A DNA stretch of 64,000 nucleotides, taken from Polyangium spumosum (GTDB lineage Bacteria > Myxococcota_A > Polyangia > Polyangiales > Polyangiaceae). The position numbers and the translations under genes are program-made. The stretch is from NCBI RefSeq assembly GCF_009649845.1, contig NZ_WJIE01000001.1, positions 1,039,054 to 1,103,053 on the forward strand, in the 5' to 3' direction. Under the pieces are notes generated by a model. It had not been told where the DNA came from, made no database searches, and saw only the letters and a list, made by a program, of their open reading frames with translations. This document shows positions 1-64,000 of the stretch, piece after piece; position 1 is the first letter of the stretch, and each line of letters starts with the position of its first letter.

Positions 1-2
1 CC

Positions 3-50
3 GAATACTATTTCGGCGCCGGCAACGCCGGGCCGTGCGACTCGAATTGA
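3..50 (+). CDS. C-terminal end of a CDS running in from the left edge
   Basis: Only the last 15 codons are present, reading EYYFGAGNAGPCDSN followed by TGA at 48-50. The composition (aromatic and Gly/Asn-rich, one Cys) looks like the end of a secreted or surface protein, but nothing identifies the family. It is called because this frame ends just before a palindrome and the convergent gene behind it; the assignment of frame is an inference. Confidence 0.4.
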   Translation, partial: EYYFGAGNAGPCDSN

Positions 51-51
51 A

Positions 52-63
52 GGGGGCGCCCCC
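52..63. terminator. GC palindrome between convergent gene ends
   Basis: GGGGGCGCCCCC is a perfect 12-bp palindrome lying between the stop of the plus-strand gene (48-50) and the stop of the minus-strand gene (67-69). It could serve as a short bidirectional transcription end. There is no T-tract on either side and a perfect palindrome this short leaves little loop, so the call is weak. Confidence 0.25.
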
Positions 64-66
64 GCT

Positions 67-1638
67 TCACTTCGGGATGGCGCCCGTCGGCGGCTCGAGG
101 GACCCCATGATGGCCTCGAGGTCGCAGCCCTGCAGGTACGTGGACATGACCTCGGCGCGCCGCGGCAAGAACACGTCCGTGAGCGCCTCCGAGAGGGTCC
201 CATTCTCGTCGATGTGCACCTCGCCGAGCGTGGACGGGAACGTGAGCCCGCAGCCGAGGGACCTCTCGGGGCCGAGGAAGCGCTGCGGCGCGTGGCAACC
301 GGCGCAGGTGAGCGAGGTCGCGCGGTGCAGGATGGACGCGGCCGTGAGCGGATCGTCCGGGGGGCAATCCTGGCCGAAGTTCGAGAGCTCGATCGTGCTC
401 TGGATCTCGGACGCGAAATCGGCCCCCGCGACGCCGATGGCGTGGGACGCGTAATCGACGGTGGCGTCCCCGGAGACGACGCTCTGGCCCATGTTGAACT
501 TCGAGCCCGTCCGCATGCGGACCTTGGGGAACGCGCTCTGCGAGAGATCCGGGAGGTTGTTCCAGATGAATTCGCTCCGGAAGGCCACGGCGGCCTCCGA
601 TTCGTTGCTGCGGTCGAAGAGCTCGGGCAGGGGGTTGTTCTTGACGGTGACGGGCACGAACCGGAGCTCTTGCGGCGTGCTGCCGGGGGGCAGCGGGTTC
701 ATCGGGCTGGCCCACTCGAGGTGATACTCGCGCATCTCCCAGGGCGCTTGCATCTGCTGGCTCACGCGCACCTGGCCGTGCGTGACGTTGTAAACGTCGT
801 CGTCCATGGAGACCGCGCCGTAATGGTCGGGGTGGACGATGGGGCGATACGGCGCAAGGCCGGCGAAGAACATCTGTTCGAGCCGATCGGCGACGGCCTC
901 GACGGTTGGCTCGTCCTCGAGCGCCGCCCACGCCTCGGCCATGCCGCGGCAGCCGAGCAGCGTGTCGTGGCCCTGCGGGTTCGGCAGCGCCGCCTCGAAG
1001 ATCAGGAAGACTCGGTTCGCAGGGTCCGTGCGGCCCGACAGCTTCGCGAACACGATCCGGTACTCGCCGCAGGTCGTCCCGACTTGCGGGGTCAGATCGA
1101 AGCGGTTCACGATCGCGACGGGCACGAAGGAGTCGGGGTGCCCCGGCTCGAAGAGGCCCGGGCTCGACGCGAGCGCCCCCTCGGCGCGCGGGCAATACAC
1201 GGCCGGGTCGTTCTTGAACGCGGCATTGTCGACGTCGTCGCAATGCGTGACGTCGGGGAAGACCGCCTGGGCCGCCGGGTTCTCCGCGTCGAAGAGGCGG
1301 CGCAAGAGCACGTCCGGCGACTCCGTCGCGCCGGCGAGCTCGATGAGCTGCGTCATCACCCGCTCGAGGCTGAAGCGCGAGAGCACGGCCGGATCCCGCA
1401 CGACGAGCGCGCGGCCCGCGGCGGAGACGGAGACGTCGGGGTCGCACGTGAGGGTCGGCGGGACGTCGATCGGAGGGTCGATGGGATCGGGCGGGAGGAA
1501 AGGATCCGGGGGCGGCTCACCCGAGCTCGACGGGATCACCCCACCCCCTTCGGGCTGCCCTCCACAACCTGCGAACAGGCCGAGGACCACCACCGCCGCC
1601 AAAGGCCGACCCATGAAGCGAAGAAGCTCGGAAGCCAT
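67..1638 (-). CDS. Haem-motif (CxxCH) exported lipoprotein
   Basis: 523 residues. The N-terminus is a lipoprotein signal peptide ending in a LFAGC lipobox, so the protein should be anchored in the outer or inner membrane on the periplasmic side. A single CAGCH cytochrome-c-type haem-binding motif lies at about residues 445-449, close to the C-terminus. The body (about 60-430) has no domain I recognise; it contains several further Cys and long stretches rich in Asp and Pro. The ATG is preceded by AGGGAGGG at good spacing, which supports this start. It is a monocistronic minus-strand gene ending head-to-tail against the left-edge gene. A redox role is inferred only from the haem motif, and a methionine axial ligand was not located with certainty. 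Confidence 0.8.
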   Translation of the reverse strand: MASELLRFMGRPLAAVVVLGLFAGCGGQPEGGGVIPSSSGEPPPDPFLPPDPIDPPIDVPPTLTCDPDVSVSAAGRALVVRDPAVLSRFSLERVMTQLIELAGATESPDVLLRRLFDAENPAAQAVFPDVTHCDDVDNAAFKNDPAVYCPRAEGALASSPGLFEPGHPDSFVPVAIVNRFDLTPQVGTTCGEYRIVFAKLSGRTDPANRVFLIFEAALPNPQGHDTLLGCRGMAEAWAALEDEPTVEAVADRLEQMFFAGLAPYRPIVHPDHYGAVSMDDDVYNVTHGQVRVSQQMQAPWEMREYHLEWASPMNPLPPGSTPQELRFVPVTVKNNPLPELFDRSNESEAAVAFRSEFIWNNLPDLSQSAFPKVRMRTGSKFNMGQSVVSGDATVDYASHAIGVAGADFASEIQSTIELSNFGQDCPPDDPLTAASILHRATSLTCAGCHAPQRFLGPERSLGCGLTFPSTLGEVHIDENGTLSEALTDVFLPRRAEVMSTYLQGCDLEAIMGSLEPPTGAIPK

Positions 1639-1716
1639 GAGACCCTCCCTGAGAAGTAACGGGCAATCCCGTCAGGGTATCGGGCTCCGTGGCGGGGTCA
1701 AGAGCGAGCGAGCTCG

Positions 1717-2526
1717 TCAGGTCTCGCGCTGCGAGGCGCCGGCCCGGCTCGTGCTCTCCTTGGACGGAGGCTCCGCGACGCGGCCGCCGAGGGAGAGGAG
1801 CAGCTCGGCGACGGCGGCGTGGGTGCGATCGCGCAGGTTGACGACACGCGCGGCCTCCTTGCCCGTCGCGAGGGGCTGGATGGGCTTGCCCACGCGGACG
1901 CGCACGAGGCGCATCGTGCTGCCGTCGCCCGAGTCGATGGCGCCCTTGTGCATGAGCTTGCCCGCGCCCTCGAGCGCGACGGGGACGACGGGCACGCCGG
2001 CGCGTACGGCCGCGTAGAACCCGCCCATCTTGAACTCCTTGAGCACGCCGTCCTCGCTGCGCGTGCCCTCGGGGAAGACGAGCAGCGGCTTGCCGCGCCG
2101 CAGGACCTCCTCGAAGCGCTTGATGACCTCCGCCGCGACCCTCGGCCCGCCGCCGCGCTCGACCGGGACGTGCCCCGAGAGCTTGAGGTGCCAGCCGAGG
2201 AATGGGATGTTGAGCAGCTCGCGCTTCGCGGCCCACTTGTAGTCACCGGGCAGGGCGGCGCCGAGGACGAGGACGTCGAGTAGGCTCTGATGATTCGAGC
2301 AATAGACGTAGGCGCCGTCCGCGGGCACGTTTTCGAGGCCCGAGGCCTCGACCTCGATGTGCAGCCCCCGCGCGCTCGATTGGCACCAGCGCTTCATTGC
2401 CCAGAGGCTCGCGCGGTGATCCTTCGTGAGCGGGCCGAGCGTGAGCGAGACGGTCCCATACCCGACCGTGCGAGCGGTAAAAGGGACCCACTGACGCGCG
2501 ACGCGAATGGCATCTCGGAGCTGCAT
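1717..2526 (-). CDS. plsC: 1-acyl-sn-glycerol-3-phosphate acyltransferase (PlsC family)
   Basis: 269 residues. This enzyme family transfers an acyl chain to lysophosphatidic acid at the inner membrane, giving phosphatidic acid for phospholipid synthesis. The two diagnostic blocks are present: NHQSLLD at about 78-84 (the catalytic His and Asp of the HX4D motif) and FPEGTRSEDG at about 151-160 (glycerophosphate binding). A hydrophobic N-terminal stretch would hold it at the membrane. The C-terminus carries a short charged tail. The gene lies 96 bp downstream of the next lipoprotein gene in the same direction. Myxobacteria usually have several PlsC paralogues, so the symbol is a family name; acyl donor and exact acceptor are not shown by the sequence. 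Confidence 0.85.
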   Translation of the reverse strand: MQLRDAIRVARQWVPFTARTVGYGTVSLTLGPLTKDHRASLWAMKRWCQSSARGLHIEVEASGLENVPADGAYVYCSNHQSLLDVLVLGAALPGDYKWAAKRELLNIPFLGWHLKLSGHVPVERGGGPRVAAEVIKRFEEVLRRGKPLLVFPEGTRSEDGVLKEFKMGGFYAAVRAGVPVVPVALEGAGKLMHKGAIDSGDGSTMRLVRVRVGKPIQPLATGKEAARVVNLRDRTHAAVAELLLSLGGRVAEPPSKESTSRAGASQRET

Positions 2527-2622
2527 GGAACTGCCTTCCTAACACCACGGCGCAGGCGATTCCAGAGCGCCAACGTGCGCAAAATGCTTCGCGGTGCGGG
2601 GAATGGTACGCGGCGCGAGAGG

Positions 2623-3522
2623 TCAGAGCGGGTCCATGAGGAGGCCGTGGCCGACCACCTCGGGCTTGCCCGCTCGCTCGAACTTCACCGTGAAGATCCC
2701 CGGCTCGTTCTCGCTCTGCACGACGGCGCGGCGCATGGTCCCCGCCCACTCGGCCCATACGGTCGCGCCCGGCTTGCCTTTCCATTTGATCGGGATGGGC
2801 TGCAGATCCGCGTCGTCCGCGATCAGCGCCGCGCCGCCGAATCCCAGGCAGAACCAGCGCTTGATCCCGCCGGCCTCGAACGGGGACACGAGCAGCACGT
2901 GCCGGTACTCGCCCTCCTGCCGGTGCGCCGCGTAGTTGCCCGGCTCGAGCCCCTCTTTCTGCTTCACCCAGCGCACCCCCTTCAGGAGCGCCTCCGGCGC
3001 GCGCGCCTCCATGTCCGTGTAGCGGACCGCGATCCGATCCTTCACGTACCGGCGCACGATCGCGTGCTTCATCACGCCGTTCCACTCCGTGAGCACGACG
3101 TCGTTGAGCCTCGGCCTCACGTTGTCCGGAACCGGGATCACGTACCCCGCGTGGACCTTGTACGACGGTCCGCCCGATTGTCCCTCGATGACCAGATCGT
3201 CGCCGTCGAAGCCGACCGCCGTGGCCGCGTAGAGCACGAGCGTCGAGCCGATCCGCGCGTTCGTCAGCATCGGCTCGGAGAAGGTGAACACGCGGCGCCC
3301 AGGGTCGAGCTTGATCTTGCGCGGAGGCAAGCCGAGCGGGTTCGGCTGGGGCGACCTCGGCTGCGGCGGATGCGCGGGGCTCGACGCGATGAACGAGCCG
3401 AGCGGCGGAGCGGTGGACGCGTCGCTCGCGGGAGGCGTCGCCTCGGTGGTCGTCGACGATTCTCTGCTGCACGCGGCGAGCAGGGCCGCGGCGAGGGCGA
3501 GGCATCGAACGGGACCGAGCAT
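2623..3522 (-). CDS. Lipoprotein with repeated SH3/Tudor-like beta modules, function unknown
   Basis: 299 residues starting MLGPVRCLALAAALLAAC, a lipoprotein signal peptide with an LLAAC lipobox. After a Pro/Ser/Thr-rich linker (about 20-65) come two similar all-beta segments. Each has the pattern of a small barrel: an alternating hydrophobic strand, a W-x-G motif (TEWNGVMKHAIV and AEWAGTMRRAVV) and a charged strand. I take this as an internal duplication of an SH3- or Tudor-like fold, by pattern only. The open frame continues well upstream, but the signal peptide fixes the start at 3522. Function is not known. Confidence 0.75.
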   Translation of the reverse strand: MLGPVRCLALAAALLAACSRESSTTTEATPPASDASTAPPLGSFIASSPAHPPQPRSPQPNPLGLPPRKIKLDPGRRVFTFSEPMLTNARIGSTLVLYAATAVGFDGDDLVIEGQSGGPSYKVHAGYVIPVPDNVRPRLNDVVLTEWNGVMKHAIVRRYVKDRIAVRYTDMEARAPEALLKGVRWVKQKEGLEPGNYAAHRQEGEYRHVLLVSPFEAGGIKRWFCLGFGGAALIADDADLQPIPIKWKGKPGATVWAEWAGTMRRAVVQSENEPGIFTVKFERAGKPEVVGHGLLMDPL

Positions 3523-3626
3523 CTGGCCGCGATCTTTGCCGCGTCTCGCGGGCTCTGGCGAGCAAAAAACGACCAGCGAGACGTCGAACCGTTCGGTTTG
3601 ACCACCAAGATTCTCGCGCGCGCCGC

Positions 3627-6805
<3,179 letters not shown>

Positions 6806-6809
<4 letters not shown>

Positions 6810-8518
6810 TCGCACCAGCCCTGGAGGTACCCTTCCCCGGTCGTGCGGTCCACGAAGACCCACGCGAGCCCGGCCGCCCGCGTCGACGCCTCGCCCTTCG
6901 TGTTCGTCGCGCCGGGCACGAGCCAGGCGACCCCGTAATCCCGCGACGCCGCCGAGCTCGTCCACCACTCGACCCCGTCGAGCCGCATCACGAACCGGAG
7001 CGACTCGACGGCGTAGAGGCGATTGTCCACGGCGATCACCGCGCCCTTCGTGATGCGGCCGATGGGCACGGGCGTCGAGAAGAGGCGCGTCGGCAGCGGG
7101 ACGTCACGGTCCTCGGCGGCTTCGAGCTCCGCGGATCCGGCGGGCGCGCGTTTCTGATCGAGGTCTCGCACGGGGACGAGCCTGGAGCGCGCCTCGGGTT
7201 TGTGCGCATGTACCGCTTCGAGCACGCCCACGCGATCCTGACCGATCTCGGCGGAGAGCTCGGCGAGCAGCGCGGGTAACGCGTCGGGGCGCGCGGCCTT
7301 GTCGCGCGAGAGATCGATCTGGATGCGCCGCGCCTCGACGATCTGCGAGACCTCCAGGCGGACGCCGACGGCCGGCGCGAAGAGCTCGGCGCGCTCGAGC
7401 TTGGCCCGCAGCGCGCGGTGGAGATCGCCCGCGTCGGAGAGCGGCGAGGGCAGCTCGATCGAGAGCGCGAGGACGGGCTCCTTGCCGGGGTGGCGCAGGT
7501 TCGTGATGGACTTGTCGAGCGGGATCGTGATGTCGAGCGTGAGGCAAGCCTCGCCGCGGGCGCCGAGGCGGGCGGCGAAACGTGAGGTCATGCCGCGCAG
7601 CACGAACAGGATCGGCTCGACGCTCGCGATCGGGTCGTCGAAGCTCGTCTCCTCGACGATCGTGCGCGGGGGCGCGTACGGGACGAGCGGCAGATCGTCG
7701 TGACCGGCGGCGAGATCGAGCACCTCGGCGGCGCGCAGGCCGAGCCTGGGCGTGAGCTCGCTGCGCGGCAGCTTCATCAGGGCCTCGACCGTGAAGACGC
7801 CGAGCCGCGCGAAGAAGGCCGCCGTGTCCGCATCCATCGGCATCGCCGTGAGCGGCAGCGGCCCGAGGACCCGCGCGCCGGGCCTGGCGACGACCGTCGG
7901 ATGCGGAGCTTTTCGCACGGAGAGCGCCACCCCGCTGGCGAGCACCGGGCTCGCGGCGAACCGGGCGAGCGCGCGCGCGATCCGCGGGCCATCGGCGATC
8001 GCGGCCTGGACCTTGTGCCCGAGCGCGTGGATCCGCTCGCAGAGCTCGTCGAGCAGCGCCTCCTCGCCGCCCACGAGGTGCGCGGCGCCCGTGACGTCGA
8101 GGAACACCGTGTCGAAGGGCGCATCACCCGCCGGCCCGCGGCGTTTGTCTTCATCAGGGTGCTCGGGCGCGAGGCGGATGGATGCCGTCGTCCCCAGGCC
8201 CAAACAAACCTCCGCCACGCGACCGAGCGCGGCGTCGACCTCGGTGAACGAGACGTTCTGGATCGACAGCTCGGCGAGCGTCGCTTGCGCCTCGGCCACG
8301 CGTTGGCCGGGGCGGATCCCGTATCGCCAGGCGGCCTCGTCGACGAGGTCGAGCGTGGCCGTGGCCCGGTCCTGCGCCTCCCCTGCCCCTGCCCCCCCGG
8401 GTTTGCCCGACGAAAACAATACGGCGAGCGGGCGGCCTTCGTGATCCTCGTGGGCACGTTGCCGCACGAGCTCGCAGCCGAGCTGCGGCAAGACCACCGC
8501 CACGATTCGCCGACCCAT
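6806..8518 (-). CDS. imuB: ImuB, inactive Y-family polymerase-like mutasome adaptor
   Basis: 570 residues. ImuB resembles DinB/UmuC polymerases but is catalytically dead; it links DnaE2 to the beta clamp and to ImuA. Here the N-terminus reads RRIVAVVLPQLGCELV where active Y-family enzymes have a DxDxFF metal site, so the acidic residues are missing, as expected. The palm region keeps FLDVTGAAHLVGG, and a thumb/little-finger-like part follows with the conserved SFDDPI block. ATG at 8518 has GAGGAT upstream; a GTG one codon earlier is the alternative. The gene lies 21 bp after imuA and overlaps dnaE2 by 4 nt. A QLxLF-type clamp-binding peptide was not identified with certainty near the C-terminal part. 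Confidence 0.93.
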
Positions 8519-8539
8519 CACCGGATCCTCATGCGCCTT

Positions 8540-9268
8540 TCATGCGCTCTTTCCAAGCTCGATCGACTGCGCCGCCGTCACGCGACCGCGCCGGTCCTTG
8601 GCGACCCGCAGGCCGAGCCTGTCCTCGCCTTGTCGCTCGAGCTCGATGCGCATCGCGGCCGGCAGCGGCATGGCGCGGGAGGCGCTCGCGTCCGTGAGCA
8701 ACAGGACCGTCGTATCGCTGCCCTCGACGGCGAGGGCGAGGCGACGCACGATCGTCACCCACCGGTCGAGCCGCGCCTCGCCGCGACAACCCGGCACGCC
8801 GGCCGTGTCGATGACGACGACGGAGAAGGCGTGGCTGGCGGCGACACGAACGGCGACGCGGGCGAGGTCTTCGAGGTTCGGCCGGACGACGAGCAGCCGA
8901 TCGAGATCGACGCCGGCGCGAGCGACGGCGGGCGCGAAGATGGATTGCGTCGGATCCAGCCACGCGCACCAGGCGCCGCGCGTGTCACTCTCGCCGCGCA
9001 GGCGCGCCTCGGCCTGGGCGGAGGCGCAGAGCGACAAGGCGAGCGTCGTCGAGCGAGCGAGCCCTTGTGGCGCCGCGAGCTCGACCACCGCGCCGCGGGG
9101 CAAGCCTCCCTCGGGCAAGGACGCGTCGACGGTGCAGAGGCCGAGCGGCAGGGCCTTGGCGCGGCCGGAGAGGCCTTCGATCGCAGGCCTGACGAGCGCG
9201 CTCTGGAAGAGCTCCTTGTGGCGAGCGTCGGCGTCCGGGGCGAGGACGGTGGCGGCGGCGCGGTGCAT
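8540..9268 (-). CDS. imuA: ImuA, RecA-like component of the mutasome
   Basis: 242 residues. ImuA is a RecA-fold protein that works with ImuB and DnaE2. It keeps the overall pattern of this family: ARHKELFQSAL near the N-terminus, GLCTVDASLPEGGLPRGAVVEL (here split by Gly-rich turns), a strand DLDRLLVVRPNLEDLARVAVRVA and SVVVIDTAGVPGC. The Walker A loop is degenerate. I start it at ATG 9268 (MHRAAATVL) because AAGGTG lies about 8 nt upstream. An ATG at 9340 would add 24 low-complexity residues but has no ribosome-binding site and falls within an inverted repeat, so the extra stretch is better read as promoter. Confidence 0.88.
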   Translation of the reverse strand: MHRAAATVLAPDADARHKELFQSALVRPAIEGLSGRAKALPLGLCTVDASLPEGGLPRGAVVELAAPQGLARSTTLALSLCASAQAEARLRGESDTRGAWCAWLDPTQSIFAPAVARAGVDLDRLLVVRPNLEDLARVAVRVAASHAFSVVVIDTAGVPGCRGEARLDRWVTIVRRLALAVEGSDTTVLLLTDASASRAMPLPAAMRIELERQGEDRLGLRVAKDRRGRVTAAQSIELGKSA

Positions 9269-9350
9269 ACTGAACACCTTACCAGGTACCTGAACACCGG
9301 CCAAGGAAGATGACACGGACGGGGCCGCCGAGACGGACATAAGCTGTCCG
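9266..9350 (-). promoter_or_regulatory. Putative SOS operator region of imuA-imuB-dnaE2
   Basis: Read on the minus strand, two copies of GGTGTTCAG lie at 9298-9290 and 9278-9270, 20 bp apart, the second between the ribosome-binding site and the imuA ATG. GTTCAG is the conserved half of the LexA box I recall for Myxococcus xanthus (CTRHAMRYBYGTTCAGS). A third GTTCAG sits at 9442-9437. A perfect 10-bp palindrome CAGGTACCTG (9283-9292) lies between the repeats, and an inverted repeat CGGACA-N5-TGTCCG spans 9334-9350. The match to the left half of the box is incomplete, so LexA control is an inference. Confidence 0.5.
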
Positions 9351-9383
9351 AGATCAGGTGGATTTGTCCGGCGAAGACCGAAA

Positions 9384-9411
9384 GGGGCGGGGGGGAGGAG
9401 GGGGGCGGGGG
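9384..9411 (+). other. Putative G-quadruplex tract
   Basis: Four G runs of 4, 7, 6 and 5 bases are separated by loops of 1, 4 and 1 bases, a strong pattern for an intramolecular G-quadruplex. A fifth G7 run follows near 9426. The tract lies in the divergent region between imuA and the plus-strand gene starting at 9527, so it could affect both promoters. Confidence 0.5.
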
Positions 9412-9526
9412 CTTCCCGACGGGTCGGGGGGGACTACTGAACAGACCTTCGGCGCGGTGAGGAAGCTCTGCCCGGGGCGTTCTCCGTGCTTGTGTCCGCC
9501 CCTCCGCTCATGGTGTCATCCCGCAC

Positions 9527-10330
9527 ATGAGTGGCCCTCAATTCGATCCCATCAAAGGCAAGCAAGCCTTCGACGCGCTCCAGCATCGGTACAAGTCGAT
9601 GCCCGTCGACTCGCTCGCCGTCGTCAATGCCGACGCGGGCCTCGCCGCCGTCGCGGCGCTCGGGCTCTCGGCGCGCGCGAGCGAGCCTGCGCTCCTCGCG
9701 CGGTTTCAGAGCCTGCCGCCGAGCGAGTTCGACGCGAACCTCGTCGAGGTGCTCTCCGTCGCCGCCTGGGCGTGCTGGTATGCCGCGATGGAGGTTCAAA
9801 AAGACCGCGCCCTCTCCTCCGAGGCCAAGCTCCCGGTCGAGCTCGTGCAAAGAGCCCTCGGCATCGAGGCGCGCATGCAGGCTTGCGCCGAGTACCACTT
9901 GAAGGATCAACCCGACGTCGGCCCTTATCTCGCCATGTTGCGCTCGGGCACGGGCCACCGCGACCTCGCCGCCGATCTGCTCGGGTATGCCAGCGTGTAT
10001 CGTGACCATTACGACGCCCTGAAGGACGACAAGAAACACTTCCGCGCGACCGACGCCGACGACGCCGTCAAGACCGCGGAGGAGATCCTGGCCCACCTCG
10101 GCGCCCGCATCGGCCCGGAGGCGTCCGTGACCGCCGATCAGCTCGTGCGCGCCTGGACGTTTTTGCTCGACACCTACGAGGAGGTCGCCACGACGGGCCG
10201 CTGGCTGCTGCGCCACGAGCCCGCCCCGGAGAAGGCCTTCCCCTCCCTGTTCAGCGTCATCCGCACCCGCACAGGCGGCCGGAGCAAGAAGAAGAGCGAC
10301 GAAGCCCCGGTCGAAGCCGCCGGAGGCTGA
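9527..10330 (+). CDS. Hypothetical soluble helical protein
   Basis: 267 residues with no signal peptide and no family I recognise. The predicted pattern is mostly helical, with alternating Ala/Leu-rich and charged helices (for instance RASEPALLARFQSL and LVEVLSVAAWACWYAA). The C-terminus after about residue 240 is a basic, probably disordered tail (GGRSKKKSDEAPVEAAGG). It is divergent from the mutasome operon across a 258-bp region with the operator-like repeats and a G-quadruplex tract. Its stop codon lies inside the first unit of the tandem repeat that follows. No clear ribosome-binding site precedes the ATG. Function unknown. Confidence 0.75.
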   Translation: MSGPQFDPIKGKQAFDALQHRYKSMPVDSLAVVNADAGLAAVAALGLSARASEPALLARFQSLPPSEFDANLVEVLSVAAWACWYAAMEVQKDRALSSEAKLPVELVQRALGIEARMQACAEYHLKDQPDVGPYLAMLRSGTGHRDLAADLLGYASVYRDHYDALKDDKKHFRATDADDAVKTAEEILAHLGARIGPEASVTADQLVRAWTFLLDTYEEVATTGRWLLRHEPAPEKAFPSLFSVIRTRTGGRSKKKSDEAPVEAAGG

Positions 10331-10470
10331 GAAACCCCCCCGCGAAGGCTGTCGACGGGCGCCGGAGGGCTGAGAAACCCCCCCGGGGCGGCTCTCGACA
10401 GCCTCCCGGGGCTAAAAAACCCCCCCAGGGCGGCTCTCGACAGCCTCCCGGGGCTGAAAAACCCCCCGCG
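10327..10470. repeat. 42-43 bp tandem repeat between convergent genes
   Basis: About 3.5 units begin at 10327, 10370, 10412 and 10454 (periods 43, 42, 42). Each unit carries CTGAGAAA or a variant, a run of 6-8 C, and (clearest in the middle two units) the near-palindrome GGCTcTCGAcAGCC. The array fills the gap between the 9527 gene and the P450 gene, which converge here, and the stop codon of the former lies within unit 1. It may act as a bidirectional terminator or a protein-binding array. Confidence 0.8.
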
Positions 10471-10471
10471 C

Positions 10472-11812
10472 TCAGCGCCGCGCCTCGCGCCCGGTCCCGC
10501 CCGAGGAGACGATCACGCGCACCGGAGAGCCGGGCAGACCCTGCAGCCCCATCCGCACCGGCTTCTTGGACACGAGCTCGAAGCTGTAGCGCCGCAGCAG
10601 CGTGCCCAGGACCAGCTTCATCTCGTACAACGCAAAGGCGGCCCCGATGCAGCGCCGATTCCCGCCGCCGAACGGCAGGAATTCGAAGGGGGAATAGGTT
10701 CGCTCCAGGAATCGCTCGGGACGAAACACCGAAGGCTCCGGAAATACCGCGGGATCGTGGTGGGCCCAGATGATTTGCGCGAACACGCCTGCTCCGGCCG
10801 GCAAATCGTAGCCCGCGATGCGCATGGGTGTATTCAGCTTGCGCCCCACCCCCGGGCTGGGCGGGCGCAGGCGCAGCGTCTCGTTGCACACCGCTTCCAG
10901 ATACGGCGCCTTGGCCAGCGCCTCGGGCTCCGGATCCGCGCCCAGCGCCGTCAGCTCGTCCTGCAGCCGGCGCAACACGTCCGGCGCGTGTCCGAGAAAA
11001 TAGAGCACCCAGGTGAGCGCGGCCGCGGTCGTGGTATGCCCCGCGAAGAGCAGGGTGTGCAGTTGCTCGAAGATCTGCTGGTCGTCGAGCGCCGTCCCGT
11101 CTTCCTGACGGGCTTCCAGGAGCAGGCTCAGGATATCGGTGCGCTCGGCGGAGTCGGCGCGGCGGCGGGCGAGCTCCGGATCGAGGAAGCCGCGCAGGTC
11201 CTGGATCACGCGCTGCCTGCGCGCCCACGGGCCAAAGCCCCCGAACTCCCGGCGCAGCCAGGGAACCAAGAGGGTGACGTTCAGGCCGAAGGAGAAGCTC
11301 TTGCGTAGCGCCTCGAGCAGCTCCTCGAGGCGCGCCGCTTCCGCCGGTGCAGTGACGCCGAATACGACGTGGATGATCGTTTGCAGCGATATCTTGTGCA
11401 TGAGGTCCTGCGCCACGAGCTCGCGGCCCGGCTCGAGGTCCCGGGCGTGCTGCAGGGCCAGGTCGCAGATCTGCTTCCCGTAAAGGCGCATGCGTTGCCC
11501 GTGAAATGGCGGCATGAGCAGCTTGCGCATGGCCGTGTGTCGCGCGCCCGAGAGCACGAACAGCGACGACTCTCCCACCGCCGCGGCGAAGCTCTCGGCC
11601 AGCATCTGGTCGAGGGCCTCCGGCGGCACCGCGAACACGGAGCGCAGCCCCTCCACGCTGCCGGTGGCCAGCACCGGTTTGCCGTTCATCTTCGGGGCCG
11701 ACATCGGATCGCCATAGCGCTCCCGTAAGCGCAGCGTGTAGCCGATCGGATCCATGATCCCCTGCACGTTCATCAGGACGTTGCTGGTGGGGCCTTTGGG
11801 CAAAGTGGTCAT
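10472..11812 (-). CDS. Cytochrome P450 monooxygenase
   Basis: 446 residues, the usual length for a soluble bacterial P450. The enzyme activates O2 at a thiolate haem to oxidise an organic substrate. Three signatures are in place: the I-helix oxygen-binding AGHTTT at 257-262, the K-helix ETLR at 311-314 and the haem loop FGGGNRRCIG at 381-390 with Cys388 as iron ligand. There is no membrane anchor. The start is placed at ATG 11812 (MTTLPKGPTS); the frame is open further upstream but that part is low-complexity sequence inherited from the neighbouring repeat. No ferredoxin, reductase or biosynthetic genes lie nearby, so the redox partner and substrate are not known. The layout with I-helix and K-helix motifs is closest to CYP110/CYP120-like bacterial P450s, by impression only. 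Confidence 0.93.
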   Translation of the reverse strand: MTTLPKGPTSNVLMNVQGIMDPIGYTLRLRERYGDPMSAPKMNGKPVLATGSVEGLRSVFAVPPEALDQMLAESFAAAVGESSLFVLSGARHTAMRKLLMPPFHGQRMRLYGKQICDLALQHARDLEPGRELVAQDLMHKISLQTIIHVVFGVTAPAEAARLEELLEALRKSFSFGLNVTLLVPWLRREFGGFGPWARRQRVIQDLRGFLDPELARRRADSAERTDILSLLLEARQEDGTALDDQQIFEQLHTLLFAGHTTTAAALTWVLYFLGHAPDVLRRLQDELTALGADPEPEALAKAPYLEAVCNETLRLRPPSPGVGRKLNTPMRIAGYDLPAGAGVFAQIIWAHHDPAVFPEPSVFRPERFLERTYSPFEFLPFGGGNRRCIGAAFALYEMKLVLGTLLRRYSFELVSKKPVRMGLQGLPGSPVRVIVSSGGTGREARR

Positions 11813-11906
11813 TGAGGTGTGCCCTTTCAATCCGTGTGGAGGGGGAGGGGGAGGGTTGGGGTGGGTGAGGCCTGTGCTTGTGGAGCGGCGGAGGGACGGG
11901 GGTGCT

Positions 11907-12758
11907 TCAGCGGCGCGCGCGCCCTCCCACGACTTCCGCTTCCGCCTCCGCCTCCGCCTCGGATTCCGCCTCCGCCTCCGCCTCCGCCGCCGCAGCCGCG
12001 ATCCGCTGCCGCTTCCGCTTCCGCGGCGCGCCCGCGCGCGCCGCCGCGCGCACCACACGCGCGAGGCGATCCCGCAGGTCGCGGTGTTTCCGCGTCCGCC
12101 GTCGCACGACGTAAGGGAAAATGAGGCGCGGAATGAGGAAGCCAATCACCAGACAAGCGAGCCCGGCCAGCGTGGCGGGCAGGCCGCTCTTCGTGGCCAG
12201 CGCAATGCTCATGGCGACGGGCACGCCGCCGCCGAGCCCGAAGCCGAACCCGATCCCGAAATACAGGCCCGCGGCGAGGTTCGAATGCCGCTCGTCGACC
12301 CGGACGAGCGTCTTGCCATTCCGTGATCGCACCGTGACCGAGAGCTGCCGCGGCTGTGCTTGTGGCAGGACCGTGGGCGTCCACGTCACGGTTTTCCCCA
12401 CGATCTGCACCTGCCCCGCCTCGCCCATCACCGTCTGGATGGCCTCGACGAGATCCTCATGGGAATCGGCCCCGATCTCGCCGTCGATCTCCTCTTCGAG
12501 CAGCGTCCGGAGGGGCGCGCCGAGCAGCTCGTTCGACGCCTCCGTCTTCTCCTCGAGCGGCGCGCGCTCGTTCACCGCGCCCCGAATGGCCGTGCCGGGG
12601 ATCCCGAGCTCGGCCGCATGCCGCGCGAGCTCGTCCTCCGTCATCGAGGACGCGAGCGCCTCCGTCTCGGCGTCCCGCTCGGCGAGATCGAGGGCCCGGC
12701 GGAGGATCTTGCGCACTTCAGCCGAGGAGAGGCGGCGTTCGCGGAAGGGAGCGGTCAT
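11907..12758 (-). CDS. Membrane protein with Ala-Glu repeat tail, function unknown
   Basis: 283 residues. The N-terminal half is soluble and acidic, with a helical region about 10-60 (LSSAEVRKILRRALDLAERD) and a beta region about 100-150. Two membrane helices follow (LYFGIGFGFGLGGGVPVAM and LPATLAGLACLVIGFLIP), then a strongly basic stretch and a final tail of alternating Ala-Glu pairs. The tail is encoded by a hexanucleotide microsatellite and is likely to vary in length. Start at ATG 12758; a GTG 18 bp upstream is possible. Neither has a good ribosome-binding site. I recognise the architecture from other myxobacterial proteins of unknown role, but no named domain. Confidence 0.75.
   Translation of the reverse strand: MTAPFRERRLSSAEVRKILRRALDLAERDAETEALASSMTEDELARHAAELGIPGTAIRGAVNERAPLEEKTEASNELLGAPLRTLLEEEIDGEIGADSHEDLVEAIQTVMGEAGQVQIVGKTVTWTPTVLPQAQPRQLSVTVRSRNGKTLVRVDERHSNLAAGLYFGIGFGFGLGGGVPVAMSIALATKSGLPATLAGLACLVIGFLIPRLIFPYVVRRRTRKHRDLRDRLARVVRAAARAGAPRKRKRQRIAAAAAEAEAEAESEAEAEAEAEVVGGRARR
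11936..11996. repeat. CGCCTC hexanucleotide microsatellite (coding)
   Basis: On the plus strand the motif CGCCTC (with CGCTTC and CGGATT variants) is repeated about ten times. On the minus strand it encodes the Ala-Glu tail of the overlapping membrane protein in phase, so loss or gain of units would change tail length without a frameshift. Confidence 0.75.
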
Positions 12759-12842
12759 GGGGGCGGGAGGATACACGTTCCGCGCGGATCCATCGAGCGT
12801 GACCAGAGCGTCACGAGGAGAACACGCTTGCTGTCGCGAAGG

Positions 12843-12880
12843 CCCCTCTCCCGCGGGCGGGAGAGGGGTTGGGGGTGAGG
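12843..12880. repeat. Dispersed palindromic repeat, copy 1
   Basis: CCCCTCTCCC and GGGAGAGGGG form a 10-bp stem with a GCGGGC loop, followed by TTGGGGGTGAGG. The same sequence recurs at 13348-13380 (decayed) and as an inverted pair at 21615-21706. This copy lies 11 bp past the stop of the Cys-rich protein gene and may end its transcript. Similar REP-like sequences are known in many GC-rich bacteria. Confidence 0.8.
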
Positions 12881-12891
12881 GGATCAGTGGC

Positions 12892-13254
12892 TCAGTTGCA
12901 CCACAACCCCGGCACGAGCACGCCGTTGAATCGTACCCGCTTCACGCCTTCGCGGTTCTCACACATGCTCTTAACCCATTGCATGCATGCGCGCGCGGAC
13001 GGGGTCGTCATGGCTGGCGAGACCCAACCATTGCAACAGCTGCCGCGACATTGTCCCGCCTGCGCCACGAGCGCCGAAGCCTTTTCACCAGTCACCTCCT
13101 CCTGCGTCGAGAGCTCCGCCGCACGCCCCGACACATCCCCAGCGACCGCATGTTCCTCCGCCTCCTCCGGCGCCGCGGCACACGCCGCGGAGATACAGAG
13201 GACCGACCCCCCCATTCCCACCAAAACCTCACGAATGAACGTGCTGTGCTTCAT
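12892..13254 (-). CDS. Small secreted six-cysteine protein, paralogue A
   Basis: 120 residues. It starts MKHSTFIREVLVGMGG, a signal peptide that ends near the ACAAA segment. An acidic spacer of about 40 residues follows (EEAEEH ... ELSTQEEVT), then a compact 52-residue cysteine region with spacing C-x3-CC-x15-C-x7-C-x20-C. The next gene upstream encodes a paralogue with exactly the same Cys spacing and the same start MKHSTF. The layout suggests an exported pro-protein whose Cys core is held by three disulfides. I do not recognise the family. ATG 13254 is chosen from the shared signal peptide; the open frame upstream has no such signal. A dispersed palindromic repeat follows the stop. Confidence 0.78.
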   Translation of the reverse strand: MKHSTFIREVLVGMGGSVLCISAACAAAPEEAEEHAVAGDVSGRAAELSTQEEVTGEKASALVAQAGQCRGSCCNGWVSPAMTTPSARACMQWVKSMCENREGVKRVRFNGVLVPGLWCN

Positions 13255-13347
13255 GCGTGCCTCACTACGGCCAGGCGTTTCAACGGATCTCGGTCGCCTC
13301 GCCCCCTCACGGCAGAAGACGGCGGCGACGACCGAGCATGGATCTCC

Positions 13348-13380
13348 GTCACGCGGGCGCGAGAGGGGTTGGGGTGAGGG
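13348..13380. repeat. Dispersed palindromic repeat, copy 2 (decayed)
   Basis: GAGAGGGGTTGGGGTGAGGG at 13361-13380 matches the right half of copy 1; the left arm has diverged. It sits directly after the stop of paralogue B, in the same position as copy 1 behind paralogue A, which suggests that gene and repeat were duplicated together. Confidence 0.65.
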
Positions 13381-13382
13381 AT

Positions 13383-13733
13383 CTACTGGCAAATCCATGC
13401 CGCGAAGATCTCGCCGTTCCACCTCGCGCGTAGCGGCCCCCCGCGATTCTGGCACACACTATGGGCATACTGACGGCACACGGGCCTGGAGGTGGTCGTC
13501 ACGAGTGGCGAGACCCAGTTATTGCAACAACGCACCCGACATTTTCCCGATGCCGCCACCAGCTCCGACGCCCCCTCCTCGGTCACCTCCTCCTGCGTCG
13601 AAAGCTCGCCAACGGCCTCGCCCAATCCATACTCCTCGGCCTCCTCCGCCACCGCGACCCCCGCCGTGGACACCCCGAAGGCCGCGAAACCGATCCCCAC
13701 CAGAACCTTACGAACGAAAGTGCTGTGCTTCAT
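13383..13733 (-). CDS. Small secreted six-cysteine protein, paralogue B
   Basis: 116 residues. It begins MKHSTFVRKVLVGIGFAAFG, a signal peptide probably cut after VAVA, then the acidic spacer EEAEEYGLGEAVGELSTQEE and a Cys core with the spacing C-x3-CC-x15-C-x7-C-x20-C, identical to paralogue A. Conserved core residues besides Cys include CCNxWVSP, two Thr, and WNG or FNG near the C-terminus. It lies 128 bp upstream of paralogue A in the same direction. Function unknown; an extracellular disulfide-rich effector, inhibitor or adhesive peptide are all possible. Confidence 0.78.
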   Translation of the reverse strand: MKHSTFVRKVLVGIGFAAFGVSTAGVAVAEEAEEYGLGEAVGELSTQEEVTEEGASELVAASGKCRVRCCNNWVSPLVTTTSRPVCRQYAHSVCQNRGGPLRARWNGEIFAAWICQ

Positions 13734-13819
13734 GCCCGGACGGACTGCAATGCCCGTACCGTCGCTTGGTGTATCGGAACCGCACGCAGGAGCAAGGCCG
13801 GCGCCCCCCCTGACTCTCC

Positions 13820-14131
13820 TCATGAGCGGGGCGGTGTTACCGTGAACCCCAGGTCTTTGCTTCCCAGGAACTTGATCGTGCCGCCCATCTCGTGGGCGAC
13901 CAGGCCGAGGTCGAGCGGGACATTCGCCAGCGCCAACACGAGCGCTTGCACGGAGTCGGCGCCCCACACGGACCGACTCGCCTTGTGGTCGCCAGGGCCG
14001 TGGATCTCGAAGTCGACCGACCAGTTCCCATTCTCCTCGGGTTTGGGCGCATGGATCCGGACGACGACCTTGCGTGATCCCCGCTTACCCTGCTGGATGA
14101 ACCGAAGCTCTCGCTCCGCGATGACCGTCAT
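13820..14131 (-). CDS. DUF6968 family protein
   Basis: 103 residues, cytoplasmic, no signal peptide. The pattern fits DUF6968: an N-terminal strand IAERELRFI, a central GNWSVDFEI and the helix SVQALVLALANVPLDL. The family has no known function. The ATG at 14131 overlaps the stop of the preceding Cys-rich gene as ATGA and has GAGGGAAG upstream, so the two are translated from one message. The next downstream gene (paralogue B) starts 87 bp later. The coupling suggests that this protein acts with, or in the same cells as, the exported partner. Confidence 0.72.
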   Translation of the reverse strand: MTVIAERELRFIQQGKRGSRKVVVRIHAPKPEENGNWSVDFEIHGPGDHKASRSVWGADSVQALVLALANVPLDLGLVAHEMGGTIKFLGSKDLGFTVTPPRS

Positions 14132-14439
14132 CGCAACGCTTCCCTCTCGCATTCGAGATAGCAACGAGATCGCTCGTTATTGGCGCGGCGCCAGCATCGC
14201 TCGCGATTTTTCTTCGGCTTCTCTGGTAGCTTGCGACATTGACGGTTGTCATGATCCCACACGAGATCACACGCCCGCCTGCAATAAGCCCACTCGCTGT
14301 CATCCGAAGCAACGACCGGAGCCGTGCCATCTTGCGGAGCCTGGTACGCCGTGGCCCGTCCCGCTGATGAAAATATGGTCAACGAGACCAGCAACGAGAG
14401 GACTGCCATCACATTGCACGCCGCCCTTTGCATTCGCAT
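14128..14439 (-). CDS. Small secreted protein with symmetric CX3C pairs
   Basis: 103 residues. A signal peptide (MRMQRAACNVMAVLSLLV to about ATA) is followed by a short linker and a 51-residue basic core with six cysteines. Their spacing is C-x3-C-x10-C-x13-C-x10-C-x3-C, which reads the same in both directions and fits a disulfide-locked helical hairpin with twin CX3C motifs. GGAGG stands 7 nt before the ATG at 14439, a strong start. The gene is first of a group of four minus-strand genes (this one, DUF6968, paralogues B and A). No family recognised; a helical-hairpin toxin-like or protective peptide is a guess from the Cys pattern only. Confidence 0.75.
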   Translation of the reverse strand: MRMQRAACNVMAVLSLLVSLTIFSSAGRATAYQAPQDGTAPVVASDDSEWAYCRRACDLVWDHDNRQCRKLPEKPKKNRERCWRRANNERSRCYLECEREALR

Positions 14440-14585
14440 GCCCCACCTCCTTCGCTCGCATTCCCTCGCCACTCTATCCGGCGGCTGCCGACGCGCAAAG
14501 TTTCCTGTGTCCACAAACTTGCCCCCCCGCCCGCCCCTGCGTTACGAGCCGCCTCCCCGGGAAAAAACCACCGAGGAGAGGATCG

Positions 14586-14945
14586 ATGAAGACGAAAGGC
14601 AAGAAGGCCGCGAAGAAGGGCGAGATCGGCAAGAAGGGCGCGAAGGCCGCAGCATCGGCCGCCGTCGCCGTCGCCGTCGCCGAGACGCTCCCGCCGCCGC
14701 CCGTCGCGCTCGCGCCCGCGCCCGCGCCCACGCCGGAAGCGCCCGCCACGATCGACGAGGATTCCAGGGCGCCCGCCGCCTCCGAGCGCAGGCCCATCTC
14801 GATGGAAGAGCGCCGCCGGTTGATCGCGCTCGCCGCCTATCGACGCGCCGAGACGATCGGGTTCGGCAAGACCAATCCGCTGGAAGACTGGCTCGTCGCC
14901 GAGCGCGAGATCGACGCCATGCTCGCCGGCGAAATCGCGACCTGA
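14586..14945 (+). CDS. DUF2934 domain protein with Lys/Ala-rich N-terminus
   Basis: 119 residues. The N-terminus is Lys-rich (MKTKGKKAAKKGEIGKKG), the middle is an Ala/Pro linker, and the last 45 residues form a DUF2934 helix pair: RRLIALAAYRRAETIGF followed by NPLEDWLVAEREIDAML. DUF2934 is common in soil proteobacteria and is of unknown function; the basic tail suggests nucleic-acid or envelope binding. GAGGAGAGG precedes the ATG. The stop is 1 nt before the chromate transporter start, so the two are likely co-transcribed. Confidence 0.75.
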   Translation: MKTKGKKAAKKGEIGKKGAKAAASAAVAVAVAETLPPPPVALAPAPAPTPEAPATIDEDSRAPAASERRPISMEERRRLIALAAYRRAETIGFGKTNPLEDWLVAEREIDAMLAGEIAT

Positions 14946-14946
14946 C

Positions 14947-16149
14947 ATGAACGCGGAGGCCACGCCTCCCCCGGCGTCACCCGACGCAGCCGAGCCGGGC
15001 CGGCTGCGCGAGGTGGCGCTTCTGTTTTTGCGCCTCGGCTTCACCGCGTTCGGCGGGCCCGCCGCCCACGTCGCGCTCATGGAGGCCGAGGTCGTCACGC
15101 GCAGGAAATGGGTCACGCGTGAGGAGTTCCTCGACCTCTTCGCCGCGACGAACCTCATCCCGGGCCCGAACTCCACCGAAATGGCGATCCACCTCGGGTA
15201 TCGCCGCGCCGGGACGCCGGGGCTCGCCGTCGCCGGGGTCTGCTTCATCCTGCCCGCCGCGCTGGTCACCGCCGCCTTCGCGATCGCCTACATGCGCCTG
15301 CGCGCCGTGCCCGCGATGGAAGGGCTGCTTTATGGCCTGAAGCCCGCGATGCTCGCGATCGTGCTCGCGGCCATGGCGCGGCTCGTCCTACCTCGAAAAA
15401 AGGATTGGTTTTTCCTGGCGCTCGGGACCGCCGCCGCCGCGGCCAGCGTGCTCGGGGTGAACGAGGTCGCCGTGATCTTCGCAGGCGCAGGGATCGGCGC
15501 GCTCCGGATTCGAAAGCCGCCGGGGAAACCAACCGCCGACGAAAAGAAAGGTGCGTCCCCCGCCCTCTTCCCGGTTCCCCTCCTCGCCTCGGCCGCGATG
15601 ACCACGGGCGGATCGAAGCTGATCCCGCTCGGGCTGTTTTTCCTCAAGGTGGGCAGCATCCTCTACGGCAGCGGATACGTGCTCATCGCATTGCTCCGCG
15701 CCGGGCTCGTGAGCGAGCGGGGGTGGCTCACCGAGGCGGAGCTGCTCGACGCGGTCGCCATTGGACAGTTCACGCCGGGCCCCGTGCTCTCCACCGCGAC
15801 GTTTATCGGTTACCTCATCGAAGGGCCCGCCGGCGCGGCCGTGGCCACGCTCGCCATCTTCCTGCCGAGTTTCCTCCTCGTCCGCGTCACCGCGCCCATC
15901 CTGCCGAAAATGCGCGCCGCCCCGCGCCTCGCGGGCCTGCTCGACGGCGCCGCCGCCGCCTCGCTCGGCCTGCTCGCCGCCGCCACGATCGCGCTCGGGC
16001 GCGGCGCCCTCGTCGACCTGCCCGCCTGGCTGATCCTCGCCGCCGCCTTGCCCATCGCGATGCAGCCGAAGATCAATGCCACGTGGATCGTCGTCGGCAG
16101 CGCCCTCGTCGGGCTCGCCGTTCGCGCGGCATTCGGGCATTCCCCCTGA
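14947..16149 (+). CDS. chrA: Chromate transporter ChrA
   Basis: 400 residues, the length of a two-domain (long) CHR family member. ChrA exports chromate across the inner membrane by proton-driven antiport. Both CHR halves are visible: FLRLGFTAFGGPAAH near residue 28 with LIPGPNSTEMAIHLGY, and FLKVGSILYGSGYVLIALL near 225 with GQFTPGPVLSTATFIGY. About ten hydrophobic segments are present, joined by a polar linker near residue 195. It is 1 nt behind the DUF2934 gene. No chrB regulator is nearby. Chromate is the family substrate; the actual anion in this organism is not shown. Confidence 0.92.
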   Translation: MNAEATPPPASPDAAEPGRLREVALLFLRLGFTAFGGPAAHVALMEAEVVTRRKWVTREEFLDLFAATNLIPGPNSTEMAIHLGYRRAGTPGLAVAGVCFILPAALVTAAFAIAYMRLRAVPAMEGLLYGLKPAMLAIVLAAMARLVLPRKKDWFFLALGTAAAAASVLGVNEVAVIFAGAGIGALRIRKPPGKPTADEKKGASPALFPVPLLASAAMTTGGSKLIPLGLFFLKVGSILYGSGYVLIALLRAGLVSERGWLTEAELLDAVAIGQFTPGPVLSTATFIGYLIEGPAGAAVATLAIFLPSFLLVRVTAPILPKMRAAPRLAGLLDGAAAASLGLLAAATIALGRGALVDLPAWLILAAALPIAMQPKINATWIVVGSALVGLAVRAAFGHSP

Positions 16150-16236
16150 AGCCCGGACATCTGTTCGCCCGCCCCCCGGGCAATACGAGAGAAACCGGCT
16201 GACGGTCTCGACGCGCTGCGCTACCGTCCGGCCGCC

Positions 16237-17565
16237 ATGATCGTCATGAAGTTCGGCGGCAGCTCCGTCGCCAACAAGAAGCAGATCGAGAAGGTGCTCG
16301 CCATCGTCCGCGGGCGCGCAGCCAAGGCGCCGCTCGTCGTGAGCTCGGCCCATAAAGGCATGACCGACGCGCTGCTCGCAGGCGCGCGCGAGGCCACCCG
16401 CGGCGTCTACGCCCCCGAGCGCGTGATCGAGCGCCAGGCCGCGATCGCCCGCGAGCTCGGCTGCGACGACGCCCTGCTCGCGCCCTTCTTCGACGAGATC
16501 GCCGCCCTCTACAAGGGCCTCTCGCTCGTGCGCGAGCTCAGCCCGCGCAGCCTCGACTACGCCGCGAGCTTCGGCGAACGTCTGGCCGTGCGGGTCATCG
16601 CCGATTATTTCACGCGTGAAGGATTGCCCGCACAGGCCTTCGACGTCTGGGATCTCGGCTTCGTCACCGACGCGACGTTCGGCGCGGCCCGCCCCCTGCC
16701 CGGCTACGAGGAGCGGATGAAACGCGCCGTGAAGGAGCGCGTGCCGGAGGGCGTGATCCCCATCGTCACGGGCTTCGTGGGCCGCACCGAGGCCGGCGAG
16801 ATCACGACCGTAGGCCGCAACGGGAGTGATCTGACGGCGACGCTCGTCGGCGCCGCGCTCGAGGCCGAGGAGGTCGAGATCTGGTCCGACACCGACGGCG
16901 TGATGACCGCGGATCCGGGCGTCGTCCCGCAGGCCCGCTCGATCCCCGAGATGCGCTTCGACGAGGCCGCCGAGCTCGCCTACTTCGGCAGCCGCGTCCT
17001 GCACCCCTCGACGCTCGTGCCGGCGATCGAAAAAAAGATCCCCGTCCGCGTGCTCAACACGAACCGCCCCGAGCACCCCGGCACGGTCATCCGCGAGGCC
17101 ACGTCCCCGGGCGAGCTGCCCGCGACGAGCATCGCTTACCGCGGCGGTCAGCTCGCCGTGACGCTCTGCTCGACGCGTATGCTCGGCGCGGCCGGCTTCC
17201 TCGGCGAGGCGTTCCAGGCGCTCGGGCGGCACGAGGTGGTGGTCGACATGATCGCGACCTCGGAGGTCAACGTGTCGTTCACGACGGACTGCAAAGCGCC
17301 GCTCGATCGCGCGCTGCCCGAGCTCGAGAAGCTCGGCGACGTGCGGGTCGAGGCCGGAAAGACGCTGATGGTGGTCGTGGGCCGGCGGCTCGCGGAGCAG
17401 CCGGGGCTCGGCGCGGCGATCCTGCAAGCCGTCGCGGACGCAGGCGTGAACGTGGAGATGGTGAGCTACGGGATGAAGAGCATCAGCCTGACCATGCTCG
17501 TCGCGGACAAAGACGTGGGCGCCGCGGCCGCCGTGCTGCACGAGCGGCTCTTCGAGCGCGCTTGA
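16237..17565 (+). CDS. lysC: Aspartate kinase
   Basis: 442 residues. It phosphorylates L-aspartate with ATP, the first step to lysine, threonine, methionine and diaminopimelate for peptidoglycan. The N-terminal [16 protein letters not shown] is the kinase nucleotide motif; [15 protein letters not shown] and [18 protein letters not shown] are further catalytic blocks. The last 150 residues hold two ACT-type regulatory regions ([13 protein letters not shown] and [19 protein letters not shown]), so feedback inhibition by lysine and/or threonine is expected. It is a single-function enzyme of the LysC size, not fused to homoserine dehydrogenase. No clear ribosome-binding site is present. The isomerase gene follows after 31 bp. 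Confidence 0.93.
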
Positions 17566-17596
17566 CGCCGGCCTGCGTGTGGCCGAAGCCAGGGCG

Positions 17597-19117
17597 ATGA
17601 AGAAGATCGCCCTGTTCTGGCCCGGCGACGCGCGGGCCAAGCCAAACGAGGTCGCCGTCCCCAGCATCACGGCGGCGACGGTGCAGCTGGAACGAGCGCT
17701 CCAGAAGCTCGGCCACGCGCCCTATCGGATCGAGGGTTTCCTGTCGAAGCCCCACGAATCCATCGAGAAGCTCGGGCCTGTCGACGACCCGATGATCGGC
17801 GTGTGTGTACACTGGTTTTACGGGCCACACACGACGGACGGCGTGGTCGGCAAGGAGAACCCCTTGCTGCTCGCGTCGAATTTCTCGGGCCGCTGGCCCG
17901 GGCTCGTGGGCCTCTTGAACACGGGCGCCTGCCTGGAGAGCCTGGATCGGCCGTTCTCGCGGATCTGGACGGACGCGGAGGACTGGACGGCCGACCGCGC
18001 GTTCATGGAGCGGCTCGACACGTGGTGCCAGACGGGCCGGCTCGCCTGGCCCGAGGACGCGATCCACGAGCCCGGCGAGGTCGCCCCGGCGGCGCAGGTG
18101 ATCGCGCGGAAGGTGGCGGAGGAGATCCGGCGGCGGCGCGTGCTCCTCATGATGCTCGGCGACACCTCGATGGGCATGATCAACGGGTATTTCGGCCCGC
18201 GCCTGCTGAACAAGCACGGCTTCACCGAGCACAAGATCGATCAGGCCTGGATCATCGATCGGGGCCGCGGCATCAGCGAGAAGCGAATCGACGACGCGTT
18301 ACGGTTCGTGAAGGATCGGGGCCTCACCTTCCACTGGGGCGAGAATGGCGCGGCCGATTTCGACGAGCGGGCGACGCGCGAGCAGCTCCGCGATTATCTC
18401 GTGGTGCTCGATCTGGTGAACGAATACAAGGCCGACTGCCTCGGCTGGCAATACCAGCTCGGCCTGATCCCGCTGCGCCCGCCCTCGGACCTCGCCGAGG
18501 GCCTCTTCAACTCGGCGTGTCGCCCCGAATCGAACGGCACGACGATCGCCTGCGCGACCGAGGCGGACCAGGGCAACGCGATCCCGATGGAGCTCATGAA
18601 GCGGCTGCTCCGCGAGAAAGGCCTGCACGAGGCCGTGATGTTCCACGACGTGCGCTGGGGCGCCGAGCACGACGGTCGATTCTTGTGGGTATTGCTCAAT
18701 TCGGGCTCGTGCGGCGCGTACGCGTTCAACCACGACAAGGACACGCTGCGCGGCGCGCATAGCTACAGGCAGCCGTCGATGTACTTCCCGACGCCGGGCG
18801 GCACGCTCGCCGGCGAGAGCTTGCCCGGAGCGATGACCTGGGCGCGCACGTACATCAAAGAAGGCGCGCTCTGGATGGATATCGGCAAAGGTGAAGTCGT
18901 GAAGCTGCCGCCCGAGGTGCGCGACGCGTGGTGGGAAGGCACGACGCGCGAATGGCCGTTCATGGCCGCGGACATGGGGATCGGGAGGGACACGCTGATG
19001 GCGCATTACCTCTCGAACCACGTGGCCGTGGCTTATGGCGACGTATTCGACGAGATGGTCGCGCTGTCGCGCGAGCTCGGCTTCAAGGTCCGCGTCCTCG
19101 CCGATCGGGCGGGCTGA
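17597..19117 (+). CDS. L-fucose/L-arabinose isomerase superfamily protein
   Basis: 506 residues. The family interconverts aldoses and ketoses with a Mn2+ centre. The C-terminal half has typical blocks: CLGWQYQLGLIP, NGTTIACATEADQGNAIPM, PGGTLAGESLPGAMTWAR and LSNHVAVAYGD, which supply the metal ligands in fucose isomerases. The N-terminal half (VPSITAATVQLERALQKLG) is Rossmann-like. The most likely substrates are L-fucose, D-arabinose or a related aldose. The nearby pentulose kinase and sugar ABC transporter favour D-arabinose to D-ribulose (inference). The ATG at 17597 follows AGGG; a GTG 18 bp upstream is an alternative start. A sensor kinase gene follows after 112 bp. Confidence 0.85.
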   Translation: MKKIALFWPGDARAKPNEVAVPSITAATVQLERALQKLGHAPYRIEGFLSKPHESIEKLGPVDDPMIGVCVHWFYGPHTTDGVVGKENPLLLASNFSGRWPGLVGLLNTGACLESLDRPFSRIWTDAEDWTADRAFMERLDTWCQTGRLAWPEDAIHEPGEVAPAAQVIARKVAEEIRRRRVLLMMLGDTSMGMINGYFGPRLLNKHGFTEHKIDQAWIIDRGRGISEKRIDDALRFVKDRGLTFHWGENGAADFDERATREQLRDYLVVLDLVNEYKADCLGWQYQLGLIPLRPPSDLAEGLFNSACRPESNGTTIACATEADQGNAIPMELMKRLLREKGLHEAVMFHDVRWGAEHDGRFLWVLLNSGSCGAYAFNHDKDTLRGAHSYRQPSMYFPTPGGTLAGESLPGAMTWARTYIKEGALWMDIGKGEVVKLPPEVRDAWWEGTTREWPFMAADMGIGRDTLMAHYLSNHVAVAYGDVFDEMVALSRELGFKVRVLADRAG

Positions 19118-19229
19118 TTCGAAGCATCGGGCGAACGGGGCGAAGCGGTGGTCCACGTTGCGAACGTGCCATCGTTTGATAGCCTTGGTTTGACGGGAGC
19201 CCCCTTCTCCGCAGCCCGAGCGAAGGTCG

Positions 19230-21614
19230 ATGCAAACAGCCGGCGAAGGCCGCGAAGCGCGGCTCGAGGCCCCCCCGAGCGCTCCTGCGGGACCGGGGAA
19301 GGCGTGGCACGCCTACGGCCTCTCCATTGCAGTGTTGATCGCGCTCGTCCTCGTCCGGTTCTCCCTGGAGCCGTGGCTGGACGGCAAAGCTCCCTTGCTC
19401 GCGCTCCTCTTGCCGGTGGTCATCGCGGCCGCGTATGGCGGCATGTTCCCCGGCCTGCTCGCCACGATCCTCTGCGCGCTCACGGGCGCGCTGCTCTTTT
19501 TGCGCCCGATCGGCAGCCTGACCGTCGCCTCGCTCCCGGATCAGGCGCGCCTCGGCGTCTTTCTGGTCGTGGGCGTGTTCCTCAGCGCGATCAACGAGCG
19601 AGCGCGGCGCGAGAGAGAGTTCGTCCTGGCCAGGGCAGAAGACGCGCGGCGCGAGAGCGAGGCCCTGGCGCGCCGACAGCTCGCCGAGCTCGAGGCCACG
19701 TACGCGGCCGCGCCCGTCGGGCTCTGCGTGATCGACCGGGATTTTCGCTGGATCCGCATCAACGAGCGCCTCGCCGAGATGAACGGCTTCCCCGCCGCGG
19801 CGCACATCGGCCGCTCGGTGCGCGAGCTCTTGCCGAACCTCGCCGACCAGGCCGAGCCCATGCTGCGGCGGATCTTCGAGACGGGCGAGCCACTCCGGAA
19901 CGTGGAGCTCGTCGGCGAGACGCCCGCGCAGCCCGGCAAGACGCGGATCTGGATGGAGAGCTTCTTCCCGCTCCGCGACACGAGCGGCGTGATCATCGGG
20001 GTGAACGTGGTCTGCGAGGAGGTCACCGAGCGCAGGGAGGCCGCGGCGGCCCTCGCCGAGAGCGCCGATCGCCTGCAAATGGCGCTCGACGGGGCGCAGG
20101 CCGGGTGGTGGGAGTACGACGCCAGGACGGACCACTACACGTGGTCCGAGGCCCAGTACGAGCTCTACGGGGTCGACCCGAAGAACCGCGAGGTGCGGCT
20201 CGAGGACTGGCGCAGCCGGGTGCATCCGGCCGATCTCCCGCCGATGGACGCGGACCTGTGCTGCCGCATGAGGAAGGGGATCTCGGACTTCGCGTACGAG
20301 TTCCGCATCCTGCACCCTTCGCTCGGGGAGCGCTGGATCCACTCGCTCGGGCGCATCACGTTCGACGAGGCGGGCAAGACGCTCCGGGCCGTGGGGATCA
20401 GCCGCGACGTGACCAAGGAGAAGCAGGCCGAGAGCGAGCGCGCGTTCCTGCTGGAGAGCGAGCGGGCGGCGCGGGCCGAGGCCGAGCGGGCGAGCCGCAT
20501 GAAGGACGAGTTCCTCGCCACGCTCTCGCACGAGCTGCGCACGCCGCTGAACGCCATCCTCGGCTGTGCGCACCTCGTGCAGAGGCCCGGCATCCAGCCC
20601 GACCAGCTCGCGAAGGGCCTCTCGGTCATCGAGCGGAACACGCACCTGCAGGCGCAGCTCATCAACGACCTGCTCGACGTGAGCCGCATCGTCGCGGGCA
20701 AGATCCACGTCGACCTGCAGGAGGTGTCTCTGCCGGGCGTGGTGGAGTCCGCGATCGAGGCCTGCCGCGCCGCGGCCGAGGCCAAGGGCGTCACGCTGCG
20801 CGGCCCGCGTGAGCCCGCGCGGATCTCCGTGCGCGGGGATCCGGCGCGGCTGCAGCAGGTCGTGTGGAACCTGGTCTCGAACGCCATCAAGTTCACGCCG
20901 ACGGGCGGCCGCGTGGACGTCTCGCTCGTGCAGGAGGGCGAGGCGGCCGTGCTCCAGGTGCGGGACACGGGTCAGGGCATCTCGCCGGAGTTCCTGCCGT
21001 TTCTGTTCGAACGGTTCCGCCAGGCCGACGCGTCGATGGCGCGTCGGCACGGGGGCCTCGGGCTCGGGCTCTCCATCGTCAAGCGCCTGGTCGAGCTGCA
21101 CGGAGGCGTGGTGCGCGCGGAGAGCGCGGGCCTCGAGCAGGGCGCGACGTTCACGGTGGAGCTGCCTCGAGACATCGACGAGCGCAGCCGCGTGCCCTCG
21201 CGGGTGCTCGTGAACACGCCCGCGAACGATCCGCGGAACCTGCACGGCGCGGCCGTGCTCGTGGTCGACGACGAGCCCGACTCGCGCGAGCTCCTGAAGC
21301 GCGTGCTGGAGGAGTACGAGGCGGTGGTGTGCACGGCGGCGTCGGCCGCGGAGGCGCTCGACGTCGCGGACGCGCGATCGGTCGACCTCGTGGTGAGCGA
21401 CATCGGGATGCCGGGCATGGATGGTTACGCGCTGCTCCGGGAGCTGCGGGCGCGTGACGGCAAGAAGGACATCGTCGCCGTCGCCGTGACCGCGTTCGCG
21501 CGGCCGGAAGACCGGGAGCGCGCGCTCGCCGCGGGCTACCGGGCGCACCTCGCGAAGCCGTTCGAGCCGTCGGAGCTGGTGTCGTTGCTCGCGGGGCTGC
21601 GGAAGGCGAGCTAG
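19230..21614 (+). CDS. Hybrid sensor histidine kinase/response regulator with PAS domains
   Basis: 794 residues. Order: three or four membrane helices in the first 120 residues (a DUF4118-like or MASE-type sensor), a PAS domain about 155-265, a PAC/PAS domain about 285-395, a short coiled coil, the HisKA domain with SHELRTP (His434), an HATPase_c domain with DTGQGIS and GGLGLGLSIVKRLVELHGG, and a C-terminal receiver with VVDDEPDSRELL and the phospho-acceptor in VVSDIGMPGMDG. It should autophosphorylate and pass the phosphate to its own receiver. No DNA-binding output domain is present and no partner regulator is adjacent. GAAGG precedes the ATG. Ligand unknown; the position inside a sugar cluster suggests but does not prove sugar sensing. 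Confidence 0.92.
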   Translation: MQTAGEGREARLEAPPSAPAGPGKAWHAYGLSIAVLIALVLVRFSLEPWLDGKAPLLALLLPVVIAAAYGGMFPGLLATILCALTGALLFLRPIGSLTVASLPDQARLGVFLVVGVFLSAINERARREREFVLARAEDARRESEALARRQLAELEATYAAAPVGLCVIDRDFRWIRINERLAEMNGFPAAAHIGRSVRELLPNLADQAEPMLRRIFETGEPLRNVELVGETPAQPGKTRIWMESFFPLRDTSGVIIGVNVVCEEVTERREAAAALAESADRLQMALDGAQAGWWEYDARTDHYTWSEAQYELYGVDPKNREVRLEDWRSRVHPADLPPMDADLCCRMRKGISDFAYEFRILHPSLGERWIHSLGRITFDEAGKTLRAVGISRDVTKEKQAESERAFLLESERAARAEAERASRMKDEFLATLSHELRTPLNAILGCAHLVQRPGIQPDQLAKGLSVIERNTHLQAQLINDLLDVSRIVAGKIHVDLQEVSLPGVVESAIEACRAAAEAKGVTLRGPREPARISVRGDPARLQQVVWNLVSNAIKFTPTGGRVDVSLVQEGEAAVLQVRDTGQGISPEFLPFLFERFRQADASMARRHGGLGLGLSIVKRLVELHGGVVRAESAGLEQGATFTVELPRDIDERSRVPSRVLVNTPANDPRNLHGAAVLVVDDEPDSRELLKRVLEEYEAVVCTAASAAEALDVADARSVDLVVSDIGMPGMDGYALLRELRARDGKKDIVAVAVTAFARPEDRERALAAGYRAHLAKPFEPSELVSLLAGLRKAS

Positions 21615-21706
21615 CCTCACCCCCAACCCCTCTCCACGCCGTGGAGAGGGGCGAAGAGGCGTCTTTCTCCCCTCTCCCGCGGGCGGGAGAGGGGATGGGG
21701 GTGAGG
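21615..21706. repeat. Composite palindrome (inverted pair of dispersed repeats)
   Basis: An outer stem CCTCACCCCCA (21615-21625) pairs with TGGGGGTGAGG (21696-21706). Inside are two perfect hairpins: CCCCTCTCCAC with GTGGAGAGGGG (21627-21651) and CCCCTCTCCC with GGGAGAGGGG (21669-21694). The structure starts right after the sensor-kinase stop and ends 7 bp before the convergent permease stop, so it is well placed as a two-way terminator. It shares sequence with the copies at 12843 and 13348. Confidence 0.85.
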
Positions 21707-21713
21707 GAATCGT

Positions 21714-22673
21714 TCAGCGCCCCGCCTCGCTCGAGCGCCTGGCGCGATCGAGCGCGACGGCCGTGACCACGATCCCACCCGTCACGATGTCCTGCACCCA
21801 GTTGTCGATCCCGAGGAAGGTCGATCCCGTGCGGATCACCGTCATCAAGAGGGCCCCGAAGAGCGCGCCCGCGACCGAGCCCTCCCCGCCCGCGAGCGAG
21901 CCGCCGCCGATCACCACGGCCGCGATCACCTCGAGCTCGAGGCCGATCGAGTCCGTTGGATCTCCAACGGTCAAGGTCGCGTACTCCATCACGCCCGCGA
22001 GCCCGGCGAAGAGGCCGGCGAGCCCGTAGACCAGCCATTTCACGCGCTCGACGCGCACGCCGCAGAGCCGCGCCGTCGCCTCGTTCGAGCCGATCGCCAC
22101 GATGTGCCGCCCGCCGCGCGTGTAGACGAGCATCGCCGCGACGAGCGCCGAGGTGCCGAGCATGATCCACACGCCCGGCGGGAAGAGGGCCCAGCCCCAG
22201 CCGGGCGGGAGCGGCGCGAGCAGCGCTTCGAGGCCCGAGGCGGGCGCGTCGATCTTCTGCTCGTCCGCGAGCCCCTTCGCCAGGCCCCGCAGCGCCCGCA
22301 TCGTGCCGAGCGTGACGATGAACGGCGTGATCCGGAGCGTCGTGACGAGCGCGCCGTTCACGAGCCCCGCGAGCATTCCGCTGCCCATGGCGGCGAGCGC
22401 CGCGACGATCGCGGGCGCGCCCGACCGCAAGCAGAGCGCGCAGACGACCGTGGAGAGCGCGACGTTCGAGCCCACGGAGAGGTCGATCCCGCCGAGCAGG
22501 ATCACGAGCGTCATCCCGGCCGCCGCGATCCCCACGACCACGGTCTGCCCCGCCATCGTGGTGAGGTTCTGCGCCCGCGTGAACGGGCCGGGCGCGATGA
22601 TCGCGAAGATCACGTAGACGACGACGACCGCGACGAGCGGGCCGAGGAACGGGTACTTCCGCAAGTACTTCAT
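21714..22673 (-). CDS. Sugar ABC transporter permease (RbsC type)
   Basis: 319 residues with about nine membrane helices. It forms the inner-membrane channel of a CUT2 (ribose/xylose/galactose class) importer. The segment LLGGIDLSVGSNVALSTVV is the conserved coupling region of this permease family. The ATG at 22673 overlaps the stop of the ATPase gene as ATGA, so translation is coupled, and the 319-residue size fits the family. It is the last gene of the operon and converges on the sensor kinase gene. Confidence 0.92.
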   Translation of the reverse strand: MKYLRKYPFLGPLVAVVVVYVIFAIIAPGPFTRAQNLTTMAGQTVVVGIAAAGMTLVILLGGIDLSVGSNVALSTVVCALCLRSGAPAIVAALAAMGSGMLAGLVNGALVTTLRITPFIVTLGTMRALRGLAKGLADEQKIDAPASGLEALLAPLPPGWGWALFPPGVWIMLGTSALVAAMLVYTRGGRHIVAIGSNEATARLCGVRVERVKWLVYGLAGLFAGLAGVMEYATLTVGDPTDSIGLELEVIAAVVIGGGSLAGGEGSVAGALFGALLMTVIRTGSTFLGIDNWVQDIVTGGIVVTAVALDRARRSSEAGR

Positions 22674-24172
22674 GTGGCGCCTGCTTGCTCGAGCATCACG
22701 GCCCGCACGTCGAGCTCGCTCACGGGTCGCGCAGGGCCGAGCTCGCCCTTGTGCATGACCGCGATCCGGTCCGCGACGCCGACGAGCTCCTCGGCCGAGC
22801 TCGACACCACGAGCACGGCCTTGTTCGCCTCGCACGCGAGCCTGTCGACGAGCGCGTAGATCGCGGCGCGGCTGCCCACGTCCACGCCCCGCGTGGGCTC
22901 GTCGAGCAGGAGGACGTCGACGTCGTGGTAGAGCAGCCGCGCGAGCGCGACCTTCTGCTGGTTGCCGCCCGAGAGCGCGCCCACGGGCTGATCGGGCCCG
23001 GCGCAGACGACGCCGAGCTTCTCGATGAAGCGCCTCGCCGCCGCGCGGATCCGCGAGGGCGCGACGAGCCCGAGCGGGCCGAGGCCCGAGAGCCGCGAGA
23101 GCGTGAGGTTGTCGGCGATCGTGAGGTTCAACGCGAGCCCCTCGCCGCCCCGATCCTCGCTGAGCAGGCCGACGCCCTGCGCGAGCCGGGCCGCGGGCGA
23201 GGCGGGGCCGACGTACGCGCCGACGCGCACCTCGCCGCGGCGCACACGATCGAGCCCGAAGATCGCGCGGAGCAGCTCGGTGCGGCCCGCGCCGACGAGG
23301 CCGGCGATGCCGAGCACCTCGCCGCGGCGAAGCTCGAAGCTCGCGCGCACGGGCAAGTGCGCGCCCGCGAGATCACGCGTCGAGAGGACGACGTCGCCGG
23401 CCGCGCGTGGGGATCGTGGATAGAGGTCCTCGATGGATCGGCCCGCCATCATCGTGACGATCTCCGCGGGCGTGGCCTCGTCGACGCGGCCCGTCCCGGC
23501 CGTGCGGCCGTCGCGGATCACGGTGAAGCGGTCGGCGATGCGGCGGATCTCGTCGAGGTGGTGCGAGATGTACACGACGGCGAGGCCGGCCTCGCGCAGG
23601 CGCCCGACGACGGCGAAGAGGGCCTCGACGTCGTCGGCGCCGAGGCTCGAGGTGGGCTCGTCGAGCAGGAGCAGGCGGCAACGCGGCTCGGTGATGGCGC
23701 GCGCGATCTCCACGAGCTGCCGCTCCCCCGGGCCGAGGTCGGCGACGAGCGCGTCGGGCCGCAAGCGGTCTCTCTTCGCGCCCGCAGGATCGATCGCGTG
23801 GAGCGCGCGCGCCGCGATCTCCCGCGCCTCTTCGCGCCTGAGCACGCCGAAGCGCGTGGGCTCGCCGCCGAGCAGGACGTTCTCCTCGACCGTGAGATGC
23901 GGGCAAAGCGCGCGCTCCTGGCTGACGAGGCGCACGCCTGCCGCGCGCGCGGCGGCCGGGTCCTTCGGCGCGTAGGGCGCGCCGTCGAGCGTCAGGTGGC
24001 CTCCGTCGGGCCGCACCGCGCCCGCGAGGATCTTCACGAGCGTGCTCTTGCCTGCGCCGTTCTCGCCGAGCAGCGCGTGCACCTCGCCGGGGCGGACCTC
24101 GAGATCCACGCCCGCGAGCGCGATCGTCGCGCCGTACGCCTTCGTCACGCCTCGCGCGACGACGCCGCTCAC
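22670..24172 (-). CDS. Sugar ABC transporter ATPase with two nucleotide-binding domains (RbsA type)
   Basis: 500 residues. The first half has Walker A GENGAGKSTLVKIL, the signature LGPGERQLVEIARAI and Walker B LLLLDEPTSSL. The second half has a degenerate P-loop (GLVGAGRTELL), which is usual in RbsA-type proteins, plus the signature LSGGNQQKVALARLL and LLLDEPTRGVDVG. It powers import through the permease next to it. Start: GTG at 24172, overlapping the stop of the binding-protein gene as GTGA; the frame is open upstream but the 500-residue length and overlap support this choice. Sugar specificity cannot be read from the ATPase. Confidence 0.93.
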   Translation of the reverse strand: MSGVVARGVTKAYGATIALAGVDLEVRPGEVHALLGENGAGKSTLVKILAGAVRPDGGHLTLDGAPYAPKDPAAARAAGVRLVSQERALCPHLTVEENVLLGGEPTRFGVLRREEAREIAARALHAIDPAGAKRDRLRPDALVADLGPGERQLVEIARAITEPRCRLLLLDEPTSSLGADDVEALFAVVGRLREAGLAVVYISHHLDEIRRIADRFTVIRDGRTAGTGRVDEATPAEIVTMMAGRSIEDLYPRSPRAAGDVVLSTRDLAGAHLPVRASFELRRGEVLGIAGLVGAGRTELLRAIFGLDRVRRGEVRVGAYVGPASPAARLAQGVGLLSEDRGGEGLALNLTIADNLTLSRLSGLGPLGLVAPSRIRAAARRFIEKLGVVCAGPDQPVGALSGGNQQKVALARLLYHDVDVLLLDEPTRGVDVGSRAAIYALVDRLACEANKAVLVVSSSAEELVGVADRIAVMHKGELGPARPVSELDVRAVMLEQAGAT

Positions 24173-25158
24173 TTCCCGAGCCACGGCGCGAGGTCGGGCG
24201 CGACGATCGCCTTCGTCTCGGGCTTGTCGAGGTTCGACTTGTCGACGACCACGGCGCCCGTGTCGATACGCGGCGGCACGGGCTTGCCCGCGACGAGCTC
24301 GGCCATCGCGCGCACGGCCTCGTAGCCGATCTTGAAGGGATCCTGCACGACGAGCGCGTGCACGTGCCCGTCGCGCAGCGCGCCGACGAGCTTCTCCGAC
24401 GCGTCGAAGCCGACGAACTTGATCTTGCCCGCGAGGTTCGCCTTCCGCAGCGCGAGCAGCATCCCGAACGTGGTCGACTCGTTGGGGCAGAAGACGCCGT
24501 CCACGCCGCCGCCCGAGGCGTTCTGGGCGGCGAGCAGGCTCTCGGCCTTCTCGAAGGCGCTCTCCGTGGTGGCGCCGCCGTACTGGTTGTCGCTCACGAT
24601 CTGGATGCCGGGGATCTTGCGGATCGCCTCGAGGAAGCCCTCCTCGCGCTTCTGCGTGCTCGCCGAGCCCTCCTGGTAGCGGAGCACCGCGATCTTGCCC
24701 TTCTGCCCGACGAGCGCGCCGAGCTTCTCGCCCGCGAGCCTGCCCGCCGCGAGGTTGTCGGTCGCGACGAAGCTCTTGTGCGCGCTGCCGGCGAGATCCG
24801 AGTCGAAGACCACGACGGGGATGTTCGCCGCCACGGCGCTCGCGACCGGCTTCTCCAGCGCCTTTTCGTTGAGCGGCGCGAGCACGATGCCTCGTACGCC
24901 CTGGGCGACGAAGCTCTGCACGACGTCGATCTGCCCCTTGAGATCGTCCTCCTGGAGCGGCCCTTTCCACACGATCTCCACGCCGATCTCGCGCGACGCC
25001 TTCACCGCGCCCGCGTGCACGGCCTTCCAGAACTCGTGCGTCGTGCCCTTGGGGATGACGGCGATCTTCATCGCGCCCCCTTCCTTGTTCTTGTTGCACG
25101 AGAGCAGGAGCAACACGAAGGCGAGCGTCAGGGCGAAACGAAGGGTCCGGCCGAACAT
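24169..25158 (-). CDS. Sugar-binding lipoprotein of a CUT2 ABC transporter (RbsB type)
   Basis: 329 residues. A lipoprotein signal peptide (ALTLAFVLLLLSC, lipobox LLSC) tethers it to the membrane. The mature part is a type I periplasmic binding protein: MKIAVIPKGTTHEFW, IVLAPLNEKALEKPV, VVVFDSDLAG, GKIAVLRYQEGSASTQ and VDGVFCPNESTTFGML. The architecture fits ribose, xylose or allose binders. It is the first gene of the transporter operon, starts 24 bp from the divergent pentulose kinase and shares a -10 region with it. The ATG has no ribosome-binding site, consistent with a leaderless mRNA. Confidence 0.9.
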   Translation of the reverse strand: MFGRTLRFALTLAFVLLLLSCNKNKEGGAMKIAVIPKGTTHEFWKAVHAGAVKASREIGVEIVWKGPLQEDDLKGQIDVVQSFVAQGVRGIVLAPLNEKALEKPVASAVAANIPVVVFDSDLAGSAHKSFVATDNLAAGRLAGEKLGALVGQKGKIAVLRYQEGSASTQKREEGFLEAIRKIPGIQIVSDNQYGGATTESAFEKAESLLAAQNASGGGVDGVFCPNESTTFGMLLALRKANLAGKIKFVGFDASEKLVGALRDGHVHALVVQDPFKIGYEAVRAMAELVAGKPVPPRIDTGAVVVDKSNLDKPETKAIVAPDLAPWLGK

Positions 25159-25182
25159 GGGCGGCGAGTATAATCAGACGGG
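25159..25182. promoter_or_regulatory. Bidirectional promoter with overlapping -10 boxes
   Basis: The 24-bp divergent gap holds TATAAT on the plus strand (25169-25174) and TATACT on the minus strand (25172-25167), overlapping by 4 bp. Each ends exactly 8 nt before its ATG, at 25183 and 25158. Transcripts would start at or within a base or two of the start codons, so both genes probably yield leaderless mRNAs; neither has a ribosome-binding site. No -35 consensus is seen on either side; it would lie within the genes. Confidence 0.7.
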
Positions 25183-26847
25183 ATGCAAGACCGTCACTAT
25201 CTCGGGATCGACGTGGGCACGGGCAGCGTTCGCGCGGCCCTCTTCGACGGCCAAGGACACAAGCTCGGGATCGGCGTGCGTCCGATCTCGCTCCATCGCC
25301 CCGCGCCGGATTTCGTCGAGCAGTCGTCCGACGAGATCTGGTCGGCCGCGTGTGAGGCCACCCGGGCGGCGCTCGGCGAGGCCGGCGATCGGCCCGAGCG
25401 TGTGGTGGGCGTGGGGTTCGACGCGACGTGCTCGCTCGTGCTGCTCGACGAGGGCGATCGCCCCGTGACCGTGAGCCCGTCGGGCGACGATCGCTGGAAC
25501 GTGATCGTGTGGATGGATCACCGCGCGATCGAGGAGGCCACGCGTATCAACGCGGGTGGTCACGAGGTCTTGCGGTACGTGGGCGGCGTGATCTCGCCGG
25601 AGATGCAGACGCCGAAGCTCGCCTGGCTGAAGAGGCACATGGGCCGAAGCTTCCGCCGCGCCGCGCGTTTCCTGGATCTGCCGGATTTCATGGCCTATCG
25701 CGCGACGGGCAGCGACGTGCGCTCTCTCTGCACCACCGTGTGCAAATGGACGTACCTCGGGCACGAGCCGGGCGAAGGCGGCAGCATCGGGCGCTGGGAC
25801 GACGCGTATTTCCGGGCGATCGGCCTCGGGGAGCTCGTCGACGAGGGGTATACGCGCATCGGCAAGCACGTGCGCCCCATGGGCGAACGCGCGGGTGGTT
25901 TGACCGAACGCGCCGCGGCCGAGCTCGGCCTCTGCGCAGGGACGGCCGTGGCGGTGCCGATCATCGACGCGCACGCCGGCGGGCTCGGGTTGCTTGGGAT
26001 CCCAACGAACGGCGTCCTGCCCGACGAGGCCGCGATGGAGGAGCGGCTCGCGCTCATCGGCGGCACGTCGACGTGCCACATGGCCTCGTCTCGACAAGCG
26101 CGCTTCGTGCCGGGCGTCTGGGGCCCGTACAGCTCGGCGATGATCCCCGGGTTATGGCTCACGGAGGGCGGGCAAAGCGCGACGGGCGCGCTCATCGATC
26201 ACGTGATCCACACACACGCGCGAGGCGCGGAGCTCGCCGAGGAGGCGCGGCGGCGCGGGACGACGGTGTACGCGCTGCTCAACGAGCGGCTCGACGTCCT
26301 CGCCACGAAACACGCCTTCCCCGCGGAGCTCGCGCGGGACGTGCACGTGCTGCCGGACCACCACGGCAATCGTTCGCCGCGGGCCGATCCGACGCTGCGG
26401 GGCATGGTGAGCGGGCTCGGGCTCGCGGACGACGTCGACGCGCTCGCGATCCTGTACCTCGCGACGATCCAGGCGCTCGCGCACGGGACGCGGCACATCC
26501 TCGCGGCGATGAACGCGGCGGGTTACCGGATCGAGGCGCTGCACGCGACGGGCGGGGACACGAAGAACCCGGTCTTCGTGCGCGAGCACGCGGACGTGAC
26601 GGGCTGCCGCGTGATCCTGCCGCGCGAGCCCGAGGCCGTGCTGCTCGGCGCGGCGATGCTCGGCGCCGTGGCGTCGGGTGATCGGCCGACGGTGCTCGCG
26701 GCGATGGGCGCGATGAGCGAGGCGGGCGCGGTCGTCCTGCCCACGGGCGGCGACGTGAAGCGCTTCCACGACCGGAAACACCGGGTGTTTCTGCGAATGT
26801 ACGAAGATCAGATGGCGTACCGGGCCCTCATGCGCGATGACGCGTGA
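25183..26847 (+). CDS. FGGY-family pentulose kinase, ribulokinase type
   Basis: 554 residues. FGGY kinases phosphorylate sugars after import. Visible motifs: GIDVGTGSVRAALFD (phosphate 1 loop), GVGFDATCSLVLLD, NVIVWMDHRAIEEATRI, GGVISPEMQTPKLAWLKRH and, in the C-terminal half, GGTSTCHM and the ATP loop ATGGDTKNPVFVREHADV. The SPEMQTPK and TVCKWTYLGHE blocks match the ribulokinase (D- or L-ribulose) and YDR109C-like branch. With the fucose-isomerase-family enzyme upstream, D-ribulose to D-ribulose 5-phosphate is the best guess (inference). It overlaps the CoA-transferase start by 11 nt. Confidence 0.88.
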   Translation: MQDRHYLGIDVGTGSVRAALFDGQGHKLGIGVRPISLHRPAPDFVEQSSDEIWSAACEATRAALGEAGDRPERVVGVGFDATCSLVLLDEGDRPVTVSPSGDDRWNVIVWMDHRAIEEATRINAGGHEVLRYVGGVISPEMQTPKLAWLKRHMGRSFRRAARFLDLPDFMAYRATGSDVRSLCTTVCKWTYLGHEPGEGGSIGRWDDAYFRAIGLGELVDEGYTRIGKHVRPMGERAGGLTERAAAELGLCAGTAVAVPIIDAHAGGLGLLGIPTNGVLPDEAAMEERLALIGGTSTCHMASSRQARFVPGVWGPYSSAMIPGLWLTEGGQSATGALIDHVIHTHARGAELAEEARRRGTTVYALLNERLDVLATKHAFPAELARDVHVLPDHHGNRSPRADPTLRGMVSGLGLADDVDALAILYLATIQALAHGTRHILAAMNAAGYRIEALHATGGDTKNPVFVREHADVTGCRVILPREPEAVLLGAAMLGAVASGDRPTVLAAMGAMSEAGAVVLPTGGDVKRFHDRKHRVFLRMYEDQMAYRALMRDDA

Positions 26848-28177
26848 CGACATGACCCTGCATTCGAACGACTGGCGCGAACGTTTCGCGGACAAGATCA
26901 CGACGGCCGAAGGCGCGGTGCGGGTGATCCCGAAGGGCCGCCGCATCCTCATCGGCTCGGGCGCGGCCGAGCCTGCGCGGCTCGTCGAGGCGATGACCGA
27001 ACACGGCACGCACCTCGAGGGCAACGAGATCGTCCACCTGCTCACGCTCGGCCCCGCGCCCTACGTGAAGCCGGGCCTCGAGAAGCGCTTCCGTCACACG
27101 GCGTTTTTCATCGGCGCGAACGTGCGCGACGCGGTCGCCGAGGGTCGGGCCGACTTCATGCCGGTCTTCCTCTCGGAGATCCCTTCGCTCATCTGCTCGG
27201 GCCGCGTGAAGATCGACGTGGCGCTCGTGCAGGTCTCGCCGCCCGACGAGCACGGCTACGTGAGCCTCGGCGTCTCGGTGGACATCGTGCGCGCCGCGAT
27301 CGACACGGCCGATCTCGTGCTCGCCGAGGTGAACCCGCGCATGCCGCGCACGCACGGCGACTCGTTCTTGCACGTGGATCGTATCGCCCACCTCGTGCCC
27401 GTCGACGACGAGCTGCCGGAGCGCGGGGTCGAGCCGCTCGACGACGTGGACCGGGCGATCGGCCGGCACGTGGCGAGCCTGGTCCCGGACGGCGCGACGC
27501 TCCAGCTCGGCATCGGCAAGATCCCGGACGCCTCGCTCATGGCGCTCGAAGGTCACCACGACCTCGGCATTCACTCCGAGATGTTCTCGGACGGCGTGAT
27601 GCACCTCGTGCAGAAGGGCGTGATCACCTGCCGCAAGAAGACGCTCCTGCCCGGGAAGATCGTGACGTCGTTCGTGATGGGCAGCCGCGCGCTGTACGAG
27701 TGGGTGCACGAGAACCCCTTCGTGGAGATGCGTGGCTCGGCCTTCACGAACGACCCGTTCGTGATCGCGCGAAATGACGACATGGTCGCGATCAACGCGG
27801 CGCTCGCGATCGACCTGACGGGCCAGGTCGCGGCGGACACGCTCGGCGGGCGGTTTTTCTCGGGCATCGGCGGGCAGGTGGATTTCATCCGCGGCGCCGC
27901 GCGCAGCCGCCGGGGCAAGCCGATCATCGCGATGCGCTCGACGGCGAAAAAGGGCACGATCAGCCGCATCGCGGCCACGCTGGAGGCGGGCGCGGGTATC
28001 GTGACGAGCCGCGGCGACGTCCATTACGTGGTGACGGAGCACGGCATTGCGGATCTCTGGGGCAAGAACATCCGCCAGCGCGCGCAGGCGCTCATCGACA
28101 TCGCGCACCCGGACCACCGGGCCGAGCTGCTCGCGGCCGCGAAGCAGCGGCGTTACGTCTTCATCGATCCTGCCTGA
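26837..28177 (+). CDS. Acetyl-CoA hydrolase/4-hydroxybutyrate CoA-transferase family protein
   Basis: 446 residues. The family moves CoA between acetate and another acid via a covalent glutamyl thioester. It matches over its length: KGRRILIGSGAAEPARLVEAM, the GVSVDIVRAAIDTADLVLAEVN block, QLGIGKIPDASLMAL, the putative catalytic Glu in HSEMFSDGVMHL and the C-terminal HYVVTEHGIADLWGKN. The ATG at 26837 lies within the pentulose kinase gene (11-nt overlap), so the two are co-translated; an internal ATG six codons on is possible. The substrate acid is not given by sequence (4-hydroxybutyrate, butyrate and acetate are all known in the family). Confidence 0.9.
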   Translation: MTRDDMTLHSNDWRERFADKITTAEGAVRVIPKGRRILIGSGAAEPARLVEAMTEHGTHLEGNEIVHLLTLGPAPYVKPGLEKRFRHTAFFIGANVRDAVAEGRADFMPVFLSEIPSLICSGRVKIDVALVQVSPPDEHGYVSLGVSVDIVRAAIDTADLVLAEVNPRMPRTHGDSFLHVDRIAHLVPVDDELPERGVEPLDDVDRAIGRHVASLVPDGATLQLGIGKIPDASLMALEGHHDLGIHSEMFSDGVMHLVQKGVITCRKKTLLPGKIVTSFVMGSRALYEWVHENPFVEMRGSAFTNDPFVIARNDDMVAINAALAIDLTGQVAADTLGGRFFSGIGGQVDFIRGAARSRRGKPIIAMRSTAKKGTISRIAATLEAGAGIVTSRGDVHYVVTEHGIADLWGKNIRQRAQALIDIAHPDHRAELLAAAKQRRYVFIDPA

Positions 28178-28275
28178 CGACCTCGGCCTGGGGGGGAGCG
28201 GGGCTGCCTGGAATTTGGCCGTGACGTGCCCACACGTCTACGCTCGGCGCAGTTCCTGCTCGGCAGGGGAATCAG

Positions 28276-28743
28276 ATGCGTGGAACAAGGCGAGCCATTC
28301 GTTTTGCGGTGTTGTGTGCCGCGCTCGGGACGTGGTCCGTGCCGATCGACATGGCCTCCGCGGGCCAGGCCGAGGCGCGTGGCCCCATCGACTCGGACGG
28401 CGACGGCATTTCGGACATGTCGGACAACTGCCCGCGCGTGGCAAATCCGAGCCAATCCGATTGCGACGGAGACGGGAGCGGCGACGCGTGCGACGCTGCG
28501 AGCGTGGTCTCCGAGCAAAAGGTGAACGTCACGCCGGACATGGAGAGCTGCCTCCAGTACAAGTTCCACGGCTGCGCCGGGCCGAAGCGGGCAATGGTGC
28601 AATACCAATGCCTCGCGCACGGGACGTCGTGGACCGAGAATCGATGGTGCACGAGCGGGCAGGTGCAGCGGAGCGCGACGTCGAACTTTCAGACGTGGGA
28701 GTATTATCTCCGCCAGGTGCCGTGGTCGTCGTGCAACGAGTGA
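28276..28743 (+). CDS. Secreted protein with thrombospondin type 3 repeat
   Basis: 155 residues. A signal peptide (MRGTRRAIRFAVLCAALGTW to about ASA) is followed by a calcium-binding thrombospondin-3 segment, DSDGDGISDMSDNCP with SDCDGDGSGDACD, at about 39-73. The last 80 residues contain six further Cys and several Trp/Tyr (TWEYYLRQVPWSSC), with no family match. AGGGGA precedes the ATG. The protein is expected outside the cell or in the periplasm. It stands alone between the CoA-transferase and a long repeat array. Confidence 0.8.
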   Translation: MRGTRRAIRFAVLCAALGTWSVPIDMASAGQAEARGPIDSDGDGISDMSDNCPRVANPSQSDCDGDGSGDACDAASVVSEQKVNVTPDMESCLQYKFHGCAGPKRAMVQYQCLAHGTSWTENRWCTSGQVQRSATSNFQTWEYYLRQVPWSSCNE

Positions 28744-28774
28744 GCTAACCCACCGACGTCACGCAGGTGGGAGG

Positions 28775-29064
28775 CGCGTGGGCGCGACGTCGAGGCGCGT
28801 GGGCGCGACCTTCGGGGTTCGTTCGCTCACCCTCGAGACGGCCGCGCGAGACTTCGAGACGCGTGCACGAGACTTCGAGACGCGTGCGCACGACCTTCGG
28901 GGTTCGTTCGCTCACCTTCGAGACGCGCGCGCGGGACTTCGAGACGCGTGCACGAGACTTCGAGACGCGTGGGCACGACCTTCGGGGTTCGTTCGCTCAC
29001 CTTCGAGACGGCCGCGCGAGACTTCGAGACGCGTGCGCGAGACTTCGAGGCGCGTGGGCACGAC
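28775..29064. repeat. Nested tandem repeat, 85 bp with 21-bp subrepeats
   Basis: The block TTCGGGGTTCGTTCGCTCAC begins at 28811, 28896 and 28981, exactly 85 bp apart. Inside each unit, ACTTCGAGACGCGTG-type segments repeat every 21 bp (e.g. 28851 and 28872). In one frame the subrepeat reads RDFETRA, but 85 is not a multiple of 3, so the frame changes from unit to unit. I treat it as non-coding. It fills most of the 508-bp gap after the TSP3 gene. Confidence 0.85.
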
Positions 29065-29134
29065 CCCGGGCTGCCTCCTCCTGGCAAGGCGCTGCTGTTC
29101 TGGTGGGCGTCGTCGGTCTTACCCCGGCCTGTTC

Positions 29135-29237
29135 GATGAACTGCGCGGAGCGCAGTTCATCGACAAAAGGTCCAGCGCTTGCGCTGGTCCAGGTCCAGGG
29201 GCGGATAGCCCCGGTGGGGCCTGGGGCAAAGCCCCAG
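29135..29237. terminator. Run of four consecutive hairpins at convergent gene ends
   Basis: Four inverted repeats follow each other: GATGAACTGCGC-GGA-GCGCAGTTCATC (29135-29161), CCAGCGC-TT-GCGCTGG (29172-29187), GGGGC-GGATA-GCCCC (29198-29212) and CTGGGGC-AAA-GCCCCAG (29221-29237). They lie 15 bp from the end of the RND pump gene. They may form a terminator array for the minus-strand operon or a structured RNA. No T-tract was seen. Confidence 0.6.
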
Positions 29238-29251
29238 CGAAACGCCCTCGA

Positions 29252-32425
<3,174 letters not shown>

Positions 32426-32428
32426 GGG

Positions 32429-33667
32429 TCACTTCGCTCCGGCGGCGGGGGCGACGTTGACGTCGGCGCCGTCTTGCAAGAGGTCGACGCGGTCGATCGC
32501 GACCTCGTCGTTCGGACCGATGTTGCTGCCGCGGATCTCGATCTCGCCGTCGATCTCGCGGCCGAGCGTCACGATGCGCTCGATGACGCGATTGCCCGAG
32601 CGGACGAAGACGCGGCTCGCGCTGCCGCTCGATCCGATGGCGGCGCGAGGGACGAAGAGCGCGTTCGTGTCGGCCTCGCCGAGCTCGACGTACGCGCGCG
32701 CGAAGTAGCCGGGCTTGAGCTGGCCGTCGGCGTTCGTGACCTCGGCCTCGATCGGGAGCGTACGCGACTGCGCCTTGAGGCTCGCGCCGACGCGCTTGAC
32801 CGTGCCCTTGAAGGTCTTGCCCGGGTGCGCGGAGACCGTGAGCGTGACCTCCTTGCCGACGGTGACCTTCGAGGCGTCGGTCTCGGGGACGTCGATGCGC
32901 AGGCGCAGGACGTCGTCACGCACGACGACGGCGACGACCTTGCCCATCGGCGCGAACTCGCCGACCGAGGCGCGGCGCTCGGCGACGGCGCCGTCGAAGG
33001 GCGCGCGGATGCTGGTGTCGGCGACCGATTTGCGCGCGAGGTTCGCCTGGGACTGCGCGGCCGCGAGCCCCGCCCACCCTTGCATCGCGCCGTTCCGCGC
33101 GGCCTCGTACTGCGCGCGCGCCTGCTCGGCGCGCGATCGGGCCTGATCCCACTGCGACACGGAGATCGATCCGCCCTCGTAGAGCGTCTTCGTCCGGTCG
33201 GCCTCGCTGACGGCGAGATCCATGGCCTCCTTCGCGGCGCGGACCTCGGCGACGTTGTTCGCGTCGAACTTCTGGCCCGACTTCACGCCGAGCTTGGCCA
33301 TCGCCTGGGCCGCGGACGCGTCGGCGGCCTGCGCGCGCAGGGCCGGATCGCGGCCGTCGAGCTGCACGAGGACGTCGCCCTTCTTCACGCGCGTGCCGAC
33401 GTCGATCTCGACCTTCGTGACGATGCCGGCCGTCGCCGCGGCGACCTCGCTGGTCTCGTCGGCGGCGAGCGTGCCGGTCAGCTCGAGCGTGGGCGAGAGC
33501 TTGCGCTCGGTGATCTTCGCGAATCGGACCGCGGGCGTGGGCTCGGCGGTGGCGGCGGTCTCCGCGGGCTTGGCGTTCTGCTCGGCGTCCTTCTTGGCGC
33601 AGGCGGGCGCGAGCGAGACGAGCAGCGCGAGCGCGAAGGCGGACGCGGACGAATCAAGACGCATCAT
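32429..33667 (-). CDS. RND periplasmic adaptor (membrane fusion protein) lipoprotein, pump 1
   Basis: 412 residues. A signal peptide ends near APACAKK, probably a lipoprotein (the lipobox is not perfect). The adaptor pattern follows: beta-barrel strand LTGTLAADETSEVAAATAG, a lipoyl half-motif VKKGDVLVQLD, a long helical hairpin (about 120-215), second lipoyl half ADTSIRAPFDGAVAERRA, then barrel and membrane-proximal domains. It bridges the RND pump to an outer-membrane channel encoded elsewhere. GGAGA precedes ATG 33667. An ATG at 33688 overlaps the TetR stop as TGATG and would add 7 residues; both are possible. Confidence 0.92.
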   Translation of the reverse strand: MMRLDSSASAFALALLVSLAPACAKKDAEQNAKPAETAATAEPTPAVRFAKITERKLSPTLELTGTLAADETSEVAAATAGIVTKVEIDVGTRVKKGDVLVQLDGRDPALRAQAADASAAQAMAKLGVKSGQKFDANNVAEVRAAKEAMDLAVSEADRTKTLYEGGSISVSQWDQARSRAEQARAQYEAARNGAMQGWAGLAAAQSQANLARKSVADTSIRAPFDGAVAERRASVGEFAPMGKVVAVVVRDDVLRLRIDVPETDASKVTVGKEVTLTVSAHPGKTFKGTVKRVGASLKAQSRTLPIEAEVTNADGQLKPGYFARAYVELGEADTNALFVPRAAIGSSGSASRVFVRSGNRVIERIVTLGREIDGEIEIRGSNIGPNDEVAIDRVDLLQDGADVNVAPAAGAK

Positions 33668-33687
33668 CGTTCTCCAAGATCGTTTCA

Positions 33688-34350
33688 TCACGCAGGTCGG
33701 GGTGGATCGGCCCGGCCTGCGCCGTTCAGATAAAGGTCGACGAGCAGCGACGCCTCGGCTTCGAGGTTCGGCTGGCTTTGCTCCATGAGCATGCCGATGG
33801 AGAAGGCGCGGATGAGGCCGCCGAGCATGCGCGCGAGCGGCACGGGATCGAGGGGCCGGAGCGCGCCACACGAGAGGCCGTCGTTCACGAGGGCGAGCGT
33901 CGTGGCTTTGAGCCGCTCGAAGAGCGCCATGGCCTTGTCGCCGAGCAGGCTCGACGTCGCGGCCGTGCCCTTCGCGAAGAGGCCGCAGTCGAGGGCGATC
34001 TGATGGAAGTCGCGGTGGCACTCGACGAAGCGCAGCGCGCGGGTGATGCAGCACGTGAGCTTCTGATCGAAGGGCTCGGGGTCCGTGGGCTGCGGCCGGA
34101 GGGCCCCGATCATCTGCTCCATGCGGTCCTCGAGCAGCGCGTGGAGCACGTCTTCTTTCTGCTCGAAGTGGTTGTAGACGGTGCCGACCGCGATCCGCGC
34201 GTGGTCGGCGATGTCCTGGATACGCGCGCCGTGGAAGCCCTGCTTGGCGAAGACGTGCTCCGCCGCGTCGAGGATGGCGTTGCGGAAAAGCGCCTTGGCC
34301 TCGTCACGGCGACGTGGAAGGGATGTTCGTCGAGCAGACGAGTCGCTCAC
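33688..34350 (-). CDS. TetR-family repressor, pump 1 operon
   Basis: 220 residues. The N-terminal helix-turn-helix is IQDIADHARIAVGTVYNHF, typical of TetR/AcrR, preceded by the helix AILDAAEHVFAKQGFHG. The C-terminal domain (about 75-220) binds an unknown ligand. It starts with GTG at 34350; no ATG is available before the HTH. It is first in the operon and overlaps or abuts the adaptor gene, so it probably represses its own pump. A direct repeat GTCGCTCA (34342-34349 and 34361-34368) straddles the start and could be an operator. Confidence 0.9.
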   Translation of the reverse strand: MSDSSARRTSLPRRRDEAKALFRNAILDAAEHVFAKQGFHGARIQDIADHARIAVGTVYNHFEQKEDVLHALLEDRMEQMIGALRPQPTDPEPFDQKLTCCITRALRFVECHRDFHQIALDCGLFAKGTAATSSLLGDKAMALFERLKATTLALVNDGLSCGALRPLDPVPLARMLGGLIRAFSIGMLMEQSQPNLEAEASLLVDLYLNGAGRADPPRPA

Positions 34351-34438
34351 GGGATGAACCGTCGCTCATCTTTTGAATGCGCGCAACGCCCGTTCGCAGC
34401 AAACGCGGGCCAAAGGCTGGGCAGCTAACGGATTTTTC

Positions 34439-35482
34439 TCACGAAGGTGCAGGCCTTCGGCGCCGGATGCGTGACGAAGCCCACGCGAGCACCAGAAGTC
34501 CGAGTCCCGCCACGCCGGAGGGTGCGCCGCCCGGGACGCCGATCGCGCAGGAGCCGTCGTCGCCGCTCCCGCCGCCGCCGCCGCTTCCGCCGTCGCTTCC
34601 GCCGCCGCCGCTTCCGCCGCCGCTTCCGCCGCCGCCGCCGCTTCCGTCGCAGGCTCCGCCCGGGTAGGCGTCGGCCGCGGTCCACATCGGCTCGTCGGGC
34701 GCCCACGACGAGGTGCCCGGCGGGTCGACGCGTACGTGACAAGGCGACGAAACCACGCTCGAATCACCCGCGTTTCCTGCGGCGTCGAGCGTCTTCACGC
34801 GGAAGGTGAAGGCCGCGGCCGGATCGGCGCCGCCGAGCTCGAGGGCGAGCTTGCGGAACTGGATCGGGCTCGACGCGAAGACCGATCGCGCGAAGGCGAG
34901 GTCTTGCATCGCCGCGTCACGAAAGGCCTCGACGCGAAACACCACGGGCGCCTCCCCCGGGCCCGCGGGCTCGCCCTCCACGTGCACGTGATACGCGAGG
35001 TCGCTGTCCGACTGGCAATCACCGACGCTCGCCTTGAAATCGGGGTAGTCGTGAACGTTGTAAAGGACGCTCTTCACGCCGAGAGGCCCCGTCGTGTCCG
35101 GCGCGCTCGTCGTGAACGATATCGCCTCGGGTTCACACATCTCACCCGCGAGGCAGAAATCGCCGGCCACCTCCACGACCTGGCCCGCCGCGGGTGTCGG
35201 GTCGATACGCACGACGAACCCGGCGAGCCCGGCGAGCGCCTCGTCCGCGACCGGCACGAACGCGGCGGGCGCGCCGTCCACCGTGACCGTGACGGCGTCG
35301 AGCGAGATGTAGTGGCCCGAGAAAAACAGCGCGGCGTTCGCGGGGTACGTTGCCCCGTTCTCGGGGATGTGGTTGTAAAGGCCCGGCAAAGGCGGGGGGC
35401 AGGCGCGGGCAGGTCGCGGGGCAGCGGCCGAGAGCACGACGGCCGCCGAGAGTCCAAGCGAAAAACGGGGGATCCAGCGCAT
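34439..35482 (-). CDS. Exported protein with MYXO-CTERM-like C-terminus
   Basis: 347 residues. Signal peptide MRWIPRFSLGLSAAVVLSAA, then an all-beta body: an Ig-like region about 30-130 (LYNHIPENGATYPANAALFFSGHY) and another about 150-250, similar to domains common in myxobacterial surface proteins. A Gly/Ser linker of roughly 30 residues leads to Cys, a hydrophobic helix (GVAGLGLLVLAWASS) and a terminal RIRRRR. The order Cys-helix-Arg cluster fits MYXO-CTERM sorting by a myxosortase, although the exact signature is loose. GGAGG stands before ATG 35482. It sits between the two efflux operons, upstream of pump 1 in the same direction. Confidence 0.8.
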   Translation of the reverse strand: MRWIPRFSLGLSAAVVLSAAAPRPARACPPPLPGLYNHIPENGATYPANAALFFSGHYISLDAVTVTVDGAPAAFVPVADEALAGLAGFVVRIDPTPAAGQVVEVAGDFCLAGEMCEPEAISFTTSAPDTTGPLGVKSVLYNVHDYPDFKASVGDCQSDSDLAYHVHVEGEPAGPGEAPVVFRVEAFRDAAMQDLAFARSVFASSPIQFRKLALELGGADPAAAFTFRVKTLDAAGNAGDSSVVSSPCHVRVDPPGTSSWAPDEPMWTAADAYPGGACDGSGGGGGSGGGSGGGGSDGGSGGGGGSGDDGSCAIGVPGGAPSGVAGLGLLVLAWASSRIRRRRPAPS

Positions 35483-35549
35483 GAAGAGCCTCCTCGGAGG
35501 AGCAAGGGTGCTCCATCGTATCGCGGAACGAAGTGACCCCCGAGCCCTC

Positions 35550-35594
35550 TTGACCGGCCGAAGGCATCCCCCCATAGTGACCCACCGGTCAGGA
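35550..35594 (+). promoter_or_regulatory. Putative promoter and TetR operator of the pump 2 operon
   Basis: TTGACC (35550-35555) and CATAGT (35573-35578) stand 17 bp apart, a plausible -35/-10 pair. TGACC-N4-GGTCA (35578-35591) is an inverted repeat placed at the expected start of transcription just before the TetR ATG at 35595. TetR proteins commonly bind such sites in front of their own gene. Prediction by eye only. Confidence 0.45.
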
Positions 35595-36290
35595 ATGCCT
35601 CGAGTCGCAGATCCACGCGCGCGTATCGACCTTCTCCGTGCCGCGGAGGCCATCTTCGCGGAGAACGGTCTGGCCGCCGCGAAGGTGGAAGACATCACGA
35701 GCCGCGCAGGGGTGTCGAAGGGCGCCTTCTACCTGCATTTCAAGAGCAAGCAGGACTGCTTCCGGCAAATCGTGGAGGGCGTCGTGGCGCGGCTCTCCTC
35801 CTGCGTGGAGGCGGCGCGCTTCGACGCGTGCGTGGCCCCGGACAGCGTCGAGGCGCTGCTCGAGAGCCGGCTCGATCACGTCGTCGACCTGCTCGAGTTT
35901 TGCTGGCAGAACCGCGGGATCCTGCAGATGATCCTCACGGGCGGCGGCGGGACGCCGTACGCGTACCTGATCGAAGCGTTCGCCGAGCGGATCGAGCAGC
36001 AAAGCGAAGGCTGGCTCCGGCACGGCGTGGAGGCGGGGCTCTACCGCGACGACATCGAGCCCGCGATCGTCGCGCGGCTCATCGCGGGCACACACGAGCG
36101 GCTGGTGCGCGAGATCATCAAGCAGCCGCGGCGCCCGGACATCGAAGGTTGGGCGCGACAAGCGCAGGACATGCTCACGCGCGGGCTCTTCTCCGGCGCG
36201 GCGAGCGCGATTGTTGACCGGACGGTCACGAAGAACCGGGAGCGGGACGAACGCCCGCGAGAACCCAGGGCGAAGGCAAAGACAGGATGA
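35595..36290 (+). CDS. TetR-family repressor, pump 2 operon
   Basis: 231 residues. The HTH is VEDITSRAGVSKGAFYLHF, after the helix AAEAIFAENGLAAAK, as in AcrR-type regulators. The ligand domain covers about 70-205; the last 30 residues are basic and probably disordered (TKNRERDERPREPRAK). The stop overlaps the adaptor ATG as ATGA, so the regulator and pump are made from one message. The start follows AGGA, though close to the ATG. The operator-like repeat is immediately upstream. Sequence identity to the pump 1 regulator is low, so the two sets probably answer different signals. Confidence 0.9.
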   Translation: MPRVADPRARIDLLRAAEAIFAENGLAAAKVEDITSRAGVSKGAFYLHFKSKQDCFRQIVEGVVARLSSCVEAARFDACVAPDSVEALLESRLDHVVDLLEFCWQNRGILQMILTGGGGTPYAYLIEAFAERIEQQSEGWLRHGVEAGLYRDDIEPAIVARLIAGTHERLVREIIKQPRRPDIEGWARQAQDMLTRGLFSGAASAIVDRTVTKNRERDERPREPRAKAKTG

Positions 36291-37483
36291 GCACCGTGGC
36301 AACGACGGGTACGACGAGGAAATTCGGGGCGGGGAAGCTGATCACGCTCGTGGTCGTGCTGGGCACGGCCGGGCTGATCGGGGTCCGGGTCAAGAGCAAG
36401 GTGGCCCAGAAGAAGGCGCTCGAGGCGCAGACGGCCGTCATGGCCGAGCAAGCCGCGGCGCCGGAGAGCCCGACGGCGCCGCCGAAGGTGACGGCGCGTG
36501 GAGGCACGCTGATCGCGAAACCCGAGCCGATGCGATGGCAGCCGAGGGTCGCCGTGACGGGCACGCTGGAGCCGATCCAGCAGGCCGACGTGGGCTTCAA
36601 GGCGGGAGGGCGTCTGCTCACGATCAAGACGAAGATGGGCGACGTCGTGAAGGCGGGGCAGGTCCTCGGCGTGGTCGACGCGTCGGAGGCGTCCGCGCAG
36701 GCGAACGTCGCGCAGACGGGCGTACGCGTGGCCGAGATCTCGCTCGAAATGGCGAAGGACGCGCAGAAGCGCTCGGATACGTTGTTCCAGCAGAGCGCGG
36801 TGCCCGAGGCGGAGAAGACGACGGCGACGCAGCGGGCGCTGCTCGCGGCGGCGCAGCTCGAGCAGGCGCGGGCGCAAGCGCGGGCCGCGTCGGTGATGGT
36901 GGGCAACGCGATGCTGACGGCGCCCTTCGGCGGGCTCGTGACGCGCGCGCCGAACGGCATCGGCAAGATCGTCTCGCCGGGCGAGCCGCTCTTCCACATC
37001 GAGGATACGTCGGTCCTCAAACTATCGGCCTCGGTCTCCGAGAACGACGCGGACGTCTTCGAGGTCGGCGCGGCGGTGTCGATCGACGGCTCGCCCGTCG
37101 CCGCGGGCAAGGTGACGGCGGTGCTCGGCTCGCTCGATCCGCAGACGCGCAGGGTGCCGGTGATCGCCGAGATCCCGAACGGGGCCGAGGTCGGGCTGCT
37201 CTCGGGATCGTTCGTTCGTGCGCAGATCGTGGCCACGAAGTCGATCGAGGTGCTCCGGCTCCCGGCCTCCGCGCTGCGGCCCGGGGCGCAGGACGAGATC
37301 GTCGTGGTGCAGGACGGCAAGGCGCACCTCGCGCGGGTCTCGTTCACGATCGCGCCGGATGGCTCGCTCTACGTGCGCAAGGGGCTCGACGCCGGCGCGA
37401 CCGTGGTGGCGAACCCGAGCCCCGAGGTGAAGGAGGGCGAGGCGATCGACCTCGGCCCCGTCCCCGCGGCGCCCACGAAGTGA
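36287..37483 (+). CDS. RND periplasmic adaptor (membrane fusion protein), pump 2
   Basis: 398 residues. The N-terminus is a membrane anchor rather than a lipobox (KLITLVVVLGTAGLIGVRV). The adaptor pattern is clear: VTGTLEPIQQADVGFKAGG, lipoyl VVKAGQVLGVVD, helical hairpin about 130-210, and ALLTAPF-type lipoyl end (AMLTAPFGGLVTRAP), then barrel domain. It pairs with the RND gene 33 bp downstream. It overlaps the TetR stop as ATGA. Differs from the pump 1 adaptor, which is a lipoprotein. Confidence 0.9.
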   Translation: MSTVATTGTTRKFGAGKLITLVVVLGTAGLIGVRVKSKVAQKKALEAQTAVMAEQAAAPESPTAPPKVTARGGTLIAKPEPMRWQPRVAVTGTLEPIQQADVGFKAGGRLLTIKTKMGDVVKAGQVLGVVDASEASAQANVAQTGVRVAEISLEMAKDAQKRSDTLFQQSAVPEAEKTTATQRALLAAAQLEQARAQARAASVMVGNAMLTAPFGGLVTRAPNGIGKIVSPGEPLFHIEDTSVLKLSASVSENDADVFEVGAAVSIDGSPVAAGKVTAVLGSLDPQTRRVPVIAEIPNGAEVGLLSGSFVRAQIVATKSIEVLRLPASALRPGAQDEIVVVQDGKAHLARVSFTIAPDGSLYVRKGLDAGATVVANPSPEVKEGEAIDLGPVPAAPTK

Positions 37484-37516
37484 TCGGCTGAATTTACAGG
37501 CAAAAGAGGACTTTTC

Positions 37517-40500
37517 ATGAACCTCTCGGCGATCGCCATCAAGCGCCCCGTCTTCACGGTGATGGTCGCGGTGGCGCTGCTCGTGCTCGGCGTCGTGGGC
37601 TACAAGAGGCTCGGCACCGATCTCTTCCCGGACGTCTCATTCCCCGTCGCCAGCGTGACGATCATCTACCCGGGCGCGAGCCCGGCGGAGATGGAGACGC
37701 AGGTCTCGAAGCCCATCGAGGACGCGGTCGTCTCGCTGAACGGCATCGACCGCGTGCGCACGTTCTCGCGCGAGGGCGTGTCGACCACGGTCGTGATCTT
37801 CAAGCTCGACGTGGACATCCAGGAGGCCGCGCAGCTCGTGCGCGAGCGCGTGGCGCAGGCGCGCTACAAGTTACCCAAGGACATCGAGGAGCCCGTGATC
37901 TCGCGCCTCGACACGGGCGCGGTGCCGGTCCTGATCTACACGCTGCGCGGGCAACGCTCGCTCAGCCAGATCCGCAATTTCGCCGATGACGTGATCCGGC
38001 CCTCGCTCGAGCAGGTCGACGGCGTGGCGGCGGTGAACATCCGCGGCGGGGCCGAGCGCGAGGTGAAGGTGTTCCTCGATCGGGCGCGGATCGACGCGCT
38101 CGGCGTGCAGCCCGCGCAGATCGTGGCGGCGATCCGGGGCGCGAACCTGACGGTGCCCGCGGGGCGCTACGAGCAGGGGACGCGCGAGATCAGCGTGCGC
38201 GCGATGGGCGAGCTCGAGGCGGTGGACACGCTGCGCGACCTCGTGGTGGCGATGTCGCCGGGCGGCTCGTCGGTGCGTCTGCGCGACGTGGCCGACGTGC
38301 AGGACGGCTTCGAGGACCTGCGGACGCGTATCCGCGTGAACGGCGAGGAGGCCGTGGCGTTCGAGGTCGTCAAGCAGAGCGGCCGCAACACGGTCGAGAT
38401 CTGCAAGGGCGTGCGGGACCGGCTCTCGGAGCTCGAGAAGCAGTTCCCCGAGGACCTGAAGACGTCGCTGATCATGGATCAATCGACGTTCATCGAGGAG
38501 AACGCGCACGAGGTGCAGATCGCCATCTGGTTCGGCGGGGCGATGGCGATCCTGATCATCCTGATCTTCATGCTCGATCTACGATCGACGTTGATCAGCG
38601 CGGTCGCGCTCCCGACGAGCGTCGTGGCCACGTTCTTCCTGATGTACGTGCTCGGCTTCACGCTGAACATGATGACGCTGCTCGGCCTCTCCCTGGCCAT
38701 CGGCCTGCTCATCGACGACGCGGTCGTGGTGCGCGAGAACATCTTCAAGCACCTGGAGCGCGGCGAGCCACCCATGGAGGCCGCGCTGAACGGGACGAAG
38801 GAGATCGCGCTCAGCGTGCTCGCGACGACGCTGACGATCGTGGCGGTCTTCGTGCCCGTGGCGTTCATGGGCGGGATCGTGGGGCAGTTCTTCCGTCAGT
38901 TCGGGCTCACGGTCTCGGGCGCGGTGCTCGTGTCGCTCTTCGTGGCGTTCACGCTCGATCCGATGCTGTCGTCGCGGTTCTCGAAATCGCTCGAGCACGG
39001 GGCGAAGGATCCGTTCGCCTGGCTGAAGCGACCCTTCGAATGGGTCTTCCGCGCGATGGATGATTCGTACCGCGGGCTGCTCGGCTGGGTCGTGAAGCAC
39101 AAGCTCGTGGTCGGGCTGCTCGCGTTCGGCACGCTGATCGGCTCCGGGTTCCTCATGGGGCTCATGGGCTCGGACTTCGTCAACGCGGAGGATCGCGGCG
39201 AGATGATGGTCGAGGTCGAGCTGCCCGCGGGGACGTCGCTCGACGAGCTCGGCGCGCAATCACGCGAGGCCGAGAAGAAGCTGCTCGCGCACCCGCAGAT
39301 CAAGACGCTCTACGTGACGCTCGGGCCGAGCGGCGAGGTGAACAAGGCGCATTACCGCATCCTGACGACGAAGAAGCACGAGCGGACGATCCCGCTCGAG
39401 GCGATCAAGGACGACGTGCGCGCGATCGCGAAGGGCGTGCCCGGGGCGAACGTGGTCATCACCGAGCCCGAATTCGTCGAAGGCGCGGGCGTGCAGGCGC
39501 CGATCATGATCAACGTGCGGGGCGAGTCGTACGACGAGATCCGCCAGCTCGCCGATCAGGTGGCGGGCGTGCTCAGGACCACGGCGGGCGTGACCGACGT
39601 GCAGGTGAAGTTCTCGCCGGGCAAGCCCGAGATGCGGGTGAAGGTGGACCGGCAACGCGCGGCCGATCAGGGCATCAGCGTGGCGCAGGTGGCGATGACG
39701 CTGCGCACGGCGATCGAGGGCGAGGAGGCGAGCAAGCTCCGGCAAGGCAAGGACGAGGTGCCGATCCGGGTGCAGATGCGCGAGGAGGATCGGGCCTCGC
39801 CGGCGGAGCTCGCGCGGCTGACGTTGTGGTCGCCGCGGGGCGCGGTCGCGCTCGCGGACGTCGCGCGGCTCGAAATGGGCGAGGGCCCGCAGGTGATCGA
39901 GCGTGAGGATCGGCAGCGGCAGATCTCCGTGTGGGCGACGCCGCGAGGCCGCTCGCTCGGCGAGATCGTCGGCGAGCTCATGCCGCGGATCGACGCGATC
40001 CAGAAGCCGAAAGGCACGTCGCTCGCTTATGACGGGCAGATCGAGCAGATGAACGACACGAACTCGTCGATGGGGACGGCGCTGCTCCTCGCGGTGATCT
40101 TCATCTATCTCGTGCTCGCGTCGCAGTTCGAGAGCTTCATCCACCCGCTGACGATCATGATGACGCTGCCGCTCGCGCTCGTCGGCGCGATCCTGGGGCT
40201 CTTCCTCATGGATACGTCGATGGCGATGGGCGCGATGATCGGGATCATCCTGCTCATGGGGCTCGTCACGAAGAACGCGATCTTGCTCGTCGACCGGGCG
40301 ATCGTGCGGGTGCGCGAGAACGGCGAGACGCCGCTCGAGGCCATCCTGGAGGCCGGCCCCGAGCGGCTCCGTCCGATCCTCATGACGAGCGCGGCGATGG
40401 TGCTCGGCATGTTGCCGACGGCCATCTCGAACGGCGAAGGCAGCGAGTTCCGCGCGCCGATGGCCATCGCGGTCATCGGGGGCGTGATCAGCTCGACGCT

Positions 40501-40615
40501 CCTGTCGCTGGTGGTGATCCCCGCGCTGTATCTCGCCATCGAGAACGTGAAGGCGTGGCTGCGGGCGCGCGGCATCGTGAAAGCCGAAGCCGAGGCCGCG
40601 CCGGCCGCCGAGTGA
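37517..40615 (+). CDS. RND family efflux transporter (AcrB/HAE1 type), pump 2
   Basis: 1032 residues. Typical start LSAIAIKRPVFTVMVAVALL and GTDLFPDVSFPVASVTIIYPGAS (a conserved first loop). The proton-relay pair is in AIGLLIDDAVVVREN. The C-terminal half includes MIGIILLMGLVTKNAILLVD and [19 protein letters not shown], conserved in HAE1 pumps. GAGGA stands 6 nt upstream of the ATG. It is the last gene of the pump 2 operon; no outer-membrane factor follows. Export substrate unknown. Confidence 0.95.
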   Translation: MNLSAIAIKRPVFTVMVAVALLVLGVVGYKRLGTDLFPDVSFPVASVTIIYPGASPAEMETQVSKPIEDAVVSLNGIDRVRTFSREGVSTTVVIFKLDVDIQEAAQLVRERVAQARYKLPKDIEEPVISRLDTGAVPVLIYTLRGQRSLSQIRNFADDVIRPSLEQVDGVAAVNIRGGAEREVKVFLDRARIDALGVQPAQIVAAIRGANLTVPAGRYEQGTREISVRAMGELEAVDTLRDLVVAMSPGGSSVRLRDVADVQDGFEDLRTRIRVNGEEAVAFEVVKQSGRNTVEICKGVRDRLSELEKQFPEDLKTSLIMDQSTFIEENAHEVQIAIWFGGAMAILIILIFMLDLRSTLISAVALPTSVVATFFLMYVLGFTLNMMTLLGLSLAIGLLIDDAVVVRENIFKHLERGEPPMEAALNGTKEIALSVLATTLTIVAVFVPVAFMGGIVGQFFRQFGLTVSGAVLVSLFVAFTLDPMLSSRFSKSLEHGAKDPFAWLKRPFEWVFRAMDDSYRGLLGWVVKHKLVVGLLAFGTLIGSGFLMGLMGSDFVNAEDRGEMMVEVELPAGTSLDELGAQSREAEKKLLAHPQIKTLYVTLGPSGEVNKAHYRILTTKKHERTIPLEAIKDDVRAIAKGVPGANVVITEPEFVEGAGVQAPIMINVRGESYDEIRQLADQVAGVLRTTAGVTDVQVKFSPGKPEMRVKVDRQRAADQGISVAQVAMTLRTAIEGEEASKLRQGKDEVPIRVQMREEDRASPAELARLTLWSPRGAVALADVARLEMGEGPQVIEREDRQRQISVWATPRGRSLGEIVGELMPRIDAIQKPKGTSLAYDGQIEQMNDTNSSMGTALLLAVIFIYLVLASQFESFIHPLTIMMTLPLALVGAILGLFLMDTSMAMGAMIGIILLMGLVTKNAILLVDRAIVRVRENGETPLEAILEAGPERLRPILMTSAAMVLGMLPTAISNGEGSEFRAPMAIAVIGGVISSTLLSLVVIPALYLAIENVKAWLRARGIVKAEAEAAPAAE

Positions 40616-40709
40616 GCGGGCGGGGCTCGCCGGCCCCGCGCGTTGACGTCCTCCCCCCACAGCCCAAAAGAGCCCGCGCCCCAGCCTGCGAGAGGAGGCG
40701 CGCGCGCTC

Positions 40710-41183
40710 ATGGTCGGCAAGCTCAGCCCAGACGAGATCGAACGGGTCCTCGCGAACGAGATGATCGCCCACCTCGGCTGCCATGCGGGCGGGCGGACGT
40801 ACGTCGTCCCGATCACGTACGCCTACGAAGACAGCTACATCTACGGGCACACGAGCGAGGGCCTGAAGCTCGCGATGATGCGCGAGAACCCCGAGGTGTG
40901 CGTGGAGGTCGAGAAGATCGAGGGGCCCGCGAACTGGCGGAGCGTGATCGCGTGGGGCACGTTCGAGGAGCTCACCGGGCCGGACGCCGCGCATGCGCTG
41001 CAGGTGCTCCTCGAGCGTTACTTCACGCGGCAAGCGAACTCGACGCCCCGCGGCCCGCTCGGCCCGCATCGCCAGGGCGCGGTTCATCCGGACGCACACC
41101 TCTATCGTATCCACCTCACCGAAAAGACCGGGCGGTTCGAGGACGGCGAACGAAAACGGCCTCGACCCACGCTGGTCCGTTAA
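40710..41183 (+). CDS. Pyridoxamine 5'-phosphate oxidase-related flavin-binding protein
   Basis: 157 residues. It matches the small split-barrel FMN/heme-binding family (pyridox_ox_2 type): EIERVLANEMIAHLGCHAGGRTYVVPITYAYEDSYIYGHTSEGLKL (shown in part here as LGCHAGGRTYVVPITYAY), then VCVEVEKIEGPANWRSVIAWG and FEELTGPDA. Such proteins bind a flavin and are implicated in redox or nitroimidazole resistance, but physiological roles are rarely known. GAGAGGAGG precedes the ATG by about 12 nt. It stands alone between pump 2 and the lipoprotein gene. Confidence 0.85.
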   Translation: MVGKLSPDEIERVLANEMIAHLGCHAGGRTYVVPITYAYEDSYIYGHTSEGLKLAMMRENPEVCVEVEKIEGPANWRSVIAWGTFEELTGPDAAHALQVLLERYFTRQANSTPRGPLGPHRQGAVHPDAHLYRIHLTEKTGRFEDGERKRPRPTLVR

Positions 41184-41264
41184 TCACCTCACATCGTTTT
41201 CCCCCTGTGGTTTTGGGTTCGTCCCGGCCGGCCTCCGTGGTAGACGCGGCGCAGAGGGACAACG

Positions 41265-44168
41265 ATGCGCAGGACCACGAAGCTGACCTTGATGGCATTC
41301 GCCCTCCTTTCCACCGGCACGGGTTGTGAGCTCGTGGCCAAGGTGGATCGGAGCCAAATCGACCAGGGTGGCACCGGGACCGGGGCCAGCGGCGGCATGG
41401 GTGGCATGGGCCCGGGTTCGGGCGGCATGGGCGGCACCGGCGGCATGGGCGGCACCGGCGGCATGGGCGGGGATGGTGGAATGGGCGGCGCCGGGGGTAT
41501 GGGCGGCGCCGGCGGAATGGGCGGCGTCGGGGGTATGGGCGGCGCCGGGGGTATGGGCGGCGCCGGGGGTATGGGCGGCGCGGGCGGAATGGGCGGCGCT
41601 GGTGGCGGCCCGCAGTGTACCACGCCCGCAGAATGCCCTCCCACGGGCAACGAATGCGTGACCGCGACCTGCGACGCGGGCGTATGCGGAACGACGTTCG
41701 TGAGCGCCGGGACGCCCCTCGCGGATCAGCAAGCCGGTGATTGCCAGGTCGAGCAATGCGACGGCGCCGGGAACGTGACGACGGTCGACGACGATAACGA
41801 CCTGCCGGACGACAACAACGAGTGCACGGCGGACGCCTGCACGGACGGCGTCCCCTCGAATACGAACCTGGTGGCCGGCGCGGCGTGTGGCGCCGGCATG
41901 ACCCTGGTCTGTGATGGCATGGGCGCGTGTGTTGGTTGCGCGCAGCCGACCGATTGCCCAGGTCCGGATACGGTCTGCCGGACCCGCACCTGCGTGGCCA
42001 GCATGTGCGGCCTCGATTTTGCGCCCGAGGGCACCGACGCGGGGGATCCGACGGACGGCGATTGCAAGCGGGATAGCTGCGACGGCAATGGCAACATCGT
42101 GGAGGCGGAGGACGCCACGGATCTGCCGGCCGACGACAACAACGCGTGCACCGTGGCGGCGTGTGATCCGACGAACGGGCCCGTGCAGGTCCCGGTCCCC
42201 GTCGACGACAACAACGTTTGCACGACGGATACGTGCGACCCGATGAGCGGCGTCTCGAACACGCCCGTCAACATCGACGACAACAACGTTTGCACGACGG
42301 ACGCGTGTGATCCGGTGATGGGTGTCTCGAACACGCCCATCCCCATCGACGACGGCAACGCTTGCACGGCCGACGCCTGTGATCCGGTGACCGGCGTCTC
42401 GAATACGCCGCTGCCCGCGGGCACGGATTGCGGCAATGGCAACCAGTGCGACGGCATGGGCCAGTGTGTCGGCTGCGTCGACGCCATGGATTGCCCCGGC
42501 CAGGTCACCGAGTGCGGCGCGCCGGTCTGCAACATGGGCGTCTGCGGCATGGCGTACACGCCTTCGGGCACGCCGCTCGCGACGCAGATGCCCGGCGATT
42601 GCACGGCGTCCGTGTGTGACGGCATGGGCGGCACGACGACGGCGGCGGACGACGCCGACGTGCCGAATGACGGCAACGAGTGCACGCTCGACCTCTGCGA
42701 CAACGGCACCCCGTCGAACCCGCCCCAGCCTGCGGGCGCGGCGTGCAACCAGAATGGTGGCACGCAATGTGACGGCATGGGGATGTGTGTCGCGGGGGCG
42801 GCGCCGACGGTCGTGGGCACGACGCCCGCCGACGGCGCGCTCGACGTCGCGGTGGGCTCGACGATCGCCGTCACGTTCAGCGAAGCGATGAACCCGGCCA
42901 CGCTCACCGCGACGACGGAGACCGGGGCCTGCATCGGGTCGATCCAGATCTCGACGGACGATTTCGCGTCGTGCCTCGGGTTCGCGGCGGCCGCGCCGAC
43001 GATGGGCATGGGCGACACCGTCGCGACGCTCGTGCCGGCGCCGGCCCTGTCGTATTTCACGGCGTACAAGATCCGCGTGACGACGGCGGCGCAGAATGCG
43101 TCGGGCACGCCGCTCGCCGCGGAGTACACGTCGGTGGACGGGTTCTTGACGGCGCAGCCGGACCTGACCACGTGCACGGGCTCGGTCGTGATCAGCCAGG
43201 TGTATGGCGGCGGTGGGAACAGCGGAGCGACGTTCACCCACGATTTCGTCGAGCTGCACAACCGCGGCGCGACGACCGTGGACATCACCGGGTGGAGCTT
43301 GCAATACACGAGCGCGACCGGCACCACCTGGAGCAACAACAACTTGGCGCTGAACGGGACGATCCCGGCAGGCGGCTATTTCCTGGTTCAGCTGACCTCT
43401 GGCGGAGCCACGGGCTCGCCGCTGCCCACCGCGGATCAGACGGGCAACATCAACATGTCCGGCACGAACGGCAAGCTGGCGCTCGTGAGCGATACGACCC
43501 CGCTTTCGGGGACGTGCCCGCTCGGAGGGGCTGTCGTGGACTTCATCGGATTCGGTCCGACCGTGAACTGCTCGGAGACCGCCCCGACCCCGGTCCTGTC
43601 GAACAGCCTCGCGGCGCACCGCAATGACGCAGGCTGCACGGACACCGGCAACAACTCGCTCGACTTCACCGTCGCGACGCCTGCGCCCCGCAACGCCTCG
43701 ACGACTGCGCTCATGTGTAGCTGCGCCACGATCGGAGCAGTGAACGAATCGGACGACGCGCTGGAAATGGATTTCTGCAACGTCCAGTTCCCGCTGAGCG
43801 CCACCGTGCAGGCCGGCCAGGCGAGCCCGATCATCTACGGCCGCGTCTACGAGTCCGGCTTCACGGAGGCGGCCGGCGCGAGCGCCGACATCGTGGCCGA
43901 GCTCGGGTTTGGCGAGGCGACCATCAATCCGACCACCCAGAGCGGGTACACGTTCGTCCCGGCGACGTTCAACACCCAGTCCGGCAACGACGACGAGTAC
44001 CAGGCCACGTTCACGGCCCCCGCGACGCCCGGCTCGTACCGGTACGTCTATCGCTTCAGCCGCGACGCCGGGTCGACCTGGACCTATTGCGACCTCGACG
44101 GCGCCGGCGCGAACGGCGGCCTCTCCTTCGAGGTCACCGAGCTCCCGGTCCTCAGCGTCATCCCCTGA
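41265..44168 (+). CDS. Large Cys-rich lipoprotein with Ig-like and lamin-tail domains
   Basis: 967 residues. Lipobox near LLSTGTGC. The next 80 residues are a Gly/Met repeat (GGMGGTGGMGG type). From about 120 to 500 there are many Cys-containing modules of the DNNxCTxDxCDP type, including four exact 24-residue repeats. An Ig-like domain starts at about 520 (VVGTTPADGALDVAVGSTIA). A lamin-tail domain begins near 635 (VVISQVYGGGGNSG, VELHNRGATTVDITGWSLQY). The final 150 residues form another beta domain. The protein should be cell-surface or periplasmic, possibly calcium- or ligand-binding. AGAGGGA precedes the ATG. Confidence 0.82.
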   Translation: MRRTTKLTLMAFALLSTGTGCELVAKVDRSQIDQGGTGTGASGGMGGMGPGSGGMGGTGGMGGTGGMGGDGGMGGAGGMGGAGGMGGVGGMGGAGGMGGAGGMGGAGGMGGAGGGPQCTTPAECPPTGNECVTATCDAGVCGTTFVSAGTPLADQQAGDCQVEQCDGAGNVTTVDDDNDLPDDNNECTADACTDGVPSNTNLVAGAACGAGMTLVCDGMGACVGCAQPTDCPGPDTVCRTRTCVASMCGLDFAPEGTDAGDPTDGDCKRDSCDGNGNIVEAEDATDLPADDNNACTVAACDPTNGPVQVPVPVDDNNVCTTDTCDPMSGVSNTPVNIDDNNVCTTDACDPVMGVSNTPIPIDDGNACTADACDPVTGVSNTPLPAGTDCGNGNQCDGMGQCVGCVDAMDCPGQVTECGAPVCNMGVCGMAYTPSGTPLATQMPGDCTASVCDGMGGTTTAADDADVPNDGNECTLDLCDNGTPSNPPQPAGAACNQNGGTQCDGMGMCVAGAAPTVVGTTPADGALDVAVGSTIAVTFSEAMNPATLTATTETGACIGSIQISTDDFASCLGFAAAAPTMGMGDTVATLVPAPALSYFTAYKIRVTTAAQNASGTPLAAEYTSVDGFLTAQPDLTTCTGSVVISQVYGGGGNSGATFTHDFVELHNRGATTVDITGWSLQYTSATGTTWSNNNLALNGTIPAGGYFLVQLTSGGATGSPLPTADQTGNINMSGTNGKLALVSDTTPLSGTCPLGGAVVDFIGFGPTVNCSETAPTPVLSNSLAAHRNDAGCTDTGNNSLDFTVATPAPRNASTTALMCSCATIGAVNESDDALEMDFCNVQFPLSATVQAGQASPIIYGRVYESGFTEAAGASADIVAELGFGEATINPTTQSGYTFVPATFNTQSGNDDEYQATFTAPATPGSYRYVYRFSRDAGSTWTYCDLDGAGANGGLSFEVTELPVLSVIP
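42132..42419 (+). repeat. Four in-frame 24-codon repeats inside the Cys-rich lipoprotein
   Basis: Each unit is 72 bp and encodes DDNNxCTxxxCDP, then a short variable stretch and NTP or PVP. The second to fourth units are nearly identical in DNA, which points to recent expansion; the first unit is more diverged. Confidence 0.8.
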
Positions 44169-44219
44169 CGTCCCGCCCCTTCTCGTCGCCCCCCCGATGG
44201 GATATTCCTCGGGGGAGCG

Positions 44220-45161
44220 ATGCGCCGAGACATTCTACGCCGTACCCTCCTCCTGGGCTTCGCCGCCCTGCCCGTCGCCGTCGTCGCGAGCCACGCGACC
44301 GCCGGTTGTGGCTCCGATCCGCCCGACGTCATTGGACAAACCACCGCGTCCGGAGGCGCGGGCGGCGCGGGGGGGAACGGGGGCGGCGGCGCGGGCTCGG
44401 TCGCCTCGGGCACGGGCGGCATGGGCGGCATGGGAGGCGCCGCCAGCTCGAGCAGCAGCGGGATGTTCATCGACGACGCGGGCCCGAAGGCCTGCCCCTC
44501 GGTCCCGAACACGCCGCCCATGGTCGCCGTGCCGGGCTGGGACGGAGACGCGTATTGCATCGACGCCACCGAGGTGACGAACGCGCACTACGTCGCCTGG
44601 CTCGAGAGCGCGCCGGACGTCGCGAGCCAGGTCCCCTATTGCGCGTCGAACCTCTCCTTCGCGCCCTCCGCAGGGATGCCGCCGAAGGACGATTACCCCG
44701 TCGGCAACGTCGACTGGTGCGACGCGTTCGCCTATTGCAAGGCCGTGGGCAAGCGGCTCTGCGGCCGCATCGGCGGCGGCCCGGCGCCGTATTATGCGCA
44801 CGACGATCCCACGCGGAACCAGTGGTTCGGCGCTTGCAGCCACGGCGGCGCGCAAGGGTATCCTTATGGCCAGGCGTACGACGCGAACGCCTGCAACGTG
44901 AAGGACGCGGCCTACGGCGCCGTCTTGCCCGTGGGCACGCTCGCGAGCTGCGAGGGCGGCTTCCCCGGGATCGTCGACATGAGCGGGAACGTGTGGGAAT
45001 GGGAGGACGCTTGTATCCCGTCCGACGGCGGCGCGGACATCTGCCGGCGCCGCGGCGGATCGTTCTCCAGCACGGCCGAGAACGTCGATTGTGACATCTC
45101 GAGCTCGCGCCCGCGCAACGCAGCGGAGGCGAACACGGGCTTCCGATGTTGCGCCGATTGA
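44220..45161 (+). CDS. SUMF1/FGE-like exported lipoprotein-type protein A
   Basis: 313 residues. The N-terminus RRDILRRTLLLGFAALP is a Tat- or Sec-type signal, with ATAGC as a possible lipobox. A Gly-rich linker precedes the FGE-sulfatase (SUMF1) fold: MVAVPGWDGDAYCIDATEVTNAHY (cited in part), VGNVDWCDAFAYCKAVGKRLC, MSGNVWEWED, RRGGSF and NTGFRCC. SUMF1 enzymes convert Cys to formylglycine in sulfatases, but most bacterial members lack the catalytic Cys pair and have other or unknown roles; only one Cys aligns here. GGGGGAG precedes the ATG. The next SUMF1-like gene lies 346 bp downstream. Confidence 0.85.
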   Translation: MRRDILRRTLLLGFAALPVAVVASHATAGCGSDPPDVIGQTTASGGAGGAGGNGGGGAGSVASGTGGMGGMGGAASSSSSGMFIDDAGPKACPSVPNTPPMVAVPGWDGDAYCIDATEVTNAHYVAWLESAPDVASQVPYCASNLSFAPSAGMPPKDDYPVGNVDWCDAFAYCKAVGKRLCGRIGGGPAPYYAHDDPTRNQWFGACSHGGAQGYPYGQAYDANACNVKDAAYGAVLPVGTLASCEGGFPGIVDMSGNVWEWEDACIPSDGGADICRRRGGSFSSTAENVDCDISSSRPRNAAEANTGFRCCAD

Positions 45162-45507
45162 GCGCCGCGCGGGGGTGATCCTCCTCCGCTCTCCGGCGGA
45201 GCGGAGCCAGACGAACCCGTCCCTCGCCCGCTCCGCGGAGATCCCCCGGCGAGGACGCCCCTGATCCTCCCCCGCGCGCGGCCGGCGCTCGCCGAGGCGA
45301 GACGTGATCCTCCCGAGGTCACGGCCTGTTCGCCGGCAGATCACGTGTCTTCTCGGCGCCCGCTCGAGCCGCACGCCGGCAGATGCGGCGAGATCCGGGT
45401 CCTCCCACGAAGGGACCGGACCAGGATGACGATCCCCTCCGCTCGCGGTATAGCTCCGTCCACGCGCGGGGAAGAAGACCGCGCCCGCCACGCGTCCCTC
45501 GAGCCGC
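45162..45507. other. Intergenic region with hairpin and GATCCTCC repeats
   Basis: 346 bp without a convincing gene. A hairpin CTCCGCT-N9-AGCGGAG lies at 45184-45206, 23 bp after the stop of the SUMF1-like gene, and may end transcription. Several GATCCTCC or GATCCCCC elements occur at about 45177, 45233, 45262 and 45305. No clear promoter is recognised. Confidence 0.4.
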
Positions 45508-46647
45508 ATGCCTCCCCTCTTTGCCTCCCCGATCCGCCGCGCCGCCCTCGTGGTCCTCGCTTCAGCCCTCGCCGGCTGCACGTCTGCCGAGACCCGCGAG
45601 AAGGAAGCCGCTCCGACCGCGCCGGCCTCGGCGTCGGCTGCGCCGAGCGTCGCCGCGCCCGCGCCGCCCCCGAAGGAGCCCGAGGCGCCCGCGCCCAAGG
45701 CATTCGCGCCCCTGCCGCCGCTCCCCGACGAGGATCTCTACCCGGACACGCTCGAGGAGCAACGTGAGGCGCTCTTCCGGCGCATGGTCTCCATGCTTCA
45801 CGTCACGGACGAGCAAATGGCCACCGTTCGCGCCATTTTCCAGCGTTCGCCGGTGCTCGGCCAGGGCAACCCCAAGGTCACGAAACATCCGATGACCCGG
45901 AAGGCGTGCCGCGAGGCGCGCAACGCGGCCGGGGGGTTCGAGCAGGACGAACCGATGTGCGGCGCGCCGTTCATGGCGCCTGTTTATGACGGGCTCGCGG
46001 GGGAGAAGGAGGCGGACGCGCGGGTCTGCGTCGACCGCTACGAGTTCCCGGGCATCCCGTGCGAGCACCCGGTCACGGGCCCGACGGCGAAGGAGGCGGC
46101 CGAGCTCTGCGAGGCGATCGGCAAGCGGCTCTGCGACGCGCACGAATGGGAGGGCGCGTGCGCCGGCGCCGTCCACGCGCCCGAGCAGGAGTATTCGTTC
46201 GACAGGCCGCGCAAGGAATCGAAGGACCTGCACAATCGGGATCGCGAGCTCGTCTGGGCCTACGGCCGCGCGAAGGACCATTCGAAGTGCGCCACGAAGA
46301 GCCGGAAGAGCAAAGGGTGCACGTCGAGCGGATGGAAGCGCTGCGGGACGAACACGTTCCCGGCCGGATCCTTCCCGGAGTGCAGAAGCCCGTTCGGCGT
46401 GTACGATCAACACGGGAACGTGGCGGAGCACATGAACCTACCGCTGCGCCCCGGGGAGCTGACGAGCCGCGGGGGCACAGGTCAGACCGAGATGAAGGGG
46501 AGCTGGTTCATCTTCTCGGAGTTCGAGGCGCACCCGGACGATTGCCGGTGGCGCGCGCCCGACTGGCACGCGACCCGGGTGACGGATCCCAACAGCCACG
46601 GCAATTACCACCTCGGCTTCCGTTGCTGCAAATCGATCGGGAAATGA
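45508..46647 (+). CDS. SUMF1/FGE-like lipoprotein B
   Basis: 379 residues. Lipoprotein signal with lipobox ALAGC at about residue 23, then an Ala/Pro-rich linker to residue 70, a short helical region (EEQREALFRRMVSML) and a SUMF1-type domain from about 130: VCVDRYEFPGIPCEHPVTGP (start), AIGKRLCDAHEWEGAC, VYDQHGNVAEHM and HLGFRCC. As in its neighbour, the paired catalytic Cys of true formylglycine enzymes is not apparent. Extra basic inserts (KDHSKCATKSRKSKGC) distinguish it. It ends 27 bp before the CsgA-like gene, so the two could be co-transcribed. Function unknown. Confidence 0.85.
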   Translation: MPPLFASPIRRAALVVLASALAGCTSAETREKEAAPTAPASASAAPSVAAPAPPPKEPEAPAPKAFAPLPPLPDEDLYPDTLEEQREALFRRMVSMLHVTDEQMATVRAIFQRSPVLGQGNPKVTKHPMTRKACREARNAAGGFEQDEPMCGAPFMAPVYDGLAGEKEADARVCVDRYEFPGIPCEHPVTGPTAKEAAELCEAIGKRLCDAHEWEGACAGAVHAPEQEYSFDRPRKESKDLHNRDRELVWAYGRAKDHSKCATKSRKSKGCTSSGWKRCGTNTFPAGSFPECRSPFGVYDQHGNVAEHMNLPLRPGELTSRGGTGQTEMKGSWFIFSEFEAHPDDCRWRAPDWHATRVTDPNSHGNYHLGFRCCKSIGK

Positions 46648-46674
46648 CGGATCGGCTGTGCTACACCTCACGGC

Positions 46675-47364
46675 ATGCGAATCGTCATCACTGGAGCGAA
46701 CCGTGGCATCGGCCTGGAGCTCGCGCGCAGGTATCTCGACCGCGGCGACCACGTGGACGCCGCCGTCCGGAACCCGGAAGCGGCGCGCGAGCTCGCGGCG
46801 CTCGGCCGGGGCGCGGGCGGCAGGCTGCGTATCTTGACATGTGACGTAGGTGACGACACAAGCGTACGAACCTTTGCCACGGCGCTCGGTGACGTGGCGG
46901 TGGACGTGCTCATCAACAACGCGGGCATCCTCGGGAAGTGGGTTTCGCTCGCGGACCTCGATTTCGCGGACGTGACGCGCACCGTCGACACGAACGCGGT
47001 CGGGCCGCTGCGCGTCACGGCGGCGCTCTTGCCACACCTGCGGCGGAGCTCGATGCGCAAGATCGTGAACATGTCGAGCCGCATGGGCTCCATCGCCGAG
47101 AACACGGACGGCGGCGCCTACGCCTATCGAATGTCGAAGGCGGCGCTGAACATGGCGAACAAATCGATGTCGCTCGATCTGCGCGGCGAGGGCTTCACCG
47201 TGGTGGTCCTCCACCCGGACTGGGTGAAGACGGACATGGGCGGGCCCGATGCGCCGATATCGGTGGAGGAGTCGGCGGCGGGGATCGTCGCGCTCGTCGA
47301 TCGGCTCACGATCGCCGATACGGGCGGCTTCTTCCATTTCCGCGGCCACACGCTCCCGTGGTGA
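46675..47364 (+). CDS. CsgA-like (C-signal) short-chain dehydrogenase
   Basis: 229 residues. NAD(P)-binding TGANRGIG at 6-13, NNAG at 81-84, catalytic Tyr151 and Lys155 in YRMSK, and Ser134/135. Beyond the SDR core, the block GGAYAYRMSKAALNMA followed by SMSLDLRGEGF and HPDWVKTDMGGPDA closely resembles Myxococcus xanthus CsgA, the dehydrogenase whose p17 fragment acts as the C-signal in fruiting-body formation; the lengths also agree as I recall them. Similar SDRs occur widely outside myxobacteria (C-factor family), so the developmental role here is an inference. It ends directly against the convergent exported-protein gene. Confidence 0.88.
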   Translation: MRIVITGANRGIGLELARRYLDRGDHVDAAVRNPEAARELAALGRGAGGRLRILTCDVGDDTSVRTFATALGDVAVDVLINNAGILGKWVSLADLDFADVTRTVDTNAVGPLRVTAALLPHLRRSSMRKIVNMSSRMGSIAENTDGGAYAYRMSKAALNMANKSMSLDLRGEGFTVVVLHPDWVKTDMGGPDAPISVEESAAGIVALVDRLTIADTGGFFHFRGHTLPW

Positions 47365-50328
47365 TCACTCCGCCGCTTTGCCGGTGAACAGGTCGAAGAT
47401 CGTGACGTCGACGCTCGCCGCCAGGCCGACCTGCAAGGCGTGGGCGCCCGGCATGCTGAGCCCGGACTCCCAGGCGCGGAGCCCGGGCCGGAAGACGCCG
47501 TAAATCCCGAGGTTGAAGGGGCTGTCGAAGAGGCCCGCGCGCAGGTAGACGCCCGGCGCGAGCAGGGTGAGGAGCTGCGCCCCGGGCAGACGGCCATTCC
47601 GTTCGACGTCGTATTGCAGATAAGCGGCCGGATCGATGAGCGAGAAGAACGCGCCGAGGTTGTAACCGCCGCGCCCGCTCGCGAAATCGAGGCCGAGCGG
47701 CATGGTCAGGGTCGGGGCGACGACGTGGGGCACGCCGCCGCGCTCGGTGGTGGTCCCGTACGTGCCGAAGCGCAATTCGCCGCCGACGAACATGCCGGGG
47801 AACGCGTTGATCGAGAGGGTGGTGGCGCCGGGCGTGTTTTTCCGTCGCCAGCCGCCGATGGGCATGGCGGCCGCGTCGAGGGCCTCGGCGATCCGCGAAG
47901 GATCGGCCTCGAAGGCGATCGACGCGAAGAGGCCGCTGTGGCGCGCGATCGCGTCGAGCGGGCGGCAAGGCCCCTTCCCCGCGGCGCAGAGCTCCCTGCA
48001 CGCCTCGTCCTGGCACATCCGCGTGAGATCGGCCCGCGCGGCCGCCACGACCCGCGCCACGACCCGCCCCCAATCCTCGGCGAGCGCCGCCTCGATCGTC
48101 TCGACGCTCCCCGCGAGGCGCCCGAGCTCGACCCGCGCCGCGGCGAAGTGCGGCGCGATCTCGCCGGGCGAACACGTGGCCGCCTTGCAGAGGCCCGGGA
48201 GCGGGGCGGCCTCGGAGAGGCGCTCGCCGGCCGCGACGAAGGCGACGGCGAGGTCGAGCGACGCGCGGGCGAGGACCACGGCGGCGCGCTGGAGGGCGAA
48301 GGATCGCGTTTGGCTCGCCAACCGCGACGTGTCACGGGCGTAGGCCTCGAGGGCCCGCACGATTTCACCGATCTTTTTGCCGTCGACGTCCACGCCGATC
48401 TGGAGGGCGGGCGGGGGCACGAGCCTGGGATCGATCGGCGCGCGGAGCGCCTCCGCGGCGGCTCGATAGGCCTCGAAGGCCATGAGCACGGCGCTCCAGC
48501 GGGTCGCGAGCTCGGCCGCGGGGAGACGCACGAAGCTCGACCACCGCACGATCGTCGAGAGCTTTTCGAGGGGCCCCGTGGCTTCGAGCGTGGTGAGCAG
48601 CGCCGCGTCCGGGTCGCCCGGGAGGTTCGGGTCCTTGCGGCGACACGCGCGGGCGGCGGGCGCGTCGAGGTCGGCGGAGAACACGGGGCAATCGCTCCGG
48701 GAAAAACCCCGGCCGACGAGGGTGAAGCAGGCGGGTGACGTGGTGAGCGCGGCGAGCAGGAGCGCCTCGGTCTCCTCGGCGCGGCCGGGCCGGGTCTGCC
48801 GGACGAGCTCGCCATACTCCTGGAAGACGTGCGGGAGGGAGGCGGCGCACGCCGCGATTTCGAGGCGCGGGCTGAAGAGCCGGCCGGGCGCGCCACGAAA
48901 GACACGATACCCGTTCACGCCGTCGATCTCGTCGCCGAAATGGGCGAGGCTCAAGGCCGCATTCGCGCCCGTGGAGAGGTCGGAGACGAGCTTGCCGGCC
49001 GCCGCGCGCAGGCGCGCCTCCGCGCCACAAGCGAGCCGCCGCCTCGCGCGGGCCTCGCAGGTGACGCGGTCGGGCGTGCTGGTTTCGCAGACGAGGGGGG
49101 CCGAAGGGTCTTCCTCGCAGGAGAAGAGCGTCCCGCCGAGGTTCATGTCGGCCCACAACGAGGTCCCGACGCCGAGGCCGAGCGCGACGCCGGGCCAGCC
49201 CTTCACGTCGGAGGCGACCGCGCCGCGTAGCGCGCCGAGCAAGCTCTCGCCGCCGCCATATTGCGCGAAATCGAGGCGACGGGTGGAGAGGGCGCAGGTC
49301 GTGGGCAACCAGTACGATCGAATCTCCCGATAGGGTTCGCCCTGCGCGCCGGCCGGCGTCTTCGCCCGTCCGCAGGCGTCCTCGTGCAATCGCTCGAGGA
49401 ACCACGCGAGCGCCTCGCGCCGGGCCCTGTCGCCCACGAAGCTCGCGAGCGCCCGGACGCCGACGTCGAGCGTGGCCGCCGTGAACGCGGCGACCTCGAG
49501 GCCGGTGTGCTGCACGGTGAAGATCCGGGTCGCCGCCGCGGGCACCCCCAGCAGGGGCCATTGGCGGGCGAGGAGCGGATCGGCCTCGCCCATCTCGGCG
49601 AGGGAGAGGACGCTCCGATCCGCGAGGACGACGCGGATCGGGGCGAATTTCCTGGCCACGTGACGCGCGACGGCCTCGACGGAGCGGTGGTCCGCGATCA
49701 CGGCCGCATTCGCCAGCGCGGGTGACGAGAACTCGCACATGTCGACCGGCGACGAGGCCGTGTCCCCTGCCCCGCAGAGCTCGGCGCAGAGCTCGCCGCG
49801 TAATCCCACGAGGCCACGCGCCGCCTCGTCGACCTTGCCCGCGACCTCTCGCCGCGCGGCGTCTTCGAGGGCCTTCTTCTCGCGTTTCACCGCCCCGAGC
49901 GCCGCGACCGTCCGCGCCTCGAACGGCCTCGCGACGAGGTCTTGCTCGAGCTTCTTTTGCCGCGCCTCGACGGCCTCGATCCCCTTGCGCTCGGCCACGA
50001 GCCGCGCCGCGGCCTTCTCGAGCGCGGCCTTCGGATCCTCGCCCGCCCCGCCCGCGCAGGACGCCCGCAAGGCGCGCGCGAACGAGACCAGCGATTCGAC
50101 ACGATCGACGTGGACCTGCACGGGATCCCCCGCGTCGTCCGGGCGCGTGGCCCCGCTCCCGGCCGGTATCACGGGCAGCGGAGCAGGCGCCGCATTCGCG
50201 GGAGGCGTGGGTTGATCCGAAGGGACGTCGACGAGCGTGACTTGCCCGGCGCTCGCGACGCCACCCGCGGCCGTGCCGAGGAGCGTGAGCCCGATTGCGA
50301 CGATCGAATGTTTGGTCCTCGTCCTCAT
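47365..50328 (-). CDS. Large exported protein, function unknown
   Basis: 987 residues starting MRTRTKHSIVAIGLTLLGTA, a signal peptide probably cut near ASA. The body is mainly helical with many Arg/Ala/Glu segments (about 80-800) and contains a number of paired Cys, for example about 180-200 and 520-560. The last 150 residues look beta-rich with alternating hydrophobic residues (GGYNLGAFFSLIDPAAYLQY and later strands), which could be a small outer-membrane barrel. It lies 19 bp downstream of the trypsin-like protease gene in the same direction, so the two form an operon. ATG 50328 is preferred over an upstream TTG. Confidence 0.75.
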   Translation of the reverse strand: MRTRTKHSIVAIGLTLLGTAAGGVASAGQVTLVDVPSDQPTPPANAAPAPLPVIPAGSGATRPDDAGDPVQVHVDRVESLVSFARALRASCAGGAGEDPKAALEKAAARLVAERKGIEAVEARQKKLEQDLVARPFEARTVAALGAVKREKKALEDAARREVAGKVDEAARGLVGLRGELCAELCGAGDTASSPVDMCEFSSPALANAAVIADHRSVEAVARHVARKFAPIRVVLADRSVLSLAEMGEADPLLARQWPLLGVPAAATRIFTVQHTGLEVAAFTAATLDVGVRALASFVGDRARREALAWFLERLHEDACGRAKTPAGAQGEPYREIRSYWLPTTCALSTRRLDFAQYGGGESLLGALRGAVASDVKGWPGVALGLGVGTSLWADMNLGGTLFSCEEDPSAPLVCETSTPDRVTCEARARRRLACGAEARLRAAAGKLVSDLSTGANAALSLAHFGDEIDGVNGYRVFRGAPGRLFSPRLEIAACAASLPHVFQEYGELVRQTRPGRAEETEALLLAALTTSPACFTLVGRGFSRSDCPVFSADLDAPAARACRRKDPNLPGDPDAALLTTLEATGPLEKLSTIVRWSSFVRLPAAELATRWSAVLMAFEAYRAAAEALRAPIDPRLVPPPALQIGVDVDGKKIGEIVRALEAYARDTSRLASQTRSFALQRAAVVLARASLDLAVAFVAAGERLSEAAPLPGLCKAATCSPGEIAPHFAAARVELGRLAGSVETIEAALAEDWGRVVARVVAAARADLTRMCQDEACRELCAAGKGPCRPLDAIARHSGLFASIAFEADPSRIAEALDAAAMPIGGWRRKNTPGATTLSINAFPGMFVGGELRFGTYGTTTERGGVPHVVAPTLTMPLGLDFASGRGGYNLGAFFSLIDPAAYLQYDVERNGRLPGAQLLTLLAPGVYLRAGLFDSPFNLGIYGVFRPGLRAWESGLSMPGAHALQVGLAASVDVTIFDLFTGKAAE

Positions 50329-50347
50329 GGCGTCTCTTTGCAAGCAA

Positions 50348-50989
50348 TCAAGCGCAAGCCATCGCGGCTTCCATGCTGGCGAGCACCGACGGGGCGGCGA
50401 GCGCCTGGGCCCGGCCGCCGCCGCTCGGGCCGGGGCCGAGGTAGATGCCGACCACCGCCACGGGTGGCCCCTCGCCGACGAGCGCGACCACGGGCCCGCC
50501 GCTCATGCCGATGCGGCCCTGACGATCGAGCAGGACCCGCGCATCGGCCGGCCTCGCCCGCGCCGGCACGACCACGGGCGGCCGCGGCGCCTCGTTTCCC
50601 AGGGGATACCCCCATATCTGCGCGGCGACGGGCGCGTCGAGCGTGGCCATGCGCAGCGCGCTCGTGCAGCGCGCGTTCACGCGGACGACCGCCACGTCGT
50701 CGGCCGCGACGCCGCCCGACGGAAACGCGATGGCGACGGTCTCGAGCTCGATCCACCGGCCGCCCGAGAGCACCTTGACCGAGACCTCCGAGGGCGCCGC
50801 GCCTCCCGCGAGCCCGACGACGTGCCGGGCCGTGACGACCGAGGAGAGCCAGTCCGCGATGAAGAAGCCCGTCCCCGGCGCCGCCCAGGTCTTGCCGAAG
50901 CGCGCGCGGACGCGGACGACGGGGCCGTCGAGCGGAGGCTCGACCGGCTCGGCCGCGGCGACGCGGAGCATCTGCGCCACGTGGCTCAT
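50348..50989 (-). CDS. Trypsin-like serine protease without export signal
   Basis: 213 residues. The HtrA/trypsin-type fold is visible from residue 20: FGKTWAAPGTGFFIADW, then catalytic His56 (VVTARHVVG), Asp98 (ADDVAVVRVN) and Ser163 (GRIGMSGGPVVAL). All three triad residues are present. There is no signal peptide, PDZ domain or propeptide, so it should be cytoplasmic or released by another route. GAGGG lies upstream of ATG 50989. The exported 987-residue protein downstream could be its partner or substrate (inference from the operon only). Confidence 0.85.
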   Translation of the reverse strand: MSHVAQMLRVAAAEPVEPPLDGPVVRVRARFGKTWAAPGTGFFIADWLSSVVTARHVVGLAGGAAPSEVSVKVLSGGRWIELETVAIAFPSGGVAADDVAVVRVNARCTSALRMATLDAPVAAQIWGYPLGNEAPRPPVVVPARARPADARVLLDRQGRIGMSGGPVVALVGEGPPVAVVGIYLGPGPSGGGRAQALAAPSVLASMEAAMACA

Positions 50990-51120
50990 CGGCCGGGCCC
51001 TCGCGCGGGCGCGCCTTCGTGAGGGGCAGGGCGGGGCGAGGCGTTCACCACGCCTCATCTTAACGCGCCTTCCCCCGGAAAGCGCGTTTGCTGCGAACGG
51101 CGCGCGTGGTGGCCCGGCCC

Positions 51121-52686
51121 TCATCGCGGCGCCGGATACGCCACGAGGAGCTCGGGCGAGATCCGGCGCTCCTCGGCGATGAGGCCATAGGTCTCGGCCG
51201 TCTTGCGCGGCGTGCGGTTCTTCTGCGGATCCGCGGGGTCGACCGCATAGAGCCCGTGACGCCGGTTCGTGCCCTGGTTCCAGGCATAACCGTCGAGCAG
51301 GCTCCAGAAAAAATACCCGCGCAGGTCGATCCCCTCTCGCACGGCGCGGCTCGCCCAGGCGAGGTGCCGGACGAGGTAACTCGGCCCCGCGTCGTCGTCG
51401 TCCTCCGGGTGATCGAGCCCATTGCCCGCGACGAAGAGCGGCAATCCATAGCTGCGCTGGGCGAGCGAGAGCATCTCGTAGAGGCCCTCGGGGTCCTCCG
51501 CGCCCGGGCGCACGTCGAACGGATCGAACGTGCCGAGCGGCGAGAGCTCGTGGAGCAAGGGCACGCTCGTGCCCTTCACCGTCAAGGGCGCTCGATACGT
51601 GACGCCGAGCCAATCCATGCGGCCCTCCAGATCGGCGCGCCGCGCGCTCTTTCCCGCGAGCTCCGCGTCGAGCTCCCCCCGCGCGACGGCGTCGAGGTAA
51701 GCGAGGTTGTACAGGTAAAACAGGTTTTTGGCGGCCTTCACGTCGAGCGTGTTCGTCGGCTCGGCCGGGGACGCGGGCGTCATGCCGTACACGAGGCCGA
51801 CGTCGGAGGGCGCTCCGTCGCCGTCGGCGTCGACCACGTCGTTCGCCTTGACCGCGTCGTACATGCGCGCGTGCGCCTCGACGAGCGCGACGAACACCTC
51901 CTTGGCCTCGCCAAGCGCGAGGGACACCGCCGGCGGATGGCTGCGCTCGACGCTCGGAGCGAGGTAACCGGCGTGCAGGACCGCAAAAGGCTCGTTCAGG
52001 GTGGCCCAGCGATCGACGTCCGCGCCGAACTCCCGCGCGACGAAGGCCGCGTACTTGGCGATCTCGGCGACGGTGCGCTCGCGATCGAGCCACCCCCGCG
52101 GCGAACACGCGGCGAGGTTCAGGTGGCACCCGACGCTGTCGTGAATCCACCCGGGCAGCGTACCGTGATTCAGGGTGACGATGGGGGACATGCCGCGCAC
52201 CCGGAGGCCGGCGAGCATGGCGTGGTAATGCGCGAGCGTGGCCTCGTCCGCCACGGCCCGCAGCGCCTCGTACCCCGTGATCCCCTCGGTCGACGCCGGG
52301 AAGACGCGGCTCCACTCGATGCTGAAGCGAAACGCGCCATTGTGCAGCTCGCCCCGCGCCCGATCGAGATCCATGTCGTAGAGCTCCCAGAACCCGGGGC
52401 CGACGACGGCGGGATCTTGCCCGGACAGGTATGCCTTGGCGGAGCCCGTCGTCGCGGGGGAGGTCGCGAACGCATACCAATCCGATCCGTTATCGACGCA
52501 ACCACCGAGGCCGGGCGTCGGGCAGCCCATGTCGACCTGGAAACCGCCGATCGCGGTGCCGAACAGAAACCCCTCGGGAAACGAAAGATCCTCGGCCAGC
52601 TCGGGGACCTCGGCCTCCGGAGGGTCCTCCCCGCACGCGGCCAGCAGAATCATCATCGGTATGGCGAGGCGGAAAACGGTTCTCAT
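51121..52686 (-). CDS. GH1-like lipoprotein lacking the catalytic nucleophile
   Basis: 521 residues. Lipoprotein signal with lipobox LLAAC at residue 18. The rest is a glycoside hydrolase family 1 barrel: FLFGTAIGGFQVD (start), FRFSIEWSRVFP, TLNHGTLPGW, the acid/base region TLNEPF (Glu232), and GYFFWSLLDGYAW near the end. Where family members have the nucleophile in the ITENG motif, this protein reads FVAGNG, with Gly421 in place of Glu. It is therefore unlikely to work as a normal beta-glucosidase. It may bind sugar, or act by another mechanism. ATG 52686 is favoured by the signal peptide; ATG 52704 is also possible. Confidence 0.85.
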   Translation of the reverse strand: MRTVFRLAIPMMILLAACGEDPPEAEVPELAEDLSFPEGFLFGTAIGGFQVDMGCPTPGLGGCVDNGSDWYAFATSPATTGSAKAYLSGQDPAVVGPGFWELYDMDLDRARGELHNGAFRFSIEWSRVFPASTEGITGYEALRAVADEATLAHYHAMLAGLRVRGMSPIVTLNHGTLPGWIHDSVGCHLNLAACSPRGWLDRERTVAEIAKYAAFVAREFGADVDRWATLNEPFAVLHAGYLAPSVERSHPPAVSLALGEAKEVFVALVEAHARMYDAVKANDVVDADGDGAPSDVGLVYGMTPASPAEPTNTLDVKAAKNLFYLYNLAYLDAVARGELDAELAGKSARRADLEGRMDWLGVTYRAPLTVKGTSVPLLHELSPLGTFDPFDVRPGAEDPEGLYEMLSLAQRSYGLPLFVAGNGLDHPEDDDDAGPSYLVRHLAWASRAVREGIDLRGYFFWSLLDGYAWNQGTNRRHGLYAVDPADPQKNRTPRKTAETYGLIAEERRISPELLVAYPAPR

Positions 52687-52770
52687 GAAGGCGAAACCTA
52701 TCATGGAACGGAAAAACCGCTGGGTGAGGGAATTCGGAAAACCTGCGTATGATCCAGCCCCGACGAACCC

Positions 52771-53508
52771 TCACACAATGGAGCGTCCGCCGTCCACGGC
52801 GAGCACCTGCCCCGTCACGAAGTGGTTTTTCGCAAAAAACAAAACCGCGCGCGCCACGTCGGAAGGCTCGCCGATCCGCCCGAGCGGTATCTTCCGCAGC
52901 ATCCGCTCGCGCCGCTCGTCGTCGGCGTCCTCGGGCGGCAGGACCGTACCCGGCGAAACCACGTTGACGCGCACGTCGGGCGCGAGCGCCAGGGAAAGCC
53001 CCTGCATCACCGAGACGAGCGCGGCCTTGGAGATCGAATACGGGATGTAATGCTTGAAGGGCCGCTCCGCGCTGACGCAGCCGATCGCCACGACGGCCCC
53101 CTTCGCCGCGCGGAGCTCCGGCGCGAGCGCGAGCGTGAGCAGATAAGGCGCCGTCGCGTTCAACGCCATCGCACGATCCCAGGCGCCCGCGTCGAGCGCG
53201 TCCGGCGATACCCGCTCGAAATTGGCAGCGTTGTGCACGAGCAGGTCGATCCTGCCCGCGCCGAACCGCCGCGCCCGGGCCGCGAGGCCGCTCACCCCCG
53301 TACGGTCCGAAAGGTCGGCCCGATGGAGCTCGACACGCGCGCCCCGCGAAAGGAGGTGCTCGCGCGCCTCGCGCGCGGCCTCCTCGCTCGCCGCATAATG
53401 AATGAGGACGTCGTATCCGTCGTCGACGAGCGCCTCCACGATCGTCCGCCCCACACGCACCGCTCCGCCCGTGACGAGCGCGATACGTCCGCTCTCCTGA
53501 TCGCTCAT
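52771..53508 (-). CDS. Short-chain dehydrogenase, pteridine-reductase-like
   Basis: 245 residues. NADP-binding TGGAVRVG near residue 14 fits the TGxxxRxG motif of pteridine reductases (PTR1/FolM) rather than the usual TGxxxGIG of SDRs. The catalytic YSISK lies near 167. Other blocks: [45 protein letters not shown] and [16 protein letters not shown], all typical. It probably reduces a dihydropterin or related substrate; dihydrofolate is less sure. The ATG at 53508 has AGG upstream at long spacing. It is alone, with the FKBP gene 134 bp away on the other strand. Confidence 0.85.
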
Positions 53509-53642
53509 GCCGGAGAGCCTACCGCGCCCCCGACGCGGGCGCGCCCCACAGGCACGTTTTCCCACGTCGAGCCCCCGATTCGCTTGACGAGCGAGCGGCC
53601 AGCCGGTCGAATACGCCCCAGGCCCCGAAGAGGAGGATTCAG

Positions 53643-53975
53643 ATGGCGAACGGCGAACTCGAAATCGTCAAAGTCCGCGAAGGACAGGGCGCAGAGGCCC
53701 AGGCTGGAAACACGGTCTCGGTCCACTACGTGGGTACGCTCACGGACGGCACCAAGTTCGACAGCTCCCGCGACCGGGGCAAGCCCTTCCAGTTCCCGCT
53801 CGGCGCCGGGAGGGTGATCAAGGGCTGGGACCAGGGCGTGGCCGGGATGAAGGTGGGCGAGATCCGCAAGCTCACGATCCCGGGGCACCTGGCCTACGGC
53901 GAGCGCGGCTTCCCGGGGCTCATCCCGCCGAACGCGACGCTCGTCTTCGAGGTCGAGCTGCTCGGCGTGTCCTGA
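53643..53975 (+). CDS. FKBP-type peptidyl-prolyl cis-trans isomerase
   Basis: 110 residues, the size of a single minimal FKBP domain. It speeds folding by turning Xaa-Pro bonds. The full pattern is present: [57 protein letters not shown] and the final strand FEVELLGV. There is no signal peptide, so it is cytoplasmic. GAGGAGG stands 6 nt before the ATG. It converges on the kinase gene with only 10 bp between the stops. Confidence 0.95.
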
Positions 53976-53985
53976 GAGAGCGCGT

Positions 53986-56900
53986 TCACTGCGGGATGCC
54001 GAGCCGGCCGTGATCCACGCGCAGGTTCGAGAGCGCCCGCGCGACCACGTCCGCCAGAGGACGGCCCCGGGGGATGATCTCCCCTTCCACGCCCCCGGGA
54101 CGATCAAACGACCACACGAGCACGGAGCCCGCAGCATCCCAGGGCACGAAACGCGTGCGCCCGCGCAGCGGCATGTTGCCCACGATCTCGCGCCGCGCGA
54201 CGTCGAGCGCCGCCACACGATCCGCCGAGAGCAGGAGCATGGAGCGGCCGTCCGGCGCGACGGAGACGTCCTCCCAGACCGTGGCCGCCGAGGCCTCGAG
54301 CACACGCTCGGGGCCCTGCGCGTGGAGCACGACGACGCCCGTGTCGTCCGCATACACGAGCTCGCCCGGCCGAGGCCCGTCGGCGAGCGCCGTCGCGCGC
54401 GGGCTCGCGTACCCGAGCACCCGGACCTCCGCCGTCGCCTCGTCGATCCGCGCGACCGCGCCGGAGCTCACCGCGATCCACAGGCCCGCCGAAGCCCCGC
54501 CACGCGCGGCGCTCGGGCGCACGTCGTACACGTAGCCGTCCGCAGAGGCCATCACGCGCGGCGTGGGTGAGGCGCCGTCGAGGGACGTCACCACGAGCGC
54601 GCCGTCGAGCCGCTGCGTGAAGAGAGCGCGGCACACCTCGTCCACGGCGAGGACGAGGCCCGGCTCGCGAGCGACCTTCCCGATCGTGGCGCCGCTGCGA
54701 GCGTCGAACACGTGCCACGTGTCGCCCTCGCGCGCCCACGCGGCGACGCGGCCGTCCTGGCAGCGGCGCAGGAGGTTGCCCTTGCGGCCGAGCTCGCGCT
54801 TGCCATCGGCGATGCGGTAGAAGCGGACCTCGTCGTCCACCTGGAACGCGACGACGTCATTGCTCTCGCGCACCACGGCGAGGACCGAGCTCGTCTTCGA
54901 GGGCTCGCCCTCATGGCCGCGCTCGTCCGCGCCGCGGAACTGCACGAGTGGCTCGATCGCGCTCGTGGCGCCGGCGAGCAGCACGAGGTCGGCGGTCACG
55001 ACGCTGCCGTCCTCGAGGCGATGGCCGCCGAGCAGATCACGCGGGCCGATGGGGACACGCGCGAGCTCGGGGACCTCGTCCCGCGAGGTGATGAGCCGCG
55101 GGCGCCTGGGGCGAGGCGCAGGCGCGCAAGGAGCGCCCTTCGGAGGCGTATCGCCGGGCGCGCGTCCGCCGCGGCGGAGGTAGTGGTACCGGCCGGTGAG
55201 GGCCTTGTCGGGGCTCGTGGGGTCGGCGCCGCAGATCGCGACGTCGAGGCCACCTTCGTCCCAGCGAAGGGACGAGGGCGCCTCGACGCTCTCGCCGCGG
55301 AAGAGGGGCGCGTCGAGCCGCGCGGGATCGAAGATCTCGAAGGCGCCGAGCTCGGCGAGGGCGAGCAACGGCTCACGCGGGCCGAAGCGCGCGAGGATGG
55401 GCGCGCTCGTCGCCTTCACCTCGCTCGTCGTGCCGTCGGCCGATCGCCAGATCACGAGCCTCGATCCGGACGCGGCCGCGACGAGGGATCCATCCGGCGA
55501 GACGTCGAGCACGATGCCCTGGAACGGGTGCGTGGTGACCTCCCCGGGCCGGCGGAGATCCCAGCGCAAGAGCCCACTCTCCGAAGGGCACGCGAGCACG
55601 GGCGCCGCGTCCGCGACCTCGAGCGCGCCCGTGCAACGACGCGGCGCGATGGCCGCGAGCTCGACCTCGCCGTCGGGTCGTAGCCGGAAGATACGCACCT
55701 CGCCCGTCACCGAACGCGTGGCGAGCGCCGTGTCGAAGGGGAGCGGGACACGCTCGACGAACGGCGCGTCGTGAGGGCGCACGACGAGCGTGCGTGGATG
55801 CAGCTCCGCTCGCTCGGGCGGCGCTTCGCCCTCGGGCGTGGCCTGGTAGAACGGGTCGAAGTGCAGATCGACGACGACGAGCCGCGTGGATCCTTGTGTC
55901 GCGACGAGCCACCGATCGTCCCAAGGGAACACCGGGTTCGTCGAGGGCTCGAGCGTGAGGAACTGCGCGCGCGGCAGGCCCGATCCCGCGCGGAGCAGGT
56001 CGAGCGGCAGCGCCGGATCCTCCGCGCCGAACTCGATGGCCTCGGCGATCCAGGCCGCGCGCTGGTACGGGTCGTCGACGCGGCGTGACCGGAAGAGGAC
56101 GTCGGCCACGTAGGCGCGCTCTTCGGCCTCGAGGCGCGCTCGCTCGGCGCGCGCTTGCCGATCGTCGATCGCGCGTTTCCCCACGACCGCAGAGGCGAGC
56201 AGCGCGAGCAAGAGCACGAGCGAGGCGCCCTTCATGATCTTGCGCCGCCGCGCGAGGCGACGGCTCCTCGTGACGAGCTGGCGTTCGAGCGTGGTGAGCG
56301 AGCCACGCGTCCAGGTGGGCCTGCGCTCGACCTCCTCGAAGAGCCAGCCCGTGAGCAGGAAGTCCGGGTGGTACGCCGCTCGATCCCAGGCGATCGCCGC
56401 GTCGCGCAGCCGCTCGAGGAAGACGAGCCGCTCGGCCTCGCGGCTGCGCACCTGCTCGACCCGCGGCAGCACGGCGATCGAAGGGTGCGAGAGCTCGACG
56501 CGGCCGTCGCGCCGCCGGACGAGGCCCTCGCGCTCGAGGCGCAAGATCACGCGCCGCGCGAGCGCGCCGTCGTCGCCGAGGACCGTGACGAGCTCCTCCT
56601 CGTCCCAGCGAAGGGGTCCGTGATCGGTCGTCGAGAGCCGCAAGACCGCCTCGATCGCGATCTCGCGTGACGCGTCGTCGAGCGAGAGGAAGAGCTCTTC
56701 GGCGTGCGCGGCGAGCGCGCCGACGAGCCCGCCGAGCTTCTGCCACTTCTCCGCGGAGAGCACGAGGCCCGCGCGTTTCCCCCAGAGCGCCGCGAGCGCG
56801 AGCGCGCAGAGCGGCAGACGATCATCCGCGCCGCGGAGCTCACGCTGCATGTCGGCCACGATCGCGTCCGCGCCGATCACCCGCGCGCCCGCGAGCCGCG

Positions 56901-58533
56901 CGGGCCCGGTCACGATGTCGAGCACGGCCGCGGCCGGCGGAGGGCCCACGAAGCGCAGCGCCGCGCGCAGAGCGGCGAAGGGCGACGCCGGGTTCGCGAG
57001 GCTCGTGACGTCCTTCTCGCCGAGCGTCGAGAGCGCGCGTAGCCCCGGCCGCTCGCCGCCCTCCGCGAGATCGGCGAGCAGGCGCGCGAGCCGCGTGTTC
57101 GTGCCTTCCGGCGCGGCGAGCGCCTCCTCCAGCGGATCGACGAGCAAGACGACACCCACGGCCGAGCTCGCGGCGTGGCGCGTGATCTCCTCCGACGAAG
57201 CGCCGGCGAGGGCCGGATCGAGCGCGCCGAGCGCCGCGTCGAGCGCTCGATCGGGGTGCTCGCCCGGCCGAACGCAGAGCGTGATCCAGTCGTCCTTGCC
57301 GTCCACCGCGGCGCGCGCGAGGTGCGGGACGAGGCCGGCCCGCGCGAGCGACGACTTGCCCGCCCCGCGTGGCCCGTACAGCACCAGCGCCGGTTCGAAC
57401 GCGAGCTCGCGGCCGAGGCGCGCGACGTCGTCGTCGCGCCCGAAGAGCTGCCCCTCGGCCTCCTTCGGCAGCGGCACGAGCCCGGCGTACGGCGGATCCA
57501 TCACGCCGTACGGTCGCTCCCACGCCTCGTCGAAGAGCGCGGCGAGCTTGCCCGGCGTCACGCCTCGTTGCTGCGGATCCACGGACAGCAGGCGGACGAG
57601 CAGCGCCACGAGCCCGCGCGGCAGGCCCGCCGGATCGGCCGCGAGATCCCGCAGCCGGCCGCGGAGCGTCGCGTCGCGCAGATCGGAGAACCACGCGCTC
57701 ATCGCCGAGGGATCGGAGAGCTCCGTCGGCTCGTCCGCGACGTCCTCGTACGGCATGCGCCCCGTCGCGAGCTTCACGATCGTGGCGGCGAGGGCGTACG
57801 CGTCGGCCGCGGGCGTGGGCTCGGCGAGCTCGAGGATCTCGGGCGCCATGTACCCCGGCGTGCCCACGACGGCGCGGCCCGAGCTCTGCGCGCGGGTGGA
57901 AGGAGAGCGCGACGGCGCGTGCGGGAGCGACGCGCGTTCGTCCTGCGCTGCGACGAACGCCGCCGTCTCGAGCCCCTCGCCGTCGGCGAGCATCGGCGGC
58001 GCGACCTCGGGCGCCTTCGATCCGGACCGCCGCGAGATGCCGAAGTCGAGCACCTTGAGCGCGCCGTCGTTCGAGAGGAACAGGTTCGCCGGCTTGAGAT
58101 CGAGGTGCACCACGCCCCGCGCGTGGATCACGTCGAGCGCCGCCGCCGCCCTTCGCGCCCAGCCGAGCACGCGCCGCCAGGGCACGCGCCTCCGCTCGCG
58201 CAGCACGTCCGCGAGGTTCTTGCCCTCGAGCAGCTCCATCGCGACGAACGGGAGCGGCTCCGGCTCGCGCAGCACGCCGGCCGCGTAGATCGTCACGAGC
58301 GCGGGGTGCCGGAACGAGGCGAGCAGCTTCGCCTCCTCGGCCCAGTGCGCGGCGTCGTACGCCGTCCGCAAGAGGAGCTTCAGCGCGAGCGTGCGCAGCG
58401 GCGCGCCGTCGGGCAAGAGCTCCTCGGCCCGCCACACGTCGCCGAACCCGCCACGACCGAGCCGCTCGAGGAGCAAGAACCGCCCGTCGAGGAGCTCACC
58501 CGAGGCGTATTCCCGCGGCGCTCTTGCGCTCAT
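53986..58533 (-). CDS. Ser/Thr kinase fused to STAND ATPase, membrane helix and WD40-like region
   Basis: 1515 residues. Kinase domain about 15-330: G loop LGRGGFGDVW, Lys52 (TLALKLLL), catalytic loop HLDLKPANL at 143-151 (Arg of HRD replaced by Leu, a non-RD type), DFG at 163-165 and APE near 230. A STAND-type ATPase (nSTAND1-like) follows with Walker A GPRGAGKSSL at about 387-396 and Walker B VVLLVDPLEE near 461-470. A membrane helix is at about 767-786. The remaining 700 residues are beta-rich repeats with WD40/PQQ-like strands, probably a propeller outside the cytoplasm. It is last in a three-gene operon. Substrates and trigger unknown. Confidence 0.9.
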   Translation of the reverse strand: MSARAPREYASGELLDGRFLLLERLGRGGFGDVWRAEELLPDGAPLRTLALKLLLRTAYDAAHWAEEAKLLASFRHPALVTIYAAGVLREPEPLPFVAMELLEGKNLADVLRERRRVPWRRVLGWARRAAAALDVIHARGVVHLDLKPANLFLSNDGALKVLDFGISRRSGSKAPEVAPPMLADGEGLETAAFVAAQDERASLPHAPSRSPSTRAQSSGRAVVGTPGYMAPEILELAEPTPAADAYALAATIVKLATGRMPYEDVADEPTELSDPSAMSAWFSDLRDATLRGRLRDLAADPAGLPRGLVALLVRLLSVDPQQRGVTPGKLAALFDEAWERPYGVMDPPYAGLVPLPKEAEGQLFGRDDDVARLGRELAFEPALVLYGPRGAGKSSLARAGLVPHLARAAVDGKDDWITLCVRPGEHPDRALDAALGALDPALAGASSEEITRHAASSAVGVVLLVDPLEEALAAPEGTNTRLARLLADLAEGGERPGLRALSTLGEKDVTSLANPASPFAALRAALRFVGPPPAAAVLDIVTGPARLAGARVIGADAIVADMQRELRGADDRLPLCALALAALWGKRAGLVLSAEKWQKLGGLVGALAAHAEELFLSLDDASREIAIEAVLRLSTTDHGPLRWDEEELVTVLGDDGALARRVILRLEREGLVRRRDGRVELSHPSIAVLPRVEQVRSREAERLVFLERLRDAAIAWDRAAYHPDFLLTGWLFEEVERRPTWTRGSLTTLERQLVTRSRRLARRRKIMKGASLVLLLALLASAVVGKRAIDDRQARAERARLEAEERAYVADVLFRSRRVDDPYQRAAWIAEAIEFGAEDPALPLDLLRAGSGLPRAQFLTLEPSTNPVFPWDDRWLVATQGSTRLVVVDLHFDPFYQATPEGEAPPERAELHPRTLVVRPHDAPFVERVPLPFDTALATRSVTGEVRIFRLRPDGEVELAAIAPRRCTGALEVADAAPVLACPSESGLLRWDLRRPGEVTTHPFQGIVLDVSPDGSLVAAASGSRLVIWRSADGTTSEVKATSAPILARFGPREPLLALAELGAFEIFDPARLDAPLFRGESVEAPSSLRWDEGGLDVAICGADPTSPDKALTGRYHYLRRGGRAPGDTPPKGAPCAPAPRPRRPRLITSRDEVPELARVPIGPRDLLGGHRLEDGSVVTADLVLLAGATSAIEPLVQFRGADERGHEGEPSKTSSVLAVVRESNDVVAFQVDDEVRFYRIADGKRELGRKGNLLRRCQDGRVAAWAREGDTWHVFDARSGATIGKVAREPGLVLAVDEVCRALFTQRLDGALVVTSLDGASPTPRVMASADGYVYDVRPSAARGGASAGLWIAVSSGAVARIDEATAEVRVLGYASPRATALADGPRPGELVYADDTGVVVLHAQGPERVLEASAATVWEDVSVAPDGRSMLLLSADRVAALDVARREIVGNMPLRGRTRFVPWDAAGSVLVWSFDRPGGVEGEIIPRGRPLADVVARALSNLRVDHGRLGIPQ

Positions 58534-58540
58534 GTTGGGA

Positions 58541-58783
58541 CTACGACGCGGCCTTCTGCTTCGCGAAATGCTCGGCGTGGGCCATCGCGACCTCGGCCTC
58601 CTCGAAGAGCTCGTCCGACTTCGCGGCCTCCTTGCCGTCTCGCTCGGCCTCCCAGCAGAAGCCGCGCCGCTCTCCCGGGGCCTCGGGCTTCCACGTGAGC
58701 TTGAGCTTGTAGCCGTCCAGCTCGGCCACGTACGTCCCGTCGTGCTCCCGCTGCCAGATCGAAACCGTCGCGTGAAGATGCAT
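58541..58783 (-). CDS. Small conserved-type protein between two kinase genes
   Basis: 80 residues, cytoplasmic, with no family that I recognise. An N-terminal half of short strands (HLHATVSIWQREHDGTY) leads to a helical, charged C-terminus (DELFEEAEVAMAHAEHFAKQ). GAGGT precedes the ATG. The stop lies 7 bp before the kinase-STAND start and the ATG 34 bp after the first kinase stop, so it is almost certainly co-transcribed with both. A role as a partner or substrate of the kinases is a guess from position. Confidence 0.72.
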   Translation of the reverse strand: MHLHATVSIWQREHDGTYVAELDGYKLKLTWKPEAPGERRGFCWEAERDGKEAAKSDELFEEAEVAMAHAEHFAKQKAAS

Positions 58784-58817
58784 CCCTACCTCGTTCAGCA
58801 GGCCCCGCGCCTCGTCC

Positions 58818-61800
58818 TCAGGAAGCTCGCTCCATCACGAGCCGCAAGAGGGGCGGGAGCCTTCGTACGTCGCACGGCACCTTGATGGAAGGGCCTCCGA
58901 CCACCGAGCTCATGAGGCACGTCCCGGCGCGCGGCAAGTGCTCCATCCAGAACACATCGAACCTCTCCTCGTGCGCCACGCGCCGCAAGAACGGCTCGAG
59001 CGGCAGCACGAGCCCCTCGCGCCACCGCGCGAGGTACGTCACGTTCGCCAGGCGCATCGGGCTGTTCAGCCCGAGCCGCCTCCGTGTCCCCGTGTTGAAC
59101 GCGCCCGTGTGGTCGATGAACTCGACCGTCTGCAGATCGCCGTAGAGATCCGGCTCCGTCTTCTCGACCGTGACGAGCGTCCACGCGCAGAGCGGCCGGA
59201 GCGCCCGGAGCAAGGTGCGCGTCATCTGCTCGAACTCGGGCAGATCGGCGGCCGCGCGCGCCTCGTTGTAGTGCCCGTGCGCGAAGCTGTTGCGCTCGAC
59301 CTGCATCAGGTTCGAGAGCGTCTCGAACGTCTGGTTCTGCGAGAGCCTGACGCCGAGCACGTCCCGCACGAGCGCGCCGATCGGATCGTCGCGCCCGTCG
59401 AAGCCCTTCGCCGCCGCCCGCGCGATCTCCCGCCAGGTCCCGAGCGCGAAGCCGTCGCGGCTGCCGTGCCGCCGGTAGAGCTCGACCATCGCGTCGAACC
59501 CCGGCGCCGGCTCGGCCGCGCCCTCGGCGGGCCTGCGCGCGAAGTACGCCGAGAGCAGCACCGTCGCGATGAAGCGCCACGTGCCCTCGAGTACGTCGAA
59601 GAGCATCTTCACCCGCTCGATCGCGCTCGACGCGGCGATCGCGGCGTGCACGCGGCCCGAGATCGGATACGGCAGCCCGCCGCTGAGCGCCGAGAGCACC
59701 CCGTGTGGATCGGCGCACTCGCGCGCGAGCTCCTGCGCTCGCGTCTGCACGTCGCCGTGCAGGACCTCCCACGAGAGCGTGCGCGGCAGCTCCACCTTGC
59801 CGTCGAGGATCGGCGGGCGCGCGTGCCAGTCACACTGCACCGCGCTGCCCAGCGCGACCGCGTCCACCTTCCGCGTCACGCACGCCGCCACGACGCCCGG
59901 CGCGAGCGGCGCGACGACCGCCGCTTGCCCCGCGTGCGTGGCCGCGACAGCCGCGAGCTCCTTCTCCAGCGCCGCCACCACGTGGGGCCCCACCGCCGAG
60001 AGCGCCTTCTGCTCCTCGATCGCGAAGAGCAGCGTCGTCCGCTTCGTGTCGATCGACGCGCCGAGCACCTCCGGCACGCTCGAGATCCGCGCGCCCGGCA
60101 CGCTCGAGCGTAGCGCCGCGACCGCTTGCCCCGACGTCTCCGAGAACGCCGTCATCGCGTGCAGCGCGAGCTCGAGCTCGCGCCCCGCGTCGCTCCCGTC
60201 GCCGGAGAGCGTCCAGTACCCGCACGAGAACGAGCGCCCATCGGCCACGCGGAGCAGCGACGCCGCCGCCGCGCGCCCCTTCTCCGCGACCTCCGCGGCC
60301 TCGCCCGCGACGAGCACCACCGCCGTCTCCTCGACGAGGCCCACCGCCAGGCTCGGCGAGGCGCGGTGCAGCGCCACCGCGGCGAGCGCGCCCGGCGGAT
60401 ACTCCGCGCCCCCGCTGCCTGGCCGCGCCCCCGACGGCTGCGTCTTCACGCAGAGCAACGCGCCCGTGCGCTTGCGCTGCAAGAACGTCGCGATCTCCTG
60501 CTCGAGCCCCGCGCGACCGAGCAGCCCCGTCGTCGGATCCACCGTCCCCGCGGGCACCGTCGGCGTCACGTAGCGCCGATCCACCATCGTCGCGCGCATG
60601 CCTCCGACCTGCACGAACGTCCCGTGCACGAGCGCGCCCTCCTCCCCTCGCCCGAGCGCGTGCGCGCCGACCTGCACGGGCACGCTGCACTCGGTGCGAC
60701 GCCTGAGCCACCAGCGCACGCCGTCGTGCCGCAGCGTCGCCGCCAGGCGCGAGGCCACGTCGGGGTAGACGAGCTCGTTGCGCTCGTCGCCCACCCGCTC
60801 CACGCGCCCGAGCCGCAGCACGCCCACGGGCTCGAGCCGGAGCTCGAACAAGCCGCCGTCCCGGGTCTCGACGCGTAGCCGATCGGGCGCGTTCACCTCG
60901 CCGCGCCAGAGCGAAAACGCGGGCGACGCGCTCAGCCACAACGTCGCGCCTCCCACGGTGTACGTCCGCAGCTCCGCGCCCGGCGCCTCCGCGCCGCTGT
61001 CGCTCTTCGCGGACGGCGCCTCGACGTCACCCGGCGCCGTCGGCCCTGGCCGCACGTTCATCGGCGTGTCCGCCTCCGACGTCGGCAGCGGCGCGCGGGG
61101 CGGCGGCGCCTCGCCCGCGCCCGCCGGACCAAACGCTTGCGAGCGCTCGAGATCCGGCGCGGCCTCCAGCAAGGCCGTGAGGAACGCCTCGGCCGTCGTG
61201 AACCTCGCGTCGCGCTCCCGCGCCATGGCGCGCCGCACCACGCGCCCGATCGCCTCGGGCAGCCCGGGCACGAGGGTCCCGAGATCGGGCGGATCCTTGT
61301 GGCAGATCGCGATCACCAGCCGCGCGAACGTCGGCTCCGAGAACGGCGGCGCCCCGGCGAGCGCCTCGTACAGGATCGCGCCCATCGACCAGATGTCCGT
61401 GCGCGGATCGATGTCGTCGAGCGCCTCGATCTGCTCGGGCGACATGTAAAACGGCGTCCCGACCGGCGTCCCCACGCGCGTCAGCGGATCCTGCGCCGAC
61501 AGGCCCGACGGCGTCACGAGCTCCGCCTCGCCGCCGAGCACCTTCGAAAGGCCGAAGTCGACGATCTTGACGAGCGTCTTTCCGTCGTCGGCCGAGGCGA
61601 GGAAGACGTTCTGCGGCTTCAGATCCCGGTGCACCACGCCCGCCGCGTGCGCGCGCCTGAGCCCGCGCAGCGCCTGCGCCGCGATCGCCACGGCCTCGGA
61701 CACGCTCATCCGACCGCGGCGCCGGAGGCGCGTCGCCAGGTCCTCGCCTTGCAACAGCTCCATCACGAGGAACGGCTCGCCGGCCTCTGTCTCGCCCGTG

Positions 61801-62108
61801 TCGAAGATCTGCACGATGTGCGCGCTCTCGACCGCCGACACCGCGCGCGCCTCCCTGTGGAAACGCGCCCGCACCGAAGCGTCCGCGCCTGCCGGCGTGC
61901 GGAGGAACTTGAGGGCGACGCGCTTGCCGATCGCGACGTTTTGCGCCTCGTAGACGCTCCCCATCCCGCCGCGCCCGATGAGGCGCAGGACCCTGTATTT
62001 CCCGGCGGCAAGCGTGCCGATCCGGGGGTCCGTCCCGCTGCTCTCCGCCGTCACACGTAGGCCCGTCCCTGCGCGGCTCCGTGCCGCCACTGCGTATCGG
62101 GCCACCAT
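58818..62108 (-). CDS. Ser/Thr kinase with FHA-like and degenerate GGDEF-like regions
   Basis: 1096 residues. Kinase about 35-300: IGRGGMGSVYEA, Lys67 (VALKFL), HRDLKPQN at 160-167, DFG at 184-186, RD type and probably active. After a Pro/Ala linker (about 320-375), an FHA-like beta segment covers about 400-515 (RLGRVERVGDERNELVYPDVASRL, part). From 523, DPTTGLLGRAGLEQEI looks like the start of a GGDEF domain, but the GG(D/E)EF motif is replaced (VEETAVVLV), so it should not make cyclic di-GMP. The C-terminal 400 residues match nothing I know. AAGGG precedes the ATG. First gene of the operon. Confidence 0.88.
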   Translation of the reverse strand: MVARYAVAARSRAGTGLRVTAESSGTDPRIGTLAAGKYRVLRLIGRGGMGSVYEAQNVAIGKRVALKFLRTPAGADASVRARFHREARAVSAVESAHIVQIFDTGETEAGEPFLVMELLQGEDLATRLRRRGRMSVSEAVAIAAQALRGLRRAHAAGVVHRDLKPQNVFLASADDGKTLVKIVDFGLSKVLGGEAELVTPSGLSAQDPLTRVGTPVGTPFYMSPEQIEALDDIDPRTDIWSMGAILYEALAGAPPFSEPTFARLVIAICHKDPPDLGTLVPGLPEAIGRVVRRAMARERDARFTTAEAFLTALLEAAPDLERSQAFGPAGAGEAPPPRAPLPTSEADTPMNVRPGPTAPGDVEAPSAKSDSGAEAPGAELRTYTVGGATLWLSASPAFSLWRGEVNAPDRLRVETRDGGLFELRLEPVGVLRLGRVERVGDERNELVYPDVASRLAATLRHDGVRWWLRRRTECSVPVQVGAHALGRGEEGALVHGTFVQVGGMRATMVDRRYVTPTVPAGTVDPTTGLLGRAGLEQEIATFLQRKRTGALLCVKTQPSGARPGSGGAEYPPGALAAVALHRASPSLAVGLVEETAVVLVAGEAAEVAEKGRAAAASLLRVADGRSFSCGYWTLSGDGSDAGRELELALHAMTAFSETSGQAVAALRSSVPGARISSVPEVLGASIDTKRTTLLFAIEEQKALSAVGPHVVAALEKELAAVAATHAGQAAVVAPLAPGVVAACVTRKVDAVALGSAVQCDWHARPPILDGKVELPRTLSWEVLHGDVQTRAQELARECADPHGVLSALSGGLPYPISGRVHAAIAASSAIERVKMLFDVLEGTWRFIATVLLSAYFARRPAEGAAEPAPGFDAMVELYRRHGSRDGFALGTWREIARAAAKGFDGRDDPIGALVRDVLGVRLSQNQTFETLSNLMQVERNSFAHGHYNEARAAADLPEFEQMTRTLLRALRPLCAWTLVTVEKTEPDLYGDLQTVEFIDHTGAFNTGTRRRLGLNSPMRLANVTYLARWREGLVLPLEPFLRRVAHEERFDVFWMEHLPRAGTCLMSSVVGGPSIKVPCDVRRLPPLLRLVMERAS

Positions 62109-62149
62109 TCACCCTTCGAGGTCAACGGCATAGTGGCCGGGACCTCCGG

Positions 62150-62335
62150 AGGACGACCGGAACCCCAACGTGTTGACCTCCAGGTCGTGGGGGGGAGGAC
62201 CAGAACCTCAACGTGTTGACCTTCCGGTCGTGGGGGGGACCTCCGGAACCTCAACGTGTTGACCTCCAGGTCGTGGGGGGGACCTCCGGAACCTCGACGC
62301 GGTGGACCTGCGCAAGTGGGAGGGACTTCCGGTAT
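62150..62335. repeat. 43-bp tandem repeat with operator-like palindromes
   Basis: Units start with AACGTGTTGACC at 62168, 62211 and 62254 (43 bp apart), plus a diverged fourth at 62296. Each of the first three holds an inverted repeat: GACCTCCAGGTC (62176-62187), GACCTTCCGGTC (62219-62230) and GACCTCCAGGTC (62262-62273). The array ends about 60 bp before the next plus-strand ATG. Confidence 0.85.
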
Positions 62336-62392
62336 GCTCCTCGGTCGTCGGTGGGATGGGAACGCCCCCGCCGCGACGTTGTCAGGAGCCGT

Positions 62393-62704
62393 ATGGGAGA
62401 CACGCACAAGAACCTGGTCTTCTCGATCCCCCTGCCCGGAGGCCGTGTCGCGCGGGTGCCGATCGACGTGCTCGAGCAATACGTCGACCCGAGCGCGCGC
62501 CTCGCGCACGGCGCCGCCGAGGCCGAGGAGGACGTGACCGCTCATTCGATGTCGGTCGACCCCACGACCGGCGCCAGCATCTGGCACACCGACTGGGAGC
62601 TCGGGCAATGCGACTACACGGACGAGAACGGCTTTCCGCAGTCCGCCTACGCCTGGCACCGCCACCCGCTCGGCAACGAGTACACCGAAATCTACCAGAA
62701 GTGA
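62393..62704 (+). CDS. Small protein of unknown function, aromatic-rich C-terminus
   Basis: 103 residues with no signal peptide. The first 40 residues form strands and a helix (NLVFSIPLPGGRVARVPIDV), the middle is acidic (AAEAEEDVTAHS), and the C-terminal 50 are rich in Trp, Tyr and His with one Cys (ASIWHTDWELGQCDYTDENG). I do not recognise the family. GGAG precedes the ATG, and the repeat array lies upstream. The stop overlaps the GTG of the next lipoprotein gene as GTGA, so they are coupled. A peptide precursor is possible but unsupported by any modifying enzyme nearby. Confidence 0.75.
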   Translation: MGDTHKNLVFSIPLPGGRVARVPIDVLEQYVDPSARLAHGAAEAEEDVTAHSMSVDPTTGASIWHTDWELGQCDYTDENGFPQSAYAWHRHPLGNEYTEIYQK

Positions 62705-63918
62705 GCCCGCGCCTTCGCCTCCCCGTCCTCGTCGCGCTCGCCTTCACCGCCTGCATCGAGCCGGGGTATCCGCTCGCGCCGAACGGGCAGGTCGACATCC
62801 GCGTCCACGTCGCGGGCTCCCTCTTCGCCGCCGACATGCTCGACGCCGAAGGCAAACCCGTCCTGCCGCGCCAGAAACCCTCCGAGACCGGCGTCACCTT
62901 GTTCCTCGCCGAGGGCGGCGCGCCCGCGTACGGCGGGTTCGTCACGGTCCGCGTCGACCCGCCCGAGGCCCTCGTCCTCCGGCCCTACCCCGAGGAGAAC
63001 ACGAGCCCCACGTGCCGCGAGATCGAAGGCGCGTTCCGGTGCACCGCGTCGAGCGAGGGCTACGCGCGTTTTGTCGTCGCCTCCGAGAGCGACTGGTCCG
63101 GCGAGGCCTCGATCCTCGTGAGCTGGGCCGAGCAAACGAAGGAAGAGGCCGTCGAGATCCTGCCCGCGGGCCTGCCCGCGTCCGCGACGAACTTCACGAT
63201 GCTCGTCGCCGGCCTCGACGAGTCCCTCGACGGCGCGCGGGTCCTGCCGACCTTCCTCGCGCTCACGTGCACCGTCGGCCCGCTGCCCGATGATCTCGGC
63301 TCCAAGTGGCGGCCCGGCGCCATCCGCTCCCGCGAGGCCTACGTCCGCGCCACGCCGCCCTCGAACGCGCCCGGCGTCGTCGAGGACGCGCCCGTCATCG
63401 TCGAGTCGCTCTTCAGCGAGGCCGCCCTCTCCACCACGGAAGACTGCGCCGAGCGCCGCACGCGCCTGCGTGTCCTGCTCGGCCCGACCGGCGAGAGCGA
63501 GCGCTTCCACCTCTGCTTCAGCGACATCGGCGGCGAGGCCAACTTCGCGGTCACCTCGGGCCAGAAGCAGATCGATCCGGGCCCGAGGGTCGTCGTCGAT
63601 CCGGAGCCGCGCCTGCTCCGCGTGCGCGCGCTCCAGAGCACCGCCACCATCGGCTTCGAGGCCGACCTCTTCGAGGTCAGCGCCTTCGACGTGAACCGCG
63701 TCCGCATGAAGATGCCGGTCGATCTACGCGTCGAAGGCAGCGAGCACCTCGCCATCGAGCAGGCCAGCGTGACGCTGCAGGAAGAGCCGGATCCCGCCAC
63801 GGTCATCCCCGCCTTGCCCAAGTCCGAAGGCGCGGCCCGCCTCCACGTCACGCCCCGCCTCCTCTCGGCCCCCGACTGCGTCTCCGACCCGATCAACGTC
63901 GTCGCCGAAGTGCCCTGA
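62701..63918 (+). CDS. Exported lipoprotein of unknown function
   Basis: 405 residues. Starts with GTG at 62701, overlapping the preceding stop as GTGA; signal LRLPVLVALAFTAC with lipobox FTAC. The mature protein is nearly all beta strands: NGQVDIRVHVAGSLFAADML, ARFVVASESDWSGEASILVSW, and further pairs to the end, consistent with several Ig-like or jelly-roll domains. Four to six Cys are present, possibly in disulfides (CREIEGAFRC, CAERRTRLRVLL). No catalytic motif seen. It is likely an outer-membrane lipoprotein with an adhesion or binding role, by composition only. Confidence 0.82.
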   Translation: MSPRLRLPVLVALAFTACIEPGYPLAPNGQVDIRVHVAGSLFAADMLDAEGKPVLPRQKPSETGVTLFLAEGGAPAYGGFVTVRVDPPEALVLRPYPEENTSPTCREIEGAFRCTASSEGYARFVVASESDWSGEASILVSWAEQTKEEAVEILPAGLPASATNFTMLVAGLDESLDGARVLPTFLALTCTVGPLPDDLGSKWRPGAIRSREAYVRATPPSNAPGVVEDAPVIVESLFSEAALSTTEDCAERRTRLRVLLGPTGESERFHLCFSDIGGEANFAVTSGQKQIDPGPRVVVDPEPRLLRVRALQSTATIGFEADLFEVSAFDVNRVRMKMPVDLRVEGSEHLAIEQASVTLQEEPDPATVIPALPKSEGAARLHVTPRLLSAPDCVSDPINVVAEVP

Positions 63919-63949
63919 CGGCGCGCGGATCCACCCGAGCGAAACCCCC

Positions 63950-64000
63950 ATGCGACAAGCCCCCCGCCCCGCCCGTGCCCCGTGGTCGCGCGCCCTCGCG
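63950..64000 (+). CDS. Start of a CDS running off the right edge
   Basis: ATG at 63950 opens a frame of 17 codons to the end of the window, reading MRQAPRPARAPWSRALA, which could be the basic start of a signal peptide. It is 31 bp after the lipoprotein stop, in the same direction. No ribosome-binding site is clear. Too little sequence to name. Confidence 0.35.
   Translation, partial: MRQAPRPARAPWSRALA

What the first reader, a model, noticed from the sequence alone, without database searches (positions are those of the whole stretch)
51121..52686. GH1 protein with glycine in place of the catalytic nucleophile
The acid/base Glu232 in TLNEPF is kept but the ITENG-type nucleophile reads VAGNG, with Gly421. 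Laboratory glycosidases with this Glu changed to Gly become glycosynthases, building rather than breaking bonds when given activated sugars. Here it occurs naturally in a membrane-anchored protein. It may be a sugar-binding pseudoenzyme or use an external nucleophile, as plant myrosinases use ascorbate as a base for a different missing residue.
Basis: partly seen in the sequence, partly recalled or inferred. Interest (0 to 1): 0.7.

Follow-up and report, generated by a model that had tools for sequence, protein, structure and literature searches.

The report
Dead beta-glycosidase lipoprotein kept by Polyangium
A soil myxobacterium carries a membrane-anchored protein built like a sugar-cutting enzyme whose cutting site was lost in its ancestor, yet all six sampled species of the genus keep the protein, which suggests that the enzyme shape has been reused for a non-enzymatic job.

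Summary
It is no sequencing error: all six Polyangium genomes held have Gly there, in a shared gene neighbourhood, while all 107 distinct sampled relatives from outside the genus that cover the position, and all 11 GH1 paralogues in Polyangium genomes, have Glu. The six copies form one clade (100/100), so the nucleophile was probably lost once. Pairwise dN/dS is 0.12-0.20, so the gene is maintained. The rest of the sugar site is altered too, partly differently in each species: the family's Tyr181 and Tyr371 are lost in all six; Asn237, Glu238, His180, Trp467, Asn369 and Glu474 in some. In four control clades at most one of 13 site residues varies. This argues against a natural glycosynthase or an external-nucleophile enzyme. 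The best reading is a genus-wide pseudoglycosidase lipoprotein, comparable in kind to the GH1 pseudoenzyme Klotho, probably acting by binding or scaffolding; its partner is unknown. My searches of open-licence papers found no described bacterial GH1 pseudoenzyme.

The parts
51121..52704 (-). pseudo-GH1 lipoprotein gene (527 aa; possible alternative start at Met7, 52686)
   Evidence: PF00232 E 3.1e-52; model pLDDT 89.8
52633..52704 (-). signal peptide ending in the lipobox L-A-A-C (Cys24, codon 52633-52635)
   Evidence: sequence; LAAC in all six Polyangium orthologues; no signal-peptide program was run
51424..51426 (-). codon GGC, Gly427, in place of the catalytic nucleophile Glu
51991..51993 (-). 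codon GAG, Glu238, the retained acid/base (Asp in orthologue L008/L114)
52162..52164 (-). Gly181 in place of the invariant family Tyr beside His180 (Gly in all six)
51592..51600 (-). Thr369-Tyr370-Arg371 in place of family NYY; column 371 is R/G/G/D/G/E in the six species
51283..51291 (-). Gly472-Tyr473-Ala474 in place of family N-Y-E; Glu474 lost in the window copy only
52771..53565 (-). short-chain dehydrogenase directly upstream on the same strand, 66 bases apart; syntenic in all six Polyangium genomes
50348..51025 (-). trypsin-like peptidase-domain gene (start chosen by eye) directly downstream on the same strand; syntenic in all six

Best explanation
The protein is a pseudoglycosidase: a GH1 barrel on a lipid anchor that lost its nucleophile and the residue that contacts it, probably before the known Polyangium species diverged, and that selection has kept for a non-catalytic role. 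Shown: the loss, its restriction to the genus among the relatives sampled, the shared neighbourhood, purifying selection on the whole gene, and the released constraint on the pocket. Inferred: that it no longer works on sugars, and that it works by binding through its surface, as a membrane-anchored receptor, adaptor or scaffold. The partner is unknown.
For: Gly in 6 of 6 Polyangium genomes; Glu in 107 of 107 distinct outside sequences with the column (96, 11) and in 11 of 11 Polyangium paralogues. One clade at 100/100. Same neighbours in all six. Pairwise dN/dS 0.12-0.20, median 0.16, likelihood ratio against 1 of 63-174. Of 41 columns invariant in 71 relatives, 9 are changed in at least one Polyangium species, and 8 of these 9 belong to a recalled 13-residue catalytic/glycone list (Fisher p 4e-6). 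All 64 relatives that cover all 12 conserved site columns have them unchanged. Within Polyangium 8 of 13 of the listed residues vary, against 0, 0, 1 and 1 of 13 in four control clades. The model keeps the fold (Z 53.3 to 9lhh_A, 1.8 A over 443 residues).
Against: No function or partner is shown, and absence of activity is inferred. The window copy keeps Gln56, Arg126, His180, Asn237, Glu238, Trp467 and Trp475, so weak sugar binding or residual chemistry cannot be excluded. The nonsynonymous rate of the 13 site codons within Polyangium is not extreme (63 of 500 random 13-codon sets reach it), so constraint on the pocket has dropped to about the protein's average and has not vanished. GH1 dN/dS (median 0.16) is a little higher than in three of four neighbours (medians 0.10, 0.12, 0.12; FKBP 0.23). 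The model was built from an alignment made mostly of intact relatives, which may pull the modelled pocket towards theirs.
Confidence: 0.8

Rival explanations
1. A lectin-like pseudoglycosidase: the emptied pocket still binds a sugar or another small ligand, and the protein works as a surface sugar sensor or capture protein. This is a special form of the best explanation, so the two confidences overlap.
For: Gln56, Arg126 and Trp475 are unchanged in all six; positions 53, 181 and 427 are Gly in all six and 371 is Gly in three, which suggests an enlarged pocket. Retained binding is reported for other pseudoglycosidases such as YKL-39 (PMC7828330, passages).
Against: Pocket residues differ between orthologues: R/G/G/D/G/E at 371, N/D at 237, H/Q at 180, W/R at 467, A/E at 474. 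A shared ligand would be expected to hold them.
Confidence: 0.25
2. A natural glycosynthase or an enzyme that uses an external nucleophile.
For: Glu to Gly at the nucleophile is a change used in laboratory glycosynthases (recalled); the window copy keeps the acid/base Glu238 and Asn237.
Against: The partner Tyr and the Tyr beside the His are lost in all six; the window copy lacks Glu474 and Asn369; L008 has lost the acid/base and the His. Activated donors such as glycosyl fluorides are not ordinary metabolites (recalled).
Confidence: 0.03
3. A decaying gene on its way to loss, without function.
For: Lineage-specific loss of further site residues; the highest dN/dS among pairs involves L114 (= L008), the copy with most site losses (0.205).
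Against: Six full-length ORFs, the other five at 79-82% identity to the window copy, dN/dS 0.12-0.20, identity in the range of four of five neighbours, and 32 of the 41 columns invariant in relatives unchanged in all six, cysteines among them.
Confidence: 0.05
4. A different enzyme chemistry evolved in the same pocket, using other acidic residues such as Asp237.
For: Asn237 is Asp in five of six species and Asn472 is Asp in five of six.
Against: The window copy has Asn237 and Gly472, so neither gained acidic residue is shared by all six.
Confidence: 0.06

Closest known systems
Glycoside hydrolase family 1, BgaS-type beta-glycosidases (Sulfolobus 1uwq; 7f1n; 9lhh)
   Same: Fold, full-length alignment, acid/base Glu in the window copy
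   Different: No nucleophile, several glycone-site residues lost, lipoprotein signal; below the NCBIfam BgaS cut-off (261.9 against 475 bits)
Klotho / beta-Klotho (animal GH1 pseudoenzymes)
   Same: GH1-like domains that lack catalytic activity, membrane proteins kept for receptor work (PMC7828330 and PMC10628560, passages)
   Different: Klotho has two tandem GH1 domains and a membrane-spanning segment and serves FGF hormones; this is a single bacterial domain with a lipoprotein signal, derived within a bacterial family
Laboratory glycosynthases (nucleophile Glu to Gly, Ser or Ala; recalled)
   Same: The Glu to Gly change at the same position
   Different: Laboratory glycosynthases keep the rest of the site (recalled); here the site is widely altered
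Plant myrosinases (recalled)
   Same: A GH1 protein that lacks one of the two catalytic glutamates
   Different: Myrosinase lacks the acid/base and keeps the nucleophile, the reverse of this case

Membership tests
GH1 (as homologous family) | PF00232 sequence match over the full domain | tested here: met
   E 3.1e-52, 178 bits against a cut-off of 22.6
GH1 (as homologous family) | GH1 barrel fold | tested here: met
   model pLDDT 89.8; Z 53.3 to 9lhh_A, 443 residues at 1.8 A
GH1 retaining glycosidase (as working enzyme) | Glu nucleophile in the TENG motif | tested here: not met
   Gly427; Gly in 6 of 6 Polyangium genomes
GH1 retaining glycosidase (as working enzyme) | acid/base Glu in NEP | tested here: met
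   Glu238 in the window copy and in 5 of 6 species; Asp in L008/L114
GH1 retaining glycosidase (as working enzyme) | conserved glycone-site residues (list recalled) | tested here: not met
   5 of 12 conserved site columns changed in the window copy, 4 in each of four species, 7 in L114
Glycosynthase | nucleophile replaced by a small residue | tested here: met
   Gly427
Glycosynthase | otherwise intact donor and acceptor site | tested here: not met
   donor (glycone) site altered; the acceptor site was not examined
Glycosynthase | synthesis from glycosyl fluorides | not testable with these tools
   needs bench work
Klotho | GH1 domain lacking catalytic Glu | tested here: met
Klotho | tandem KL1-KL2 domains | tested here: not met
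   one domain in 527 aa
Pseudoenzyme | catalytic residue lost while the gene stays under purifying selection | tested here: met
Pseudoenzyme | absence of activity | not testable with these tools
   needs an assay

The most novel reading that the evidence does not exclude
A bacterial counterpart of Klotho: a GH1 barrel turned, in the ancestor of one myxobacterial genus, into a lipid-anchored surface receptor or adaptor whose emptied pocket diverges between species, possibly for recognition of kin or prey.
Probability: 0.2. Interest if true: 0.75.

Novelty: new variant of a known kind. Interest (0 to 1): 0.5.

Why it matters
GH1 pseudoenzymes are known from animals (Klotho). This is a clean bacterial case: a gene lineage in which the nucleophile was probably lost once, with many intact relatives and six descendants to compare. 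It makes the fate of an enzyme fold after loss of catalysis testable in bacteria, and it warns that annotating this gene as a beta-glucosidase or beta-galactosidase would likely be wrong.

Tried and rejected
Sequencing error: rejected, six genomes agree and two codons (GGC, GGA) encode the Gly. Shifted alignment: rejected, no gap at the motif and strand 423-428 holds it. Another carboxylate at the nucleophile site: Asp431 lies four residues after Gly427 in five of six species but is Ala in one (L006/L034); I had no model coordinates, so no distances were measured and this point stays open. Functional clues from neighbours: nine neighbouring genes were searched by tblastn (E 1e-12) in the fetched loci; outside Polyangium only the 58818 kinase gene gave matches. 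Many loci carry flanks of only about 1.5 kb, or end at a contig edge, so absence of the neighbours is certain only within the DNA held. Positive selection on the pocket: not supported (63 of 500 random codon sets). A survey of nucleophile loss over all bacterial GH1 was not done; only relatives of this protein were sampled, and search listings gave loci for only part of the matches.

The control is partly circular, as the consensus came from the same relatives; the conserved columns outside the site (4 of 68 changed at 95% conservation) and the control clades are the fairer comparison. Rows set aside: fragments L095 and L098 from the tree; 40 rows under 39% identity, including the 11 Polyangium paralogues, from the conserved-column test. 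Seven of the 71 relatives are partial; six of these show no change in the columns they cover, and L129, a contig-end fragment with poor alignment at its broken end, differs in 2 of 8 site columns (126, 238) and 12 of 44 others, but has Glu at the nucleophile. 'Distinct' means not identical over the matched stretch; close relatives (such as L068 and L071) count separately.

Literature: searches; I saw listings with starts of abstracts for these, and passages only of PMC7828330, PMC11448918, PMC6151457 and PMC10628560. The passages found in PMC6151457 were two reference-list entries that did not bear on the question.

Full report
What is there. The finding's coordinates hold a 527-codon gene on the minus strand (51121-52704). 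The protein begins with a signal peptide ending in LAAC (Cys24), kept in all six Polyangium orthologues, followed by one GH1 domain (PF00232, E 3.1e-52, residues 41-512). The closest solved structures by sequence are BgaS-type beta-glycosidases (7f1n, 4ha3, 9lhh, Sulfolobus 1uwq). An AlphaFold model from 39 aligned sequences has mean pLDDT 89.8 and pTM 0.89 and matches GH1 enzymes from residue 39 on (9lhh_A Z 53.3, 443 residues at 1.8 A; Foldseek 7f1n_B E 1.1e-40).

Where it comes from. The genus name is inferred: the search tool places the window's genome in one genus with five others, and the loci of three of these coincide with records titled Polyangium sp. y55x31, Polyangium fumosum and Polyangium sp. 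15x6 (identical sequences). Six genomes are held for the genus.

The missing nucleophile. VAGNG aligns without a gap with V-T-E-N-G of the three best solved enzymes. Gly427 is the last residue but one of strand 423-428 and Glu238 follows strand 232-237, the places of nucleophile and acid/base. Of 117 distinct sequences aligned, 113 have the column: Gly in 6, all Polyangium, and Glu in 107. Those 107 are 96 sequences from outside Polyangium and 11 GH1 paralogues from Polyangium genomes. Eleven further distinct outside sequences from order- and phylum-wide searches have Glu and all 12 conserved site residues. Two codons, GGC and GGA, encode the Gly. The change is real and confined to this genus among the relatives sampled.

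History. A maximum-likelihood tree of 74 rows puts the six Polyangium copies in one clade (100/100, stem 0.65), which fits one loss before the species diverged. The genes FKBP, short-chain dehydrogenase, GH1, trypsin-like peptidase, a 992-aa protein and a second dehydrogenase lie together in all six. In the loci held from outside Polyangium only the kinase gene at 58818 gave matches (many flanks are short). The own genome also holds a second GH1 gene of normal type (G000:C11, TENG).

Selection. Medians for neighbours are 0.10 (dehydrogenase), 0.12 (peptidase), 0.12 (992-aa protein) and 0.23 (FKBP). The gene is maintained nearly as well as its neighbours.

The site as a whole. I used a 13-residue list of GH1 catalytic and glycone-binding positions recalled from Sulfolobus beta-glycosidase work (not from a call). 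Among the 41 columns invariant in 71 relatives, Polyangium changes 9, and 8 of these 9 are on the list; outside it 1 of 31 is changed (Fisher p 4e-6). At 95% conservation it is 9 of 12 against 4 of 68 (p 6e-7), and at 90% 9 of 12 against 8 of 84 (p 3e-6). Changed in all six: 181 (Tyr to Gly), 371 (Tyr to R/G/G/D/G/E), 427 (Glu to Gly), and, not on the list, 53 (Ala to Gly) and 472 (Asn to Gly or Asp). Changed in some: 237 (Asn to Asp, five species), 180, 238 and 467 (L008/L114), 369 and 474 (window). All 64 relatives that cover all 12 conserved site columns have them unchanged; of seven partial ones only the contig-end fragment L129 differs, in 2 of 8, at its broken end. Within Polyangium 8 of 13 site residues vary, against 140 of 466 other positions (p 0.028). 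In four control clades of 5, 7, 8 and 9 sequences, 0, 0, 1 and 1 of 13 vary. By rate of nonsynonymous change the pocket is not extreme (63 of 500 random sets; pN/pS 0.34 against 0.29 for the rest). The pocket has lost its special protection; positive selection is not shown.

How it most likely works. With nucleophile and partner Tyr gone in all species and the acid/base, His or Glu474 gone in some, a shared glycosidase, glycosynthase or rescue chemistry is unlikely. The fold residues, the invariant cysteines (61, 69, 193, 200) and the lipobox are kept. I infer a membrane-anchored, non-catalytic binding protein or scaffold. Whether the pocket binds a ligand is open; its variation between species argues against one conserved sugar.

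Compared with the known. GH1 domains without catalytic function that serve as receptors are known in Klotho (passages of PMC7828330, and PMC10628560). In the searches made (listings) I found no described bacterial GH1 pseudoenzyme and no natural Gly at the nucleophile; the library holds only open-licence papers. I therefore call it a new variant of a known kind.

Noticed in passing
L102 (G003:C61:23417-24736) and L104 (G004:C1:10682655-10683641): A second, normal-type GH1 gene of Polyangium carries an in-frame stop within the matched stretch in two species (one TGA, one TAG), so this paralogue may be decaying in part of the genus.
   Followed up: no
window 47365-50343 (-): A 992-aa protein with no Pfam match, syntenic in all six Polyangium genomes at 77-83% identity.
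   Followed up: no
window 44220-45161 (+) and 45508-46647 (+): Two genes close together with the sulfatase-modifying-factor (FGE) domain; the second is about 90-92% identical over 295 residues in the five other Polyangium species.
   Followed up: no
window 53986-58533 (-): A protein kinase domain and a novel STAND NTPase (nSTAND1) domain in one 1515-aa protein.
   Followed up: no
upstream of window 52704: The stretch between the dehydrogenase and the GH1 gene stays similar between the six species when translated in the GH1 frame, so the leader or an earlier start may be under constraint.
   Followed up: no
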